Source of the DNA: Microbacterium hydrocarbonoxydans
GTDB taxonomy: Bacteria; Actinomycetota; Actinomycetes; Actinomycetales; Microbacteriaceae
Direction of reading: 5' to 3'
Length of the DNA: 64,000 nucleotides
NCBI RefSeq assembly: GCF_904831005.1
Contig: NZ_LR882982.1
Coordinates: forward strand, 3,038,001 to 3,102,000
Shown: positions 1 through 64,000 of the stretch, in pieces
Numbering within the stretch: position 1 is the stretch's first letter
Layout of the letters: the number at the start of each line of letters is the position of its first letter
Translations under genes and position numbers: made by a program
Notes under the pieces: model-generated
What the model saw: only the letters and a program-made list of their open reading frames with translations
What the model was told of the DNA's origin: nothing
Databases searched by the model: none

Positions 1-2
1 CG

Positions 3-1325
3 ACCAATCCCCAGAAGCGCGCCAGAGTGCTGCTGCGGTTCCTCGATCTCGTGCAGCGCGAGATGACCGAGCTCGCCGAACTCCTCGCGAGCGAGCACGG
101 CAAGACGGTCGACGATGCGAAGGGCGACATCCAGCGCGGCCTCGAGGTCATCGAGTTCTCCGCCGGCGCTCCGCATCTGCTCAAGGGTGAGTACTCGACG
201 GGTGCGGGCGCCGGCATCGACGTGTACTCGATGCGGCAGCCTCTCGGGGTCGTCGCAGCGATCACCCCGTTCAACTTCCCGGCCATGATCCCGCTCTGGA
301 AGGCAGGCCCCGCTCTCGCCGCCGGCAACGCGGTGGTTCTCAAGCCCAGCGAGCGCGATCCCTCGGTGCCGGTGCGCATCGCCGAGCTGTTCCTCGAAGC
401 GGGGCTGCCCGCCGGGGTGCTCAACGTCGTGCACGGCGACAAGGAGGCGGTCGACGCGCTGCTCACCGACGACCGCATCCGCGCCGTCGGCTTCGTGGGC
501 TCGACCCCGATCGCCGAGTACATCTATTCGACTGCCACAGCGCACGGCAAGCGCGCGCAGTGCTTCGGCGGTGCGAAGAACCACATGATCGTGATGCCCG
601 ACGCCGACCTCGACCAGGCCGTCGACGCACTGATCGGCTCGGGATACGGGTCGGCGGGGGAGCGCTGCATGGCGATCTCCGTCGCGGTGCCCGTCGGGCA
701 GGAGACGGCGGATGCTCTCGCCGCCAAGCTCACCCAGCGCGTGGCGCAGCTGCGGATCGGCCCCTCGCTCGCCTCCGACGTCGACTACGGGCCGCTGGTC
801 ACACGGGCAGCGGTCGAACGCGTCGAGGGGTACATCCAGCAGGGTGTCGACGAGGGAGCGACTCTTCTCGCCGACGGTCGCGGCTTCACGGTGCCCGGGC
901 ACGAGCAGGGCTTCTACCTCGGGCCGACGCTGTTCGACGACGTGACCACCGACATGGCGATCTACCGCGAGGAGATCTTCGGGCCGGTGCTCGTGATCGC
1001 CCGCGCCGCCGACTACGAAGAGGCGCTGCGCATGGCATCCGAGCATGAATACGGCAACGGCGTCGCGATCTTCACGCGCGACGGAGACGCGGCCCGCGAT
1101 TTCGCCGCGCGCGTCGAGGTCGGGATGGTGGGCGTCAACGTGCCGATCCCGGTGCCGATCGCCTACTACACGTTCGGCGGCTGGAAGCGCAGCGGGTTCG
1201 GCGACCTCAACCAGCACGGTGCCGATGCCTTTCGCTTCTACACGAAGACCAAGACGGTCACGAGCCGCTGGCCGTCGGCGGGGATCCGCGAGGGCGCGAG
1301 CTTCGTCATCCCCACCATGCACTGA
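3..1325 (+). CDS. mmsA: Methylmalonate-semialdehyde dehydrogenase (5' end outside window)
   Basis: CoA-acylating aldehyde dehydrogenase that turns methylmalonate semialdehyde (valine branch) into propionyl-CoA with NAD+ and CoA. The frame is open to the window edge and continues upstream of the GTG at 27 (TNPQKRAR precedes it), so the gene begins before base 1; 440 residues are visible of roughly 490-500 usual. Seen: ITPFNFP, the catalytic Cys in GERCMAI (codon 666-668), and QCFGGAKNH at the place where ordinary aldehyde dehydrogenases carry the general-base Glu. Replacement of that Glu is typical of this CoA-dependent family. The following genes encode other distal steps of the same pathway, which supports the substrate assignment. 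Confidence 0.93.
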   Translation, partial: TNPQKRARVLLRFLDLVQREMTELAELLASEHGKTVDDAKGDIQRGLEVIEFSAGAPHLLKGEYSTGAGAGIDVYSMRQPLGVVAAITPFNFPAMIPLWKAGPALAAGNAVVLKPSERDPSVPVRIAELFLEAGLPAGVLNVVHGDKEAVDALLTDDRIRAVGFVGSTPIAEYIYSTATAHGKRAQCFGGAKNHMIVMPDADLDQAVDALIGSGYGSAGERCMAISVAVPVGQETADALAAKLTQRVAQLRIGPSLASDVDYGPLVTRAAVERVEGYIQQGVDEGATLLADGRGFTVPGHEQGFYLGPTLFDDVTTDMAIYREEIFGPVLVIARAADYEEALRMASEHEYGNGVAIFTRDGDAARDFAARVEVGMVGVNVPIPVPIAYYTFGGWKRSGFGDLNQHGADAFRFYTKTKTVTSRWPSAGIREGASFVIPTMH

Positions 1326-1342
1326 CCTCTCGCACCTCGCCC

Positions 1343-1376
1343 CGGCCGTCGAGCGAAGCCGACTGAGACGAAACGC
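1343..1376 (+). repeat. Dispersed GAGACGAAACG repeat, copy 1
   Basis: A degenerate copy of a dispersed repeat (core GTCGAGCGA...GAGACGAAACG) lies in the 72-bp gap between mmsA and the acyl-CoA dehydrogenase gene. Better copies occur at 7498-8057 and 58768-58806, both inside coding sequence. Here it is intergenic, close to the ribosome binding region of the next gene. Confidence 0.6.
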
Positions 1377-1397
1377 ATCACCCCACAAGGAATCGAT

Positions 1398-2579
1398 ATG
1401 ACAATGACCACCGTCACCACCACTGCCGAAGAGCGCGAAGCCATTCTCGACGCGGTCCGCGAGTTCGCCGACACCGAGCTCGCCCCCTTCTCGGCTGAGC
1501 TCGATGAGAAGCACATCTTCCCCCGGGACGCATTGGGCAAGGCCGGCGAGCTCGGCCTCGGGGGCATCTACGTGCGCGAGGAGTTCGGTGGCACGGGCCT
1601 CAGCCGCTCCGACACCGTGGCGATCTTCGAAGAGCTCGCGAAGGGAGATCCCGCGGTCGCCGCCTACATCTCGATCCACAACATGGTGGTGTGGATGATC
1701 GACACCTACGGCGACGACGCGCAGCGCGGCCGGTGGCTGCCCGATCTCACAGCGATGCAGGAGTTCGGCGGCTACTGCCTGACCGAGCCGGGCGTCGGAT
1801 CCGATGCTGCGAACGTCGCCACGAGCGCGGTGCGCGACGGAGACGACTACCTGCTCACCGGCGTGAAGCAGTTCATCTCCGGTGCCGGCGAGGCTGCGGT
1901 CTACGTCGTCATGGCCCGCACCGGCGAGCCGGGAGCCCGGGGCATCAGCGCCTTCCTCGTTCCGGGCGACGCCGAGGGGCTGAGCTTCGGGGCGCCCGAG
2001 AAGAAGATGGGCTGGCACGCCCAGCCCACCCGTCAGGTGATCCTCGACGGAGTGCGCATCCCCGCATCCGGAATGCTCGGCGACGAGGGTCGTGGCTTCG
2101 CGATCGCGATGTCGGCGCTCAACGGCGGTCGACTCAACATCGCCGCCTGCTCGCTCGGCGGCGCGCAGTGGGCGCTCGACCGGGCCGTGCAGTACGTGCA
2201 CGAGCGTGTGGCGTTCGGTGAGCCGCTGGCCGAGAAGCAGTCGATCCTTTTCGCGATCGCCGACATGCGCACCGACCTGCAGGCCGCACGCCTCATGGTG
2301 CGAGACGGCGCGCTGGCGGTCGACGAGCACGCCCCGGATGCCACGATGCGCTGTGCCATGGCCAAGCGCTTCGCGACGGATGCCGGATTCGACGTCGCCA
2401 ACCGCGCGCTGCAGTTGCACGGCGGCTACGGCTACCTGCAGGACTACGGCATCGAGAAGGTCGTGCGCGACCTGAGGGTGCACCAGATCCTCGAGGGCAC
2501 CAACGAGATCATGCGCCTGATCGTCGGGCGCGAGATGCTGCGGCCGGCCGGATCCGCCTCGATGCGGAGCGCATCATGA
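1398..2579 (+). CDS. Acyl-CoA dehydrogenase (isobutyryl-CoA dehydrogenase-like)
   Basis: FAD-dependent acyl-CoA dehydrogenase of 393 residues, the usual length for short/branched-chain members. It oxidises an acyl-CoA to the 2-enoyl-CoA and hands electrons to electron transfer flavoprotein (etfBA lies about 3 kb downstream). Seen: the FAD/substrate loop YCLTEPGVGSDA, and C-terminal QILEGTNEIM with the expected catalytic Glu at residue 366, the position used by short-chain and isobutyryl-CoA enzymes. ATG at 1398 follows AAGGA. Its end overlaps the mmsB start by 4 bp. Context between mmsA and mmsB makes isobutyryl-CoA to methacrylyl-CoA the likely reaction; substrate is inferred. Confidence 0.9.
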   Translation: MTMTTVTTTAEEREAILDAVREFADTELAPFSAELDEKHIFPRDALGKAGELGLGGIYVREEFGGTGLSRSDTVAIFEELAKGDPAVAAYISIHNMVVWMIDTYGDDAQRGRWLPDLTAMQEFGGYCLTEPGVGSDAANVATSAVRDGDDYLLTGVKQFISGAGEAAVYVVMARTGEPGARGISAFLVPGDAEGLSFGAPEKKMGWHAQPTRQVILDGVRIPASGMLGDEGRGFAIAMSALNGGRLNIAACSLGGAQWALDRAVQYVHERVAFGEPLAEKQSILFAIADMRTDLQAARLMVRDGALAVDEHAPDATMRCAMAKRFATDAGFDVANRALQLHGGYGYLQDYGIEKVVRDLRVHQILEGTNEIMRLIVGREMLRPAGSASMRSAS

Positions 2580-3478
2580 CCGAGTCGTCGACGGCTGTGA
2601 TCGCTTTCCTCGGACTCGGTCACATGGGTCTTCCGATGGCGAAGAACCTCGTCGCGGCGGGTCACGAGGTGCAGGGGTTCGACCTGGTGCCCGCGGCGAT
2701 CGAGGCGGCGCGGGCTGCCGGCATCCCGGTCGCTGCCAGCGGAGCGGATGCCGTCGCCGACGCCGATGTCGTGATCACCATGTTCCCCGCCGGGCGCCAT
2801 GTGATCGACGCGTACCGCACCGAGCTGCTCGCCGCCGCCCGCCCCGACACCCTGTTCATCGAGTCGTCGACGATAGCGGTCGACGAGGCCCGTGCCGCGC
2901 ACGCGCTCGCGCTCGCCGCCGGGCACCGCCACATCGACGCGCCGGTGTCGGGAGGAGTGGTCGGTGCCGAGAACGGCACGCTCGCGTTCATGGTGGGCGG
3001 CTCGGACGAGGACTACGCCGCCGCTCTGCCGGTGCTCGAGATCATGGGAAAGCGCATCGTGCACTGCGGCGGATCCGGACTCGGGCAGGCCGCCAAGGTG
3101 TGCAACAACATGGTGCTCGCGGTCTCGCAGATCGCGGTGGCCGAGGCGTTCGTGCTCGGGGAGCGGCTCGGGATCGAGCATCAGGCGCTGTTCGACGTCG
3201 TGTCGCAGGCATCCGGTCAGTGCTGGTCGATCACGACCAACTGTCCCGTGCCAGGGCCGGTGCCGACGAGCCCGGCGAACCGCGATTACAAGCCCGGCTT
3301 CGCGGGTGCCCTGATGGCGAAGGACCTCGGTCTCGCACTGCAGGCGATCGAGCAGACGTCGACCGACGCCCGTATGGGCCGACTCGCCCAGCAGCTGTAC
3401 GCCGCGTACGCCGCGGGCGAGGGTGCGACGCGCGACTTCTCGGGCATCATCACCGAGATCCGCGACGGATCCGTGTGA
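2576..3478 (+). CDS. mmsB: 3-hydroxyisobutyrate dehydrogenase
   Basis: NAD+-dependent beta-hydroxyacid dehydrogenase, 300 residues, oxidising 3-hydroxyisobutyrate to methylmalonate semialdehyde, the substrate of mmsA. Seen: N-terminal Rossmann motif FLGLGHMGLPMAKNL, the family substrate signature APVSGGVVGAENGTL, and GQAAKVCNN with the conserved catalytic Lys at residue 174; the C-terminal helical domain carries the usual DYKPGFAGALMAKDL segment. Translationally coupled to the preceding acyl-CoA dehydrogenase through a 4-bp ATGA overlap. A 3-hydroxyisobutyryl-CoA hydrolase, needed between the hydratase and this step, is not in the window. Confidence 0.94.
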   Translation: MTESSTAVIAFLGLGHMGLPMAKNLVAAGHEVQGFDLVPAAIEAARAAGIPVAASGADAVADADVVITMFPAGRHVIDAYRTELLAAARPDTLFIESSTIAVDEARAAHALALAAGHRHIDAPVSGGVVGAENGTLAFMVGGSDEDYAAALPVLEIMGKRIVHCGGSGLGQAAKVCNNMVLAVSQIAVAEAFVLGERLGIEHQALFDVVSQASGQCWSITTNCPVPGPVPTSPANRDYKPGFAGALMAKDLGLALQAIEQTSTDARMGRLAQQLYAAYAAGEGATRDFSGIITEIRDGSV

Positions 3479-3492
3479 CCAGCATCCCGTGT

Positions 3493-3650
3493 CCCAATCT
3501 GCACACTGTGTCCCGATCTGCACACCTCGTCCCGATCCGCACACCTCCTCCCGATCTGCACACTGTGCCCCGATCTGCACACTGTGTCCCGATCCGCACA
3601 CCTCATCCCGGGAGGCGCGTGCAGAACGGGGCACTGTGTGCAGAACGGGC
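3493..3650. repeat. Six 19-bp tandem repeats with an inverted copy
   Basis: Six head-to-tail 19-bp units of the form CCCGATCTGCACACTGTGT occupy 3493-3606. They are followed at about 3618-3650 by inverted partners (GTGCAGAACGGG twice, one preceded by CACTGT), so the transcript could fold into a long stem. It fills the 234-bp gap between mmsB and the enoyl-CoA hydratase gene. There are no spacers, so it is not CRISPR. It belongs to the class of locus-specific inverted-repeat arrays described in the findings. A possible -10 (CATACT, 3678-3683) for the hydratase gene lies just after it. Confidence 0.85.
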
Positions 3651-3712
3651 AGAGAGCGGATGCCGGACACGGCGCGACATACTGAGATGACCACGACGGA
3701 GAGGCCTTCACG

Positions 3713-4489
3713 ATGACCGAGTACGAGACGATCCTTGTCGAGCAGCGCGGACGCGTCGGATGGATCACCCTGAACCGCCCCGAGGTGCTCAACGCGCTGA
3801 ACAGCCGGGTCGCAGACGAGGTCACAGCGGCCGCCGTGGCGTTCGACCTCGACGACGGCGTCGGGGCGATCGTGGTCACCGGGTCGGAGAAGGCGTTCGC
3901 CGCCGGAGCCGACATCAAGGAGATGGAGGACATGTCGGCCTCCGCGATGCGCGAGACCGACCACTTCGGAGTGTGGCGCGAGTTCGCTGCTGTGCGCACC
4001 CCCGTGATCGCGGCCGTCTCGGGCTTCGCGCTCGGAGGAGGATGCGAGCTCGCGATGATGTGCGACATCATCCTCGCGGCCGACACCGCGAAGTTCGGTC
4101 AGCCCGAGATCAACCTCGGCGTCATCCCCGGCATGGGCGGCACGCAGCGGCTCATCCGTGCCGTGGGCTACTACAAGGCGGCCGAACTCGTGCTGTCAGG
4201 ACGTTTCATGGGGGCCGACGAGGCGGAGCGCGCCGGCCTCGTGTCGCGGGTCGTGCCGGCATCCGACCTGCTCGCCGAGGCGGACAAGCTCGCCGAGGCC
4301 ATCGCGTCGAAGTCCCTGCCGTCGGTGTTCGCGGCCAAGGCGGCACTCGATGCGGCGATGGAGACGACGCTCACCGAGGGCCTCGCGCATGAGAAGCGGG
4401 CGTTCGCCGAGCTGTTCGACACCGAAGACCAGAAGGAAGGCATGTCGGCCTTCCGGGAGAAGCGTGCGCCCGACTTCCAGAACCGCTGA
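3713..4489 (+). CDS. Enoyl-CoA hydratase
   Basis: Crotonase-fold enoyl-CoA hydratase, 258 residues, full length. Adds water across 2-enoyl-CoA; beside mmsA/mmsB and the acyl-CoA dehydrogenase it probably hydrates methacrylyl-CoA. Seen: oxyanion-hole segments [11 protein letters not shown] and [15 protein letters not shown], and both catalytic glutamates, Glu112 (in GGCELA) and Glu132 (in GQPEINLG), which argues for true hydratase activity and against the isomerase or hydrolase subgroups. GGAGAGG lies upstream of the ATG. It is separated from mmsB by a repeat array, so it may have its own promoter. Confidence 0.92.
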
Positions 4490-4514
4490 GCTCGCCGGCC
4501 GGGTGATCCGCGGC

Positions 4515-4958
4515 TCAGCCGCGCAGCGCGTCGATGATCTTCTCGACGCGGCGCTCGCGGGTCGCGTCCTGCTTGGCGTCGGCGACGGAACGGGCGTGCT
4601 CCTTGCGCACCGAGTACGACAGGGCGTCGAAGGCGGCGCGCAGCGCGGGGTCGGCGCTGAGGGCCTCGTCGAGGGCGGAGGGGATCTCGACCTCGCGCTC
4701 AGCGCCGTCGAGCCGGATGACGGCGTCGACCTCCTGGTCGATCTCGACGCCGAGGTCGGCGCGCACGGCCTTGCTGAAGCCGATCATGTTCTGCCCGCCC
4801 ATGCGGGCGAGGCGCAGGCGGGCGGTGCGTCCTCCGATCGTGACCGCGACGGGGAACGTCTTCCCCGCTCCGAACGAGGCGACCTGCCCGTCGGTGAGGA
4901 CGATCGCGGCGGCGGGGCCACGACCTTCGAGGATCGTGTGCAGGCGCAGTTCGCTCAT
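4515..4958 (-). CDS. DUF1905 / YdeI-type protein
   Basis: 147-residue protein with an N-terminal DUF1905 beta-barrel-like domain (residues about 5-95) and a C-terminal YdeI/OmpD-associated segment (about 100-147, with the family helix SYSVRKEHARSVADAK). The biochemical function of the family is not established. It converges on the enoyl-CoA hydratase gene. The ATG at 4958 is preceded by TACACT with exactly 6 nt between, so the transcript is probably leaderless. No signal peptide or membrane segment is seen. Confidence 0.85.
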   Translation of the reverse strand: MSELRLHTILEGRGPAAAIVLTDGQVASFGAGKTFPVAVTIGGRTARLRLARMGGQNMIGFSKAVRADLGVEIDQEVDAVIRLDGAEREVEIPSALDEALSADPALRAAFDALSYSVRKEHARSVADAKQDATRERRVEKIIDALRG

Positions 4959-4964
4959 GCCGGC

Positions 4965-4970
4965 AGTGTA
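4965..4970 (-). promoter_or_regulatory. -10 box of a leaderless promoter (DUF1905 gene)
   Basis: TACACT on the minus strand, 6 nt before the ATG at 4958; transcription would begin at the start codon. The same TAnnnT-N6-start layout recurs at ten other genes in this window. Confidence 0.55.
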
Positions 4971-4991
4971 CGCCCGCGGCTCTCGGCCATG

Positions 4992-5528
4992 TCAGAGCGC
5001 GTCGGGCTGCGGCTTGGGGTCGCTGAAGTCTCCGGCCGCCTTGCGCATGCGCGCCACGATCGCGACGAGTTCAGCGGCATCCTCCCGGCTCATGCCGGGG
5101 TCGGCGAACACGTCGGCGTTCAGTGCTTCGGTGGCGCGGCCCACGAGCTCCCGACCGGTGTCGGTGAGTGCGAGCAGTGCCGCACGGCCGTCGTGCGGAT
5201 GCGGTTCGCGCACGATCAGCCCGTCGCGCACGAGGCGCTCCGCGGTGCTGGTGACGGTCGTCGCGTGCACCTGCAGGCGCGCGACGACGCTCGACAGCGG
5301 CAGTCGTCCCGAGCGGCTGAACGCCAGCAGACGCAGCATCTCGTAGCGGGCGAAGCTGAGCGCGAAGGGCTTGAGTGTCGCATCCACCCGCGCGAGCAGC
5401 AGCTGCTGCGCACGCATCACCGAGGTCACGACGGTCATGCCGTCGGCGGCATCCGACCATCCGTGCGCGAGCCACTGCCGCTTCGCCTCGGCGAGCGGAT
5501 CGACGGGCAGCGGACGCGGTCGGTTCAC
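4992..5528 (-). CDS. MarR-family transcriptional regulator
   Basis: Winged-helix regulator of the MarR family, 178 residues from the chosen GTG at 5528. Seen: recognition region LPLSSVVARLQVHATTVTSTAERLVRDGLI and wing EPHPHDGRAALLALTDTG. A longer version from the ATG at 5546 (184 residues) is possible. The GTG is preferred because TACCGT lies exactly 6 nt upstream of it, matching the leaderless pattern of neighbouring genes; nothing similar precedes the ATG. The ligand and target are unknown; it is divergent from etfBA, so control of the flavoprotein operon is possible but unproven. Confidence 0.88.
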   Translation of the reverse strand: MNRPRPLPVDPLAEAKRQWLAHGWSDAADGMTVVTSVMRAQQLLLARVDATLKPFALSFARYEMLRLLAFSRSGRLPLSSVVARLQVHATTVTSTAERLVRDGLIVREPHPHDGRAALLALTDTGRELVGRATEALNADVFADPGMSREDAAELVAIVARMRKAAGDFSDPKPQPDAL

Positions 5529-5534
5529 GGTTCT

Positions 5535-5540
5535 ACGGTA
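5535..5540 (-). promoter_or_regulatory. -10 box of a leaderless promoter (marR)
   Basis: TACCGT on the minus strand, 6 nt before GTG 5528. This spacing decides the start chosen for the MarR gene. Confidence 0.5.
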
Positions 5541-5628
5541 GGCCATCGAGTCGCGACCGCAGTGACGCGCCGCTCGAAGAGGCGGGTGGTTCTCAGTCGC
5601 TCGTCAAGTGGAACTCAGTATCAAGGCA

Positions 5629-5634
5629 CTAGAA
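5629..5634 (+). promoter_or_regulatory. Probable -10 box of etfBA
   Basis: TAGAAT, 25 nt upstream of the etfB start codon, leaving room for the GAGGAG ribosome binding site at about 5647-5652. No convincing -35 hexamer is seen at the matching distance. Confidence 0.45.
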
Positions 5635-5659
5635 TCGACGCAGTCGTGAGGAGCAATCG

Positions 5660-6436
5660 ATGAAGATCTTCGTCCTGGTCAAAGAGGTGCCCGACACCTA
5701 TGGCGATCGCAAGTTGAACCTCGAGACCGGCCTGGCCGACCGAGGCGCGGGTGACGTGGTGCTCGATGAGATCACGGAGCGTGCGCTCGAGGTGGCGTTG
5801 AGTCATGCCGACAAGAACGAGGGAACCGAGGTGGTCGCGGTCGCGATGGCGTCGGCAGGCTCGACGGCGTCGGTGCGCAGGGCTCTCGCGATCGGCGCAG
5901 GATCAGCGGTGCACATCGCCGACGAACAGCTCGCGGGTGCCGATCTGGGACTCACGGCCGAGACTCTGGCGGCGGCGATCCGCCGGGGCGAGCCCGACCT
6001 CGTGATCACCGGCAACCTGTCGACCGACGGCTCGGGCGGCGTGATGGCGGCCATGCTCGCGGAGCACCTCGGCTGGGCGCACGCGACTGCGTTGACGACC
6101 GTCGAGATCACGTCAGAGGGCATCAGCGGAACCCGAGGAGCGGATGCGGGAGCGCAGCCGATCTCGGCATCCCTCCCCGCCGTCATCTCGATCACCGAGG
6201 CGCTGCCCGACGCACGCTTCCCCAACTTCAAGGGCATCATGGCGGCCAAGAAGAAGCCGCTCGAGGTGCTCACCCTCGACGACCTCGGCGTCTCGGCCGA
6301 TCCGTCCGCCGCTCCCCGAACGATCATGACCGCGGTCGCCGAGAAGCCGCCGCGTGCGGCCGGCGTGAAGATCGTCGATGAGGGCGATGCCGCCGACAAG
6401 CTGGTCGAGTACCTCGTGCAGAACAGGCTGGTGTGA
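5660..6436 (+). CDS. etfB: Electron transfer flavoprotein beta subunit
   Basis: Beta subunit (258 residues, usual length) of the heterodimeric flavoprotein that takes electrons from acyl-CoA dehydrogenases and passes them to the quinone pool through ETF-quinone oxidoreductase. Seen: N-terminal [18 protein letters not shown], the AMP/FAD region [22 protein letters not shown], and [21 protein letters not shown] clear ribosome binding site GAGGAG precedes the ATG. It is followed within 2 nt by etfA. The nearby branched-chain acyl-CoA dehydrogenase is a likely electron donor. Confidence 0.95.
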
Positions 6437-6437
6437 C

Positions 6438-7409
6438 ATGACCTACCCCGAGAACCCCATCCTCGTACTGGTCGATCTCGACCCCGCGGGAAACCCCGCG
6501 AGCAGCACGGCGGCGCTGATCGGCGCGGCCTCGACCGTCGGCGCTCCTGTTGCCCTCGTCGTCGGCGGTTCTGCCGATGCCGCAGCTCAGGTGGCCGCGG
6601 CTGGTGCGTCGGTGGTGCTCACGGCCGACGCCGATCAGACGGTGCTCACGGTGCCGATCGTCGATGCGCTGCAAGCGGCTTTCGAGCAGGTGCGGCCGGA
6701 TGCCGTGCTGATCTCGAACTCCATCAGCGGGCGCGATGTCGCCGGGCGATTCGCAGTGCGAGCGAAGCTCGCGCTGTCGGTCGATGCCGTCGGCGTCTCG
6801 CGTGATGACGAGGGCATCGTCGCGCATCACTCGGTGTACGGAGGCGCATACCTCACGGACTCCGCTCCCACCTTCGACGCCCCGGTCATCACGGTGCGCC
6901 AGGGTGCGGTCGACGTACGCGCCGAGGCTGTGGCCTCACCCGCGGTCGAGACCCTGAGCGTGACGGCATCCGGTGCCGCCGCTGCGACGGTCGGCGCGGT
7001 CGAAGCGGTCGAGTCCACCTCGTCGCGGCCTGAGCTGCGCGGCGCCACCCGGGTCGTCTCGGGCGGTCGCGGCCTCGCGTCGAAAGAGAAGTTCGTGCTG
7101 GTCGAAGAGCTGGCGGATGCTCTCGGCGCAGCTGTCGGAGCATCTCGCGCCGCGGTGGACGCCGGGTACATCCCGCAGTCGCATCAGGTCGGTCAGACCG
7201 GGGTCTCGGTCTCTCCTCAGCTGTATGTCGCCCTGGGCATCTCGGGCGCGATCCAGCACCGCGCGGGCATGCAGACGGCGAAGAACATCGTCGCGATCAA
7301 CAAGGATGCCGAGGCGCCGATCTTCGACGTCGCTGACTTCGGGATCGTCGGCGACCTGTTCACGATCGTCCCGCAGGTGATCGCGGGCCTCGAGGCCCGG
7401 AAGAAGTAG
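6438..7409 (+). CDS. etfA: Electron transfer flavoprotein alpha subunit
   Basis: Alpha subunit of electron transfer flavoprotein, 323 residues from the ATG at 6438. The N-terminal domain (about 1-190) has the family topology. The C-terminal FAD domain shows the signature region [12 protein letters not shown], then [25 protein letters not shown] and [16 protein letters not shown], which together form the FAD pocket. An upstream in-frame ATG at 6378 lies inside etfB and is rejected. Cotranscribed with etfB. Confidence 0.95.
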
Positions 7410-7411
7410 TC

Positions 7412-9076
7412 ATGACGACCCGGATGCTGAGGCGCGGGCTGCCGCGCGTGCCCGGTGGCGAGCCGTGGCCTCCGGCGGTCGCGGGCGCGGTGGAGGACGT
7501 TTCGTCTCGGTCGACTTCGTCGTCCTCGCTCAACGACCGGGGATCGGCCTCGGCTGCGGTCGTCGAGCGAGCAGCGGAGGGGGCGGCCTCGGCTGCGGTC
7601 GTTGAGCGAGCAGCGGAGGGGGCGGCCTCGCCTCCGGTCGTTGAGCGAGCAGCGGAGCAGCGAGACGAAACGCGCCACGATGAAGGGGCGGCATCCGTGC
7701 GTCGCGGGCTGCCGCGCGTGCCCGGTGGCGAGCCGTGGCCTCCGGCGAGCGCGGTGGAGGACGTTTCGTCTCGGTCGACTTCGTCGTCCTCGCTCAACGA
7801 CCGAGGATCGGCCTCGCCTCCGGTCGTCGAGCGAGCAGCGGAGGAGGCGGCCTCGGGTGCGGTCGTTGAGCGAGCAGCGGAGCAGCGAGACGAAACGCGC
7901 CACGATGAAGGGGCGGGATCCGTGCGTCGCGGTCTCCCGCGCACTCCGGGTGGCGAGCCGTGGCCCCCGGCGGGCACGGTCGCGGCGAGTCCGCTCGTTG
8001 AGCGAGCGGAGACGCACGTTTCGTCTCGGTCGACGTCGTCGTCCTCGCTCGACGACCGAGAGGAGGCGTCGTCTGCGGTCGTCGACATCAGCACGCCGCT
8101 GAGGCGTGAGCCCACCGTCTGGAACGGCACCGCGCCCCGCCGCATACCTGCGGCGCATTCGGCATCCACCGCGACATCCGCTCGTCGCCCCAGCTGGACC
8201 CAGGCGATCGCCGGGCTGCTCGGAGCCGCAGCCCTCGGCATCCTGGCAGGCGCCGCCGTCGCGTTCGTGCGCACGCTGCTGAGCCTGCCGTTCATGCAGG
8301 ACTTCCTCGCAGCGTTCCCCGGCGAGTACGAACCCGCTGTGCACGTCGAGCCCGGGTTCGCGCCGTGGATCGGATGGCAGCACTTCTTCAACGTGTTCCT
8401 GATGGTGCTGATCATCCGCTCCGGCCTCCGCATCCGCAGCGAGAAGCGTCCGACCGCGTTCTGGACTCCCCGCAACAATCCCAAGGGCAAGGTCAGCCTG
8501 ACGATCTGGTTCCACCAGGCTCTCGATGTGCTGTGGCTCGTCAACGGAGTGATCTTCGTCGTGCTGCTCTTCACCACCGGGCACTGGGCGCGCATCGTGC
8601 CGACGAGCTGGGAGGTCTTCCCGAACGCGCTGTCGGCTGCTCTGCAGTACGTGTCTTTCGACTGGCCGCATGAGAACGGCTGGAACAACTACAACAGCCT
8701 GCAGCAGATCGCGTATTTCACGACCGTGTTCGTGGCCGCTCCCCTGGCCGCGGTGTCGGGATTCCGCATGTCGGGCATGTGGCCCAAGAACGCCGAGCGG
8801 CTGTCGAAGGCGTACCCGATCGAGTGGGCCCGCGCGGTGCACTTCCCGGTGATGCTGTACTTCGTCGCGTTCATCGTCGTGCATGTCGCGCTCGTGATGC
8901 TGACCGGGTTCCTGCGCAACCTGAATCACATGTACGCCGCGCAGGACGCGGTCACGTGGACGGGGTTCTGGGTGTTCGTCGCGTCTCTCGTGGTGATCGC
9001 CGCAGGTTGGGCCGCTGCGCGTCCGCTGGTGATAGCGCCGATCGCGAAGCTGTTCGGCAACGTCTCGGGTCGCTGA
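7412..9076 (+). CDS. Cytochrome b561-like membrane protein with repeat-rich N-terminus
   Basis: 554 residues if translated from the ATG 2 nt after etfA. The C-terminal part (about 255-554) is a cytochrome b/b561-type membrane domain with about six hydrophobic segments and candidate haem-ligand histidines in [23 protein letters not shown] and VVHVALV. It probably moves electrons to or from quinone, and etfA next door fits a respiratory role. The first ~230 residues are low-complexity: three [15 protein letters not shown] motifs separated by linkers encoded by forward and inverted copies of a dispersed DNA repeat (see 7498-8057). The N-terminus is likely cytoplasmic and disordered. A start further downstream is possible, but the whole frame is open. 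Confidence 0.78.
7498..8057. repeat. Cluster of dispersed GAGACGAAACG repeats inside a coding sequence
   Basis: Inverted copies (CGTTTCGTCTCGGTCGAC...) at 7498-7538, 7762-7802 and 8017-8057, and forward copies (GGTCGTTGAGCGAGCAGCGG...GAGACGAAACGC) at about 7636-7673 and 7861-7898. Shorter partial copies lie between. Forward and inverted copies can pair. All are read in frame in the cytochrome-like gene without introducing a stop codon. Related copies lie at 1343-1376 and 58768-58806. Confidence 0.9.
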
Positions 9077-9118
9077 CCCGTTCGGTCGTCAGCGCCGAGT
9101 GGCGTCCCGACACAGCGA

Positions 9119-9149
9119 AACGGCCCCCTGCCTGTGGCAGGGGGCCGTT
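9119..9149. terminator. Bidirectional terminator hairpin
   Basis: Perfect 14-bp stem AACGGCCCCCTGCC with its complement and a 3-nt TGT loop, between the converging cytochrome-like and GNAT genes. Flanking A and T residues suit both strands. Confidence 0.85.
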
Positions 9150-9188
9150 CACGCCGGATCGTGAACGCCGGACTCAGCGAGTGCCGGG

Positions 9189-9695
9189 TCAGCGTACGAA
9201 GCGCACTTCGGTCAGCGTCTCGCCGAGGAACGGCTCGGTGTGGCTGGCTCCGTCGAGCGTGAAGCCGTTGCGCGTGTAGAAGCGGTGCGCGCGGGGGTTG
9301 TCCTCGGCCACCCAGAGGTAGAGCGGCTCGTCGGTCTCGACCGCGGCGTCGAAGAGCTTCTGGCCGATGCCGGTGCCGTGGAACGCATCGAGCAGATAGA
9401 TGAAGTAGAGCTCGCGCATCGACGGCGCGTCCTTGTCGCGGGCGGGGCCGGACCCGGCGAATCCGACGATCTCGCCGTCGACGAGAGCCGCCTTCATCGT
9501 GAAGTCGGGACCCTGGGCTGCCCAGTGCGTCCACAGCTCGGCCATGCGACGGGGCGACACCTTCTCGAGGGCCGCCTTGCTGATCAGGTGGTCGTAGGTC
9601 TCGTGCCAGCACTGCGCGTGCACGCGACCCAGGGCTTCCGCATCCACATCACGGACCGGACGGACGATGACTTCAGGCTGGGCTTCGGCGCTCAT
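9189..9695 (-). CDS. GNAT-family N-acetyltransferase
   Basis: 168-residue acetyltransferase of the GNAT fold using acetyl-CoA; substrate unknown. Seen: N-terminal VIVRPVRDVDAEALGRVHAQCW, central FAGSGPA strand region, the acetyl-CoA pyrophosphate loop GTGIGQKLFD, and the C-terminal NPRAHRFYTRNGF helix typical of the family. The ATG at 9695 has TAGAGT 6 nt upstream, indicating a leaderless message. It is the only gene of its transcription unit and ends at the shared terminator. Confidence 0.9.
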   Translation of the reverse strand: MSAEAQPEVIVRPVRDVDAEALGRVHAQCWHETYDHLISKAALEKVSPRRMAELWTHWAAQGPDFTMKAALVDGEIVGFAGSGPARDKDAPSMRELYFIYLLDAFHGTGIGQKLFDAAVETDEPLYLWVAEDNPRAHRFYTRNGFTLDGASHTEPFLGETLTEVRFVR

Positions 9696-9701
9696 AGCGC
9701 G

Positions 9702-9707
9702 ACTCTA
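9702..9707 (-). promoter_or_regulatory. -10 box of a leaderless promoter (GNAT gene)
   Basis: TAGAGT on the minus strand, exactly 6 nt before the ATG at 9695. Confidence 0.55.
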
Positions 9708-9825
9708 CGCGCGGCTTTCGGGAACAGGAAATCGAGCGGATGCCGCCGCGGGCGTCGTTCGGGCCGCTGGAGGTGTCGGACAAAGAAATTCGGGATTCGT
9801 GCGCCGAAGGCTACGATCGGATCTC

Positions 9826-10386
9826 GTGAACGTGATCTGGCGCACCCTGCTCGTGATCCTCTCTGCGCGTCGTCGCGTGCGGCGCGGCAAGAGCCTCGAC
9901 CCCGCGGCCGTGAGCACGGTGACGCTCACCACCCTGCCGACGGACATCGACATCCTGCGCCATATGAACAACGGCCGCTACCTCTCGCTGTTCGATCTCG
10001 GTCGCTGGGATCTGCTGATCCGCACCGGGCTCTTCGACGCGATGAAGGACCGCGACTGGTACGCGGTGGTGTCGAGCGAGACGATCACGTTCCGCAAATC
10101 CCTGCAGCTGTGGCAGCGGTTCGAGGTGCAGTCGCGCTTCATCGGACACGACGACAAGGCGGTGTTCCTCGAGCACCGCGCGGTGGTGCGCGGCGAGGTC
10201 TACGCCCGGGCGATCGTCAGGTCGCGCATGCTGCGCCGCTCCGGCGGCACCGTCAGCAACGAGGAGCTCTTCGCCGCGGTCGGAAAGCCCGAGGGCGTGC
10301 CGGAGATCGACGCATGGGTGCACGACTGGGCCGCGGCATCCGCCCTGCCTCCCACCCGCGCCGCCGCTCCGAGCGTGTGGAGCTGA
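9826..10386 (+). CDS. Hotdog-fold acyl-CoA thioesterase
   Basis: 186-residue 4HBT/hotdog protein, probably a thioesterase. Seen: TLPTDIDILRHMNNGRY, matching the hotdog-family motif with an Asn-Asn-Gly after the His, then YLSLFDLGRWDLL and the long central strands ETITFRKSLQLWQRFEVQSRF. GTG at 9826 is chosen because TACGAT (9812-9817) lies 8 nt upstream, near-leaderless; the frame is open further upstream but without a start signal. The N-terminal helix IWRTLLVILSARRRVRRG is hydrophobic then basic. Two nt separate it from the next gene, so they are cotranscribed. Confidence 0.85.
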   Translation: MNVIWRTLLVILSARRRVRRGKSLDPAAVSTVTLTTLPTDIDILRHMNNGRYLSLFDLGRWDLLIRTGLFDAMKDRDWYAVVSSETITFRKSLQLWQRFEVQSRFIGHDDKAVFLEHRAVVRGEVYARAIVRSRMLRRSGGTVSNEELFAAVGKPEGVPEIDAWVHDWAAASALPPTRAAAPSVWS

Positions 10387-10388
10387 GC

Positions 10389-11228
10389 ATGACGTCTCCA
10401 TGGGGAATCGATGCGCGCTCGCCGGAGCGCACGCTGCTGGTCGGATGCGGCAAGATCGGCATCCGCCTGGGCGAAGGCCTGATCGCGCGCGGCGGAGAGG
10501 TCGTCGCGATCCGTCGCACGGCGAGCGGACTGCCTGCCGGATTCCGCACGATCGCCGCCGACCTCGAGAAGCCGCTCGCGCAGGCGCTTCCCGATTTCGA
10601 CTCGGTCGTGATCACGTTGCCACCGAGCCGCGCCGAGTCCGAGCGGGGCTCGATCTACCCGCTCGCGCTGCCGGCGATCGCCGACGCGCTGCCCTCGGTG
10701 CCGTCACGCGTCGTCTTCGTGTCGTCGACCCGGGTGTTCGAGGGGCGGCCGGGGCCGGTGCCGCTCACCGAGCGCGATGAGCCCGCGACGACCACTCCGG
10801 GCGGAGCGGCGCTCGTCGAGGGTGAGCGGCTGGCTCGCGAGCTGCTGGGCGCCGTGATCGTGCGGCCCGCGGGGATCTACGGGCCCGGGCGCGAATCGGT
10901 CATCCGCCGGGTGCTCGCGGGCGAGGCCATGGAGCTCACGCGCCGCACGAACCGCATCCACGAAACCGACGTCGTGCGGCTTCTCGACGTGCTGCTGCGC
11001 GCGGCCACGCCGCCGGAACTGGTGCACGGCGTCGACCGTGAGCCGGTGCTGCTCGGCGATGTCGTCGCGTTCATCGCGGCGGAACTCGGCGTGGCGCCGC
11101 CGCCTGCTGTGGAGCCGGCGACCGGCGGAGGCACCGTGCTCGACGGCAGCCTGCTGCTCGAGCTGCTCGGCGAGCTGCGGTATCCCACGTTCCGAGAGGG
11201 CTACGCCTCGCTGATCGCCGCGCGCTAG
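10389..11228 (+). CDS. NAD-dependent epimerase/dehydratase-like protein
   Basis: 279-residue extended short-chain dehydrogenase-like protein. Seen: N-terminal nucleotide-binding motif LLVGCGKIGIRLGEGL, VVFVSSTRVFEGR in the strand-4 region, and RPAGIYGPGRESVIRR in the substrate region. The classical Tyr-x-x-x-Lys pair is not evident, as in YeeZ-type relatives, so catalysis is uncertain. The ATG at 10389 follows the thioesterase stop by 2 nt. The long in-frame extension upstream to 9240 is an open-frame shadow of other genes. Confidence 0.85.
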   Translation: MTSPWGIDARSPERTLLVGCGKIGIRLGEGLIARGGEVVAIRRTASGLPAGFRTIAADLEKPLAQALPDFDSVVITLPPSRAESERGSIYPLALPAIADALPSVPSRVVFVSSTRVFEGRPGPVPLTERDEPATTTPGGAALVEGERLARELLGAVIVRPAGIYGPGRESVIRRVLAGEAMELTRRTNRIHETDVVRLLDVLLRAATPPELVHGVDREPVLLGDVVAFIAAELGVAPPPAVEPATGGGTVLDGSLLLELLGELRYPTFREGYASLIAAR

Positions 11229-11305
11229 CGCCTGCTTGCGCTCGCGCTCGCGCCTGCTCGTGCCCGCGCTCGCGCCTGTCCGTTCCGGCCGCGCTCGCGA
11301 CTGTC

Positions 11306-11410
11306 CGTTCCGGTCGCACTTCGTGCCGCCGGGTCTCGCGGTGGGCGGCACGAACTGCGACGGGAGTGGTCTGGGTCTCGCGGTGGGCGGCACGAAGTGC
11401 GACGGGAACG
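11306..11410. repeat. Long inverted repeat with tandem 42-bp units
   Basis: A 25-bp arm at 11306-11330 (begins CGTTCCGGTCGCACTTCG) is matched at 24 of 25 positions by the inverted arm at 11386-11410. A slightly diverged copy of the second arm lies one 42-bp period earlier, starting near 11344. It sits in the 241-bp gap between the epimerase-like gene and putA, and could form a strong stem in RNA or DNA. Confidence 0.85.
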
Positions 11411-11457
11411 AATGCCGGTCCCGCCCGTCGCTCAACGGCATGTCTGCATCTCGGTTC

Positions 11458-11463
11458 TAGGCT
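11458..11463 (+). promoter_or_regulatory. -10 box of a leaderless promoter (putA)
   Basis: TAGGCT ends exactly 6 nt before the putA ATG at 11470. Confidence 0.6.
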
Positions 11464-11469
11464 GAGCCC

Positions 11470-14400
11470 ATGGCAGACATGTCGCTCTCTGCGGATGCCG
11501 AATCCGCCCCACTCGCGGACCGAGCCGTCGAGCTGGCTCGGCGCTGGGCGATCGAGGCGGCGGCCGCCGATGTCGACCCTGCGGCCGAGCGTCTCGCCGG
11601 GGTGCTGCAAGACGTCAACGGGCTCCCGTTCACCCTGGGCTTCGTCGACGGCGTCATGCGTCCCGAGAGCCTCGGCGCGGCGGCATCCCGACTTCACCGC
11701 ATCGCGCCGATCGTGCCGGAGTTCCTGCCCTGGTACCTGCGGTCGGCGGTGCGGATCGGCGGCGGTGTCGCGCCTCTCCTCCCGACACCGGTCGTGCCCA
11801 TCGCGCGCAGGGTGCTCCGCGAGATGGTCGGTCACCTCGTGGTCGACGCTCGTCCCGCCAAGCTCGGCCCCGCGATCGCGAGGATCCGCGAATCGGGCTC
11901 GCGACTCAATCTCAACCTGCTCGGTGAGGCGGTGCTCGGCGAGAGCGAGGCCCGCCGGCGACTCGACGGCATCCACGAGCTCATCCGTCGTGCCGATGTC
12001 GACTACGTGTCGGTCAAGGTGTCGGCGATCATCAGCCACATCTCCATGTGGGCGTTCGATCAGATCGTCGACGAGGTGGTCGAACGGCTGCTGCCGCTGT
12101 ATCTGACGGCGGTCGGCGACGGCACCTTCATCAACCTCGACATGGAGGAGTACCGCGATCTCGACCTGACGATCGCGGTGTTCACGCGCATCCTCGAGGA
12201 TCCTCGGCTGCAGGGACTCGAGGCGGGCATCGTGCTGCAGGCGTATCTGCCCGATGCGCTGCCGGCACTGCAGCAGCTCACCGCGTGGGCGCGCGAACGC
12301 GTCGAGCACGGCGGTGCGCCGATCAAGGTGCGTCTCGTCAAGGGCGCCAACCTCGCCATGGAGCGGGTCGAGGCGCGCATGCACGGCTGGTCGCAGGCGA
12401 CCTACGACACCAAGCTCGACACCGACGCCAACTATCTGCGCTGCCTCGACTGGGCGCTGCGCCCCGAGAACCTCGAGGCTGTGCGCATCGGCATCGCGGG
12501 ACACAATCTTTTCGGCATCGCCTATGCCTGGCTGCTCGCGAGCGAACGAGGTGTCGCCACAGGTGCAGCGGCGGGGCAGCCGCTCGTGGAGTTCGAGATG
12601 CTGCTCGGCATGGCGCAGGGGCAGGTGCAGGCCGTCTCGCGCGAGGTCGGCGAGGTGCTGCTGTACGTGCCGGTCGTGAACCCCGACGAGTTCGACGTCG
12701 CGATCAGCTATCTCGTGAGGCGTCTCGAGGAGAACGCCTCGTCCGACAACTTCCTGTCCGCGGCGTTCCGACTCGATCATGATGAGACGCTCTTCGCCCG
12801 CGAGCGCGATCGGTTCCTCGATGCTCTGCAGCGTTCGACATCGCCGACTCTGCGAACGGGGCCGCTGCGCACGCAGGACCGGCAGGCGCCCGTGCACGAG
12901 TCGCTGCGCGCGGTACCGGTCGCGCCCGCGCCCGAAGAGGGGCTCACCCAAGCCGTGCTGGGGATCTCCCGCGGCTCTGAGGACTCGGGCGAGCCGTTCC
13001 TCGAGACCGCGGTGTACTCGCCGCGGGAACTCGAGCCCGATGCCGGCGGCGCGCGCGGTGATGCGGGCGGTGCGCCGGGCTTCACCAACACGGCCGACAC
13101 GGACCCCTCGCTCCCGGCCAACCGCGACTGGGCGCGCGACATCCACGCCCGTATCGCCGACTCCGACCTCGGCACCGCGACGATCGCCGACGCCCGGATC
13201 GATGAACTCGCGCAGCTCGACGACACGATCACCGGCGTGCACGAAGCCGGTGCGCTGTGGGGGGCCCGCCCTGCGACCGAGCGTGCCGAGATGCTGCTGC
13301 GCGCCGCCGCGGCGCTCGAGGCCCGACGTGGCGAGCTGATCGAGGTCGCGGCATCCGAGACCGGCAAGGTCTTCGGCGAAGCCGATGTCGAGGTCAGCGA
13401 GGCCGTCGACTTCGCCCGGTATTACGCGGCCAAGGCGAGAGAGCTGGATGCCGTGCCCGGAGCGGTGTTCGAACCCGCCCGCGTCACGGTGGTGACGCCG
13501 CCCTGGAACTTTCCTCTCGCGATCCCCGCAGGCGGAGTGCTCGCCGCGCTCGCGGCCGGTTCGGGCGTGGTCTTCAAGCCCGCGCCGCAGGCCCGTCGCT
13601 GCGCCGCGGTGATCGCCGAGACTCTCTGGGAGGCGGGCATCCCGCGCGATGTGCTCGCGCTCGTCGACATCGAGGAGGGTGAGCTCGGACGCGCCCTCAT
13701 CTCGCACGACGCGGTCGATCGCGTCATCCTCACCGGGTCGTGGGAGACGGCGGCGCTGTTCCGCTCCTGGCGACCCGACCTGCCGCTGCTCGCCGAGACG
13801 AGCGGCAAGAACGCCCTGATCATCACCCCGTCGGCCGACCTCGACCTCGCTGTATCCGATCTCGTGCGCAGCGCATTCGGACATGCGGGGCAGAAGTGCT
13901 CTGCGGCCTCGCTCGCGATCCTGGTGGGACCTGTGGGTCGGTCCCAGCGGTTCGCCCGGCAGCTCGCGGATGCCACACGCTCGCTGCATGTCGCCCCGCC
14001 CACCGATCCGCTCGCGGAGGTCGGACCGGTCATCGAGCGGCCCCAGGGCAAGCTGGCCTGGGCGCTCACCGAACTCGAGGGCGAAGAGCGATGGCTCATC
14101 GAACCCGCGGTGTCGGTCGACGACGCGAGCGGCAGGCTCTGGCGCCCAGGCATCCGCATCGGCGTGCAGCCCGGCTCCCGCTTCCACACCGAGGAGTTCT
14201 TCGGCCCCGTGCTCGGCATCATGCACGCGCCCACGCTGGAACGTGCGATCGAACTGCAGAACGCCACGGCCTACGGTCTCACCGCCGGGCTGCACACGCA
14301 GGACCCCGCCGATCTGGCGCTGTGGCTCGACACGGTGCAGGCCGGCAACCTCTACGTGAACCGCGGCATCACGGGGGCGATCGTCCAGCGGCAGCCGTTC

Positions 14401-15171
14401 GGCGGCTGGAAGCGGTCGTCCGTGGGTCCCGGGGCGAAGGCCGGTGGGCCGAACTACCTCGTGGGACTCGGCTCCTGGCGGTCGCGGGCGACGGGCCCCG
14501 TCTCGAGCACCCTGCACCTGCGAGGACTCGACTCGCGCATCACCGAGCTCATCGAGTCGGCGCAGCCCTCGCTCGGCTATGAGGCGTTCGAGTGGCTCCG
14601 CCGGTCGGCGCTGTCCGACGCGCTGGCGTGGGATCGCGAGTTCGGTCAGGTGCGCGACGTCTCGCATCTGGGCGTCGAGCGCAATCTCTTCCGCTACCGG
14701 CCGGTGCCGGTCGAGATCAGGGCCACGGCGGATGCCGGCTGGCAGGAGCTGCTGCGCGTCGTCGTCGCGGCCGTGCGTGCCGGGGCCGGCTTCGTGCTCT
14801 CGACCCCGGTCGGCCTGCCGCCCGAAGTGAGGCGGGCGCTCGGCGATCTGGGCGCCACAGTCTTCATGGAGAGCGACGACGAGTGGATCGAGCGGGTGCG
14901 TCGCCGTGCAGAGTCCGCGGGAGGGCTCGACGCACTTCGCGAGGCTCCGACGCCGGATCGCGTGCGGCTCGTCGGGGCCCGCTCGTCGGTGGCGGCGCTG
15001 CACCGGGCGCTCGCCGTGGCCGTCGACGGCGATCCCGACCTCGCGGTGTACGACGGCGAGGTCACCTCGGCCGGACGCATCGAGCTGCTGCCCTTCGTGC
15101 ATGAGCAGGCGATCGCGATCACCGCGCATCGCTACGGAAACCCCGACGACTGGAGTGCCGAGGTCATCTGA
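11470..15171 (+). CDS. putA: Bifunctional proline dehydrogenase / L-glutamate gamma-semialdehyde dehydrogenase
   Basis: 1233-residue PutA that oxidises proline to pyrroline-5-carboxylate (FAD) and then to glutamate (NAD+). The proline dehydrogenase barrel spans about residues 120-430 (LNLNLLGEAVLG, RLVKGANLAMERVE, FEMLLGMAQGQ, and the C-terminal substrate helix SYLVRRLEENASSDNFL). A ~100-residue linker follows. The aldehyde dehydrogenase domain spans about 530-1010 with Glu776 (LLAETSGKN) and catalytic Cys810 (HAGQKCSAASL). The remaining ~200 residues form the C-terminal domain usual in long PutA proteins. No DNA-binding ribbon-helix-helix is seen at the N-terminus, so it is not the autorepressing type. 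TAGGCT lies 6 nt before the ATG. Confidence 0.95.
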   Translation: MADMSLSADAESAPLADRAVELARRWAIEAAAADVDPAAERLAGVLQDVNGLPFTLGFVDGVMRPESLGAAASRLHRIAPIVPEFLPWYLRSAVRIGGGVAPLLPTPVVPIARRVLREMVGHLVVDARPAKLGPAIARIRESGSRLNLNLLGEAVLGESEARRRLDGIHELIRRADVDYVSVKVSAIISHISMWAFDQIVDEVVERLLPLYLTAVGDGTFINLDMEEYRDLDLTIAVFTRILEDPRLQGLEAGIVLQAYLPDALPALQQLTAWARERVEHGGAPIKVRLVKGANLAMERVEARMHGWSQATYDTKLDTDANYLRCLDWALRPENLEAVRIGIAGHNLFGIAYAWLLASERGVATGAAAGQPLVEFEMLLGMAQGQVQAVSREVGEVLLYVPVVNPDEFDVAISYLVRRLEENASSDNFLSAAFRLDHDETLFARERDRFLDALQRSTSPTLRTGPLRTQDRQAPVHESLRAVPVAPAPEEGLTQAVLGISRGSEDSGEPFLETAVYSPRELEPDAGGARGDAGGAPGFTNTADTDPSLPANRDWARDIHARIADSDLGTATIADARIDELAQLDDTITGVHEAGALWGARPATERAEMLLRAAAALEARRGELIEVAASETGKVFGEADVEVSEAVDFARYYAAKARELDAVPGAVFEPARVTVVTPPWNFPLAIPAGGVLAALAAGSGVVFKPAPQARRCAAVIAETLWEAGIPRDVLALVDIEEGELGRALISHDAVDRVILTGSWETAALFRSWRPDLPLLAETSGKNALIITPSADLDLAVSDLVRSAFGHAGQKCSAASLAILVGPVGRSQRFARQLADATRSLHVAPPTDPLAEVGPVIERPQGKLAWALTELEGEERWLIEPAVSVDDASGRLWRPGIRIGVQPGSRFHTEEFFGPVLGIMHAPTLERAIELQNATAYGLTAGLHTQDPADLALWLDTVQAGNLYVNRGITGAIVQRQPFGGWKRSSVGPGAKAGGPNYLVGLGSWRSRATGPVSSTLHLRGLDSRITELIESAQPSLGYEAFEWLRRSALSDALAWDREFGQVRDVSHLGVERNLFRYRPVPVEIRATADAGWQELLRVVVAAVRAGAGFVLSTPVGLPPEVRRALGDLGATVFMESDDEWIERVRRRAESAGGLDALREAPTPDRVRLVGARSSVAALHRALAVAVDGDPDLAVYDGEVTSAGRIELLPFVHEQAIAITAHRYGNPDDWSAEVI

Positions 15172-15268
15172 CGGCGCGCGGCCCTCCGCCCCGTCTGCCG
15201 GGGAGGGGGGCGGGAAGGTACGTTGTTGGTGCCGCACCGGAGGAGGGCTGCCGCACCGACCATCAGAA

Positions 15269-15286
15269 TGTAAAGAATTCTTGACA
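15269..15286. promoter_or_regulatory. Palindromic operator, upstream copy
   Basis: TGTAAAGAATTCTTGACA, an 18-bp near-perfect palindrome whose right end is the TTGACA -35 box. A second copy lies at 15313-15330. Probably bound by the XRE regulator encoded two genes downstream. Confidence 0.75.
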
Positions 15287-15310
15287 CAATGGATGCCGCG
15301 GGCGTACTCT
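15281..15310 (+). promoter_or_regulatory. Promoter of the membrane protein/XRE operon
   Basis: Consensus -35 TTGACA (15281-15286), 18-bp spacer, -10 TACTCT (15305-15310). It is bracketed by two copies of an 18-bp palindrome, so repressor binding would block RNA polymerase. Confidence 0.75.
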
Positions 15311-15312
15311 CA

Positions 15313-15330
15313 TGTCAAGAATCTTTGACA
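15313..15330. promoter_or_regulatory. Palindromic operator, downstream copy
   Basis: TGTCAAGAATCTTTGACA; arms TGTCAA and TTGACA are perfectly inverted. It begins 44 bp after the upstream copy (about four helical turns), just after the -10 box and before the GGGAGG ribosome binding site (15332-15337). Confidence 0.75.
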
Positions 15331-15341
15331 TGGGAGGCATC

Positions 15342-15776
15342 ATGGTCTACGAAGAGCGCAACGCGTGGGCGGGGCTCATCGTCGGTGTGCTCGTGATCGG
15401 CGGCTACGTCGTGGTCATGCTGCAGCAGTCTGCCGACCGGCCGGTGACCGAGGTCGACTGGCTCCCGCCGATGCTCTGGACGATCGGCATCGGCATCGTG
15501 GCGACGATCGCCCTCAGCATCGTGTGGGGCATCATCGCCAGCGCCAAGGACCCCGACGGGGTGGGTGCGTCGGATGTGCGTGACCGCGACATCAGCCGCA
15601 TGGGCAGCCGCGTCGAGCAGGCGTTCGTCGTGATCGCGGGGCTCGGGGTGATCGCGCTGTGCGCCGTGGACGCTGACGTCTTCTGGATCGCCAACACCAT
15701 GTTCGCGGGCTTCGCCGTCTCGGCCATGGTCGGGGGCATCGCCCGGGTCGTCGCCTATCGTCGGGGACTCGTCTGA
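15342..15776 (+). CDS. Small membrane protein of unknown function
   Basis: 144-residue hydrophobic protein with about four predicted membrane segments ([57 protein letters not shown], and [19 protein letters not shown]) and a short charged loop ([18 protein letters not shown]) between the second and third. No family is recognised with confidence, though small four-helix proteins beside XRE regulators are a recurring pair in Gram-positive bacteria. The ATG at 15342 is chosen because GGGAGG precedes it; the upstream ATG at 15312 lies next to the operator. Its stop overlaps the XRE start by one base, so the two form an operon. Confidence 0.75.
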
Positions 15777-16006
15777 TGGTCAAGCCCACGCTCGTCTCCA
15801 ACCGCATCCGCGCGCATCGTGAAGCCGCGGGTCTCACCCAGGCCGAGCTCGCGCGCCGCATCGGCGTCACGCGGCAGACGCTCATCGCCATCGAGCAGGA
15901 GAAGTACTCTCCGTCGCTCGAACTCGCGTTCCAGATCGCGCGGGCCTTCGGGGTGGGCCTCGACGATCTCTTCCAGTACCCCGAACCCATCACGAAGGAT
16001 GCCTGA
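15776..16006 (+). CDS. XRE-family transcriptional regulator
   Basis: 76-residue single-domain helix-turn-helix protein ([20 protein letters not shown] then [20 protein letters not shown]), related to Cro/CI and to YozG-type regulators. No sensor domain is present. It is cotranscribed with the membrane protein, from a promoter carrying two 18-bp palindromes, which fits an autorepressing dimer. The next gene starts one base after its stop and may be in the same operon. Confidence 0.9.
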
Positions 16007-16007
16007 G

Positions 16008-17063
16008 ATGAGCGAGACGCGACCCGCCGGCGGTCCTCCCGCCGGCACCATGCGCGCGTGGCGACGGGAGAGCTATGGCTCCGCCGACGGCGTGCGGCTC
16101 GAGCAGATCCCCATTCCGGTGCCGAGGCGCGGCGAGGCGCTGCTGCGCGTGCACGCCACAGCGCTGAACGCCGGAGACGTGCGGCTGATGCTCGGAGACC
16201 CCTTGCTGGTGCGGCCCGTCTTCGGCCTCACGCGGCCCCGGCATCCGGTGCGTGGGATGGATGTGGCGGGTGAGGTCGTCGCCACGGGCCGGGCCGTCAT
16301 CGGCGCAGAGGTCGGTGAAGCGGTCGTGGGCGAGCTGGTCGGCGGCGGCGGGCTCGCCGAGTACGTCACGGTGCCGGCGACGCGGCTCGTGCCGATTCGT
16401 CCGGGCGTGAGCGCCGTGGCAGCGGCCAGCCTGCCGATCGCCGGCGGCACGGCCTGGCAGGCGCTCGACCTCGCCGGCGTGGGGTTGGGCGACGGGGCGG
16501 CCCGGCGTGACAAGCGCGAGCGCGAGCGTGTGCTCGTGATCGGAGCCTCCGGCGGCGTCGGCACGTTCGCCGTGCAGCTCGCCGCGCTGCGGGGAGCGGA
16601 GGTCTGGGCGACGTGCGGCGAGCGCAACATGTCGCTGGTCGAGCACCTCGGTGCCGCGCACACCCTCGATCATCGGCGCTCACCGCTGTCGGAGCTGCCG
16701 GCATCGCATTTCGATGCGGTGATCGACATCGCCGGCGGCGTCGACCTTCGCACGCTGCAGAGGTTGCTCGTGCCCGGCGGCTCAGCGGTGCTCGTGGCGG
16801 GCAACGGCGGTCACGTGCTCGGACCGGTGCCGCGGATGCTCGAGGCGGCCTACCGATCCATCGGGTCGACGAGACGCATTCGCCCTCTCGCCGCGACGCC
16901 GCGTCCCGAGGTGACTGCCAGACTGCTCGATCTCGTCGCCGACGGCCGTGTCACTCCGGTCGTCGAACGCGAGTACGGCTTCGACGAGGCATCCGAGGCA
17001 CTGCTCCACCTCGAGGCGGGGCACACCGTCGGCAAACTCGTCGTTCGGGCCGCCTTCGAGTAG
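16008..17063 (+). CDS. Zinc-independent quinone oxidoreductase-like alcohol dehydrogenase (MDR)
   Basis: Medium-chain dehydrogenase/reductase of 351 residues, quinone oxidoreductase subgroup. Seen: N-terminal GroES-like domain (MRAWRRESYGSADGVRL...RVHATALNAGDVRLMLG), Rossmann domain with VIGASGGVGTFAVQLA for NAD(P)H, and no cysteine or histidine clusters for catalytic or structural zinc. It likely reduces a quinone, enal or similar compound; substrate unknown. The ATG at 16008 follows the XRE stop by one base, suggesting cotranscription and possible control by that regulator. Confidence 0.87.
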   Translation: MSETRPAGGPPAGTMRAWRRESYGSADGVRLEQIPIPVPRRGEALLRVHATALNAGDVRLMLGDPLLVRPVFGLTRPRHPVRGMDVAGEVVATGRAVIGAEVGEAVVGELVGGGGLAEYVTVPATRLVPIRPGVSAVAAASLPIAGGTAWQALDLAGVGLGDGAARRDKRERERVLVIGASGGVGTFAVQLAALRGAEVWATCGERNMSLVEHLGAAHTLDHRRSPLSELPASHFDAVIDIAGGVDLRTLQRLLVPGGSAVLVAGNGGHVLGPVPRMLEAAYRSIGSTRRIRPLAATPRPEVTARLLDLVADGRVTPVVEREYGFDEASEALLHLEAGHTVGKLVVRAAFE

Positions 17064-17073
17064 CGCGCTTGGC

Positions 17074-17190
17074 AGATTCTGTCGTCCGGGAACTGCACAG
17101 TGAGCGATTCGAACAGGGGAGGGGCCGCCCAGCAGGGAGGGGCGCCGAGCGGCCGCGCTCTGGCGGCGTGCAGGGAGCGGATGACAGAAT
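17074..17190. repeat. Inverted repeat, arms about 23-25 bp
   Basis: Arm at 17074-17098 (ATTCTGTCGTCCGGGAACTGC...) is inverted with mismatches at 17168-17190 (GTGCAGGGAGCGGATGACAG...). It lies in the 243-bp gap between the oxidoreductase and the arginine-hydrolase gene. Same design as the other intergenic inverted-repeat loci but with its own arm sequence. The rest of the gap shows nothing else recognisable. Confidence 0.7.
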
Positions 17191-17306
17191 GGATGCCGGC
17201 GTGCTCGAGTCGCATCTTCCCCGGCCCCCGCTCTCGATGAGCGAACCGGGTCGAAGGACCGCCGGGCCCCTGGACAGCGTCCGCCGCATCCCGTTCGAGG
17301 AGCCCC

Positions 17307-18194
17307 ATGACTGTCGAAACCACTGCGCCGGCATCCGAGACCGCAGCCCCGGTCCGCACCGCACACCACCGTCGCTACCTCATGTGCACGCCGTCGCACT
17401 TCACGGTGAACTACTCGATCAACCCGTGGATGGAGCCGTCGAAGCCCACCGACACCGCCCGGGCCGTCGCGCAGTGGCAGAAGCTGCACGACCTGTACCT
17501 CGAGCTCGGTCACGAGGTCGAGCTGATCGAGCCGCTCGCCGGCTACCCCGACATGGTCTACACGGCGAACGGCGGGTTCCTGATCGACGGTCGCGCCTAC
17601 GTGCCGAAGTTCCGGTTCGTCGAGCGTCAGGGCGAGGCCCCCGCCTTCGCGGACTGGTTCCGTGCGGCCGGCTTCGACACCGTGATCCCCGAGGAGGTCA
17701 ACGAGGGTGAGGGCGACTTCCTGCTCGTCGGCGACGTGATCCTCGCCGGCACCGGCTTCCGTTCCACCGGCGACAGCCACCGCGAGGTCGGTGAGGTCTT
17801 CGGTCGCGAGGTCGTGTCGCTGAACCTGGTCGACCCGCGCTTCTACCACCTCGACACCGCCATCGCAGTGCTCGACCCCGTGCAGGGCGTGGAGAACGGC
17901 GGCCCGGAGCGCGCGAACATCGCCTACCTGCCTGGTGCGTTCGACGACGCCAGCCGCGCGATCCTCGAGGAGCGCTTTCCCGACGCGATCCTCGTCTCGG
18001 ACGAGGACGGCTCGGTGTTCGGGCTGAACTCGGCGAGCGACGGCTACAACGTCGTCATCTCTCCCCGCGCCCAGGGCTTCGAGAAGCAGCTGCGCGAGCG
18101 CGGGTACAACCCGATCATGGTCGACCTCTCCGAGCTGCTGCTCGGCGGCGGCGGCATCAAGTGCTGCACGCTGGAACTGCGCGGCGAGGCATGA
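17307..18194 (+). CDS. Dimethylarginine dimethylaminohydrolase / arginine deiminase-family protein
   Basis: 295-residue amidinotransferase-fold hydrolase. Seen: YLMCTPSHFTVNYSINPWM near the N-terminus, PDMVYTANGGFLI carrying the guanidine-binding Asp region, EGEGDFLLVGD, FYHLDTAIAVL with the catalytic His, and C-terminal GGGGIKCCTLEL with the expected nucleophilic Cys at residue 286. The family hydrolyses arginine or methylated arginines to citrulline; ornithine-producing members also exist. Coupling to ornithine aminotransferase by a 4-bp overlap suggests that the product is routed to ornithine or that the enzyme belongs to arginine degradation. Exact substrate is open. GAGGAG precedes the ATG. 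Confidence 0.85.
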   Translation: MTVETTAPASETAAPVRTAHHRRYLMCTPSHFTVNYSINPWMEPSKPTDTARAVAQWQKLHDLYLELGHEVELIEPLAGYPDMVYTANGGFLIDGRAYVPKFRFVERQGEAPAFADWFRAAGFDTVIPEEVNEGEGDFLLVGDVILAGTGFRSTGDSHREVGEVFGREVVSLNLVDPRFYHLDTAIAVLDPVQGVENGGPERANIAYLPGAFDDASRAILEERFPDAILVSDEDGSVFGLNSASDGYNVVISPRAQGFEKQLRERGYNPIMVDLSELLLGGGGIKCCTLELRGEA

Positions 18195-19432
18195 CCGCCG
18201 TCGTGCCGGGAGGCGACGCCTCCGTCGAGGTCGTCACCCACGTCGACGTCGAGTCCGGGACCGAGCCGCACGTCGCGCACAACTACCACCCGCTGCCCGT
18301 GACCATCGCGCGTGCAGAAGGCGCATGGGTGACGGATGTCGAGGGCAAGCGGTACCTCGACCTGCTCGCCGCCTACTCGGCCGTGAACTTCGGCCACCGG
18401 CATCCGGCGATCGTCGCGGCACTGACCGAGCAGCTCGGCCGCGTCGCCCTCACGAGCCGCGCCTTCATGAGCGACCGGCTCGAGCCCTTCGCTGCGGCTC
18501 TGGCAGGCCTCGCGGGCAAAGACATGGTGCTGCCGATGAACACGGGCGCCGAGGCCGTCGAGACCGGCATCAAGGTCGCTCGCGCGTGGGGCTACCGGGT
18601 CAAGGGCATCGTCGAGGGACGGGCGCGCATCATCGTCGCGGCCGGCAACTTCCACGGCCGCACCACCACGATCGTCAGCTTCAGCGACGATCACGAGGCC
18701 AGGGCCGACTTCGGCCCGTACACGCCGGGCTTCGACGTCGTGCCCTACGGAGACGCGGATGCCGTGGCGGCGGCCATCACCGACGACACCGCCGCCGTGC
18801 TGATCGAGCCCATCCAGGGCGAGGGCGGGGTGGTGATCCCGCCTGAGGGGTACCTGCGCCGCATCCGCGAGATCTGCGACGAGAAGAACGTGCTGTTCAT
18901 CGCCGACGAGATCCAGTCGGGACTCGGTCGGGTCGGCGAGACGTTCGCGTGCGACCGCGAGGGCGTCGTGCCCGACCTGTACCTGCTGGGCAAGGCACTG
19001 GGCGGCGGCATCCTTCCCGTCTCGGCCGTGGTCGGCGACGCCGATGTGCTCGGGGTGATCCGCCCGGGCGAGCACGGATCGACGTTCGGCGGCAACCCGC
19101 TGGCCGCGGCGGTCGGGCTGCGCGTGGTCGAGATGCTCGAGTCGGGGGAGTTCCAGGAGCGCGCCCGCGCGCTGGGCGAGCACCTCGCGGCAGCCCTCGC
19201 GCCGCTGCTCGGACACGGCGTCACCGAGGTGCGCATCGCCGGACTCTGGGCGGGGGTCGACATCGATCCCGTCAGGGGCACCGGTCGCGAGATCGCCGAG
19301 AAGCTCCTCGACCGCGGCGTCCTGGTGAAGGACACGCACGGGCAGACCATCCGCATCGCGCCGCCGATCGTGATCCGCGCGACGGAACTCGACTGGGCCG
19401 TCGAGCAGCTGAAGCTGGTTCTCGGAGCCTGA
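18191..19432 (+). CDS. rocD: Ornithine aminotransferase
   Basis: 413-residue class III PLP-dependent aminotransferase converting ornithine and 2-oxoglutarate to glutamate semialdehyde and glutamate. Seen: YLDLLAAYSAVNFGHRHP, PMNTGAEAVETGIKVAR, GNFHGRTTTIVSFS, EPIQGEGGVVIPPEGYL, FIADEIQSGLGRVGE (PLP-binding Asp) and the PLP lysine Lys268 in LLGKALGGGI. The ATG at 18191 overlaps the upstream hydrolase stop by 4 bp. Its product equilibrates with pyrroline-5-carboxylate, the second substrate of PutA encoded 3 kb upstream, so the genes form a functional arginine/ornithine/proline group. Ends before a strong terminator. Confidence 0.92.
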   Translation: MTAVVPGGDASVEVVTHVDVESGTEPHVAHNYHPLPVTIARAEGAWVTDVEGKRYLDLLAAYSAVNFGHRHPAIVAALTEQLGRVALTSRAFMSDRLEPFAAALAGLAGKDMVLPMNTGAEAVETGIKVARAWGYRVKGIVEGRARIIVAAGNFHGRTTTIVSFSDDHEARADFGPYTPGFDVVPYGDADAVAAAITDDTAAVLIEPIQGEGGVVIPPEGYLRRIREICDEKNVLFIADEIQSGLGRVGETFACDREGVVPDLYLLGKALGGGILPVSAVVGDADVLGVIRPGEHGSTFGGNPLAAAVGLRVVEMLESGEFQERARALGEHLAAALAPLLGHGVTEVRIAGLWAGVDIDPVRGTGREIAEKLLDRGVLVKDTHGQTIRIAPPIVIRATELDWAVEQLKLVLGA

Positions 19433-19477
19433 TCGGACCCGCCCGGGCCCGACTCGCCTGAGCCGGCCACGACGAAA

Positions 19478-19522
19478 GGGCGATCCGCAGATCGGTCGCA
19501 CGGACCTGTCTGCGGATCGCCC
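19478..19522 (+). terminator. Terminator hairpin after rocD
   Basis: Perfect 14-bp arms GGGCGATCCGCAGA (19478-19491) and TCTGCGGATCGCCC (19509-19522) with a 17-nt loop, between rocD and the convergent repeat-protein gene. Confidence 0.75.
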
Positions 19523-19591
19523 CCGATCCTCCGATCGTCACGACCGAGCGCGCCACCCAGCCCCCCGGGGTCTCGGCGCTCTCGGTGCGTC

Positions 19592-20041
19592 TCAGGCCGG
19601 AGTGTCGTCCGGGTCGAGGGTGCGCAGCGTGTCCTTCTCGACGTCGGTGTCGGCGGTCAGCTGCTCCTCGGTGTTCTCATCGCCGCCGAGCGCCGCATCG
19701 CGGTCGGGACTCGCGTCGCCCTGGATCGCGCCGTGCGGAGATGCTCCGTGAGAACTGTCGCCCTGCAGTGCGCCGCCCTGGGTCGCACCCTGGGGGTCGC
19801 CCTCGCGGGCATCGCCCTGCAGCGCGCCGCGCGGGGACTCGCCCTGCGAGCTGTCGCCCTGCAATGCACCGCCCTGGGCTGCGCCCTGAGCGTTGCCCTC
19901 GAGCTCGTCGTCCGAATCGGTGCCGTCGGGCGAACCCGAGCCGTCCTGGCCGTCCGGTGCGGTGTTGTGCTGCGGGATGCTTTCGGGGGAGCCCTCAGCC
20001 GGCTCCTCGGGGTGCGGGGTGCGTCCTGTGTTCTCGTCCAT
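19592..20041 (-). CDS. Acidic low-complexity repeat protein, function unknown
   Basis: 149-residue, strongly acidic, hydrophilic protein with no recognised domain. Residues about 50-115 consist of imperfect Gly/Gln/Ser/Asp repeats built round GALQGD (QGGALQGDSSQGESPRGALQ and so on), flanked by Asp/Glu/Pro-rich ends; it is probably intrinsically disordered. The ATG at 20041 has TAGCGT 7 nt upstream, near the leaderless arrangement of its neighbours. An upstream in-frame extension to 20161 exists. A competing frame over the same bases codes an Arg/Pro-rich shadow. Moderately sure that it is a real gene. Confidence 0.6.
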   Translation of the reverse strand: MDENTGRTPHPEEPAEGSPESIPQHNTAPDGQDGSGSPDGTDSDDELEGNAQGAAQGGALQGDSSQGESPRGALQGDAREGDPQGATQGGALQGDSSHGASPHGAIQGDASPDRDAALGGDENTEEQLTADTDVEKDTLRTLDPDDTPA

Positions 20042-20181
20042 GCTCTGGACGCTACGCTCGCGCACGGGATCAGCCCAGGGAGTTGACAAACCGCGCGCGG
20101 CGGGTTCCAGGCCGCGCGCGGCCGCACAGGCGGTGCGCGGAGCGACCACGGCTCGGCGCACGGCACCGGGTCAGTGCCGGC

Positions 20182-21537
20182 TCAGTCGTTCTTGGTCGTG
20201 CGGATCGGGGTCGTGGCCGACTTCTCGGTGTACTCGACGGGATCCGCAGCGCGTGCAGCCTCGGCATCCGCCCTCTCGACGACGTCGAGCGGGCGGGTCT
20301 CGTCGAGCGTCATGAGGAAGCGACTGTTCTCGGCGCGGTGCAGGCGACCCGAGGTGAAGACCCAGATGGCGCCGATCGCGCATGCGACGAAGCCGGCGGT
20401 GCCGCCGAGCATGATCGCGCTGCGCGGACCGAAGGTGTCGGCGACCCACCCCGCGATCGGGGCGCCCACCGGCGTCGACCCCATGATGACCGCCATGTAG
20501 AGCGCCAGCACACGCCCTCGCAGAGCCGGCGCGGTGGTCATCTGCACATAGCCGTTGGCGGTCGTCAGCAGGGTCACGATCATGAACCCGGTGAAGGTCA
20601 GCGTGACGGCGTAGCTCACGTACGTCGGCATCGCCGCCGACACGAACGCCGCGACGCCGAACCCGCCGGCGGCGAGGATCACGACGCGCACTCTGGCCCG
20701 GTCGCGGCGCGCCGCGAGCAGTGCACCCGCCAACGATCCGATCGCGAGCACCGAGCTGAGGATGCCGTAGCCGTCTGCCCCGGCGCCGAATTCGAGTGCC
20801 ATGGTCGAGGCGAAGATCGGGAAGTTCATGCCGAACGCGCCGATCAGGAAGACGGTCACGAAGACCACTCGCAGGTCGCTGCGCCCCCACACATACCGGA
20901 AGCCCTCGGCGAGCCCGCCGGGTCGCCGGTTCTTCGGCCGCGGCGCGAGCTGGCCGGTGCGCAGCATGAGCAGGGCGACGAGCATGGCCAGGAACGTCGC
21001 GGCGTTCGCGATGAACACCCAGCCCGAGCCGATCGCGACGATCAGCAGACCGCCGACGGCCGGACCGATCATACGTGCGAGGTTGAACGATGCGGAGTTC
21101 AGCGCGACCGCGTTCGAGGTGTCGCCCGACGAGACCATGTCGGAGACGAACGCCTGCCGTGCAGGGGCGTCGAAGGCGTTGACGACGCCGAATGCCGCCG
21201 CGAAGCCGAACATCATCGGCAGCGTCATGACGTCGTTCAGCAGCAGCACGCCCACGGCGATCGCGAGCAGCAGCAGCGCACTCTGGGTGGCGAGCAGGAT
21301 GCGGCGCCGCTCGAAGCGATCGGCCACCCATCCGGTCAGGCTCACGAGCACCAGTGGGGGGCCGAACTGCAGCGCCATCGTGACGCCCATGGCCGCGGCG
21401 TCGTTGTCGGTCAGCTCGGTGAGCACGACCCAGTCCTGCGCGGTGGCCTGCATCCACCCGCCGATGTTCGAGACGAGGGCACCCGCGAACCAGATGCGGT
21501 AGTTGATGTTCGCGAACGAACGGAACATCGCGCTCAT
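20182..21537 (-). CDS. MFS transporter (EntS-like exporter family)
   Basis: 451-residue major facilitator with about 12 membrane segments, MFS_3/EntS-type. Seen: NINYRIWFAGALVSNIGGWM at the N-terminus, the loop 2-3 motif WVADRFERRRILL, and the loop 8-9 segment PALRGRVLALYMAVIMGSTP typical of this exporter group; the C-terminal ~50 residues are cytoplasmic and charged. Likely a proton-driven exporter of a siderophore, drug or metabolite. The start overlaps the marR stop by 4 bp, so it is cotranscribed with and probably controlled by that regulator. Confidence 0.9.
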   Translation of the reverse strand: MSAMFRSFANINYRIWFAGALVSNIGGWMQATAQDWVVLTELTDNDAAAMGVTMALQFGPPLVLVSLTGWVADRFERRRILLATQSALLLLAIAVGVLLLNDVMTLPMMFGFAAAFGVVNAFDAPARQAFVSDMVSSGDTSNAVALNSASFNLARMIGPAVGGLLIVAIGSGWVFIANAATFLAMLVALLMLRTGQLAPRPKNRRPGGLAEGFRYVWGRSDLRVVFVTVFLIGAFGMNFPIFASTMALEFGAGADGYGILSSVLAIGSLAGALLAARRDRARVRVVILAAGGFGVAAFVSAAMPTYVSYAVTLTFTGFMIVTLLTTANGYVQMTTAPALRGRVLALYMAVIMGSTPVGAPIAGWVADTFGPRSAIMLGGTAGFVACAIGAIWVFTSGRLHRAENSRFLMTLDETRPLDVVERADAEAARAADPVEYTEKSATTPIRTTKND

Positions 21538-21974
21538 CGCTCGACCACCTTGCGCATCAGAGCGCTCGCCTCGCGCAGCGTCGTGAGCTCCTGCTCGGTG
21601 AAGTCGAGCTCGCCGAGCATGGCGGCGAGCGCGTCATCGCGTCGCTGGATGGTCTCGGCCACGATCGCGGTGCCGGCATCCGTGATGTCGACCTGCACCC
21701 GCCGTCGGTCCTCGGCATCGGGCGTGCGCACGACCAGGCCCTGCTCTTCGAGACCGTTGATCATGTTCGTCATCGACGGTGCCGTGACGCGCTCGCGCTC
21801 GGCGAGAGAGGTGATCGTGCGGCGACCGTGCATACGCAGGGTGGCGAGAACCGCGAGCTGGGCGTCACTCATCGCATCGACGGCGCGCACGCAGCGGAGG
21901 CGTCGAGCGAGCCGGAAAGTGGCCATGCGCAGGTCTGTCGCGGTGAGCTGGAGGGATTCATCGGAAGCAGACAT
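21534..21974 (-). CDS. MarR-family regulator of the adjacent exporter
   Basis: 146-residue MarR protein with the family winged helix (RMHGRRTITSLAERERVTAP then SMTNMINGLEEQGLVVRT) and wing PDAEDRRRVQVDITDAG. First gene of a two-gene operon with the MFS transporter. A perfect 7-bp inverted repeat (21975-21993) abuts its start codon, which is strong evidence for autoregulation and for control of the exporter, the usual MarR layout in which ligand relieves repression. The inducing ligand is unknown. Confidence 0.92.
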   Translation of the reverse strand: MSASDESLQLTATDLRMATFRLARRLRCVRAVDAMSDAQLAVLATLRMHGRRTITSLAERERVTAPSMTNMINGLEEQGLVVRTPDAEDRRRVQVDITDAGTAIVAETIQRRDDALAAMLGELDFTEQELTTLREASALMRKVVER

Positions 21975-21993
21975 TACTTAGCCAGTCTAAGTA
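21975..21993. promoter_or_regulatory. MarR operator
   Basis: TACTTAG-CCAGT-CTAAGTA: perfect 7-bp arms around a 5-bp centre, directly upstream of the marR start codon. Form and location match a MarR autoregulatory site. Confidence 0.8.
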
Positions 21994-22043
21994 TTCTGTC
22001 GGCCGAAGGGAAGCGCGCGTCCGATCGACGGCGGCCGACAGGC

Positions 22044-22049
22044 CAGAAT
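22044..22049 (+). promoter_or_regulatory. -10 box of a leaderless promoter (cutC)
   Basis: CAGAAT ends exactly 6 nt before the cutC ATG at 22056. Confidence 0.5.
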
Positions 22050-22055
22050 GGACGG

Positions 22056-22808
22056 ATGACCCGACCCGTCGCCCTCGAGCTCGCCGTGCAGGACCCCACC
22101 GGAGTCCGCATCGCCGGAGCAGTCGGCGCCGCGCGCGTCGAACTCGCGCAAGCCCTCGCGCTCGGGGGACTCACTCCGTCGCCCGCCACCCTCGACCTCT
22201 CGATCGATGCGGCCCGCGCCGTGGGCGTCGAGGTGCATGTGCTCGTGCGGCCGAGGCCGGGCGGATTCGTCTACTCCGCCGACGAGATCGCGATCTCCGA
22301 GAACGATGTCCGTCGCGCGATCGAGGCCGGCGCCGACGGCGTCGTGATCGGCGCACTCGGTGCCGACGGACTGCTCGACATCCCGGCGATGCGCCGACTG
22401 CGCGACGCCGCGGGCGGATCCTCCGTCACACTGCACCGCGCGATCGACGTGACCGTCGACCCGCTCGCGACCCTCGTGACGGCCCGCTCGCTGGGCCTGC
22501 GTCGCGTGCTCACCTCGGGCGGCGCCTCGGCGGCGATCGACGGCATCGACATGCTGCGCGCCCTCGTCGCCGAAGCGGCAGGCGAGATCGACGTGATGGC
22601 GGGCAGTGGAGTGGATGCCGCCAGTGCTCGCGCGCTCGTCGAGACGGGCGTCGACGCGCTGCACTTCTCGGCCAAGCGCACGGTGCGCGAGCCCGGCGGA
22701 GAGGCGCGCGACGGTGTGCGCATGGGATCCGCGGCCGAGGGCGTCGGGGGCTACGAGGTCACCGATCTCGAGATCGCGCAGTCGGTGGTCGACGCGCTGG
22801 TGCGCTGA
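22056..22808 (+). CDS. cutC: CutC-family protein
   Basis: 250-residue TIM-barrel protein of the CutC family, historically linked to copper homeostasis although its enzymatic role is not settled. Seen: VALELAVQDPTGVRIA, VHVLVRPRPGGFVYS, DGVVIGALGADGLLD, VTLHRAIDVTVDP, RVLTSGGASAAIDGI, and the C-terminal IDVMAGSGVDAASARALVE and ALHFSAKR, in the order expected for the family. The start is set by CAGAAT 6 nt upstream; the longer frame to 21828 overlaps marR. It is transcribed divergently from marR. Confidence 0.9.
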   Translation: MTRPVALELAVQDPTGVRIAGAVGAARVELAQALALGGLTPSPATLDLSIDAARAVGVEVHVLVRPRPGGFVYSADEIAISENDVRRAIEAGADGVVIGALGADGLLDIPAMRRLRDAAGGSSVTLHRAIDVTVDPLATLVTARSLGLRRVLTSGGASAAIDGIDMLRALVAEAAGEIDVMAGSGVDAASARALVETGVDALHFSAKRTVREPGGEARDGVRMGSAAEGVGGYEVTDLEIAQSVVDALVR

Positions 22809-22841
22809 CGCGGGAGCTGGAGTGCCGCGGCGGGTCGTCAG

Positions 22842-22847
22842 TAGGGT
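22842..22847 (+). promoter_or_regulatory. -10 box of a leaderless promoter (alpha/beta hydrolase)
   Basis: TAGGGT ends exactly 6 nt before the GTG at 22854. Confidence 0.5.
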
Positions 22848-22853
22848 GGGGGC

Positions 22854-23708
22854 GTGACGGATACTCGCGAGTTCACGGATGCTCACGGCATCGCCATCGT
22901 CTACGACGTGCACCCCGCGGCGGGTGACGCGCGAGGGGTCGTGCAGCTGCTGCACGGAGTGGGAGAGCACGCGGGGCGGTACCCGAAGCTGATCGCCGCC
23001 CTGAACGGAGCCGGTTTCACGGTGTACGCCGACGATCACCGGGGTCATGGCCGCACCGGCATCCGCCAGCACGGGGGCCCCGCAGGTCTCGGTCGACTGG
23101 GCAAGGGCGGACTCCGTGCGGCGGAGGCGGCCGTCTGGCAGCTCACCGGCATCATCAAGGACGAGCATCCCGACCTGCCTCTCGTGCTGCTCGGCCACTC
23201 CTGGGGCTCGTTCCTCGCGCAGATGCTCGTGAACGACCATCCCGAGGCGTGGGATGCCGTGATCCTCTCGGGCTCCGCGTTGCGGATGCCGGGGTCGCTC
23301 AACGCCGCCCCGCTGAACGCGCGCTGGGCGGGCCCCGAGGCGACCGGCCTCGAGTGGCTCAGCCGCGACCCGGCCGTGTGGACGCAGTTCGACGAGGATC
23401 CGCTGACCACCGACATGCCGCTGCTGAAGCTGTTCGGCCCTGTCGAGGCGGCCAAGCTCTACGGCCGTCCGCGCAGGAACCTCGGTCGAGACATCCCGAT
23501 GCTTCTGCTCGTCGGTCGCGACGATCCGGTCGGCGGCCCGCGCAGTGTGCACCGGCTCGCAGACGAATACCGCAGCCGTTCGGGGCTCACCGACATCACC
23601 ACGCTGGTGTATCCGGATGCCCGTCACGAGATCTTCAACGAGATCCAACAGGACGAGGTCAGGGCCGACATCCTCGCGTGGCTCGACGCGCACATCGCCG
23701 CGCGCTGA
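22854..23708 (+). CDS. Alpha/beta hydrolase, monoacylglycerol lipase-like
   Basis: 284-residue serine hydrolase. Seen: oxyanion region QLLHGVGEHAGRYPKL, DDHRGHGRTG, nucleophile elbow GHSWGS with the catalytic Ser, a cap region around 125-210, the acid in LLVGRDDPVGGP, and the His in YPDARHEIFNE. The HGVGEHAGRY and DHRGHGRS-like signatures place it with monoacylglycerol lipase/lysophospholipase-type hydrolases. Cytoplasmic; no signal peptide. GTG start supported by TAGGGT 6 nt upstream. Natural substrate unknown. Confidence 0.88.
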   Translation: MTDTREFTDAHGIAIVYDVHPAAGDARGVVQLLHGVGEHAGRYPKLIAALNGAGFTVYADDHRGHGRTGIRQHGGPAGLGRLGKGGLRAAEAAVWQLTGIIKDEHPDLPLVLLGHSWGSFLAQMLVNDHPEAWDAVILSGSALRMPGSLNAAPLNARWAGPEATGLEWLSRDPAVWTQFDEDPLTTDMPLLKLFGPVEAAKLYGRPRRNLGRDIPMLLLVGRDDPVGGPRSVHRLADEYRSRSGLTDITTLVYPDARHEIFNEIQQDEVRADILAWLDAHIAAR

Positions 23709-23840
23709 ATCGTCCGGCGCTCTCACGCGTCCGCATGTTACGCCGGATGAACGCGCGTGACAGAGGGTGAATCCCCGTGACGTCATCTCGGCATATCGAC
23801 CTTCTCTCCGCATAGATTCGCGGCGAGAGGGAGGTGCGAG

Positions 23841-24578
23841 GTGGGATTCGAAGACGATTGGCGTGCATGGCACGAGTCACGGGAGCGTTATGCCGGAGCC
23901 GAGTACGGTCCTGCCGCGCTCGAGTCGACGAACTGGCTCATCACAGAACCCGCGGCTGTGGAGGGCGTGCCGGGGCTCTGGGCCCGGACCGGTGACGGCG
24001 CGATCCGTGGCAGTGATCTCGGGGCCGGCGGCTCGGTGGTCACGCTGCGCGGCTCGGAGACTCTGCGACTGGGGCGACGTGAGCTGCGGGTCTTCGACAG
24101 GCGGGGCTCGGTGGCTCTGCGGGTGTTCAACCCCCGGCGGCGAGAGCGAGAGCATTTCAGCGCGATCGACGCGTATCCGCCGAGGCAGGGCTGGCGGATC
24201 CCGGCATCGTTCGAGCCGACGCCCGGCGAGACGATCACGGTCACCGCGATCGACGGACAGGTCAGCGAGTCCGCGCTCGCCGGGCGCCTGCATTTCGCGC
24301 TCGACGGCATCCCGCTCACGCTGCATGCGACCCGCACCCCTCAAGGAGGCCTCACGGCGGTGTTCGCCGACGGGACCAACGGCATCGAGACCTACCGCTT
24401 CCGATTCCTCCCGATCGACGAACCCGAGGCCGACGGATCCGCGATCATCGACTTCAACCGCGCCTACCTCCCCCCGTGCGCGTTCTCGGATCAGTTCCTC
24501 TGCCCGCAGCCGCCCACCGGCAACCGGTACTCGCTGCCGATCCGCGCCGGCGAACGCGCCGTGGTCTTCGGCGGGTGA
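23841..24578 (+). CDS. DUF1684 domain protein
   Basis: 245-residue protein covered by DUF1684; the diagnostic C-terminal block is present (DFNRAYLPPCAFSDQF, then CPQPPTGNRYSLPI), together with an N-terminal EDDWRAWHESRERY. The family is widespread in actinobacteria and Bacteroidetes and has no proven function; the conserved Cys residues and Asn-Arg-Ala-Tyr core suggest a ligand-binding or catalytic pocket. GTG at 23841 follows GGGAGG; TAGATT at 23813-23818 is a plausible -10. No membrane segment. Confidence 0.9.
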   Translation: MGFEDDWRAWHESRERYAGAEYGPAALESTNWLITEPAAVEGVPGLWARTGDGAIRGSDLGAGGSVVTLRGSETLRLGRRELRVFDRRGSVALRVFNPRRREREHFSAIDAYPPRQGWRIPASFEPTPGETITVTAIDGQVSESALAGRLHFALDGIPLTLHATRTPQGGLTAVFADGTNGIETYRFRFLPIDEPEADGSAIIDFNRAYLPPCAFSDQFLCPQPPTGNRYSLPIRAGERAVVFGG

Positions 24579-24613
24579 GGGCGGTCGACCGTCGGGAGGG
24601 GCGCTGCGCGCCT

Positions 24614-24619
24614 TAAGCT
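24614..24619 (+). promoter_or_regulatory. -10 box of a leaderless promoter (lipoate ligase)
   Basis: TAAGCT ends exactly 6 nt before the GTG at 24626. Confidence 0.55.
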
Positions 24620-24625
24620 GTAACC

Positions 24626-25675
24626 GTGCACGGTGAATACAAGGTTCCAGGAGGAAAGCTCGTCGTCGTCGACCTCGACGTCGAGGACGGTAGGATCGCC
24701 CGCTTCCGGCTCGCCGGCGACTTCTTCCTCGAGCCCGACACGGCCCTCGGCGACATCGATGCGGCGGTCACCGGACTGCCCGTCGAATCCGATGCCACGG
24801 CCATCGCCGCCGCCGTGCGCGGGGCGCTGCCCGAGGGGACGCAGCTGCTCGGCTTCACGCCCGAGGCGGTCGGCACCGCCGTGCGGCGCGCGCTCGTGAC
24901 CGCCCCCGGCTGGAACGACTTCGACTGGGAGATCCTGCACGAGAAGGCGGTCTCTCCGCGCATGAACCTGGCGCTCGACGAGGTCCTCACCGCCCGCGTG
25001 GGTGAGGGGCGCCGTCGTCCCACTCTGCGCATCTGGGAATGGGATCAGTCCGCCGTGGTCATCGGCTCGTTCCAGTCGTACCGCAACGAGGTCGATCCCG
25101 AGGGTGCCGCACGCCACGGCTTCGACGTCGTGCGTCGCATCTCGGGCGGCGGCGCGATGCTCATGGCGGCCGGCCAGATCATCACGTACTCGCTCTACGT
25201 GCCGGCGGCGCTGGTGCAGGGCATGACGTTCGCCGACTCGTACGCATTCCTCGACGACTGGGTGCTGCAGGCGCTGCGTTCGCTCGGCATCGACGCGATC
25301 TACCAGCCGCTCAACGACATCGCGAGCTCGTCGGGAAAGATCGGAGGGGCGGCGCAGAAGCGCCTCGCCAACGGGGGAGTGCTGCACCACGCGACGCTCT
25401 CGTACGACATCGACGGTCAGACCATGACCGAGGTACTGCGCATCGGCCGCGAGAAGCTCAGCGACAAGGGCACGACATCGGCGGCGAAGCGCGTCGACCC
25501 GCTGCGCAGCCAGACCGGTCTGTCACGCGCCGAGATCATCGAGCGCTTCAAGGACACCTTCCGCTCGCTCACCTCGGCGGAGGACGGCACGATCACCGCT
25601 GACGAGTACGCCGATGCCGAGGCGCTGGTGGAGTCGAAGTTCGCCACCGACGCATGGCTGCACCGGGTTCCGTGA
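24626..25675 (+). CDS. Lipoate-protein ligase A family protein
   Basis: 349-residue lipoate/octanoate ligase-type protein. The order is unusual but known in Gram-positives: an accessory lipoate-binding domain comes first (about 1-90, KVPGGKLVVVDLDVEDGRI) and the BPL/LplA catalytic domain second (about 95-300). Seen: EKAVSPRMNLALDEVL, IGSFQSYRNEVD, RRISGGGAMLMAAGQI matching the RRxSGGGA lipoyl-AMP loop, and SGKIGGAAQKR with the conserved Lys. Attaches lipoate to 2-oxoacid dehydrogenase or glycine cleavage proteins. GTG start has TAAGCT 6 nt upstream. Overlaps the methyltransferase start. Confidence 0.88.
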   Translation: MHGEYKVPGGKLVVVDLDVEDGRIARFRLAGDFFLEPDTALGDIDAAVTGLPVESDATAIAAAVRGALPEGTQLLGFTPEAVGTAVRRALVTAPGWNDFDWEILHEKAVSPRMNLALDEVLTARVGEGRRRPTLRIWEWDQSAVVIGSFQSYRNEVDPEGAARHGFDVVRRISGGGAMLMAAGQIITYSLYVPAALVQGMTFADSYAFLDDWVLQALRSLGIDAIYQPLNDIASSSGKIGGAAQKRLANGGVLHHATLSYDIDGQTMTEVLRIGREKLSDKGTTSAAKRVDPLRSQTGLSRAEIIERFKDTFRSLTSAEDGTITADEYADAEALVESKFATDAWLHRVP

Positions 25676-26661
25676 TCGACGACCCGGGGTCTCTCGTCCC
25701 CGGCGCCGTCTCGATCATCCAGGGAGACAACCTCGCCGTCGCGGCGACCCTGCCCTCGGCATCCTTCACACTCGTCTACCTCGACCCGCCCTTCAACACG
25801 GGCCGGGCGCAGGAGCGACAGGTGGTCACGGCGCGGCGCACGTTCGCGTCTCCGCATGAACCGGATGCGGACGGGGGCGACGGAGCCGGATCCTCCGCCG
25901 CGGAAGTCGGTGCCGAACGGCTCGTGCTGACGACCGAACCGGCGACACCGCCGCCGCACTCCGAGGTGCGGCACGGGTTCCACGGTCACGCGTACGAGCG
26001 GGTGCGAGGGATGCTGCGCACCTACGACGACCGCTTCGACGACTATGGGGCGTTCCTGATGCCGCGCCTGGAAGAGGCATGGCGGCTGCTCGCCGACGAC
26101 GGCACGCTGTATCTGCATCTCGACTACCGCGAAGCGCACTACGCCAAGGTCATGCTCGATGCGGTGTTCGGCAGAGACTGCTTCCTGAACGAGCTGATCT
26201 GGGCCTACGACTACGGCGCGAAGTCACGGCGCCGATGGCCGACGAAGCACGACACGATCCTCGTCTACGTCAAGAACCCGCGCGAGTACGTCTTCAACAG
26301 CGACGACGTCGACCGCGAGCCGTACATGGCACCCGGGCTGGTCACGGCCGAGAAGGCCGCGCGAGGCAAGCTCCCCACCGACGTGTGGTGGCACACCATC
26401 GTGCCGACGACCGGTCGCGAGAAGACCGGGTACCCGACGCAGAAGCCCGAGGGGATCCTGCGGCGCATCGTGACGGCCTCGAGTCGCCCGGGTGATCGGG
26501 TGCTCGATCTCTTCGCCGGCAGTGGCACGACCGGGGCCGTCGCCTCTGTGCTCGGACGCGATGCGGTGCTCGTCGACGACAACCCCGAGGCCGTGCGCGT
26601 CATGACCGAGCGGATGCCGCACGCCGGGGTCTCCGTCGTCGGCAGGCAGACGCGCAGGTGA
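25672..26661 (+). CDS. Site-specific DNA methyltransferase (beta class), no restriction partner seen
   Basis: 329 residues from the GTG at 25672, which overlaps the previous stop as GTGA; an ATG at 25654 would add six residues. Seen: catalytic motif IV YLDPPFNTG near residue 45, then a Pro/Asp/Gly-rich insertion, LYLHLDYREAHY, and the S-adenosylmethionine motif I FAGSGTTGA near residue 280. Motif IV before motif I is the beta arrangement; DPPF points to N6-adenine or N4-cytosine methylation. WAYDYGAKSRRRWPTKHDT and TGYPTQKP support the DNA methylase N-4/N-6 family. No endonuclease gene is adjacent, so it looks like an orphan, perhaps epigenetic, enzyme. Confidence 0.9.
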   Translation: MIDDPGSLVPGAVSIIQGDNLAVAATLPSASFTLVYLDPPFNTGRAQERQVVTARRTFASPHEPDADGGDGAGSSAAEVGAERLVLTTEPATPPPHSEVRHGFHGHAYERVRGMLRTYDDRFDDYGAFLMPRLEEAWRLLADDGTLYLHLDYREAHYAKVMLDAVFGRDCFLNELIWAYDYGAKSRRRWPTKHDTILVYVKNPREYVFNSDDVDREPYMAPGLVTAEKAARGKLPTDVWWHTIVPTTGREKTGYPTQKPEGILRRIVTASSRPGDRVLDLFAGSGTTGAVASVLGRDAVLVDDNPEAVRVMTERMPHAGVSVVGRQTRR

Positions 26662-26726
26662 CCACGACCCGAGGCGATGGCGCAGATCGCTGCGGGATTC
26701 GGGCTCGTCGTGGGAGTGTATGAGTG

Positions 26727-28205
26727 ATGAGCGAGTACGTCGAGGTGCAGACCGCCGCGGGGCGGGTCCGAGGGCGCTGGCGCCCGATCGCAGCAGGTCA
26801 CGGTGCCCCGAGGTCGGCCGCGTTCCTCGGCATCCCCTTCGCCGAGCCGCCCGTCGGAGAGCTGCGATTCGCTGCTCCGGTGCCCCATGCGGCATGGGAT
26901 GGAGTGCGTGATGCCCTCGCCTTCGGGGCGACCGCGCAGCGCGGCGATCAGGGAGAGACTCTCATCCCCGAGCCGAGTGTCGCGGGCGAATCGACCCTCA
27001 ACGTCAACGTCTTCACTCCCGAACCCGCCCCTGACCCTGCCGCCGCGGGACTCCCGGTGCTCGTCTGGATCCACGGCGGTGGCTTCACCTCGGGATCCCC
27101 CGCCAGCCCCTGGTACGACGGTCGCAGCTTCAACCGGGACGGCGTCGTCACCGTGACGATCTCGTACCGTCTCGGCTTCGAAGGCTTCGGGTGGATCGAC
27201 GGTGCACCGACGAACCGCGCCGTGCGCGACTGGCTGCTGGCGCTCGAATGGGTTCAACAGAACATCGCTGCCTTCGGGGGAGATCCCGCTCGCGTGACGA
27301 TCGCCGGACAGTCGGCCGGCGGCGGGGCCGTTCTCACCCTGCTGGGGATGCCGGGGGCGCAGCACCTGTTCCATGGGGTCTACGCGATCTCCGCGGCGCT
27401 CACCGACGTCGCATCCGGGCGATCCGAGGCGTTCGCCCGCGCGCTCGCCGCCTCTGCAGGGGTCGAGCCGACCGTGAGCGGATTCGGTGGCGTCGACGAG
27501 CTTCACCTGCTCGAACTGCAGAAGAGCGCCACACGGCTGAGCCCCAGCGGCATCGCGACGCTCGTCGACGCAGGGCTGCCGCTCGGTCCCGTGGTCGACG
27601 GCGACCTCATCGAGCGGCCCACGCGAGAATCCCTGCGCGCCGGTGTCGGTGCCGACAAGCCGCTCGTGCTCGGTGCCACCGACGACGAGTTCACGATGGT
27701 CTTCGGCGGAGCCGCCGCGACGGCGTTGAGGTGGGTTCCTCGTGCGACGCTGCTGAACCGTCTCGGGCTGCCGAAGAGCATCCGGGCCGACTACCTCGCC
27801 GACAACGCCGACATCGTGCGCCTGGGCAAGCCGCGCCTTGCGGGCAGGGTGCTCACCGACCGGATGTTCCGTGCCGACGTGCTCCGCGTCGCGGCAGACC
27901 GCGGCGATGCATCCACCTGGGTGTATCGGTTCTCGTGGCCCTCGGGGCGCTTCGGGTACGCCGAGCACTGTCTCGATGTGCCGTTCTTCTTCGACTGCCT
28001 CGACGGACCGTCGATGCAGGCGCTGGCCGGACCGAACCCGCCGCAGCAGCTCGCCGACGAGGTGCACGGCGCTGCGGTGTCGTTCGTCACCACGGGCGAC
28101 CCCGGCTGGCAGACCCATGAGGGAGATGCCGGAGTCGTGCGCGTGTACGACATGCCCACGCGCGACGTCGCCGATGCGTATCGGTCGGTGCGGTCGCTGG
28201 TCTGA
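26727..28205 (+). CDS. Type-B carboxylesterase
   Basis: 492-residue carboxylesterase/lipase of the type-B (cholinesterase-like) family, usual length. Seen: GIPFAEPPVGELRF, oxyanion loop VWIHGGGFTSGS, nucleophile elbow TIAGQSAGGGAVL with the catalytic Ser, LGATDDEFTMVF supplying the acid, and YAEHCLDVPFFFD with the catalytic His. No signal peptide, so probably intracellular ester hydrolysis; substrate unknown. ATG 26727 is preferred to the GTG three bases upstream. It is followed by a 411-bp repeat-filled gap. Confidence 0.92.
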   Translation: MSEYVEVQTAAGRVRGRWRPIAAGHGAPRSAAFLGIPFAEPPVGELRFAAPVPHAAWDGVRDALAFGATAQRGDQGETLIPEPSVAGESTLNVNVFTPEPAPDPAAAGLPVLVWIHGGGFTSGSPASPWYDGRSFNRDGVVTVTISYRLGFEGFGWIDGAPTNRAVRDWLLALEWVQQNIAAFGGDPARVTIAGQSAGGGAVLTLLGMPGAQHLFHGVYAISAALTDVASGRSEAFARALAASAGVEPTVSGFGGVDELHLLELQKSATRLSPSGIATLVDAGLPLGPVVDGDLIERPTRESLRAGVGADKPLVLGATDDEFTMVFGGAAATALRWVPRATLLNRLGLPKSIRADYLADNADIVRLGKPRLAGRVLTDRMFRADVLRVAADRGDASTWVYRFSWPSGRFGYAEHCLDVPFFFDCLDGPSMQALAGPNPPQQLADEVHGAAVSFVTTGDPGWQTHEGDAGVVRVYDMPTRDVADAYRSVRSLV

Positions 28206-28245
28206 GGCGACTGCTCGCCGCTCTCGCGTTCGTCCCCTTTTCTGC

Positions 28246-28372
28246 CTTCCCTGTCTCCCTGCCTTCCCTGTCTTCCCTGTCTTCCCTGCCTTCCCTGTCT
28301 TCCCTGCCTTCCCTGTCTTCCCTGCCTTCCCTGTCTTCCCTGTCTTCCCTGTCTTCCCTGTCTTCCCTGTCG
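28246..28372. repeat. 10-bp minisatellite (CTTCCCTGYC), about 12-13 copies
   Basis: A run of 10-bp units CTTCCCTGTC or CTTCCCTGCC, strongly pyrimidine-biased on the plus strand, directly after the carboxylesterase gene and directly before the first 74-bp inverted-repeat pair. The unit is not a multiple of three and no real gene spans it, so copy-number change would not alter a protein. Base composition differs sharply from the surroundings. Confidence 0.9.
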
Positions 28373-28377
28373 GAATT

Positions 28378-28525
28378 TGGCACCTGTTGTCGGAATTCCT
28401 CGCGGATAGCGACCACAGGTGCCAACTCTGTGCGGCGCGGCCCATCCGGTGTGGCGCCTGTTGTCGGAATTCCTCGCGGATAGCGACCACAGGTGCCAAC
28501 TCTGTGCGGCGCAGCCCTGGCGCAC
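28378..28525. repeat. Two 74-bp direct repeats, each with a 15-bp inverted repeat (left flank)
   Basis: Two 74-bp units starting at 28378 and 28452. Each contains TGGCACCTGTTGTCG (first unit 28378-28392; TGGCGCCTG in the second) and the inverted CGACCACAGGTGCCA (first unit 28410-28424), a possible stem of 14 of 15 pairs around a 17-bp core. The same element lies in opposite orientation at 29673-29820, on the other side of the DUF559 gene. Together with the minisatellite it fills the 28206-28616 gap. Confidence 0.9.
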
Positions 28526-28616
28526 TCTTCGTGCACACAAGGTCGATGTGAGGCGTCGTCCACAACGGGTGTGCCGCCCGCCCGGCAGAGGGGCCGGTTG
28601 CGGGCACCATCGCCTC

Positions 28617-29609
28617 ATGTCGCGTCATCCCACACCTCTTCCCGCCTCGCTCGGACGCGTGTTCACTCCAGAACAGGCGCGCGCAGCCGGAGTGAGCCCG
28701 CGCCGACTCCGAGCGCAGGATCTCGAGCACCTGCACCGCGGGCTGATGGTCGTCACCCCGGATGTCGCGGACGAGGGGATGCGCGCAGAAGACGCCGATA
28801 CGCCGCTGGCCCGTGATCGAGCTCAGCGCAGAGAGATGCGTCGTCGGGCTGAGCTGTACCGGCCCCTCATGGTGCGCCATGCGTTCTTCGTCGGTCGCAC
28901 GGCGGCCGGATTCTGGGGGCTCCCGGTCGACTGCTCGGGCGAACTCGAGGTGGGGGTCGCTGCTCCTCATCGTGCTCCGCGTAGATCGCGCATCGCGGGA
29001 CGCCAGGTCGCCGCGACGCTCGTGTCGGTGCGTCAGCTCGACGGCTTCGCTGTGGCGAGTCCGGCATCCACCTGGGCGATGCTGGCGACGGATCTTTCTG
29101 TGCGCGAGCTCGTGCAGGTCGGCGACGCGCTGGTGCGCATTCCCAGGGACGGCCTCGCACGACTCAGGCGAGACCTCAGACTGTGTTCCGTCGAGCAGCT
29201 TCGCGCCGCGATCGACGCAGGACGACGGCATGGTGCAGAGCGTCTTCGAGCGGCGATCGAGGCGATCCGCGTGGGAAGCGCGTCGCCGCTGGAGACGGAC
29301 TGCCGCCTCGACGCTGCGACAGACTGCCTCCCGGAACCGACTCTCGATGTAGAGATCCGTGATGCCCGGGGTCGACTTCTCGGCGTGACCGAGATCGCTT
29401 ACCCGGAGTTCGGAGTGCTCGTCGAAGTCGAGGGCGATCATCACCGCACGTCACGCGATCAGTGGCACCGCGACATCGAGAAGTATGCGGCCTACGCGAT
29501 CGAGGGGTATGAGGTCGTTCGTCTCACATCCGACCACATCCGAGGGCCGCATCCGATGGCGACCGCACTCATCCGTGATGCGCTGGTGCGCCGCGGCTGG
29601 CGCCCCTGA
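28617..29609 (+). CDS. DUF559/AbiEi-like protein, possible PD-(D/E)XK nuclease fold
   Basis: 330 residues. N-terminal part (about 1-60; GRVFTPEQARAAGVSPRRLR then LEHLHRGLMVV) resembles the winged helix of AbiEi-type IV antitoxins. The middle (about 85-200) resembles the AbiEi C-terminal region (FFVGRTAAGFWGLPV, ASPASTWAMLATDLSVRELV). The last ~100 residues resemble DUF559/Vsr-like endonuclease folds: EIAYPEFGVLVEVEGDHHRT, then EKYAAYAIEGYEVVRLTSDH. Acidic residues in VEVEGD could be catalytic. Such proteins are common in Microbacteriaceae without assigned function. No partner toxin is adjacent. It is enclosed by oppositely oriented 74-bp repeats. CACCAT 6 nt before the ATG is a weak -10. Confidence 0.75.
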   Translation: MSRHPTPLPASLGRVFTPEQARAAGVSPRRLRAQDLEHLHRGLMVVTPDVADEGMRAEDADTPLARDRAQRREMRRRAELYRPLMVRHAFFVGRTAAGFWGLPVDCSGELEVGVAAPHRAPRRSRIAGRQVAATLVSVRQLDGFAVASPASTWAMLATDLSVRELVQVGDALVRIPRDGLARLRRDLRLCSVEQLRAAIDAGRRHGAERLRAAIEAIRVGSASPLETDCRLDAATDCLPEPTLDVEIRDARGRLLGVTEIAYPEFGVLVEVEGDHHRTSRDQWHRDIEKYAAYAIEGYEVVRLTSDHIRGPHPMATALIRDALVRRGWRP

Positions 29610-29650
29610 CGCCCCTGACGCCCCTGGGCCCCTGAGGCCCCTGGGGCTCC
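29580..29650. repeat. Short GACGCCCCT-type tandem repeats
   Basis: About five 9-bp units of the type CGCCCCTGA/CGCCCCTGG run across the last codons and stop of the DUF559 gene into the intergenic region, suggesting that the 3' end of the gene was built by repeat slippage. Confidence 0.7.
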
Positions 29651-29672
29651 GACGGTCGCGACGCCGCTGAGT

Positions 29673-29820
29673 TGGCACCTGTGGTCGCAATTCGGGCTTT
29701 GATCCGACAACAGGTGCCATATGAACTGGTCCCGACGCCGCTGAGTTGGCACCTGTGGTCGCAATTCGGGCTCCGATCCGACAACAGGTGCCATATGAAC
29801 TGATCGCGACGCCGAACCCC
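29673..29820. repeat. Two 74-bp direct repeats with 15-bp inverted repeats (right flank, opposite orientation)
   Basis: Units begin at 29673 and 29747, again with a 74-bp period: TGGCACCTGTGGTCG, a core of about 17 bp, then CGACAACAGGTGCCA. Read on the minus strand, the arm variants and the outer sequence (GGTGCCAACTC...GCGGCG) match the left-flank element, so the two pairs face each other across the DUF559 gene. The rest of the 29610-29925 gap holds CG-rich tandem units of about 13-15 bp (GACGCCGAACCCC, 29808-29900). Confidence 0.9.
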
Positions 29821-29925
29821 GCGCGACGCCGAACCCCGACGACGAACCCCGACGCCGAACCCCACCCGACGCCGAACCCCGCCCGACGCCTAACCTCGCG
29901 CGACGAGGAACACAGCACGAACGCG

Positions 29926-30273
29926 TCAGGCGATGTAGACCTTGCGCAGTGTCTCGGTCACCGTCCACGCGGTGCGCTGACCGGCGGCCAACCGCACGAC
30001 AGATCCTGGACCGACCTCGATCGCCGGCAGGGCGGGCTCGACGAACTCGATCCGCGCCCGACCCGCCAGCACCACGAAGACCTCGTCGGCCTCGGTGTCG
30101 GATGCCGTGCCGGGCGTCATCTCCCAGATGCCGACCTCCACCTCGCCGAGCGTCGCCAGCGCCTGCACCGCCGTCGTCGGGCGACCGATCAGCACGTCCT
30201 CCACGGGCAGCGGCGCGTGGTCGAGCGAGAGCGCCGCAGCATCCACTCCCGCTCCCGGCCCGAGCTCGCTCAC
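29926..30273 (-). CDS. Cupin-domain protein
   Basis: 115-residue single-domain cupin from a GTG at 30273 that overlaps the oxidoreductase stop (GTGA). Seen: GIWEMTPGTASDTEADEVFVVLAGRA, corresponding to cupin motif 1 with Glu but without the classical His pair, and IEVGPGSVVRLAAGQRTAWTV for motif 2. It is close to the cupin_3/ethanolamine-utilisation EutQ-like group often fused or linked to FAD oxidoreductases of amine catabolism. The function is unknown; it may bind a product or metal. The longer in-frame extension to 31428 lies over the oxidoreductase gene and is rejected. Confidence 0.85.
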   Translation of the reverse strand: MSELGPGAGVDAAALSLDHAPLPVEDVLIGRPTTAVQALATLGEVEVGIWEMTPGTASDTEADEVFVVLAGRARIEFVEPALPAIEVGPGSVVRLAAGQRTAWTVTETLRKVYIA

Positions 30274-31676
30274 GAGTCGAACCCCATGCCGACGGCATCC
30301 AGCGTCTTGAGGAACAGGTTGCGCTTGCCCTCGTTGTGATCGGCCCGGTTCATCGCGGCACGCACGAGGTTGACGCCGATCGAGGCGACGGGCTCGGGCG
30401 GGAAGGGGATGGGCTTCTCGCGCACCATCGCGAGTTCGGTGCGCTCGGTCGGCTGACCCGAGAGCTTGTCGAGCATCACGTCGGCCGCGAAGCGCGCAGC
30501 GCCGACGCCGAGTCCGGTGAACCCGGTCGCATAGGTCACGCGACCTGCGCGGGCGGTGCCGAAGAACGCGCAGAAGCGGCTCGACGAGTCGATCGCACCG
30601 GCCCAGCGGTGCGTGAAGCGCAGCCCTTCGAGCTGCGGGAAGGTCGTGAAGAAGTGCGATGCCAGCTTGCGGTGGCTCTCGGCGCGGTCCTCGTACTCGG
30701 GGCGCACCTTTCCTCCGAAGTGGTAGACCGCGTCGTATCCGCCGAACAGGATGCGGTTGTCGGCCGTGAGCCGGTAGTAGTGGAACTGGTTGGCGCTGTC
30801 GGCCAGGCCCTGTCGGTTCGACCAGCCGATCGAGTCCCGCTGCTCGTCGGTGAGCGGCTCGGTCATCAGGACGTAGTCGTATACCGGCACCGTCATCAGT
30901 CGATTGCGCTTCAGCAGAGATGGGAAGACGTTCGTGGCGAGCGCCACGGCATCCGCGCGCACCTGCCCGCCGTCCCGTGTGACGAGCGTGATCGGACCCG
31001 ATCCGTCGCCGACCACGTCGCGCACGAGCGAGTGCTCGTAGATCTCCACGCCCAGCTCGACCGCGACGCGAGCCAGCTCGAGACCGAGCTTGGCCGGATG
31101 CACGAGGGCGCAGGAGTCCCGCTCCCATGCGCCGGCGAGGAACGTGTCGGAGTGCACCTCGGCCTGCACCGCCTCGCGGTCGAGGAAGCCCTCCTCCTCG
31201 CGCAGCCATTCGACCTGGTGCGGTTCGACGGCCACGGCGAGCTGCCCCGTGCGCTCGAAGTCGACCTCCATGCCATAGCGCTTCACGGTCTCTTCGATGC
31301 CGTCGAGGTTCTCGATCCCCAGCTCCTCCAGGCGATCGATCTCTTCGGGCCAGCGGGTCAGCCCGTTCTCGTGGCCGTGAGTGAGGCTGGCCTCGCAGAA
31401 TCCTCCGTTGCGGCCGGATGCGGCCCACGCGATGCGCGACGCCTCGAGCAGCACGACGCGGCGCTGAGGGTCGCGCTCCTTGGCGCGCACGGCCGTCCAG
31501 AGCCCGGCGTAACCGCCGCCGACGATCGCGAGGTCGGCCGTGATGCTCGCGGTGAGCGACGGATGCGAGACGCGCTCGACGTCATCGAGCCAGAACACGC
31601 TGAGGGCCGTGTCGCGCAGCGACGCGTCGATCACGGCATCCGCGGGGCGGCGACGTTCGAAGACGGTGGTTCCCAT
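30270..31676 (-). CDS. FAD-dependent amine oxidoreductase (DAO family, PuuB-like)
   Basis: 468-residue D-amino-acid-oxidase-fold flavoprotein. Seen: FAD-binding ADLAIVGGGYAGLWTAVRAK near residue 50, VVLLEASRIAWAASGRNGGF, a substrate domain, YYRLTADNRILFGGYDAVYH, and C-terminal YATGFTGLGVGAARFAADVM, all typical of gamma-glutamylputrescine oxidase-like enzymes. It likely oxidises an amine or N-methyl amino acid. ATG 31676 is preferred over GTG 31682 because GGAG lies 5 nt upstream. It lies downstream of an Lrp-type regulator in the same direction, with a cupin gene overlapping its end; polyamine catabolism is a reasonable inference. Confidence 0.87.
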   Translation of the reverse strand: MGTTVFERRRPADAVIDASLRDTALSVFWLDDVERVSHPSLTASITADLAIVGGGYAGLWTAVRAKERDPQRRVVLLEASRIAWAASGRNGGFCEASLTHGHENGLTRWPEEIDRLEELGIENLDGIEETVKRYGMEVDFERTGQLAVAVEPHQVEWLREEEGFLDREAVQAEVHSDTFLAGAWERDSCALVHPAKLGLELARVAVELGVEIYEHSLVRDVVGDGSGPITLVTRDGGQVRADAVALATNVFPSLLKRNRLMTVPVYDYVLMTEPLTDEQRDSIGWSNRQGLADSANQFHYYRLTADNRILFGGYDAVYHFGGKVRPEYEDRAESHRKLASHFFTTFPQLEGLRFTHRWAGAIDSSSRFCAFFGTARAGRVTYATGFTGLGVGAARFAADVMLDKLSGQPTERTELAMVREKPIPFPPEPVASIGVNLVRAAMNRADHNEGKRNLFLKTLDAVGMGFDS

Positions 31677-31704
31677 GATCACTCCTGCTCTCCGAGCCCG
31701 CGCC

Positions 31705-32172
31705 TCAGCGCGTGCCCCAGTTGTAGAGGTCCTTGTAGAGCCCGGCGTAGAGCAGGCTCTCGGTGTGCGTCACGCCGGGGATCGTGCGGATGCGCGTGGC
31801 GATGAGGTCGAGCAGATCCGCGTCGCTCTCGCAGACGGCCTCGACGAGGATGTCGAAGGTGCCGAGGGTGGCGACCACGTACGCGAGCTCGGTGATCTTC
31901 GTCAGCTCCTCCGCGACGAGTCGCGGGTCGCCGGTCACGCGGATGCCGATCATCGACATGCGGTGGAAGCCGAGCTGCATCGGATCCGTGACGGCGACGA
32001 TCTGGATGATCCCCGCCTCGGTCATGCGCTGCACGCGCTGACGTGCGGCAGCCTCGCTCAGGCCCACCTCGCGGCCGATCTCGGCGTACGGACGTCGTCC
32101 GTCCTCCTGGAGGAGCTCGATGATGCGCTTCGAGATGTCGTCCAGCGCGGGCTGCTTCCGAGGAGTGCTCAT
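31705..32172 (-). CDS. Lrp/AsnC-family transcriptional regulator
   Basis: 155-residue feast/famine regulator: N-terminal helix-turn-helix (LDDISKRIIELLQEDGRRPY then GREVGLSEAAARQRVQRM) and C-terminal RAM ligand domain (FHRMSMIGIRVTGDP, VVATLGTFDILVEAVCESD, TESLLYAGLYKDLYNWG). The C-terminal YKDLYNWGTR is typical of the actinobacterial group linked to amine oxidation genes. Probably senses an amino acid or amine and controls the downstream oxidoreductase and cupin genes. Promoter seen at 32179-32207; the transcript is likely leaderless. Confidence 0.92.
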   Translation of the reverse strand: MSTPRKQPALDDISKRIIELLQEDGRRPYAEIGREVGLSEAAARQRVQRMTEAGIIQIVAVTDPMQLGFHRMSMIGIRVTGDPRLVAEELTKITELAYVVATLGTFDILVEAVCESDADLLDLIATRIRTIPGVTHTESLLYAGLYKDLYNWGTR

Positions 32173-32178
32173 AGGAGG

Positions 32179-32207
32179 ATATTGACAGCGCGGGCAGGGA
32201 TTGGCAA
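32179..32207 (-). promoter_or_regulatory. Promoter of the Lrp gene (leaderless)
   Basis: On the minus strand: -35 TTGCCA (32202-32207), 17-bp spacer, -10 CAATAT (32179-32184), then 6 nt to the ATG at 32172. The GGAGG visible here is on the plus strand and is not a ribosome binding site for this gene. Confidence 0.65.
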
Positions 32208-32346
32208 CTGATTCCGTCGTTTTGAGCTGACCACACTTTCGTAATCGCGGTATGCCGATAGCGCGCGTGACTGTGGGCGCCTAAGGCCCTCGACCGGTGA
32301 GACGCGATGTGTCATGCTGGGCGAGCATCATTCCGGGGGGATCACC

Positions 32347-33495
32347 ATGGCACGACCGCTCGCAGGCCCGCAGACACTGCTGCGTACGCTGAACGGGCGC
32401 GCGATCCTCGAGACGCTGGCTCGCCGAGGGCCCCTCACCCGCACCGAGCTGATGGCCGAGACAGGGCTGTCGCGCACGGCCGTCACGCAGGTGCTCCGGA
32501 TGCTGGAGAGCGTGGATGCGGTGGCTCCGGCCGGTGTCGACCGCGAGACGCGCGGGCCCGCAGCCGGCCTGGTCGCGCTGCATCCCCAGCTCGGATTCGC
32601 CGCTGCGGTCCATGTCGACGGGCAGGGCGCGCACGTCGTGCTGGTCGACCCGACCGGCGTGGTCAGGGCCGAGCACTATGCGCCGTTCGCGCCTCACGTC
32701 GAACGCGTCGAACTCATCGCCGGACTCGTCGAGACCTGCCTGCGCTCCGTGCAGGGACCACTGCACCTCGTGCTCGCAGGCGTTCCGGGAATCGTGTCGG
32801 CCGATGGCGCCGTCCGCGACGACGAGGGGCCCGACGGCGGTGCGTTCCGCTGCGCCCTCGAGAAGCGGCTCGGCTGCCCCGTGCGCATCGAGAACGACGT
32901 CAACCTCGCAGCCCTGGCAGAGCTCACGTCGGGTTCCGGCGCCTCGCTCGCCAGTTTCGCGCTGCTGCTGCTCGATGAGGGGCTCGGTGCCGGCATCGTG
33001 ATCGACGGCTCCGTGCACCGTGGGTTCTCCGGCGTGGCCGGCGAGGTCATGTACCTGCCGCAGACCCCGGTGCCGATCGGCGCCCCTGTGCTCAGCGATG
33101 ACGTGGTGGGCGACCTCGCGCTCGCGCACGGACGCGACCCGCGAGCACCCATCGTGCAGCATCTCGACGCGGCCGCCGAGGGCGACGAAGCCGCGCAGGC
33201 CATGGTCGCCGAGATGGCGCGACGGCTGACTCTGGTGGCGGGCAGCATCGCGCTCGTGCTCGACCCCGAGGCGTTCATCCTGGCCGGCATCGCCGCGCAT
33301 CCGGTGCTCGTCGACGGTGTCTCTCGGGTGGCCGACGAACTCGCCGTGCGGCTGCCGTTGCGCTTCCTCGTCTCGTCCTTCGGCCCCGAAGCTCCTCTCG
33401 TGGGAGCGATCGGCGAAGCGGCCGGGGCTCTTCGGGCGACCGTGTTCGCCCAGCTCGTGCCCTCGGTCGAGCGATCCGCTGCGCGCAGGGCGTAG
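32347..33495 (+). CDS. ROK-family transcriptional repressor
   Basis: 382-residue NagC/XylR-type ROK protein. N-terminal winged helix (about 15-70; RGPLTRTELMAETGLSRTAV) and C-terminal sugar-kinase-like domain (LVLAGVPGIVSADGAV, VRIENDVNLAALAE, LLLLDEGLGAGIVIDG). The zinc-binding ROK cysteine motif is not seen. Usually binds a sugar or amino-sugar derivative. The next two genes, a ChbG-type deacetylase and a sugar transporter, are probably its targets and suggest an N-acetylated oligosaccharide as signal. ATG 32347 follows GGGGGA. Confidence 0.9.
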   Translation: MARPLAGPQTLLRTLNGRAILETLARRGPLTRTELMAETGLSRTAVTQVLRMLESVDAVAPAGVDRETRGPAAGLVALHPQLGFAAAVHVDGQGAHVVLVDPTGVVRAEHYAPFAPHVERVELIAGLVETCLRSVQGPLHLVLAGVPGIVSADGAVRDDEGPDGGAFRCALEKRLGCPVRIENDVNLAALAELTSGSGASLASFALLLLDEGLGAGIVIDGSVHRGFSGVAGEVMYLPQTPVPIGAPVLSDDVVGDLALAHGRDPRAPIVQHLDAAAEGDEAAQAMVAEMARRLTLVAGSIALVLDPEAFILAGIAAHPVLVDGVSRVADELAVRLPLRFLVSSFGPEAPLVGAIGEAAGALRATVFAQLVPSVERSAARRA

Positions 33496-33523
33496 CCGCC
33501 GAGCGGGCAGGACGGAACAGGAC

Positions 33524-34426
33524 ATGACCTCGAATCTCGCCGAACGGCTGGGGCTCGACCCCGGCGCCAGAGCGGTCATCATCAACGCAGACGACTTCGG
33601 CATGTGTCACGCAGCCAACACCGCCGTCTCCGGTCTGCTCGAGGCCGGGCACATCGACTCGACGACGCTCATGGTGCCGTGCGCGTGGGCGCCCGAGGCC
33701 ATGTCGTTCGCGGCCGCTCGCACCCACCTCGACGTCGGCGTGCACCTCGTGCTCACGAGCGAATGGACCGACTACCGCTGGCGTCCGCTGACCGGCACCG
33801 CGACCACGCTCGTCGACGGTGCGGGATGCTTCCCGGCAGACGCCCTGTCTGTCGAGCACCGCGCCTCGGAGGGCGACGTGGCCGAAGAGATCTCGGCGCA
33901 GCTGCGGGCCGCGCTCGATGCGGGGGTCGACGTCACGCACCTCGACAACCACATGGGCTCGGTGTACGGGCTTCTCACCGGGCGCGACTTCCTCGGCCCG
34001 GTGCTCGAGCTGGCGGCGCGCCACGGACTGCCCTTCCGCCTGCCGCGGGTGCTCGACGGTGCGGATGCCGCGCTGGCCGGACGCCTCGCGAAGGCCGGAG
34101 CCGCGGCCGATGCACTCGGCGTCGAGATCATCGACAGGCTGTGGACGCATCCGTTCGAGGAGGTTCCCGGCGAGAGCTACGAGCAGGTCCGCGACGGATT
34201 CTGCGCTCTGTTGCGGGCGGTGCCGGCGGGGGTCACCGAGATCTACCTGCATCCCATGGTCGACGACGACGAGTTGCGGGCCGTCGTGGACTTCGGAGCG
34301 GCGAAACGCGGACACGAGCTGCGCCTTCTCGCCGACCCGCTGGTGCGAGACGTCTTCGCCGACGAGGGGCTGGTGCGTCTCGGCTGGCGGGCGCTGCGCG
34401 ATCTGCAGAGGAGCCGTGCCGCATGA
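33524..34426 (+). CDS. ChbG/YdjC-family carbohydrate deacetylase
   Basis: 300-residue ChbG/YdjC-family protein, metal-dependent deacetylases acting on N-acetylated oligosaccharides such as diacetylchitobiose. Seen: metal motif IINADDFGMCHAAN, LDVGVHLVLTSEW with a conserved His, VTHLDNHMGSVYG with the second His pair, and YLHPMVDD near the C-terminus. The following sugar transporter overlaps it by 4 bp. With the ROK regulator upstream this makes an uptake/deacetylation unit for an amino-sugar oligosaccharide; substrate inferred. Confidence 0.9.
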   Translation: MTSNLAERLGLDPGARAVIINADDFGMCHAANTAVSGLLEAGHIDSTTLMVPCAWAPEAMSFAAARTHLDVGVHLVLTSEWTDYRWRPLTGTATTLVDGAGCFPADALSVEHRASEGDVAEEISAQLRAALDAGVDVTHLDNHMGSVYGLLTGRDFLGPVLELAARHGLPFRLPRVLDGADAALAGRLAKAGAAADALGVEIIDRLWTHPFEEVPGESYEQVRDGFCALLRAVPAGVTEIYLHPMVDDDELRAVVDFGAAKRGHELRLLADPLVRDVFADEGLVRLGWRALRDLQRSRAA

Positions 34427-35748
34427 CCTCGCTCACCACGCGGCTGCGTGAGCGTCGACTGGATGCTGCGCCCACTCGCGCGCAGACGATCGCGTTCGGC
34501 GCCTCGGGCTTCCCGACCCAGCTCATGGCCCAGACCTTCTCGGCCTTCGTCGTGTACTTCTACGTCACGCAGCTGGGGGTCGCTCCCGCATGGGTCGCCG
34601 GCGCACTGGTCGCCCACGGCGTGCTGAGCGCGGTGCTCAATCCGGTGGTGGGCGCGCTCTCCGATCGCATCCGCACGCCCTGGGGGCGGCGCATCCCCTG
34701 GATCGGGCTCGGCATCGTGCCGCTCGTGGTCGCGTTCGCGCTGGTCTGGATGCCACCGGAACTGCCCACCGGCGGGCTGATCGTGTGGTTCCTCGTCGTG
34801 GTCGCGGTGTACGACATCGCGTTCGTCGTGGTGGTGCTCAACATCTCTGCGCTCTTCCCCGAGATCTTCCGCACCACAGAGGAACGGGCGCGCGGCAACG
34901 TGCCTCGACAGGTCTTCGCGATCCTCGGCATGGTCCTGGGAACGGCCGGGGCTCCCGCGCTCTATGGATGGATCGGCTGGGCGGGCATGGCGATCGTGCT
35001 CTCCGCGGTGTGCCTGGTGCTGCTCGCATGGTCGTTCATCGGCGGCATGCTCGAGCGCCGGGTGCCCGAGGCCACGTCGGAGGCCATGCGATGGGGTGCG
35101 CAGCTGGCATACACGTTCCGCAACCGCGCCTTCGTGCCATATGTGCTCGGATCCCTGTTCATGCAGACGGCGATCGCCGTGATCCTCGCGGGGCTCCCGT
35201 TCTACGTGCGCTACTCGTTGCGCGCCGCCGAGGGGGAGAGCAGCGTGCTGCTCGGCGCGATCTTCGTCACCGCCATCCCGTCGATCGTGCTGTGGAGTTC
35301 CGTCGTGCGACGGACGACACCGCGCACGGCGCTGCTGTGGAGCGTGGCGGTCTTCGGACTCGCGGTGGTGGGGTATCTGCTGCCGACCGGGGTGCTGGCC
35401 GCGGCCCTCGTGGGCGTGGGTGTGGGCGTGGGGGTCGGTGGACTGCTGCAGCTGCTCGAGGTGGTGCTCGCTCAGATCATCGACGACGACGCGATGCGCA
35501 CCGGGCATCGGCGCGAGGGCGCGTACTTCGGAGTGAACGGCTTCGTGGTGCGCGGCTCGGTGGTGCTGCAGGCGATCGTCGCGGCGATCGTGCTGACCGC
35601 ATCCGGCTTCGACTCGTCACTGGGCGATGCTCAGCCGGAGTCGGTCGACGCGGGGATCCGCGTGATGGTGGCGGTGGTTCCACTGGTGTTCAGCGCGCTC
35701 GCGTGGCTCTGCTTCCTCGCCTATCCGATCCGTTCCCGGGACGTGTGA
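34423..35748 (+). CDS. MFS sugar transporter (GPH cation symporter-like)
   Basis: 441-residue MFS_2/GPH-type permease with about 12 membrane segments. Seen: FGASGFPTQLMAQTFSAFVVYFYV in the first helix (quoted in parts: GFPTQLMAQTF and AFVVYFYVTQ), the loop 2-3 signature GALSDRIRTPWGRRIPWI, and RREGAYFGVNGFVVRGSVVL in the second half, as in MelB-like sugar:cation symporters. Coupled to the ChbG-type deacetylase by a 4-bp overlap, so it probably imports that enzyme's substrate or a precursor. It ends 597 bp before the 16S gene. Confidence 0.88.
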   Translation: MTSLTTRLRERRLDAAPTRAQTIAFGASGFPTQLMAQTFSAFVVYFYVTQLGVAPAWVAGALVAHGVLSAVLNPVVGALSDRIRTPWGRRIPWIGLGIVPLVVAFALVWMPPELPTGGLIVWFLVVVAVYDIAFVVVVLNISALFPEIFRTTEERARGNVPRQVFAILGMVLGTAGAPALYGWIGWAGMAIVLSAVCLVLLAWSFIGGMLERRVPEATSEAMRWGAQLAYTFRNRAFVPYVLGSLFMQTAIAVILAGLPFYVRYSLRAAEGESSVLLGAIFVTAIPSIVLWSSVVRRTTPRTALLWSVAVFGLAVVGYLLPTGVLAAALVGVGVGVGVGGLLQLLEVVLAQIIDDDAMRTGHRREGAYFGVNGFVVRGSVVLQAIVAAIVLTASGFDSSLGDAQPESVDAGIRVMVAVVPLVFSALAWLCFLAYPIRSRDV

Positions 35749-35968
35749 GCGGACCCGTCCGTCGCGACACGCCCGGCGGACTGCGTTGATTTGCCGGAAC
35801 CCCGGATCCCCCGTAACTTATTACTTGTTCGCCCCACAGGGACGCGGAGAGGCCGAGAGCCTTACCCCCCTCAAGCGGAGAACCACCTCCACTCGATCAT
35901 CTCCTCGGAGAAGATCGCAGACATACTTCTGTCTGACCTGGAGCTTCCACCTCGGAGAAACGGTCGAT

Positions 35969-35996
35969 TTGACAGCGACTCCGAAACGGATAAGCT
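35969..35996 (+). promoter_or_regulatory. rRNA promoter P1
   Basis: Consensus -35 TTGACA (35969-35974), 16-bp spacer, -10 TAAGCT (35991-35996), followed by GAAGTTGCC. Confidence 0.8.
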
Positions 35997-36065
35997 AGTG
36001 AAGTTGCCTCGGCGGCCTTGAGCCCTGAGCTGCAGATCTGGTTCTGAGCTTCACGGCGTGTCGAT

Positions 36066-36093
36066 TTGACAGCCGGAACAGCGAAGATAAGAT
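36066..36093 (+). promoter_or_regulatory. rRNA promoter P2
   Basis: -35 TTGACA (36066-36071), 16-bp spacer, -10 TAAGAT (36088-36093), exactly 97 bp after P1 and with the same downstream GAAGTTGCC. Confidence 0.8.
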
Positions 36094-36345
36094 AGAGAAG
36101 TTGCCCTTCGGGCCTGGTTGTGATGACTGGGTCGTGGGAGCATCCGATCCTTGAGAACTCAACAGCGTGCACTTGTCAAATGCCAAATAACCTCGATTCA
36201 GCTTCGGCTGGATGAGATTCCTTTGGATCAAAGACCAACTCCTTCCGGGGGGTTGGCAATGGATGAAGTCAGCAATGAATTTGTCTCTTTGGTCAGCATC
36301 AAACTCGCTGCGTCACCGTTTTCCCGGTGTCGTATGCATTTCTTT

Positions 36346-41379
<5,034 letters not shown>

Positions 41380-41484
41380 CACACCGTTTGTTGGTGCTAC
41401 GCGTCCACTGAGTGGTTCTCGATGTACGGTCGAGAACCGCATGACAATGACTTTGTTATGTGTTTGATTGAAACATCAATAGTG

Positions 41485-41601
41485 TTTCGGCGGCCATAGC
41501 GTGAGGGAAACGCCCGGTTACATTCCGAACCCGGAAGCTAAGCCTCACAGCGCCGATGGTACTGCAGGGGGGACCCTGTGGGAGAGTAGGACACCGCCGG
41601 A
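41485..41601 (+). rRNA. rrf: 5S ribosomal RNA
   Basis: About 117 nt. Paired ends (GGCGGCC / GCCGCC-type helix), loop region CCGAACCCGGAAGCTAAG and GGGAGAGTAGG are as expected for actinobacterial 5S. It lies about 105 bp after 23S in the same transcription unit and is followed directly by a terminator. Confidence 0.95.
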
Positions 41602-41615
41602 CTTCTTTTAAACAG

Positions 41616-41645
41616 AGAAGCCACCCAATGTTGGGTGGCTTTTCT
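41616..41645 (+). terminator. rRNA operon terminator
   Basis: AAGCCACCCAA pairs with TTGGGTGGCTT around a 2-nt TG loop, followed by a T-rich tail (TTTTCT); it starts about 15 nt after 5S rRNA. A canonical intrinsic terminator. Confidence 0.92.
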
Positions 41646-41692
41646 GCGTTAACGCGATTGCCCGGGACGTATGCACCCGGGCGGACGCCCGT

Positions 41693-41736
41693 ACGACGAA
41701 GGGCCCTTCCTCTCACGAGGAAGGGCCCTTCGTCGT
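41693..41736. terminator. Strong bidirectional terminator between rrn and galE
   Basis: Perfect 20-bp stem (ACGACGAAGGGCCCTTCCTC and complement) with a 4-nt TCAC loop, in the gap between the rRNA operon and the convergent galE gene. A second barrier to rRNA read-through and the terminator of gal transcripts. Confidence 0.92.
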
Positions 41737-41751
41737 TATCGACTCAGGAGG

Positions 41752-42729
41752 TCACGACGCGTTGCGCCGTGCCTCCCAGCCGGTGCGGACCATCTCGTCG
41801 ACCGAGTAGCGCATCTTCCAGTCGAGGTCACGGGCGGCGAGCTCACCCGTCGCGACGATACGGTCGGGATCACCTGCCCGGCGCGGGCCGATCTCGGGCG
41901 TGAAGTCGATGCCGGTGACTCGTGCGACGGCATCCATGATCTGCTTCACGCTCAGGCCGTCTCCGGAACCGAGGTTGTATGCGGGCTCGAGGGGCTCTCC
42001 TGCGGCGAGGCGCTGTGCGGCAGCCACGTGCGCTGCGGCGATGTCGCCGACATGCACGTAGTCGCGCACGTTCGTGCCGTCTTCGGTGTCGTAGTCGTCG
42101 CCGTTGATGCGCGGAGTCTTTCCGGCGAGCAGCGCCTCGAACACGATCGGGAAGAGGTTGTGCGGGCTGACGTCGTAGACCGTTGGATCGGCCGAGCCCA
42201 CCACGTTGAAATAACGCAGCGACGTGTGACGCAGCGGTCGGGCGGTCTCTGCCGTCGCGACGGCCTGGTCGCGCAGCAGCCACTCGCCGATGAGCTTGGA
42301 CTCGCCGTAGGGGCTGGCCGGCTTCTTCTCGGTGCCCTCCACGACGAGGGGCACATCCGGGGTGCCGAACACGGCGGCCGACGACGAGAAGACGATGTTG
42401 CTGACGCCTGCGCCCTCCATGGCCTCGAGGATCACACGGGTGCCTTCGACGTTCTGCGCATAGGTGTGCAGCGGGCGCTGGACCGAGACCCCGGCGTACT
42501 TGAAGCCGGCGACATGGATCACGCCCTCGGCGTCGTGGTCGCGCAGGGTCTTCTCGACGAGCTCGCGATCGAGGATGCTCCCCGTCACGAACGGCACTCC
42601 TTCGGGAACGAACGACTCGACCCCGCTCGAGAGATCATCGAGGATGACCGGGGCCAGCCCGGCATCCGCCAATGCTCGTACGACGTGCGATCCGATGTAG
42701 CCGGCGCCGCCGGTGACGATCCAGGACAT
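41752..42729 (-). CDS. galE: UDP-glucose 4-epimerase
   Basis: 325-residue extended short-chain dehydrogenase interconverting UDP-galactose and UDP-glucose in the Leloir pathway. Seen: WIVTGGAGYIGSHVVRAL for NAD, VIHVAGFKYAGVSVQRPL, VFSSSAAVFGTPDVP supplying the Ser, the catalytic pair SPYGESKLIGEW (Tyr, Lys), and YNLGSGDGLSVKQIMDAV. A GAGGAG ribosome binding site lies before the ATG. It is last of the galT-galK-galE set, 136 bp after galK; the gap shows no clear terminator, so read-through from galTK is likely. Confidence 0.95.
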   Translation of the reverse strand: MSWIVTGGAGYIGSHVVRALADAGLAPVILDDLSSGVESFVPEGVPFVTGSILDRELVEKTLRDHDAEGVIHVAGFKYAGVSVQRPLHTYAQNVEGTRVILEAMEGAGVSNIVFSSSAAVFGTPDVPLVVEGTEKKPASPYGESKLIGEWLLRDQAVATAETARPLRHTSLRYFNVVGSADPTVYDVSPHNLFPIVFEALLAGKTPRINGDDYDTEDGTNVRDYVHVGDIAAAHVAAAQRLAAGEPLEPAYNLGSGDGLSVKQIMDAVARVTGIDFTPEIGPRRAGDPDRIVATGELAARDLDWKMRYSVDEMVRTGWEARRNAS

Positions 42730-42865
42730 GCTGCTCCTCAGGTGTTGGAGGTTTCAGTATCTCAGGACGGCGCGACGGAGCGTCGGCCGATCCGCGTGCA
42801 CGCGCCGATCTGTGGATGGTCCGACACCCATCGGCCGAGGAACGACCGACGGCCGGCGAACCGGG

Positions 42866-44040
<1,175 letters not shown>

Positions 44041-44044
<4 letters not shown>

Positions 44045-45276
44045 GCGGATGCCTCTTCTGCGTCGGTCAGGGCGGTGTCGGTCGGGTGCGCGTCCGTCGG
44101 GCTGGCGTCCGCCCGGGCGATCGCCTCGCGGATGCGGGCGGCGCCCTGTTCGGGCGTGACCTCTGCGGCCCACGCCCACATGGCTGCTTCGGAGCCGGCG
44201 AGGAACTTGAGCTTGTCTGCGGCGCGTCGAGGACTCGTGAGCTGCAGGTGCAGACGCACGCTCTCGCGGCCGACGTTGACGGGGGCCTGGTGCCACGCGG
44301 CGATGTAGGGGGTCGGAGTGTCGTAGAGCGCGTCGACACCGCGGAGGAGACGCAGGTAGAGGGGCGCCAGCTCGTCACGCTCTGCATCCGTGGTGGCGGC
44401 GAAGTCGGGCACATGCCGGTGCGGCATGAGGTGCACTTCGAGAGGCCAACGGGCGGCGAAGGGCACGAACGCGGTCCAGTGCTCGCCGCGGAAGACGACC
44501 CGTTCCGACGCCTGCTCGAACTCGAGGATGCGCTGGAAGAGGTCGGGCGCGGTGCGATCGATCGAGTCGAGCACGCGAGTCGTGCGCGGAGTGACGTAGG
44601 GGTAGGCGTAGATCTGGCCGTGCGGATGCGGCAGCGTCACGCCGATCGCCTCGCCGCGGTTCTCGAACGGGAAGATCTGCTCGATGCCCGGGAGCTGGGA
44701 GAGCGCTGCGGTGCGGTCGGCCCACGCCTCGATCACGGTGCGAGCCCGGGTGACGGACTGGGTGCCGAACGATCCCGTGTGCTCAGGGCTGAAGCACACG
44801 ACTTCGCAGCGCCCGACCGAGGTGCGGCTGCGGCCGAGTCCGAGCGCCGCCAGGTCGTCGAGTCCGCGCGGAGGGTTGCTCGCGGCCGGGGCGATGCCGA
44901 TCGCCTCGGCGAGGGCGGGGCCGAAGGCCGGCGAGCGGTTCTCGAACACCGCGACGTCATAGAGCGACGGCACTTCGGACGGGTTGGTCGGCGACTGCGG
45001 GGCGAGCGGGTCGGCGTCGGCGCTCGGCATCATGACGCGGTTCTGTCGGTTGGCGGCGACCGTGATCCAGTCGCCGGTCAGCACGTCGAGTCGCATCGAG
45101 GCCGTGTCGCCCCGAGGGTCGAGGGTGCGCGCGTCGACGGCGCGCTCGGCGCCCAGCGTCGTGTCGGGGTCGTCGAAGTAGATGAGCTCACGGCCGTCGG
45201 CGAGCGTCGTCGCTCGCTTCGTGATTCCGGCGGAGAGGGTCTCGGTGCGCATCTCAAGAGATTCGGGCGTGTTCAC
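44041..45276 (-). CDS. galT: Galactose-1-phosphate uridylyltransferase
   Basis: 411 residues from the GTG at 45276. Exchanges galactose-1-phosphate and UDP-glucose. Seen: DWITVAANRQNRVMMP, ENRSPAFGP, CEVVCFSPEHTGSF, the catalytic HPHGQIYAYPYV (nucleophilic His within His-Pro-His), and EVHLMPHRHVPDF. GTG is chosen because TACCAT lies 6 nt upstream, the leaderless pattern used by other genes here; ATG 45252 (403 residues) is the alternative. First gene of galT-galK-galE. A LacI-type operator (45270-45283) covers the transcription start. Confidence 0.93.
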
Positions 45277-45283
45277 GTAAACA
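45270..45283. promoter_or_regulatory. LacI/GalR-type operator 1 (gal)
   Basis: TGTTCACGTAAACA, a 14-bp palindrome matching its inverse at 12 of 14 positions, with the CG centre typical of LacI-family sites. It overlaps the galT start and abuts its -10 (45283-45288, TACCAT on the minus strand). A second site begins 31 bp further on. Confidence 0.75.
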
Positions 45284-45288
45284 TGGTA
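45283..45288 (-). promoter_or_regulatory. -10 box of a leaderless promoter (galT)
   Basis: TACCAT on the minus strand, exactly 6 nt before GTG 45276; it touches the LacI-type operator. Confidence 0.5.
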
Positions 45289-45300
45289 CGCACACCGCCG

Positions 45301-45314
45301 TGATAACGTCAACA
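45301..45314. promoter_or_regulatory. LacI/GalR-type operator 2 (gal)
   Basis: TGATAACGTCAACA, 10 of 14 positions palindromic with a central CG, 31 bp (three helical turns) from operator 1. Located to repress the regulator gene itself; it contains a possible -10 (GATAAC). Confidence 0.6.
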
Positions 45315-45350
45315 TTGCCGAGTTGTGGATGCGAGACGGAGGTGCCTGCG

Positions 45351-46370
45351 GTGGAGGAAGAGCTGCAGCACGACCCCGAGCCGGTCCGACGGCGGCGTCC
45401 CTCATCCGGACGTGTCTCGATGGCGATGGTCGCGTCACGCGCCGGGGTCTCGGGGCAGACCGTATCGCGCGTGGTCAACGACAGCCCACGGGTCGATCCC
45501 CTCACCCGTGAGCGCGTCGAGAAGGCGATGGCCGAGCTGGGATACCGCCCGCATCGCGCGGCGCGAGCGCTGCGCACCGGCCGCTCGCAGACGATCGGGC
45601 TCGTGGTGACGACCCTGGCGACGGTCGGCAACTCGCGGATGCTGCAGGCGACGGCCGAGGCTGCCGCCGAGCGCGGCTACGCCCTCACCCTCGTGACGGC
45701 GGGCGACAGCGTCGCCGACGCGTTCGAGCGCCTCGCCGAGCAGGAGGTCGACGGCGCCATCGTGCTCAATGAGGCCTCGGCGCTGGTGCCCGCTGCCGAA
45801 CGGCCGGCGGGACTGCGCCTCGTGGTCGTCGATGCTCCGGGAGCGGCAGACCTCGCCGTCGTGCACAGCGACCATGTCGGTGGCGCGGCCGCCGCGACCG
45901 CGTATCTGCTGGGCCTCGGACATGAGACCGTCCATCATCTCGCGGGGCCGTCCGATTCGTTCGCCGCTGCCGAACGGGAGCGCGGCTGGCGTGAGACTCT
46001 CGTCGCTGCGGGTATCGATCCTCCGGCGGTCGCGCGCGGCGATTGGTCGGCCGAAGCCGGCTTCACGGCGGGCGATGCCCTCGGCGCAGCATCCGCCGTC
46101 TTCTGCGCCAACGACCAGATGGCGCTCGGACTGCTGCGCGCGCTCGCCGAGGCGGGAAGGCGGGTGCCCGAGGACGTCGGCGTCATCGGATTCGACGACG
46201 TGCCGGATGCCGCGAACTACCGCCCGCCGCTGACCACGATCCGGCAGGACTTCACCGCGCTCGCGCACCGGGCCGTCGACCTGCTCGTCGCCGAGATCGA
46301 GGGAACCGCTGGCGTCGACGCATCCGCAGTGGTGCCCACCCTCTTGATCGAGCGCGCCAGCACACGCTGA
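45351..46370 (+). CDS. LacI-family regulator of the gal genes
   Basis: 339-residue LacI/GalR protein: N-terminal helix-turn-helix (MAMVASRAGVSGQTVSRVVN then RERVEKAMAELGYRPHRAAR) and a periplasmic-binding-like sensor (IGLVVTTLATVGN, VVVDAPGAADLAVVHSDHVG, FCANDQMALGLLRAL, VGVIGFDDVPDAANYRPPLT). GTG 45351 is chosen because GGAG (45338-45341) lies 9 nt upstream and because starts further up (GTG 45300) would put an operator inside the gene. Divergent from galT, with two LacI-type operators between them; it probably represses galTKE and itself. Confidence 0.88.
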   Translation: MEEELQHDPEPVRRRRPSSGRVSMAMVASRAGVSGQTVSRVVNDSPRVDPLTRERVEKAMAELGYRPHRAARALRTGRSQTIGLVVTTLATVGNSRMLQATAEAAAERGYALTLVTAGDSVADAFERLAEQEVDGAIVLNEASALVPAAERPAGLRLVVVDAPGAADLAVVHSDHVGGAAAATAYLLGLGHETVHHLAGPSDSFAAAERERGWRETLVAAGIDPPAVARGDWSAEAGFTAGDALGAASAVFCANDQMALGLLRALAEAGRRVPEDVGVIGFDDVPDAANYRPPLTTIRQDFTALAHRAVDLLVAEIEGTAGVDASAVVPTLLIERASTR

Positions 46371-46428
46371 GACGGCCCGCTGCGCGGATCGATTCTGTGT
46401 GCGGTGCTGCGGTACTGCGGGCTGCGGT

Positions 46429-46534
46429 GCGGGGTCGATTGCGCATCGGAAACGGCTGAAGTAGATGCGCAAGTGGCCCCGCCTGGCCGCGCAGGCCGCG
46501 CGGGGGAACGGCAGAAGTGGCCCTGCGACCGAGC
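46429..46534. repeat. Inverted repeat GCGGGGTCGATTGCGCATC plus partial copy
   Basis: Arm 46429-46447 is inverted at 46464-46482 (GATGCGCAAGTGGCCCCGC) around a 16-nt loop. A further partial copy (GGCAGAAGTGGCCC) is at about 46510-46523. It fills the gap between the gal regulator and the convergent DeoR-LacI chimera gene. The arm resembles those at 56511-56631 and 63298-63440 (GGGGTC..TT..GCATC) without being identical. Confidence 0.8.
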
Positions 46535-46538
46535 CGAG

Positions 46539-47627
46539 TCAGGCCGGCGGGGCCGACGACTGCCTGGCGTTCATCGTGGGACTCAGCACGACGCGATGCA
46601 CCGGACGCGTGGGGTCTTCGAGGCGTCGGGCGAGGAGGTCGATCGCGGCGGCGCCGACGGCGGCGCGCGGCGGGCTGACCGCGCTCAGCGCCGGGGTGAA
46701 CAGCTGCGCGACCTCGTCGTCGTACGCGACGACCGAGAGGTCTTCGGGGATCGAGAGTCCGCGGTTCAGGGCGATGTCGATGAAGGCCATCGCCTCGGGG
46801 TCGGAGTGGATCAACAGCCCGGTCACCCCGGCGTCGAGCGCCGTGTCGATGGCCGCGTTGACGGCCTTGGCGAACCCGGGGCCGTTTCGGTCGGGGAACA
46901 GGCTCTCGAAGTGCTCTGACGGTGCGAGCCCGAGCTCCTCGCAGGCGGTCGCCCACCCCGTGACGATCTTGCGCCCTGTCGGCGACTCTCGCGACAGGAT
47001 GAGGCCGATGCGTCGATGGCCGAGGTCGGCGAGGTGCCGCGCGGCGAGCACGGCCCCCAGAGCGTGGTCCGTGGTGACGTTCTCGACCGGCGCGCGATCG
47101 GGCAGTCTCACCGCATCCCGCTCGACGAACACCGAGGGGATGCCGGAGGCGCCGAGCCACTGCACGACGTCCTGCGCATGCGTGACATCAGGGTTCGGGG
47201 CGACGATGAGTCCGCGGATGTCGTCGGCGGCGATGAGGCGCTCGAGCACCGGCCGCTCGTCCTGCAGCTCGTACGAGGCGCCGCGCAGCACCAGGCGCAG
47301 GCCGCGCTTGCGGGCCTCGGCTTCCATCCCGCGCACGACTCCCGGCCAGTAGTAGGCGAGTGACGGCACCAGCACGCCGATCGCGCCACCCGTGCGAGCG
47401 GGCGGATGCTCCTGCATGCCAGCATCCTGCGGGGCCACTGCTCCGCCGTGCACGCGCTCGAGACGCCCCTCCTCCTCGAGCTGCTGCAGATCGCGGCGCA
47501 GTGTGACGGGGGCGACGCCGAGCTCTTCGGTGAGGCGCGAGACGCGCACGATCCCGTCTCGCTCGAGTGCTGCGAGGATGTGCGCGTGACGCGCAGGCGC
47601 CAGCGGAGCATGCTGCTGATCGGTCAT
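46539..47627 (-). CDS. Chimeric regulator: DeoR helix-turn-helix with LacI-type sensor
   Basis: 362 residues. The N-terminal ~60 residues are a DeoR-type winged helix (ARHAHILAALERDGIVRVSR then LGVAPVTLRRDLQQLEEEGR and LERVHGGAV). From about residue 75 the protein is a periplasmic-binding-like sugar sensor as in LacI/GalR (IGVLVPSLAYYWPGVVRGME, GLIVAPNPD, NVTTDHALGAVLAARHLADL, GLLIHSDPEAMAFIDIALNR, LSVVAYDDEVAQLFTPALSA). The usual DeoR isomerase-like domain is replaced, so it probably senses a free sugar and not a sugar phosphate. The start overlaps the upstream heparinase-like stop by 4 bp. Likely controls the divergent transport/catabolic operon. Confidence 0.88.
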   Translation of the reverse strand: MTDQQHAPLAPARHAHILAALERDGIVRVSRLTEELGVAPVTLRRDLQQLEEEGRLERVHGGAVAPQDAGMQEHPPARTGGAIGVLVPSLAYYWPGVVRGMEAEARKRGLRLVLRGASYELQDERPVLERLIAADDIRGLIVAPNPDVTHAQDVVQWLGASGIPSVFVERDAVRLPDRAPVENVTTDHALGAVLAARHLADLGHRRIGLILSRESPTGRKIVTGWATACEELGLAPSEHFESLFPDRNGPGFAKAVNAAIDTALDAGVTGLLIHSDPEAMAFIDIALNRGLSIPEDLSVVAYDDEVAQLFTPALSAVSPPRAAVGAAAIDLLARRLEDPTRPVHRVVLSPTMNARQSSAPPA

Positions 47628-49432
47628 CGGTCGTCCTCGCTGTCGCCCGTCGCCGGGGTGACGTCGTCTCTTTCTACCCTGATCCACGCGTGATCGTGCG
47701 CGCTGACGTCGAGTTCGAGCCGGGTGAGTCGCTCGCCCCACACGTCGCTCAGCATCGGGTCGTCGAGCATCCGCTCGGTGATGGCTGCCCGGATGCCGGA
47801 GGGCCAGCGGATGATGACGGGTGCGGCACCGTCGAGCGGCACGACCCGCACGCTGTCGTCGCCCTGCGGGGTCACGCCACCCGCGAGGACGAGGGTGAGT
47901 CGAGTTCGCCGGCCCGGCGCCGAGATGACGCTCCACCGGTCCGACACTCGGACGACGCCCTCGGCGCGGTCGAGCGCTGCCGTCCGTCGCCACGCGAGGT
48001 CGTCGAGCTCGTAGGCGGCACCCAGGTCGAGCGACAGCGATGACACCGCATCCGTGATCGACACCCTGATGTCGGCCGCCGCCCGCTCCCGGCCCGGGGA
48101 CTGCTCGACGCCGGCGATCGTGGGGGTGTTGTGCCACGAGCTCCGCATGGTCCAGATCGCATAGCGGTCGGGTCCGAACGTCGCCTTCGTGTAGGTCGGA
48201 CGCCCGGGATCGACGACCACGGGCACGCCATCGGAGGTGACGATGAACGAGCCGACGTCGTTGTGGTTGTGATGCTCGGCGTTGTGGCCGCCCTTGACGA
48301 CCAGGCCGAGACCGGTGGCCGACCCCGCGCGCTGGCGGGCGAGAAGCACCTGCGTCGACGGCAGCCATACATCGCGCGGCAGCGGAGGGGAGGCTGGCTC
48401 GGCGGCGAGCCAGTCGACATCCGTCAGCTCGCGCACGAGTCGCCCGAGTCCCGCCTCCTCCGACGGTGTCGCCCCGCGGTGGGAGGCGGCGTGCGCCGCG
48501 GCATCCGCATCGCCCATGCGGCGAGCGGCGCGGTGCAGGACATGCCAGGGGAGGTGGGTGTGCGGACGCGCCTGCCCGTCGGCGAGATTCGCGTACCACT
48601 CGCCGCCGAGGTGGCATCGGTGCGGAAAGGCGACCGTCTCGCGCAGGGCCGCGAGGTCGGGGAAGGGACGCCCGGCGGAGCGCTCGAGGATGTCGAGGGC
48701 TTCGAGCGCCCGGCACGCTCCGTTCCACCAGTACGAGTAGCCCTCGTCGATCGCGCCGTCGTCGGGCAGCGCCGTGAGGTAGCGGTCGAGGCCTTCGACG
48801 ACGAGATCGATCACGGGATCGGGGTCATCGTGCAGCTGCACGGCTGCCGTGAGCACGGCCGAATGGATCCACGGATTCCAGTTGTGCACATCGCCGTCGA
48901 GGCCGAGCCAGTGCCAGTCGCGCCGCTCGACGAAGGGGCGGAACACGCGCGCATGGGCTTCGTGCCGGATGCGGGCGCGGATGCCGGGCGCGCGCGCGTC
49001 GAGCTGCGTGCCGAGCAGGTGGTCGATCCATGCGAGCTGACTGACGACCTCGCCCGCCCCGAGGTCGAGATAGGGGTCGGTCACGGTCGCGAGGACGCTG
49101 CCGTGCCTGGCGAGAGTGTCGTCGTGCGCCGGCCAGCACCAGGAACTCTGCTCGCACAGCAGCTGCACGCCGTCGACGACCTCGTCGATGCGGCGGTCGT
49201 CGAGGGTGACGGCTGCGGCGATCGCCGCTCGCGTGAGGCGGTGCTGGCGGGCGAAAGCCGCATCCTCCCAGCCCACTCGATCTCCGTCGCGATGCACGCG
49301 CGCGGCCTGGCTCGCCAGTGGCTGCGGCCAGGGTGTGCCGAGATCGGCCTCTGCGCGGGAGAGGAGTTCGGCGGCGCCGACATGCGACCAGACGGCGCGG
49401 TCGTCGGCGGTGGGCGCGGGGAGCGGGTTCAC
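47624..49432 (-). CDS. Heparinase II/III-family protein
   Basis: 602 residues. N-terminal two thirds form an (alpha/alpha) toroid (WSWCWPAHDDTLAR-type helices; NWNPWIHSAVLTAAVQLHDD, IDEGYSYWWNGACRALEALD) and the C-terminal third the beta-sandwich typical of heparinase II/III, with GGHNAEHHNHNDVGSFIV and SSWHNTPTIAG, where the conserved His/Asn residues sit in known lyases. Probably cleaves uronic-acid-containing oligosaccharides by beta-elimination. No signal peptide is seen, so it acts inside the cell on imported fragments. GTG start has TAGGCT 6 nt upstream. First gene of an operon with the chimeric regulator. Confidence 0.87.
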   Translation of the reverse strand: MNPLPAPTADDRAVWSHVGAAELLSRAEADLGTPWPQPLASQAARVHRDGDRVGWEDAAFARQHRLTRAAIAAAVTLDDRRIDEVVDGVQLLCEQSSWCWPAHDDTLARHGSVLATVTDPYLDLGAGEVVSQLAWIDHLLGTQLDARAPGIRARIRHEAHARVFRPFVERRDWHWLGLDGDVHNWNPWIHSAVLTAAVQLHDDPDPVIDLVVEGLDRYLTALPDDGAIDEGYSYWWNGACRALEALDILERSAGRPFPDLAALRETVAFPHRCHLGGEWYANLADGQARPHTHLPWHVLHRAARRMGDADAAAHAASHRGATPSEEAGLGRLVRELTDVDWLAAEPASPPLPRDVWLPSTQVLLARQRAGSATGLGLVVKGGHNAEHHNHNDVGSFIVTSDGVPVVVDPGRPTYTKATFGPDRYAIWTMRSSWHNTPTIAGVEQSPGRERAAADIRVSITDAVSSLSLDLGAAYELDDLAWRRTAALDRAEGVVRVSDRWSVISAPGRRTRLTLVLAGGVTPQGDDSVRVVPLDGAAPVIIRWPSGIRAAITERMLDDPMLSDVWGERLTRLELDVSAHDHAWIRVERDDVTPATGDSEDDR

Positions 49433-49438
49433 GCGTCC

Positions 49439-49444
49439 AGCCTA
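49439..49444 (-). promoter_or_regulatory. -10 box of a leaderless promoter (heparinase-like gene)
   Basis: TAGGCT on the minus strand, exactly 6 nt before the GTG at 49432. Confidence 0.55.
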
Positions 49445-49446
49445 GC

Positions 49447-49496
49447 TGATCGAAAATGATCGATCTAGGATTATTTAAGTCTTGTCTTGATCGAAA
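49447..49496. promoter_or_regulatory. Candidate operators of the DeoR-LacI chimera: TGATCGAAA direct repeat
   Basis: TGATCGAAA occurs at 49447-49455 and 49488-49496, 41 bp apart (about four helical turns), with a related ATGATCGAT between. The CGAAA/TTTCG core is common in DeoR-family sites. The repeats lie between the divergent heparinase-like and DUF2264 genes, next to both promoters (minus-strand TAGGCT 49439-49444; plus-strand TTGTCT at 49482 and TGATAAT at 49502). Confidence 0.6.
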
Positions 49497-49575
49497 CCCG
49501 GTGATAATCTCCCAACGATCGCGAAGGAACGAATCCCCGCGGCCGACCTCGAAGCAGCCTTCAAAGGAGAACCCT

Positions 49576-51525
49576 GTGACGAACGAGCGCACCGGAACGG
49601 CACCGGCGACGACCCTCGGTGACGCTCCGACGTCGGTGACCGCCGAGTGGACCCGTGACGACCTGGTCGCCTATGCCGACCGGCTGCTCGATGCGGTGCG
49701 TCCCTGGGCCTCCGAGAACGGCGCCCGCATCACCCTTCCCGGCGCATCGGGCGGGTACGGCATCGACGTCGACGGTCTCGAGGGCTTCGTGCGCACGTTG
49801 CTGCTCGCAGGCTTCCGCATCGCCGGCGCACGCGGCGTGGGCGTCGACGACCTGATCGACTTCTACTCGCGAGGCATCGCAGCAGGCGTCGACCCGTCGG
49901 CCACCGACCGATGGGTGCGACTCGAGGAGCACGCGCAGGCGAAGGTCGAAGCAGCGTCGATCGCGCTGATCCTCGACATGACCCGCCCTTGGATCTGGGA
50001 TCGCCTCGACGCCCTCACGCAGCAGCGTCTGATCGACTACCTCGCCCCCGTCGTGGGCGACGACACGTACCCACGGAACAACTGGCTGTGGTTCCGCATC
50101 GTCGTGCAGACCTTCCTGCGCTCCGTCGGAGGTCCCTGGTCGCAGACGGACATCGAGCAGGACCTGGCGCAGCACGATTCCTTCCTCCGAGAGGGCGGAT
50201 GGATCTCTGACGGAGACGACCGATCCTACGATCACTACGTCGGCTGGGCCCTGCACCTCTACCCGGTGCTGTGGTCGCGGATGCAGGGTGCCGCCGATCT
50301 CGCGGGCGGCCGAACAGCAGACGACCTCGCTCGACTCGACGCCTTCCTGCAGGATGCGATCGCGCTCGTCGGCGCTGACGGCTCGCCGCTGATCCAAGGG
50401 CGCAGTCTCGTGTATCGGTTCGCCGCAGCGGCCCCCTACTGGGCGGGCATCATCGCCGAGGTCCCGTCGGTGCCGGCCGCCGAGCTGCGCCGTGCGGCGT
50501 GCGCGATCGTCCGTCACTTCGACCGGAACGGCGCTCCGAACGACCAGGGACTGCTCGACCTCGGCTGGCACGACGAGTGGCGGCGACTCGCGCAGAACTA
50601 CTCGGGAACGGGTTCGCCGTACTGGGCCGCCAAAGGGCTGCTCGGCATCGCTCTTCCGGCCGACCACCCTGTGTGGTCCGCGGCATCCGTGCCTCTGCCC
50701 GTCGAGAGGGCCGATGTGCTCCGCGTCGCAGAGGCGCCGGCCTGGATCATCTCTGCCACGACCGACGACGGCATCGTGCGGGTGGTCAACCACGGCGCCG
50801 ATCATGCCCGTCCCGGCGACCTGGTCGGCGATTCCCCCCTCTACGCGCGCCTCGGGTACTCGACCGCGGCGAGTCCGCTCCTGAACGGCGACGCCTGGGC
50901 CGAGCCTCTGGAGCAGTCGGTGGTGCTGCTGCACGCCGACGGCCGCGCGACGCATCGGGCCGGGATGCGGGTGCTCGGGGTCCGTCGTGACGGCGTCGCC
51001 GCGATCGCGGGATCGGAGGCGACCGCTCACTGGATCGCTCCTGATGCCACGCAGACGCGGCACGGCTCCGGCATCACCGGGGCAGTCGAGCTGGCCGGCA
51101 CCATCACCACCTGGTCGATCGTGCGGGGAGCGTGGGAGGTGCGGCTCGTGCGCGTGGATGCGCTCGAGGCGCAGGCAGCCCCCACAGCGCTGCGCATCGG
51201 CGGCTGGGCGCTCGCCGCAGGCGACGTCGAGTCCGCGGTCACCGCCGACGTCGCATCCGCATCCGCACGCGGTCGCCACGGCAGCATCGTCGCTCTCACC
51301 CCGGGCGGCACGCCCTCGATCGAGACCAGGCACGACGCGAGCCCGCTCGGTCATCTCGCCGCGGTGCCCGTCGTCACCTACCCGGTCACGACCGGCGAGT
51401 GGATCGCGACCGCGGTGCACCTGTCGGACCGCGCCCCGGCATCCGTCCCCTCAGTGCGCATCGACGTCGACGACGTCGTGATCACCTGGCCCGATTCCAC
51501 CACCACCGAACACCGACTCGTCTGA
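49576..51525 (+). CDS. DUF2264 protein, putative glycoside-active enzyme
   Basis: 649 residues from a GTG at 49576, chosen because AAAGGAG (49563-49569) lies 6 nt upstream; the frame is open further up. Seen: family blocks GASGGYGIDVDGLEGFVRTL, NNWLWFRIVVQTFLRSVGGP, DGDDRSYDHYVGWALHLYPV, QGRSLVYRFAAAAPYWAG and SPYWAAKGLLGIALP, all in an (alpha/alpha)-barrel N-terminal region, followed by a beta-rich C-terminal half. DUF2264 proteins occur in polysaccharide-use loci and probably act on glycosides; the exact activity here is unknown. Cytoplasmic, no signal peptide. First gene of the importer operon. Confidence 0.87.
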   Translation: MTNERTGTAPATTLGDAPTSVTAEWTRDDLVAYADRLLDAVRPWASENGARITLPGASGGYGIDVDGLEGFVRTLLLAGFRIAGARGVGVDDLIDFYSRGIAAGVDPSATDRWVRLEEHAQAKVEAASIALILDMTRPWIWDRLDALTQQRLIDYLAPVVGDDTYPRNNWLWFRIVVQTFLRSVGGPWSQTDIEQDLAQHDSFLREGGWISDGDDRSYDHYVGWALHLYPVLWSRMQGAADLAGGRTADDLARLDAFLQDAIALVGADGSPLIQGRSLVYRFAAAAPYWAGIIAEVPSVPAAELRRAACAIVRHFDRNGAPNDQGLLDLGWHDEWRRLAQNYSGTGSPYWAAKGLLGIALPADHPVWSAASVPLPVERADVLRVAEAPAWIISATTDDGIVRVVNHGADHARPGDLVGDSPLYARLGYSTAASPLLNGDAWAEPLEQSVVLLHADGRATHRAGMRVLGVRRDGVAAIAGSEATAHWIAPDATQTRHGSGITGAVELAGTITTWSIVRGAWEVRLVRVDALEAQAAPTALRIGGWALAAGDVESAVTADVASASARGRHGSIVALTPGGTPSIETRHDASPLGHLAAVPVVTYPVTTGEWIATAVHLSDRAPASVPSVRIDVDDVVITWPDSTTTEHRLV

Positions 51526-51580
51526 GCCGGACACCCCGACCCGTCCTGGGCACCCGTCATTGCAAAGGAGCAGTATCCCC

Positions 51581-52861
51581 ATGAACCGCAGAATCCTCGC
51601 AGCCGGCAGCATCGCCGCCGTCGCCGCCCTCGCCCTCGCAGGCTGCTCGGGCGGCGCCGACTCCGGTGAGAGCGCCGACCCCGACGCCCCCGTCACGCTC
51701 ACCCTCTCGGGCTGGAGCATCGACACCACTCCCGAGTTCCAGACCCTCGCCGACGCGTTCACGAAGGACCACCCGAACGTCGAGATCGAGCTCAAGGAGT
51801 ACGACGCGGCCGAGTACAACACGCTCGTCACGGCCGACCTCGCGGCCGGCTCCGGACCCGACATCATCACGCAGAAGGAGGTCAAGTACGTCACGACCTT
51901 CCAGGAGGGCGGCCAGCTGCTCGATGTCTCTGACGTGGCGCTGCCCGACGGCATCAGCGGCGCCGAATCCTACGAGGTCGACGGTGCCGCGTATGCCGTG
52001 CCGTACCGCCAGGACTCGTGGGTGCTGTTCTACAACAAGGCACTGTTCGACGCCGCAGGTGTGGCGCAGCCCGACGGTTCGTGGACGTGGGACGACTACG
52101 CCGAGGCCGCCGAGGCCCTCACCACGGATGCCTCCAAGGGCGCGTATCTGCACCGCTGGCAGTCGACCGTGCAGGGCTTCGCCAACGCCCAGACCGGCAC
52201 GAGCGTGCTCGACGGCGACTTCGGCGACATGAAGGACTACTACGACAGCACGCTCGCGCTGCAGGATGCCGGCAGCCAGGTCGACTTCAACACGTCCACC
52301 GCCAACCAGCTCACCTACCAGGGTGAGTTCGGCACGCAGAAGGCCGCCATGATGCTGATGGGCACGTGGTACACCGCGACCCTCATCGCGCAGCAGGCGT
52401 CTGGCGAGGCGAACGACTTCGAGTGGGGCATCGCCCCTGCACCGCAGCTCGACGCGAAGACCACCGGCACCGACAACACGCCGGTGACGTTCGGCGACCC
52501 GACGGGCTTCGGCATCAACGCGAACATCGACTCGGCGAAGGTCGACGCCGCCAAGCAGTTCCTCGAGTTCGCCGCCTCCGAAGAGGCCGCGCAGGATCTC
52601 GCGGCGATCGGCATCACCCCGGCGCTGACCAACGACGCCGTGGTCGAGTCGTACTTCGCCGTCGAGGGAGCACCGACCGATGACCTGTCGAAGTTCGCGT
52701 GGTCGACGCACGACGTGCTGCCCGAGAACCCCACCTCGAGCAAGACCGCGACGATCCAGGGGATCCTCGCCGATCTGCACACCGCCGTCATGTCGGGCTC
52801 GGTCTCGGTCGACGACGCCATCAAGACCGCCGAGGACCGCGTGAAGAACGAGGTCGGCTGA
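51581..52861 (+). CDS. ABC transporter sugar-binding lipoprotein
   Basis: 426-residue extracellular solute-binding protein of family 1. Seen: N-terminal lipoprotein signal RRILAAGSIAAVAALALAGC with the lipidated Cys at residue 22, then a Ser/Gly/Asp linker and the binding fold (VTLTLSGWSIDTTPEFQTLA, DIITQKEVKYVTTF, VPYRQDSWVLFYNKALFDAA, FGDPTGFGINANID). Captures an oligosaccharide outside the cell for the two permeases that follow. The ATG at 51581 follows AAAGGAG; an in-frame TTG at 51560 is rejected. No ATP-binding gene is near, so a shared MsmX-like ATPase is likely. Confidence 0.93.
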   Translation: MNRRILAAGSIAAVAALALAGCSGGADSGESADPDAPVTLTLSGWSIDTTPEFQTLADAFTKDHPNVEIELKEYDAAEYNTLVTADLAAGSGPDIITQKEVKYVTTFQEGGQLLDVSDVALPDGISGAESYEVDGAAYAVPYRQDSWVLFYNKALFDAAGVAQPDGSWTWDDYAEAAEALTTDASKGAYLHRWQSTVQGFANAQTGTSVLDGDFGDMKDYYDSTLALQDAGSQVDFNTSTANQLTYQGEFGTQKAAMMLMGTWYTATLIAQQASGEANDFEWGIAPAPQLDAKTTGTDNTPVTFGDPTGFGINANIDSAKVDAAKQFLEFAASEEAAQDLAAIGITPALTNDAVVESYFAVEGAPTDDLSKFAWSTHDVLPENPTSSKTATIQGILADLHTAVMSGSVSVDDAIKTAEDRVKNEVG

Positions 52862-52868
52862 TCTGCTC

Positions 52869-52893
52869 GGGGGTCGGCCGCCGGCCGACCCCC
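52869..52893 (+). other. Intra-operon stem-loop after the binding-protein gene
   Basis: GGGGGTCGGCC-GCC-GGCCGACCCCC, an 11-bp perfect stem with a 3-nt loop and no T-run, between the binding-protein and first permease genes. Such stems commonly hold back read-through or protect the 3' end so that the binding protein is made in excess. Confidence 0.75.
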
Positions 52894-52931
52894 GGACTTC
52901 GCCCTCGCGCAGCATCCAAGAGACGAGAGAC

Positions 52932-53873
52932 ATGACCATCACCGAGGCCCCGCGTCGTGACGACGCGGCCCCGCCGCAGACGAAGCCGCCCCGCCGACGC
53001 TCGGCCCTGCGCCGACGCAACGCCCTGATCGGCTGGAGCTTCATCCTGCCGAACTTCATCGGATTCGGGTTCCTGACCCTGCTCCCGGTGCTGATCCTCT
53101 TCTACATGGCGTTCACGAACTGGAACGTCTTCGGAAAGGCCGACTGGGTCGGCATCACGAACTTCCAGCGACTGCTCGGCGACGGCAGCTTCCACATCGC
53201 GTTCTGGAACACCATCTACTACTCGGTGATGCACATCCCGCTGACGATCGTCGTGTCGCTCGGGCTCGCACTGCTGCTCAACAACAAACTCCGTGGCGTC
53301 GCGTTCTTCCGCACCGCCGCATTCTTCCCCTACATCACCTCGATCGTCGCGATCGCCGTGGTGTGGAACCTGCTCTTCAGCCCCGACTACGGCCCCATCA
53401 ACGAGGTGCTGCGGGCGATCGGCATCTCGGAGCCGCCCGGCTGGCTCACCTCGTCGGAATGGGCTATGCCCGCCGTCGTGATCGTCAGCACCTGGCGTGA
53501 CATGGGCTACTACATGATCCTCTTCCTCGCCGGCCTGCAGACGGTGCCGCGCGAGCTGCATGAGGCGGCGCGCGTCGACGGTGCGAACGTGTGGCAGCGG
53601 TTCACGAACGTCACGCTGCCGTCGCTGCGTCCGACGATGTTCTTCGTCACGGTGATGCTGACGATCAACTCGTTCAAGATCTTCGATCTGATCCTCGTCA
53701 TGACCGACGGCGGGCCGGGGCAGTCGACTCTGGTGCTGTCGCAGTTCATCTACAAGAAGGGCTTCGAGGAGTCGCAGTTCGGCTATGCGTCGGCAGCCGC
53801 TGTCGCACTGTTCTTCCTCTGCATCCTCGTGACGATCGGCCAGTTCCTCTGGAACAGGAAGCGGAGCGCATGA
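52932..53873 (+). CDS. ABC sugar transporter permease 1 (MalF-like)
   Basis: 313-residue membrane component with about six transmembrane helices after a basic, Pro-rich cytoplasmic N-terminus. Seen: WSFILPNFIGFGFLTLLPVL in the first helix, the MalF-type region VGITNFQRLLGDG, and the ATPase-contact EAA loop HEAARVDGANVWQRFTNVTL. Forms the channel with the next permease and delivers the sugar captured by the upstream lipoprotein. Its stop overlaps the next start (ATGA). Confidence 0.94.
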   Translation: MTITEAPRRDDAAPPQTKPPRRRSALRRRNALIGWSFILPNFIGFGFLTLLPVLILFYMAFTNWNVFGKADWVGITNFQRLLGDGSFHIAFWNTIYYSVMHIPLTIVVSLGLALLLNNKLRGVAFFRTAAFFPYITSIVAIAVVWNLLFSPDYGPINEVLRAIGISEPPGWLTSSEWAMPAVVIVSTWRDMGYYMILFLAGLQTVPRELHEAARVDGANVWQRFTNVTLPSLRPTMFFVTVMLTINSFKIFDLILVMTDGGPGQSTLVLSQFIYKKGFEESQFGYASAAAVALFFLCILVTIGQFLWNRKRSA

Positions 53874-54775
53874 TGACCGAGACACAGGTACTCGTCACCG
53901 GAGGGCCGCTGCGCAAGCTCAACGCCCCCGTCCCCGCCGGCCGTGCGCGCTCCACGCTCACGATCGGCCGCACCTTCGGATACATCGCGCTGGTCATCGC
54001 GGCGATCGGTCTGCTCGCGCCGTTCTTCTGGATGGTGATGAGCTCGCTCAAGAACGCCAACGAGGTGTTCTCGGTGCCTGTGGTCTGGGTGCCGGAGACC
54101 TTCGTATGGCAGAACTACATCGACATCTGGACGAAGTCGAACATGCTCGTCTGGATCCGCAACACCCTGTTCCTGGCCGTCAGCGTGACGTTCCTGCAGG
54201 TGCTCACCGGATCCTTCGCCGCCTACGGCTTCGCTCGCATGAAGTTCGCCGGCCGCGACATCCTGTTCCTCGCCTACATCGGCACGATCGCTGTGCCGTG
54301 GCAGTCGTACATGATCCCGCAGTTCATCCTGCTCTCGAATCTCAAGGTGTCGAACACGCTGTGGTCGATCATCCTGCTGCAGGCGTTCGGCGCCTTCGGC
54401 GTGTTCCTGATGAAGCAGTACTACGAGACGATTCCCGAGGAGCTCAGCGAGGCGGCGCGGCTCGACGGCCTAAGCGAATACGCCATCTGGCGGCGCATCA
54501 TGCTCCCGCTGTCGATCCCGGCGATCGCCAGCCTCACGCTGCTCACGTTCGTGAACACCTGGAACGACTACCTGGGACCGCTCATCTATCTGCGCAACCC
54601 CGACCTGTGGACCATCCAGCTCGGGCTCAAGAGCTTCGTGTCGAACCTCTTCGACACCAACTACGCGCTGCTGTTCGCCGGACTCACGATCTCGGTCGTG
54701 CCCATCGCGATCATCTTCCTGCTCGGGCAGAAGTACTTCGTCGAGGGCATCGCCACGAGCGGGCTGAAGGGCTGA
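53870..54775 (+). CDS. ABC sugar transporter permease 2 (MalG-like)
   Basis: 301-residue MalG-type permease with about six transmembrane helices. Seen: ALVIAAIGLLAPFFWMVMSS, FAAYGFARMKFAGRDILFLA, and the EAA loop SEAARLDGLSEYAIWRRIML. The ATG at 53870 overlaps the preceding stop by 4 bp; an upstream extension to 53591 is a shadow. Partner of permease 1 in the importer. Confidence 0.94.
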   Translation: MMTETQVLVTGGPLRKLNAPVPAGRARSTLTIGRTFGYIALVIAAIGLLAPFFWMVMSSLKNANEVFSVPVVWVPETFVWQNYIDIWTKSNMLVWIRNTLFLAVSVTFLQVLTGSFAAYGFARMKFAGRDILFLAYIGTIAVPWQSYMIPQFILLSNLKVSNTLWSIILLQAFGAFGVFLMKQYYETIPEELSEAARLDGLSEYAIWRRIMLPLSIPAIASLTLLTFVNTWNDYLGPLIYLRNPDLWTIQLGLKSFVSNLFDTNYALLFAGLTISVVPIAIIFLLGQKYFVEGIATSGLKG

Positions 54776-54778
54776 CCG

Positions 54779-55483
54779 ATGAAGCGCATCTCTCACGACG
54801 CGTGGGCCACGATCCTCGGCGTCGTCTACCTCGGACTCATGGTGAACTTCCTCGTGCTCCTCACCGCGTCGCCTCTCGTGGTGCTGCTGATGACCACCGA
54901 TCCTGCTCTCTCCTGGCCGCTGCTGGCGCTCGCCGCACCGCTGGCCGCTCCGGCCCTGATGGGTGCGTTCACCGCATTCCGCGAGTTCGGCCGCGGTGAG
55001 CCGCAGGTGGTGCGATCGTTCCTGCGGGGATGGAGGGCCACGGCGCTCAAGGGCATGCTGATCAGCGCCGTCGCCTCGGCATCCGTCGTGGTGCTGCTGG
55101 TCGATGTGCGTGCGGTCAGTGCGTCGCCGGCGTCGGTGATGATCGTGCCGGCACTGGCGCTGCTCGCCGTGATCGCCGTGTCGACGACGCTCGTGGCGCT
55201 CGTCGCCCTGGCGGAGGAGCCGGCCGCGAGGATGCGCGACATCGTCAAGGCCGCGCTCTACCTGTGCGTGCGACGGTGGTACTTCACCGCGCTGTCGCTC
55301 GTGGTGCTGGGCGTGCAGTTCGGCCTGTTCACCACGATGCCGGCGATCGCGATCGGGCTCACGTGCGCGCCGGCCCTGTACGTGGCGTGGGCGAACAGCC
55401 GGTACACGCTTCGGCCCGTGCTCGACATCGAGCCCGTGCGCGACGCCGATGCGGTGCGCGAACCCGTGGGGGTGCACGCGTGA
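54779..55483 (+). CDS. DUF624 / YesL-family membrane protein
   Basis: 234-residue membrane protein with about five hydrophobic segments (LGVVYLGLMVNFLVLLTASP, LLALAAPLAAPALMGAFTAF, GMLISAVASASVVVLLVD, MIVPALALLAVIAVSTTLVA, YFTALSLVVLGVQFGLFTTM). DUF624/YesL proteins are encoded with oligosaccharide ABC importers, notably rhamnogalacturonan loci of Bacillus; their role is unknown, perhaps accessory to transport. It starts 3 nt after the permease stop and overlaps the next gene (GTGA), so it is in the importer operon. Confidence 0.87.
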   Translation: MKRISHDAWATILGVVYLGLMVNFLVLLTASPLVVLLMTTDPALSWPLLALAAPLAAPALMGAFTAFREFGRGEPQVVRSFLRGWRATALKGMLISAVASASVVVLLVDVRAVSASPASVMIVPALALLAVIAVSTTLVALVALAEEPAARMRDIVKAALYLCVRRWYFTALSLVVLGVQFGLFTTMPAIAIGLTCAPALYVAWANSRYTLRPVLDIEPVRDADAVREPVGVHA

Positions 55484-56454
55484 CGGTTCGCACGGCGATG
55501 AGCCCCGAGGTCTTCGACCTGCTCTTCGACGATTCGCGTATGGCGCGCCTGCGTGCTCTGTGTCCCTCGTCGCCGCGGGGGATCGACGAGGGTGACATCT
55601 CCGACACCGAGATCCTGCTCACCTCGTGGGGAGCTCCCCGCCTCGACGCCCCGCTGCTCGACCGGATGCCGCGGCTGCGCGCCGTCGTGCACGCGGCCGG
55701 CAGCGTGCAGCAGCTCGTGTCCGACGAGCTGTGGGAACGCGGGATCACGGTGACCTCGGCCGCCGACGCCAACGCGGTGCCGGTCGCCGAGTACACGTTC
55801 GCGACGATCATCCTCGCCTTCAAGCGCGCCTTCGTGCACATGCGCTCGCCGTCGACCGTGCTGGAGTGGCGCGACCTCGTCGGCTCGGCGCGATACGGCA
55901 GCGTGGGACGCACCGTCGGGATCGTCGGCTTCTCGCGCATCGGACGCAGAGTCGTGCGGATGCTGGGCCAGCTCGACGGCATCCGGATCCTCGTCGCCGA
56001 TCCTTTCGTGTCGCGAGAGACCGTGGCAGAGGCGGGGGCCGAGCTGGTGCCGCTCGACGACATGCTCGGCCGGGTCGACGTGCTGTCGCTGCACGCGCCC
56101 GCCCTGCCCGAGACCAGGCACATGATCGGGGCGGCAGAGCTCGCGGCGCTGCGCGACGGTGCGACCGTGATCAACACCGCACGTGGCTGGATCCTCGATC
56201 ACGACGCCCTGCTCGCCGAGTGCGCGTCGGGGCGTCTGGACGCCGTGCTCGACGTCACAGAGCCCGATCCGCTGCCCGTCGACGCGCCTCTGCGCCGGCT
56301 GCCGAACGTCGCCCTGACCCCGCACATCGCAGGGTCGATGGGCACTGAGGCGCGGCGGCTCGCGGACTCGGCCCTGGACGATGTCGAGGCGCTGCTGCAC
56401 GGCGGGGTGCCCTCACAGGTGATCACGCGGCTCGACATGGAGTTGAGTGCCTGA
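55480..56454 (+). CDS. D-isomer-specific 2-hydroxyacid dehydrogenase
   Basis: 324-residue NAD(P)-dependent dehydrogenase. Seen: nucleotide motif TVGIVGFSRIGRRVVRML, and the catalytic triad Arg in VINTARGWILD, Glu in LDVTEPDPLP and His in LTPHIAGSMG. Interconverts a 2-oxoacid and a D-2-hydroxyacid; hydroxypyruvate/glycerate is an attractive pair because the region ends with a glycerate kinase gene, but this is inference. GTG at 55480 overlaps the YesL stop; ATG 55498 is possible. Last gene of the importer operon, followed by an inverted-repeat array. Confidence 0.9.
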   Translation: MTVRTAMSPEVFDLLFDDSRMARLRALCPSSPRGIDEGDISDTEILLTSWGAPRLDAPLLDRMPRLRAVVHAAGSVQQLVSDELWERGITVTSAADANAVPVAEYTFATIILAFKRAFVHMRSPSTVLEWRDLVGSARYGSVGRTVGIVGFSRIGRRVVRMLGQLDGIRILVADPFVSRETVAEAGAELVPLDDMLGRVDVLSLHAPALPETRHMIGAAELAALRDGATVINTARGWILDHDALLAECASGRLDAVLDVTEPDPLPVDAPLRRLPNVALTPHIAGSMGTEARRLADSALDDVEALLHGGVPSQVITRLDMELSA

Positions 56455-56510
56455 GTGCGACATATGCCGGCGGGGGTGTGGTGTGCCGAGGTGGCGGTGG
56501 CCCGGCCGGG

Positions 56511-56631
56511 GTGGTGCGGGGTCAGTTCTGCATCCGCCGCGTGGTGCGGGGTCAGTTCTGCATCTACCGCTCGGTGCGGGGTCGATATCGCATCCCGATC
56601 GCCTGATTCGGATGCAGAAGTGACCCCGCAC
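56511..56631. repeat. Three 30-bp direct repeats plus an inverted copy
   Basis: Units at 56511-56540, 56541-56570 and 56571-56600 (core GTGCGGGGTCAGTTCTGCAT; the third is diverged), followed by an inverted copy at 56609-56631 (GGATGCAGAAGTGACCCCGC). No unique spacers, so not CRISPR. Same layout as 63298-63440. With the promoter and operators at 56669-56736 it accounts for the 349-bp gap before the oxidoreductase gene. Confidence 0.9.
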
Positions 56632-56668
56632 GGGCGGCATCGAGCGGCCCCCAGTCCCGGATGCACGG

Positions 56669-56682
56669 GGAGAGCGTTTTCC
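56669..56682. promoter_or_regulatory. Second LacI-type operator candidate
   Basis: GGAGAGCGTTTTCC, 10 of 14 positions palindromic with a central CG, upstream of the -35 box and 54 bp (about five turns) before the stronger site at 56723-56736. Confidence 0.5.
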
Positions 56683-56690
56683 CCCCGCGC

Positions 56691-56719
56691 TTGCGAACAG
56701 GACCGCGGCATGGCATGCT
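56691..56719 (+). promoter_or_regulatory. Promoter of the oxidoreductase/DUF993/isomerase operon
   Basis: -35 TTGCGA (56691-56696), 17-bp spacer, -10 CATGCT (56714-56719). The strong LacI-type operator begins 4 bp after the -10, covering the expected transcription start. Confidence 0.6.
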
Positions 56720-56722
56720 GTC

Positions 56723-56736
56723 GGAAAGCGCTTACC
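56723..56736. promoter_or_regulatory. LacI-type operator
   Basis: GGAAAGCGCTTACC, palindromic at 12 of 14 positions around the central CG, the classical LacI/GalR form. The nearest LacI-family gene is at 61090-62148, in the same cluster. Confidence 0.8.
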
Positions 56737-56803
56737 CGTGGAGGGCGAGCGAAGGATTTCCCCGCAGAGCGTGCGGGATCTGAGAGAAGAGAACGGACCA
56801 GCA

Positions 56804-57967
56804 ATGTCACAGGCGACAACCCGCGAGATCGGGATTATCATGAACGGCGTCTCAGGGCGCATGGGCTACCGCCAGCACCTCGTGCGCTCGATCCTTGCGA
56901 TCCGCGACGCGGGCGGGATCGAGCTGCCCGACGGATCCCGCATCACGGTGAAGCCGCTGCTGGTCGGCCGCAACGAGGCCAAGCTCGCCGAGCTCGCAGC
57001 CAAGCACGGCATCGAGGACTACACGACCGACCTCGACGCGGCTCTGGCGGATCCTGCGTGGGAGATCTACGCCGACTTCCTCGTCACCAAGGCACGCGCC
57101 TCGGCCCTCCGCAAGGCGATCGCCGCGGGCAAGGCCATCTACACCGAGAAGCCCACCGCCGAGTCGCTCGACGAGGCCCTCGAACTCGCGCGCCTCGCCG
57201 ACGAAGCCGGAGTCAAGACGGGCGTCGTGCATGACAAGCTCTACCTGCCGGGCCTGCAGAAGCTCAAGCGCCTCATCGACTCGGGCTTCTTCGGCCGCAT
57301 CCTGTCGGTGCGCGGCGAGTTCGGCTACTGGGTCTTCGAGGGCGACTGGCAGCCCGCGCAGCGCCCCAGCTGGAACTACCGCACGGAAGACGGCGGCGGC
57401 ATCATCGTCGACATGTTCCCGCACTGGAACTACGTGCTCGAGAACCTGTTCGGCGAGGTCAAGAGCGTCTACGCCCAGGCAGCGGTGCACATCGCCGACC
57501 GCTGGGACGAGAACGGCGAGCACTACACCGCCACCGCCGAGGACGCGGCATACGGCATCTTCGAGATCGAGGGCGGCATCGTCGCCGAGATCAACTCCAG
57601 CTGGACCGTGCGCGTCAACCGCGATGAGCTCGTGGAGTTCCAGGTCGACGGCACCCACGGATCCGCGGTCGTCGGACTCTTCGGCGCGAAGATCCAGCCC
57701 CGCAACGCCACGCCGAAGCCGGTCTGGAACCCCGACCTCGAAGACACGCACGACTACGACGCCGACTGGCAGAACGTGCCCACCAACGAGGTCTTCATCA
57801 ATGGCTTCCGCCAGCAGTGGGAGGAGTACCTGATCTCGTTCGTCGAGGGCACGAAGTACCCATTCGACCTGCTCTCGGGCGCACGGGGCGTGCAGTTCGC
57901 CGAGGCCGGTCTGACCTCCAGCGCCGAGGGCCGCAAGGTCGCACTGTCGCCGCTGACGCTGGGCTGA
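56804..57967 (+). CDS. Gfo/Idh/MocA-family oxidoreductase
   Basis: 387-residue NAD(P)-dependent sugar oxidoreductase. Seen: N-terminal Rossmann region EIGIIMNGVSGRMGYRQHLV, an unusual GVSGRMG nucleotide loop, then AIYTEKPTAESLDEALELAR with the conserved Glu-Lys-Pro, and C-terminal sheet region FQVDGTHGSAVVGLFGAKIQ. Such enzymes oxidise or reduce a ring or chain hydroxyl of sugars, inositols or their 3-keto forms. ATG 56804 follows AGAGAAGAG; the frame upstream to 56738 overlaps the promoter. First of three coupled genes (with DUF993 and an isomerase-like gene) behind a LacI-type operator. Confidence 0.9.
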   Translation: MSQATTREIGIIMNGVSGRMGYRQHLVRSILAIRDAGGIELPDGSRITVKPLLVGRNEAKLAELAAKHGIEDYTTDLDAALADPAWEIYADFLVTKARASALRKAIAAGKAIYTEKPTAESLDEALELARLADEAGVKTGVVHDKLYLPGLQKLKRLIDSGFFGRILSVRGEFGYWVFEGDWQPAQRPSWNYRTEDGGGIIVDMFPHWNYVLENLFGEVKSVYAQAAVHIADRWDENGEHYTATAEDAAYGIFEIEGGIVAEINSSWTVRVNRDELVEFQVDGTHGSAVVGLFGAKIQPRNATPKPVWNPDLEDTHDYDADWQNVPTNEVFINGFRQQWEEYLISFVEGTKYPFDLLSGARGVQFAEAGLTSSAEGRKVALSPLTLG

Positions 57968-57969
57968 GC

Positions 57970-59169
57970 ATGAGCACTCTCCGACTTCTCGACGCCGCGG
58001 GTGCGGTGACGGATGCCGAGCTGCGCGAGGGCGGCGGGTACGCCCGCCCGGCCTCGCCGCTGCAGAGCCGCGTCGCCTATGCCGCAGCCCACGTCGTGCC
58101 CCGCGTGCACGCCGACAACACTCCGGGCCAGCCCGCCGACATCGACTGGGACTCGACGCTCGCGTTCCGTCGCAACGTGTACTCGTGGGGTCTCGGCGTC
58201 GCCGACGCCATGGACACCGCCCAGCGCAACATGGGGCTGGATGCCGCCGCGACGCGTGAACTCATCGCGCGCAGCGCCGAGGTCGCTCGTGAAGAGGGCG
58301 GATCGGTCGTGGTCGGCGTCAACACCGATCACGTGACCGAGTCGCACATCTCGCTCGACCAGGTGATCGACGCCTACAAGGAGCAGCTGCACTTCACCGA
58401 GGAGCAGGGGGCTGGCCCCGTGCTGATGGCCTCCCGCCACCTCGCGAGGGTCGCCGAGAACGCCGACGACTACCGTCGCGTCTACCGCGAGGTGCTCGGC
58501 TCCGCCACGGTTCCGGTCGTGCTGCACTGGCTCGGCACGGCCTTCGACCCCGAGCTCGCCGGATACTTCGGAGCGGATGACTGGCAGACGGCATCCGCTG
58601 TGCTGCTCGACGTGATCGCCGAGAACCCCGGCAAGGTCGCGGGCGTCAAGATGAGCCTGCTGAACGCCGAGTCGGAGATCTCGGTGCGCGAGCGTCTGCC
58701 GCAGGGCGTGCGCATGTTCACCGGCGACGACTTCAACTACGTCGGCCTGATCGGCGGCGACACCACCCGGTCGTTGAGCGAGGAGCGAAGCACCGAGACG
58801 AAACGCACCCACTCCGACGCGCTGCTCGGTGCATTCGCCGCGATCACCCCGGTGGCCTCGGCGGCGATCCAGGCGCTGGATGCCGGAGACCCCGCGCGCT
58901 ACCTCGAGATCCTCGGTCCGACCGAAGAGCTCAGTCGTCAGGTGTTCGCGGCGCCGACCTTCTATTACAAGACCGGAGTCGCGTTCCTCGCCTGGCTCAA
59001 CGGCCACCAGCCCGCGTTCCAGATGGTCGGCGGACTGCACTCGGCACGCAGCCTTCCGCACCTCAGCCGCATCGTCGAGTTGGCGAACGCGTCGCTCGCG
59101 CTCGAGAACCCCGAGCTCGCCCGCGACCGCTGGCACGCGATGCTGCGCCTGAACGGAGTCGAGCTGTGA
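57970..59169 (+). CDS. DUF993 protein (dihydrodipicolinate synthase-like) with in-frame repeat insertion
   Basis: 399 residues, DUF993 family, distantly related to dihydrodipicolinate synthase-type aldolases (TIM barrel). Seen: PLQSRVAYAAAHVVPRVHAD, WDSTLAFRRNVYSWGLGVAD, VVVGVNTDHVTESHISLDQV, VPVVLHWLGTAFDPELAGYF, and GVKMSLLNAESE, where a barrel Lys (in GVKMS) is a candidate Schiff-base residue. Codons 267-279 (RSLSEERSTETKR, bases 58768-58806) are a copy of the dispersed GAGACGAAACG repeat inserted in frame just before HSDALLGAF. It starts 2 nt after the oxidoreductase stop and overlaps the isomerase start. Likely a retro-aldol or hydratase step; unproven. Confidence 0.85.
   Translation: MSTLRLLDAAGAVTDAELREGGGYARPASPLQSRVAYAAAHVVPRVHADNTPGQPADIDWDSTLAFRRNVYSWGLGVADAMDTAQRNMGLDAAATRELIARSAEVAREEGGSVVVGVNTDHVTESHISLDQVIDAYKEQLHFTEEQGAGPVLMASRHLARVAENADDYRRVYREVLGSATVPVVLHWLGTAFDPELAGYFGADDWQTASAVLLDVIAENPGKVAGVKMSLLNAESEISVRERLPQGVRMFTGDDFNYVGLIGGDTTRSLSEERSTETKRTHSDALLGAFAAITPVASAAIQALDAGDPARYLEILGPTEELSRQVFAAPTFYYKTGVAFLAWLNGHQPAFQMVGGLHSARSLPHLSRIVELANASLALENPELARDRWHAMLRLNGVEL
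58768..58806 (+). repeat. Dispersed GAGACGAAACG repeat inside DUF993 gene
   Basis: 39 bp (GGTCGTTGAGCGAGGAGCGA...GAGACGAAACGC, 58768-58806), exactly 13 codons, in codon register. It is the same family as the copies at 1343-1376 and 7498-8057. Confidence 0.9.
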
Positions 59170-60029
59170 CGGTCGACCCGCGCCTGTCGATCAACCAGGC
59201 CACGATCAAGCACGCAGACCTCGCGACCGCCCTGCGGGTGACGGCGGATGCCGGCATCCAGGCGATCGGCCTGTGGCGCGAGCCCGTGAACGAGGTCGGA
59301 CTCGACGTGGCCGCGCGCATGCTCACCGATTCGGGGCTGCGCTTCACGACGCACTGCCGCGGCGGGTTCTTCACCCTTCCGGAGGGGCCCGAGCGCGTGG
59401 CCGCGCTCGACGACAACCGCCGCGCGATCGAGGAGACCGCGACGCTCGCCGCGGCCGGCGCCGACGGATCGACCGCAGTTCTCGTGCTCGTCGCCGGCGG
59501 CATCCCTGCCGGATCGCGTGACCTGATCGGCGCGCGCGAGCGCGTGCGCGACGCGATCGGGGTGCTGGCCTCGGATGCGAAGGCGGCCGGGGTGACGCTG
59601 GCGATCGAGCCCCTGCATCCGATGTACGCCTCGGACCGTGCTGTCGTCTCGACCCTCGGCCAGGCACTCGACATCGCGGCCGACTTCGATGCCGACGTGG
59701 TGGGTGCGGCCGTCGACACGTTCCACATCTGGTGGGACCCGCAGGTGCTCGAGCAGATCGCGCGCGCCGGCCGTGAGGGGCGCATCGCGACGTATCAGGT
59801 GTGCGACTGGAAGACCCCGCTCGCCGCGGATGTGCTGCTGTCGCGGCACTACACGGGTGACGGCGTGATCGACTTCGGCTCGCTGACGCGCGCCGTGATC
59901 GAGACCGGATACGACCGCGACATCGAGGTCGAGATCTTCAACGCCGACATCTGGGCCGACGCTCCCGAGAACGTCGTGCGCCGCACGGCCGAGACGTTCG
60001 GCGCCGCGGTATCGCCGCACCTGCGCTGA
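59166..60029 (+). CDS. Sugar phosphate isomerase/epimerase-like protein (AP endonuclease 2 fold) A
   Basis: 287-residue TIM-barrel protein of the xylose-isomerase-like superfamily. Seen: LSINQATIKHADLATALRVT at the N-terminus, the metal-binding candidates Glu in LAIEPLHPMYA, Asp/His in AAVDTFHIWWDP, His in LLSRHYTGDG region and Glu in VEVEIFNADIW. Members isomerise or epimerise free or oxidised sugars. GTG overlaps the DUF993 stop (GTGA), so it is cotranslated with the two preceding genes. Substrate unknown. Confidence 0.88.
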   Translation: MTVDPRLSINQATIKHADLATALRVTADAGIQAIGLWREPVNEVGLDVAARMLTDSGLRFTTHCRGGFFTLPEGPERVAALDDNRRAIEETATLAAAGADGSTAVLVLVAGGIPAGSRDLIGARERVRDAIGVLASDAKAAGVTLAIEPLHPMYASDRAVVSTLGQALDIAADFDADVVGAAVDTFHIWWDPQVLEQIARAGREGRIATYQVCDWKTPLAADVLLSRHYTGDGVIDFGSLTRAVIETGYDRDIEVEIFNADIWADAPENVVRRTAETFGAAVSPHLR

Positions 60030-60032
60030 CAG

Positions 60033-60160
60033 GCGCAGGTCGGTCGCGCCGCGCACTGCATCCGTGCCGCGCGCCTGTCGCGCGCCCGCACACCCGTCGC
60101 GCGCCCGCACGCCGTTCGAGCCGTGGGCACGGCGCGCTGTGCGCACGAACAGACGTGGGA
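60033..60160. repeat. GC-rich tandem and inverted repeats
   Basis: The 179-bp gap between the two isomerase-like genes holds two near-identical 18-19-bp units (GTCGCGCGCCCGCAC..., about 60077-60112) and CG-rich self-complementary stretches (GTGCCGCGCGCC with GGGCACGGCGCGC). It is another intergenic repeat patch, less regular than the others. Confidence 0.6.
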
Positions 60161-60208
60161 TATCGGCTGGTCGATGAAAGCCCGCCGCACCCCTGAGAGG
60201 ATGACTGC

Positions 60209-61006
60209 ATGACGAAGATCAGGCCCGGTCTGTGTTCGGTGACCTTCCGTTCGCTCGACGCCGAAGAGGTCATCGGGCTCGCGGCAGAGGCCCAGCTCGA
60301 GGTCATCGAGTGGGGCGGCGACGTGCACGTGCCCGCGGGCGACATCGAGCGCGCGGCGCAGGTCGCGACCGAGACGTCGGATGCCGGGATGATCTCGTGC
60401 TCGTACGGCTCGTACTTCCGAGCCGGTGCAGACGAACCGCTCACGCCGATCCTCGACAGCGCCGAGGCGCTCGGGGTCGACAGGGTGAGAATCTGGGCAG
60501 GGCACCTCGGCTCGACCGAGGCATCCGACGAGCACTGGGCCGAGATCGTCGCCAGGTTGCGCGATGCGGCGGCCGAGGCGGATGCTCGGGCGATCGGCCT
60601 CGCGCTCGAGTTCCACTCCGGCACGCTCGCCGATACCGCGCCGACGACTCTGCGACTGCTCGCCGAGGTCGACCATCCGGCACTCAGCACCTACTGGCAG
60701 CCGACGGTCGGGGCGAGCGTCGACTCCGTGCTCGCCGAATACCGCGCGCTCGCCGCGTACACCACCGCCGCGCACGTCTTCTCCTGGTGGCCCGCGCAGG
60801 AGCGGCTGCCGCTGAGGGCCAGGGATGCGCTGTGGACGCGATTCTTCTCGGAGGCCATGGGGGCATCGGCCGGCTCGGCGAGCCAGGTGCCGGCAGAGGC
60901 ACCCGCGCCCGGGGTGCGAGATGCGCTGCTCGAGTTCGTACCGGGCGACGACCCCGCGGTGCTGCGCACTGAGGCGGCGGCGCTGCGCGCCTACCTCTCT
61001 GTATAG
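60209..61006 (+). CDS. Sugar phosphate isomerase/epimerase-like protein B
   Basis: 265-residue TIM-barrel protein, same superfamily as the previous gene but only distantly similar to it. Seen: RPGLCSVTFRSLDAEEVIGL, VIEWGGDVHVPAGDI, VRIWAGHLGSTEA, IGLALEFHSGTLADTA with the metal-binding Glu, and LSTYWQPTVGASVDSVLAEY where an Asp/His pair is usual but Gln-Pro is present. GAGAGGA precedes the ATG. It is separated from the upstream operon by repeats and is probably transcribed alone. Substrate unknown; likely works on an intermediate of the same pathway. Confidence 0.82.
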   Translation: MTKIRPGLCSVTFRSLDAEEVIGLAAEAQLEVIEWGGDVHVPAGDIERAAQVATETSDAGMISCSYGSYFRAGADEPLTPILDSAEALGVDRVRIWAGHLGSTEASDEHWAEIVARLRDAAAEADARAIGLALEFHSGTLADTAPTTLRLLAEVDHPALSTYWQPTVGASVDSVLAEYRALAAYTTAAHVFSWWPAQERLPLRARDALWTRFFSEAMGASAGSASQVPAEAPAPGVRDALLEFVPGDDPAVLRTEAAALRAYLSV

Positions 61007-61077
61007 GCCGCCATGACGCTCGCATGCAGTCGGCGCTCGACGTCGTCGTCGTTCCGGGGCCCGCGGCTCCGCGGCAG

Positions 61078-61083
61078 TAAGCT
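61078..61083 (+). promoter_or_regulatory. -10 box of a leaderless promoter (lacI-glycerate kinase)
   Basis: TAAGCT ends exactly 6 nt before the ATG at 61090. Confidence 0.55.
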
Positions 61084-61089
61084 CAGGGC

Positions 61090-62148
61090 ATGAGCCAGCC
61101 GGAAAGCCCTTCCCGCGTACGCCAACCGCGTCACGCGCGGGGCGCCGCCCCGACCCTGCACGACGTGGCCCGTGAGGCCGGCGTCTCACTCGCGACGGCA
61201 TCACGCGTCCTCAACGGGTCGGAGCGCAAGGTCGCCGAGTCCTTCCGCGAACGCGTCGAGCTCGCCGCCGCAGAACTCGGCTACACGGCCAACGTGTCGG
61301 CACAGGCCACCGCGCGCGGGACCTCTCCCGTGATCGCGCTGCTCGTGGCCGACATCGCCGACCCGTACTTCGGGCTCATCGCCGCGGGCGTCGCCAGGGG
61401 TGCCGACGAGCAGGGACTCGTCGTCACGATCGCGATCACCGAACGCGACCCCGCCCGTGAGGCGCGCATCGTCAGGGCGTTGCGCGGACAGCGGCCCCAG
61501 GGGCTGATCCTCGCCGCCTCCCGCACGGCACAACCCGCTGACTCCGACACGACGCGGGAGCTTGCCGAGTACGCCCGGTTCGGCGGTCGCGTCGTGACCT
61601 TCGGAGCAGGCAGCGCCGCGAGCCGGCACGTCGAGATCGACAACCGTGCCGGGGCGGAGCTGCTGGGACGCCGCATGGCGGCACTCGGCTATCGGTCGGC
61701 CATCGCGATCGCCGCGGCCGAGGGCGTGCTGACATCCGACGAGCGTCTCGCCGGATTCCGCGCGGGCTTCGCATCGGAGGGCGGCTCTGTCGAGCGCGTC
61801 ATCCGCGGCGACTTCCGTCGCGAGTCGGGCGTGCGGGCGATGACGGCCGCGCTCGCCGACGGTGTGGAGCCGGGCACGCTCGTGTTCGGCATGAGCGACG
61901 TCGTCGCGATCGGTGCCATGGCCGCGATCCGTGAGGCAGGACGTGAGGTCGGCACCGACATCGCGGTGTGCGGCTTCGACGACGTTCCATCGAGCAGCGA
62001 CGTCACCCCGGCGCTCACGACCGTGCACGTTCCCCTGAGCGAGGTCGGGTATCAGGCCTTCCGTGCGACGGTCGACGCCGACTGGCAGCAGGCCGCCCTG
62101 CCGCTGGAGGTCGTGGTGCGGGCGAGCACGCCGGGCGTCGCGCGATGA
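61090..62148 (+). CDS. LacI-family transcriptional regulator
   Basis: 352-residue LacI/GalR protein. N-terminal helix-turn-helix (PTLHDVAREAGVSLATASRV then LNGSERKVAESFRERVELAA) and sugar-sensing domain (VIALLVADIADPYFGLIAAG, HVEIDNRAGAELLGRRMAAL, GTLVFGMSDVVAIGAMAAIR, VCGFDDVPSSSDVTPALTTV). It is the best candidate for binding the GGAAAGCGCTTACC operator before the oxidoreductase/DUF993 operon. Coupled to glycerate kinase by a 4-bp overlap; leaderless start with TAAGCT 6 nt upstream. Confidence 0.92.
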   Translation: MSQPESPSRVRQPRHARGAAPTLHDVAREAGVSLATASRVLNGSERKVAESFRERVELAAAELGYTANVSAQATARGTSPVIALLVADIADPYFGLIAAGVARGADEQGLVVTIAITERDPAREARIVRALRGQRPQGLILAASRTAQPADSDTTRELAEYARFGGRVVTFGAGSAASRHVEIDNRAGAELLGRRMAALGYRSAIAIAAAEGVLTSDERLAGFRAGFASEGGSVERVIRGDFRRESGVRAMTAALADGVEPGTLVFGMSDVVAIGAMAAIREAGREVGTDIAVCGFDDVPSSSDVTPALTTVHVPLSEVGYQAFRATVDADWQQAALPLEVVVRASTPGVAR

Positions 62149-63245
62149 CGACGGTGGTCCTCGCCCCCGACAGCTTCAAGGGCACGATCACCGCGGCGGA
62201 TGCTGCCGCATCCCTCGCCGACGGCTGGGCCTCGGTCGATCCCGCAGCGACGTTCGTGCACCGGCCGATGGCCGACGGCGGCGAAGGAACGGTCGCCGCC
62301 TTCGAGGCCGCGGTGCCGGGGGCCGAGCGGATGTCGGTGGTCGTCGATGGCCCTGCGGGGGTGCCGGTCGAGACCAGTTGGCTGCTTCTCGACGCGACGC
62401 CCGACAGCCTCGGGGGTACCGGGGTCATCGATCTGGCGTCGACCTCGGGCATCGAACTGCTCGATGAGCTGCGACCGTGGGACGCCGACACCACCGGGTT
62501 CGGTCAGGCGATCGCCGCGGCCCTCGACCACGGCGTCTCGCGTCTGGTCGTCGGGATCGGGTCGAGCGCGTCGACCGACGGCGGATCCGGCATGCTGACC
62601 GCGCTCGGAGCGCGCTTCCTCGACGCATCCGGGGCCCCGGTCGCCCGAGGGGCGCGCGGTCTCGCCGACATCGATCGCGTCGACCTCTCCGGCCTGCGGG
62701 CGTCACCCGAGGTACGCGTGCTCACCGATGTCACGAACCCGCTGACCGGACCGCGCGGAGCGGCGGCCGTGTTCGGCCCGCAGAAGGGGTTCGTCGGCGA
62801 CGACATCACACGAGCGGATGCCGCGCTCGAACGCCTCGCCGCGCTGCTCGGCCTCGACCCGGCGTTGCCCGGCACGGGGGCTGCAGGAGGAACCGGCGGC
62901 GCGCTGGTGGTGTGGGGCGCGACGCTCGCACCCGGGGCCGCCGAGGTCGCGGCGCTCATCGGACTCGCCGATGCGATCGCCGACGCCGACATCGTGATCA
63001 CGGGCGAAGGGTCGTACGACGGTCAGTCGGGCGACGGCAAGGTCCCGTCGTTCATCGCAGGACTCGCTGCTTCGGCAGGGGCGGCGGCGCTGCTCGCCGC
63101 CGGGCGCATCACCGCCGATTCCGACACGGCGCTGTTCACGGCATCCGCCTCGCTCACCGATCTCGCCGGCTCATCGGATGCCGCGCTCGCCGACCCCGCG
63201 CGCTGGTTGCGCGAGGCCGGGGCTGCACTCGCCCGCGCGGTCTGA
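62145..63245 (+). CDS. Glycerate kinase (GlxK/GarK family)
   Basis: 366-residue glycerate kinase of the GarK/GlxK type, phosphorylating D-glycerate with ATP, generally at C2. Seen: VVLAPDSFKGTITAADAAAS at the N-terminus, MADGGEGTVAAFEAAV, VVGIGSSASTDGGSGMLTAL, TDVTNPLTGPRGAAAVFGPQ, and VITGEGSYDGQSGDGKVP. The product enters lower glycolysis. Overlaps lacI by 4 bp, so both are expressed together, consistent with glycerate being the exit point of the catabolic cluster. The frame upstream to 61968 is a shadow of lacI. Confidence 0.93.
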   Translation: MTTVVLAPDSFKGTITAADAAASLADGWASVDPAATFVHRPMADGGEGTVAAFEAAVPGAERMSVVVDGPAGVPVETSWLLLDATPDSLGGTGVIDLASTSGIELLDELRPWDADTTGFGQAIAAALDHGVSRLVVGIGSSASTDGGSGMLTALGARFLDASGAPVARGARGLADIDRVDLSGLRASPEVRVLTDVTNPLTGPRGAAAVFGPQKGFVGDDITRADAALERLAALLGLDPALPGTGAAGGTGGALVVWGATLAPGAAEVAALIGLADAIADADIVITGEGSYDGQSGDGKVPSFIAGLAASAGAAALLAAGRITADSDTALFTASASLTDLAGSSDAALADPARWLREAGAALARAV

Positions 63246-63297
63246 CGGGGGCCTTCGCGGTCAGTATCCGCGTCGGCGTTCGCGTCTCCGCGCCCAG

Positions 63298-63440
63298 GCG
63301 GGGTCACTTTCGCATCGCGGATGGCGGGCGGGGTCACTTTCGCATCCCGGACGCCGGGCGGGGTCACTTTCGCATCCGGATGCCAGTCGGGGTCACTTTC
63401 GCACGGGAACGGGGCATTTCGGGTGCGTTTTTGACCCCGC
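63298..63440. repeat. Four copies of GGGGTCACTTTCGCATC with an inverted copy
   Basis: Direct copies start near 63300, 63330, 63360 and 63389 (30, 30 and 29 bp apart). An inverted, diverged copy (GTGCGTTTTTGACCCCGC) follows at about 63423-63440. Period and layout equal those at 56511-56631. No unique spacers, so not CRISPR. Confidence 0.9.
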
Positions 63441-63545
63441 ATGCGTCGACCCCGCATGCGTCGACCCCGGACACCGTCGACCCCGCATGCGTCGACCCGG
63501 CATGCGTCGATCCCGGATGCGTCGACTCCGCGTACGTCCGCCCCG
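63432..63545. repeat. Tandem GACCCCGCATGCGTC units
   Basis: Six or seven units of about 15-18 bp of the type GACCCCGCATGCGTC, with single-base variants (CCGGACACC, CCGGCATGC, CCGGATGC). They continue from the inverted arm of the previous repeat toward the terminator and account for the rest of the 63246-63613 gap. Confidence 0.8.
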
Positions 63546-63551
63546 CACGCG

Positions 63552-63588
63552 CTTCTGCCCCCGCGCACGGTATGCGCGGGGGCAGAAG
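63552..63588. terminator. Bidirectional terminator hairpin before pgm 3' end
   Basis: Perfect 16-bp stem CTTCTGCCCCCGCGCA with its complement and a 5-nt loop CGGTA, 25 bp from the convergent phosphoglucomutase stop. Confidence 0.85.
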
Positions 63589-63613
63589 GCAGGGGCCCGA
63601 AGGAGCCGCCGGA

Positions 63614-64000
63614 TCAGTCGCCGAGTGCCGCCGACACCACCGCGCGTGCTTCGGCCTGCACCTCAGCGAGATGCTCAGGGCCGCGCAGACTCTCGGCATA
63701 CAGCTTGTAGACGTCTTCCGTGCCCGAAGGGCGGGCGGCGAACCACGCGTGCTCGGTCTGCACCTTGAGGCCGCCGATCGCGGCTCCGTTGCCGGGAGCG
63801 CTCGACAGCTTGGCGGTGATCTCCTCGCCCGCGAGGGTGGTCGCCGACACGGCATCCGGCGCCAGTTTGCCCAGGGTCGCCTTCTGCGCGGGAGTCGCGG
63901 GAGCGTCGACGCGCTGATAGGCCGACGAGCCGAAGGCCTGCTCGAGCTCGGCATACCGCTCGGACGGGCTCTTCCCGGTCACGGCGATGATCTCGGCCGC
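63614..64000 (-). CDS. pgm: Phosphoglucomutase, C-terminal end (5' end outside window)
   Basis: The last ~128 residues of an alpha-D-phosphohexomutase, continuing beyond the window edge (frame [16 protein letters not shown] is open at base 64000). Seen: [40 protein letters not shown] with the family phosphate-binding Arg-Pro-Ser-Gly-Thr-Glu loop, and [17 protein letters not shown]. Interconverts glucose-1- and glucose-6-phosphate; it would also accept the glucose-1-phosphate made by the gal pathway. The GTG at 63982 is internal, not a start. Confidence 0.9.

Follow-up and report, generated by a model that had tools for sequence, protein, structure and literature searches.

The closest described systems are the REPtrons. 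As set out in excerpts of two papers (PMC3733652, PMC6006769), REP-like repeats go together with HUH transposases, and a REPtron has its gene between copies of a dispersed intergenic palindrome, with roughly one gene per repeat family and possibly several families per genome. BIMEs are characterised, in an excerpt of a third paper (PMC2817692), as arrays of alternating orientation. Is there any similar arrangement built around an enzyme of another kind? In the stretch of 64,000 nucleotides of Microbacterium hydrocarbonoxydans DNA analysed here (the window), a gene called P0001 lies between copies of a palindrome. Judged from sequence comparison, the arrangement resembles a REPtron in which an unrelated predicted nuclease would serve its own palindromes. 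We give a probability of roughly 60% to the reading that P0001 comes from an extensive actinomycete family of nucleases of the AbiEi-like/Vsr type, and that many members are genetically coupled to short palindromes of their own.

The gene, its product and the flanking palindromes

The P0001 gene (28617..29609, plus strand, 330 aa) is bracketed by four 47-bp palindromes of a family termed F1, two per side at a spacing of 74 bp, and each unit in the window is made of an arm, a core and an arm of 15, 17 and 15 nt. On the left, plus-strand unit 1 covers 28378..28424 (arm 28378-28392, core 28393-28409, arm 28410-28424) and unit 2, 74 bp past it and also on the plus strand, covers 28452..28498. On the right, unit 1 (29673..29719) and unit 2 (29747..29793, again 74 bp further) are assigned to the minus strand, with the arm variant opposite in orientation to the left pair. 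The initial annotation had described oppositely oriented repeat pairs on the two sides of the gene, and this is confirmed: once reverse-complemented, the right pair has the same arm variants as the left pair, GTTG in one arm and GTGG in the other, while the cores of the two pairs are not alike. The arm sequences given there stand as written except at left unit 2, whose first arm is a variant starting with TGGCGCC. Its 74-bp unit needs to be redefined, in that the tandem pairs do repeat at 74 bp, but this is the array period and the natural unit is the 47-bp palindrome.

The inverted alignment of the left with the right flank of P0001 scored 55.8, against a maximum of 12.0 among 30 shuffles and of 20.0 among 313 ordinary genes. 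As single-stranded DNA, all four units gave fold z values of -2.75 to -5.19 relative to shuffles. No T-tract terminator was found at the window units. A pyrimidine-rich 9-bp tandem repeat (CTTCCCTGT) fills 28229-28377, immediately left of left unit 1, and CCTTCCC runs also stand ahead of an array at genome position 3724502. Short tandem repeats, GCCCCTGAC (29602-29650) and CGACGCCGAACCCC (29805-29900), lie on either side of the right array. The neighbouring genes are a carboxylesterase family gene on the left (26724..28205, plus strand) and a cupin gene on the right (29926..30273, minus strand), the latter converging on P0001. These two convergent genes form the edges of an empty site, and the entire 1.72-kb interval separating them (28206..29925) is near-absent in five relatives.

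What kind of protein is encoded? P0001 has no Pfam match above cut-off. The initial annotation had suggested a fold prediction, and the resulting AlphaFold2 model (mean pLDDT 89.8) has an AbiEi-like part at residues of about 5-218 and an I-Bth0305I/Vsr-type nuclease fold at about 221-328. P0001 is thereby predicted to be an AbiEi-like part fused to a Vsr/I-Bth0305I-type nuclease. E226, E270, H276 and D286 show no variation across 28 aligned sequences. The Foldseek/VIA rows also included mitoribosome proteins and nucleotidyltransferases. Of the 394 genomes and 137 genera sampled, 127 and 51, respectively, have a homologue at E<=1e-25. A RAYT acting as repeat-mobilising enzyme in the own genome was considered and rejected: the Y1 transposase (PF01797), sought across the genome, gave no match at E<=0.001.

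Dispersal of F1 units and their coupling to orthologues

Are the palindromes unique to the P0001 locus? This idea was rejected, as F1 units are dispersed across the genome. A search with the 15-bp F1 arm, one position being free, returned 41 exact matches against 0 for the reversed control, and 77 against 13 when up to two mismatches were allowed. In the fetched stretches of the own genome there are 41 units, all exactly 47 bp long, with a unit-finding script that permitted cores of 12 to 30 bp. At loci of several genomes, the outer length from TGGCACCT to AGGTGCCA is 47 in 66 of 69 cases (30-70 bp permitted), and neighbouring units are 74 bp apart in 28 of 45; the loci from other genomes were chosen with a fixed-length pattern, which biases these figures toward the 47-bp length and the 74-bp period. 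The six bases beyond each arm fit a longer palindrome of about 59 bp in the majority of units only, and the fit fails at left unit 1 of the window. In the arrays of the own genome, spacings of 30-31, 42, 74 and 84 bp are near whole helical turns; 72, 82 and 91-93 bp occur too. Recent copying of whole units was not seen in the own genome because F1 cores differ between arrays.

The units are found mostly between convergent genes. For unit-bearing gaps of the own genome, 11 of 15 are convergent and none is divergent, against 31 convergent among 198 unit-free gaps drawn from the same stretches, with genes called by a purpose-written script (p 4e-6). The unit gaps at loci of other species comprise 20 convergent, 9 codirectional and 2 divergent ones. 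F1 clusters are rare at 0.3-2.4 Mb of the own chromosome (2 of 16, single weak matches omitted; p 4e-4); families 2 and 3 look similarly scarce there among the clusters listed. The GC skew of this chromosome is noisy and places neither origin nor terminus. A scan of species-representative genomes with the F1 pattern gave 32 stretches. Named Microbacterium account for 25 and the metagenome-assembled genome (MAG) SZAS-4, which shares a locus with the same-genus genome G064, for five; one each in a Dehalococcoidia MAG and a Nocardia are taken for chance or plain palindromes. Viral contigs scanned for the fixed-length pattern gave 0 stretches. The initial annotation had proposed the search for further copies, and had held that repeats occurring widely without such a gene would speak against a gene-plus-repeat element. 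Taken literally, such an occurrence is what was found, but the same holds for REPs with their RAYTs, and the coupling is not weakened by it.

How close is the coupling? Among loci fetched solely for holding units, orthologues of P0001 at 63-87% identity turned up in six other genomes, which answers in the affirmative whether copies of the repeat adjoin homologues of the gene, as had been asked at the outset. The units flank the orthologue on both sides in five of the six; in M. oxydans (L054) one unit abuts the orthologue and a weak unit lies about 1 kb off. At E<=1e-60, a homologue is present in 49 of 198 genomes of the genus. Strict units occur in 5 of the 7 genomes with a homologue of at least 63% identity, the own genome included, against 2 of the 191 others (Fisher p 1.8e-7). 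In the two exceptional genomes, G005 and G014, strict units occur but no gene is found at E<=1e-60, which speaks against a strict gene-unit rule.

One alternative is that P0001 is an AbiEi-type autoregulator or defence factor, for which the flanking palindromes are operators and the dispersed copies a regulon or decoys. An AbiEi antitoxin reportedly autoregulates through binding to inverted repeats, as told in an excerpt of one paper (PMC7319586), and PADLOC AbiEi models match two outer homologues, but neither P0001 nor L027. However, the gene has elements to its left and to its right, the dispersed copies are located at convergent ends and not at promoters, and beside P0001 there is no AbiEii-type toxin gene, the neighbours being the esterase and the cupin. 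We consider regulation of this kind an unlikely role for the palindromes.

Another concern is whether the conserved form is a duplex site or a hairpin. In 57 units, one per cluster, pairing beyond shuffles (p<0.05) was found only at positions -4, 0, 10 and 11 of the 29 tested, and was not seen at the variable positions 9 and 13. This is too little covariation for a pure hairpin reading of F1, which was dropped, and a duplex dimer site explains F1 no less well; conserved arms with little covariation suit such a site. For a 72-bp element of the genome G339, which belongs to another family, 17 distinct copies show more pairing than shuffles do at positions 14-17, 19 and 22, and these compensatory changes suit a hairpin or cruciform.

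Other palindromes, and their gain and loss

The own genome holds three paralogues of P0001. At one stage P0001 seemed incidental since the paralogues have no F1 units, and this was overturned when they were found to carry other palindromes. P0001 and all three paralogues have flanking palindromes, one of them recognised by eye, and three of the families are dispersed genome-wide. The paralogue at 3112250 lies between GCGGGGCCASTTNNGCATC elements, with 53 genome matches against 5 for the control. The one at 2965364 (L028) lies between GTCGCASTTSGTGYCG elements, with 111 matches against 2; its inverted flank score rises from 13.6 to 25.8 when the flanks are widened from 400 to 500 bp. The third, L026, has the palindrome seen by eye (inverted score 14.2, direct 30.8), of which no further copy was recognised in 664 kb of the own genome. 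The window itself contains three half-sites of the GTCGCASTTSGTGYCG family at 11313-11403. Copies of the GCGGGGYCASTTNNGCAYC family, which is the palindrome of the paralogue at 3112250, are found at 46464, 56516-56629 and 63298-63376, several of them at a 30-bp period.

Many homologues at 48-57% identity also carry different flanking palindromes. The inverted similarity of left and right flank was scored with a threshold of 19, first applied to ordinary genes, where 2 of 313 reach it. At loci fetched later, 18 of 20 homologues from outside the genus reach it, as do 19 of 40 genus members; the corresponding number is 11 among 238 control windows of the same geometry displaced by 1.8-2.4 kb (top control 22.6). 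The 20 outside loci were new and come from the upper part of a longer list; the 40 genus loci come from 58 homologue rows other than the own, and many had already been met in a pilot. Contig-end genes and lower rows were left out. The other 21 genus homologues fall short of the threshold, a few of them with decayed units on inspection, and L132 passes through what appears to be a coding alignment. The direct flank score reaches 22 at 41 of 60 homologue loci against 3 of 238 controls. Self-palindromy exceeds that of every one of 50 shuffles in 32 of the 39 extracted elements, and 7 are not clearly self-palindromic. Plasmid and phage records yielded two weak plasmid homologues and one homologue in a phage-labelled record; the flank scores are 40.0 and 35.4 for two Arthrobacter plasmid homologues and 24.4 for the phage-labelled one (500-bp flanks).

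Does the palindrome follow the protein? An element similarity of at least 18 is found in none of 480 pairs below 40% protein identity, in a fraction of 0.39 of 18 pairs at 60-70% and in 0.75 of 4 pairs above 70%. Element and protein similarity correlate by rank at 0.36, a value reached by 0 of 2000 permutations. The element family thus tracks the protein clade. The length is nearly fixed per family, at 47, 60-61 or 71-72 bp. In eight genomes of another family, the number of GTTGATCNTGGAG matches ranges from 9 to 282, with no more than 1 for the control, and among the matches listed the copies are largely inverted pairs of fixed length. The genome G309 has two genes, each between half-sites of its own subtype.

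The palindromes might also be terminators or structural repeats of a REP-like kind that some other enzyme spreads, the genes merely inserting among them. Their position at the 3' ends of convergent genes would suit this view, and so would the finding, described below, that one intergenic site holds different palindromes in different species. It is at odds with the tracking of protein clade by element family, with the sister palindrome families of sister paralogues within one genome and with the Y1 transposase not being found in the genome. Nor was a T-tract terminator found at the units; the sole terminator-like site found at the locus is inside the P0001 gene. We therefore hold it improbable that the genes are bystanders.

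At the window locus, the esterase and cupin stops are 20-22 bp apart in four relatives (G197, G060, G186 and G023), the clean empty sites that the initial annotation had proposed to look for, and in G187 the esterase and cupin frames run into each other, with 13 bp in common. The esterase is within 1.5 kb of the cupin in 10 of 30 loci read; the own locus exceeds this distance and is not among the 10. Gene and repeats stand between them in the own genome and in G125. In L228, L230, L233 and L238 there are unrelated genes instead, which marks the junction as insertion-prone; by eye, two of the four hold a small zinc-finger-like protein, one a MazF-like toxin-antitoxin pair and one a PAP2-like protein. 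At the site of the own array at 3405912, the convergent stops are 1-25 bp apart in 16 of 28 readable relatives, 48 bp in one and over 100 bp in 11. Among these 11, G075 has two units of the same family as the array, L193, L194, L195, L197 and L220 have another palindrome (GTTCACGATTCAGCATG or close variants), and further repeats of different kinds are found in others. An apparent single arm of the GTTCACGATTCAGCATG-type palindrome is retained in G135, where the gap is 25 bp. Of 20 elements sampled in G339, 18 measure exactly 72 bp and two 71 bp, with sharp ends; two of the elements are identical across 72 bp, and their surroundings have no similarity beyond 78 bp. No target-site duplication, as would be expected of a MITE of a DD(E/D) insertion sequence, was seen at the 20 G339 copies (0-2 bp, chance level), and the F1 empty sites are too diverged for one to be read. 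By these comparisons, elements have been gained and lost at orthologous sites.

That gene and flanking palindromes move together as a transposon-like unit, lone palindromes being leftovers or non-autonomous derivatives, is doubtful: five genomes lack the 1.7-kb stretch at an esterase-cupin junction that is intact in other respects, and the flanking arrays are oppositely oriented, but the close orthologues seen are all in an esterase or cupin neighbourhood, the genes are far fewer than the palindromes, and target duplications were not seen at the 20 G339 copies. The cassette of the initial annotation has to be revised: the gene looks rather like a resident source, with the palindromes as the dispersed part.

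Proposed mechanism and comparison with known systems

How could a nuclease come to serve its own palindromes? Gene-repeat coupling, dispersal and element gain or loss in P0001-type systems, all read from genome sequences, suggest that the nuclease probably spreads its own palindromes. The gene lies between copies of its palindrome, and more copies are scattered over the 3' ends of genes. A dimer of the protein may recognise the two conserved half-sites through its N-terminal AbiEi-like domain, and the C-terminal nuclease may nick or break DNA at the palindrome, at an extruded cruciform or at a target without the palindrome. Repair or strand transfer would then copy or keep the palindrome between convergent genes, where insertion would be harmless. 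To our knowledge, no restriction-endonuclease-fold nuclease joins DNA by itself. The original proposal, in which a putative nuclease takes the position of a RAYT between its repeats, is supported by the orthologues with units, the flanking inverted elements of homologues outside the genus, clade tracking, the empty sites and the Y1 transposase not being found in the genome at E<=0.001. A wider form of the reading is a class-wide mobile-repeat system of actinomycetes, in which AbiEi-like/Vsr-type nucleases are sequence-specific "palindrome homing" enzymes, each spreading and maintaining its own fixed-length palindrome at convergent ends, with new pairs arising by divergence of paralogues. We see about an even chance for it.

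Such pairs of gene and palindrome look like an undescribed way for repeats to spread; in open-licence PMC papers, outside which most of the subscription literature falls, no description of a nuclease gene-palindrome system was found. If this is true, a large group of DUF559/AbiEi-like proteins would have a function, the abundant intergenic palindromes of actinomycetes would be accounted for, and the 39 loci from which an element was extracted would offer dozens of enzymes with their natural sites, on which the spread of repeats can be tested directly. In the genomes compared here, an unrelated predicted nuclease follows much the same one-gene-one-repeat logic over a bacterial class.

For the Vsr, DUF559 and REase_MTES_1575 families, no described association with repeats was found in the open-licence literature. 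In its predicted fold, residues of about 5-218 of P0001 are like the type IV toxin-antitoxin AbiEi (6y8q; Rv2827c, 1zel). Unlike that antitoxin, P0001 bears a predicted C-terminal nuclease domain, and unlike an AbiE type IV system it has no adjoining AbiEii nucleotidyltransferase toxin. With the EDxHD homing endonuclease I-Bth0305I it shares the predicted catalytic fold, but P0001 is an apparently free-standing bacterial chromosomal gene with an AbiEi-like N-terminus, placed between copies of dispersed palindromes. With regard to BIMEs, as the excerpt depicts them, the P0001-type arrays likewise alternate in orientation. The RAYT/REPtron systems differ from the P0001 system in having the HUH Y1 transposase that defines the RAYT family, of which the own genome gave no match at E<=0.001, and the element length of the P0001 type is nearly fixed within a family. 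The likeness is that P0001 stands between copies of an intergenic palindrome which recurs across the genome, and that each gene, with the exception of the L026 palindrome, has a repeat family of its own, with several such pairs in one genome.
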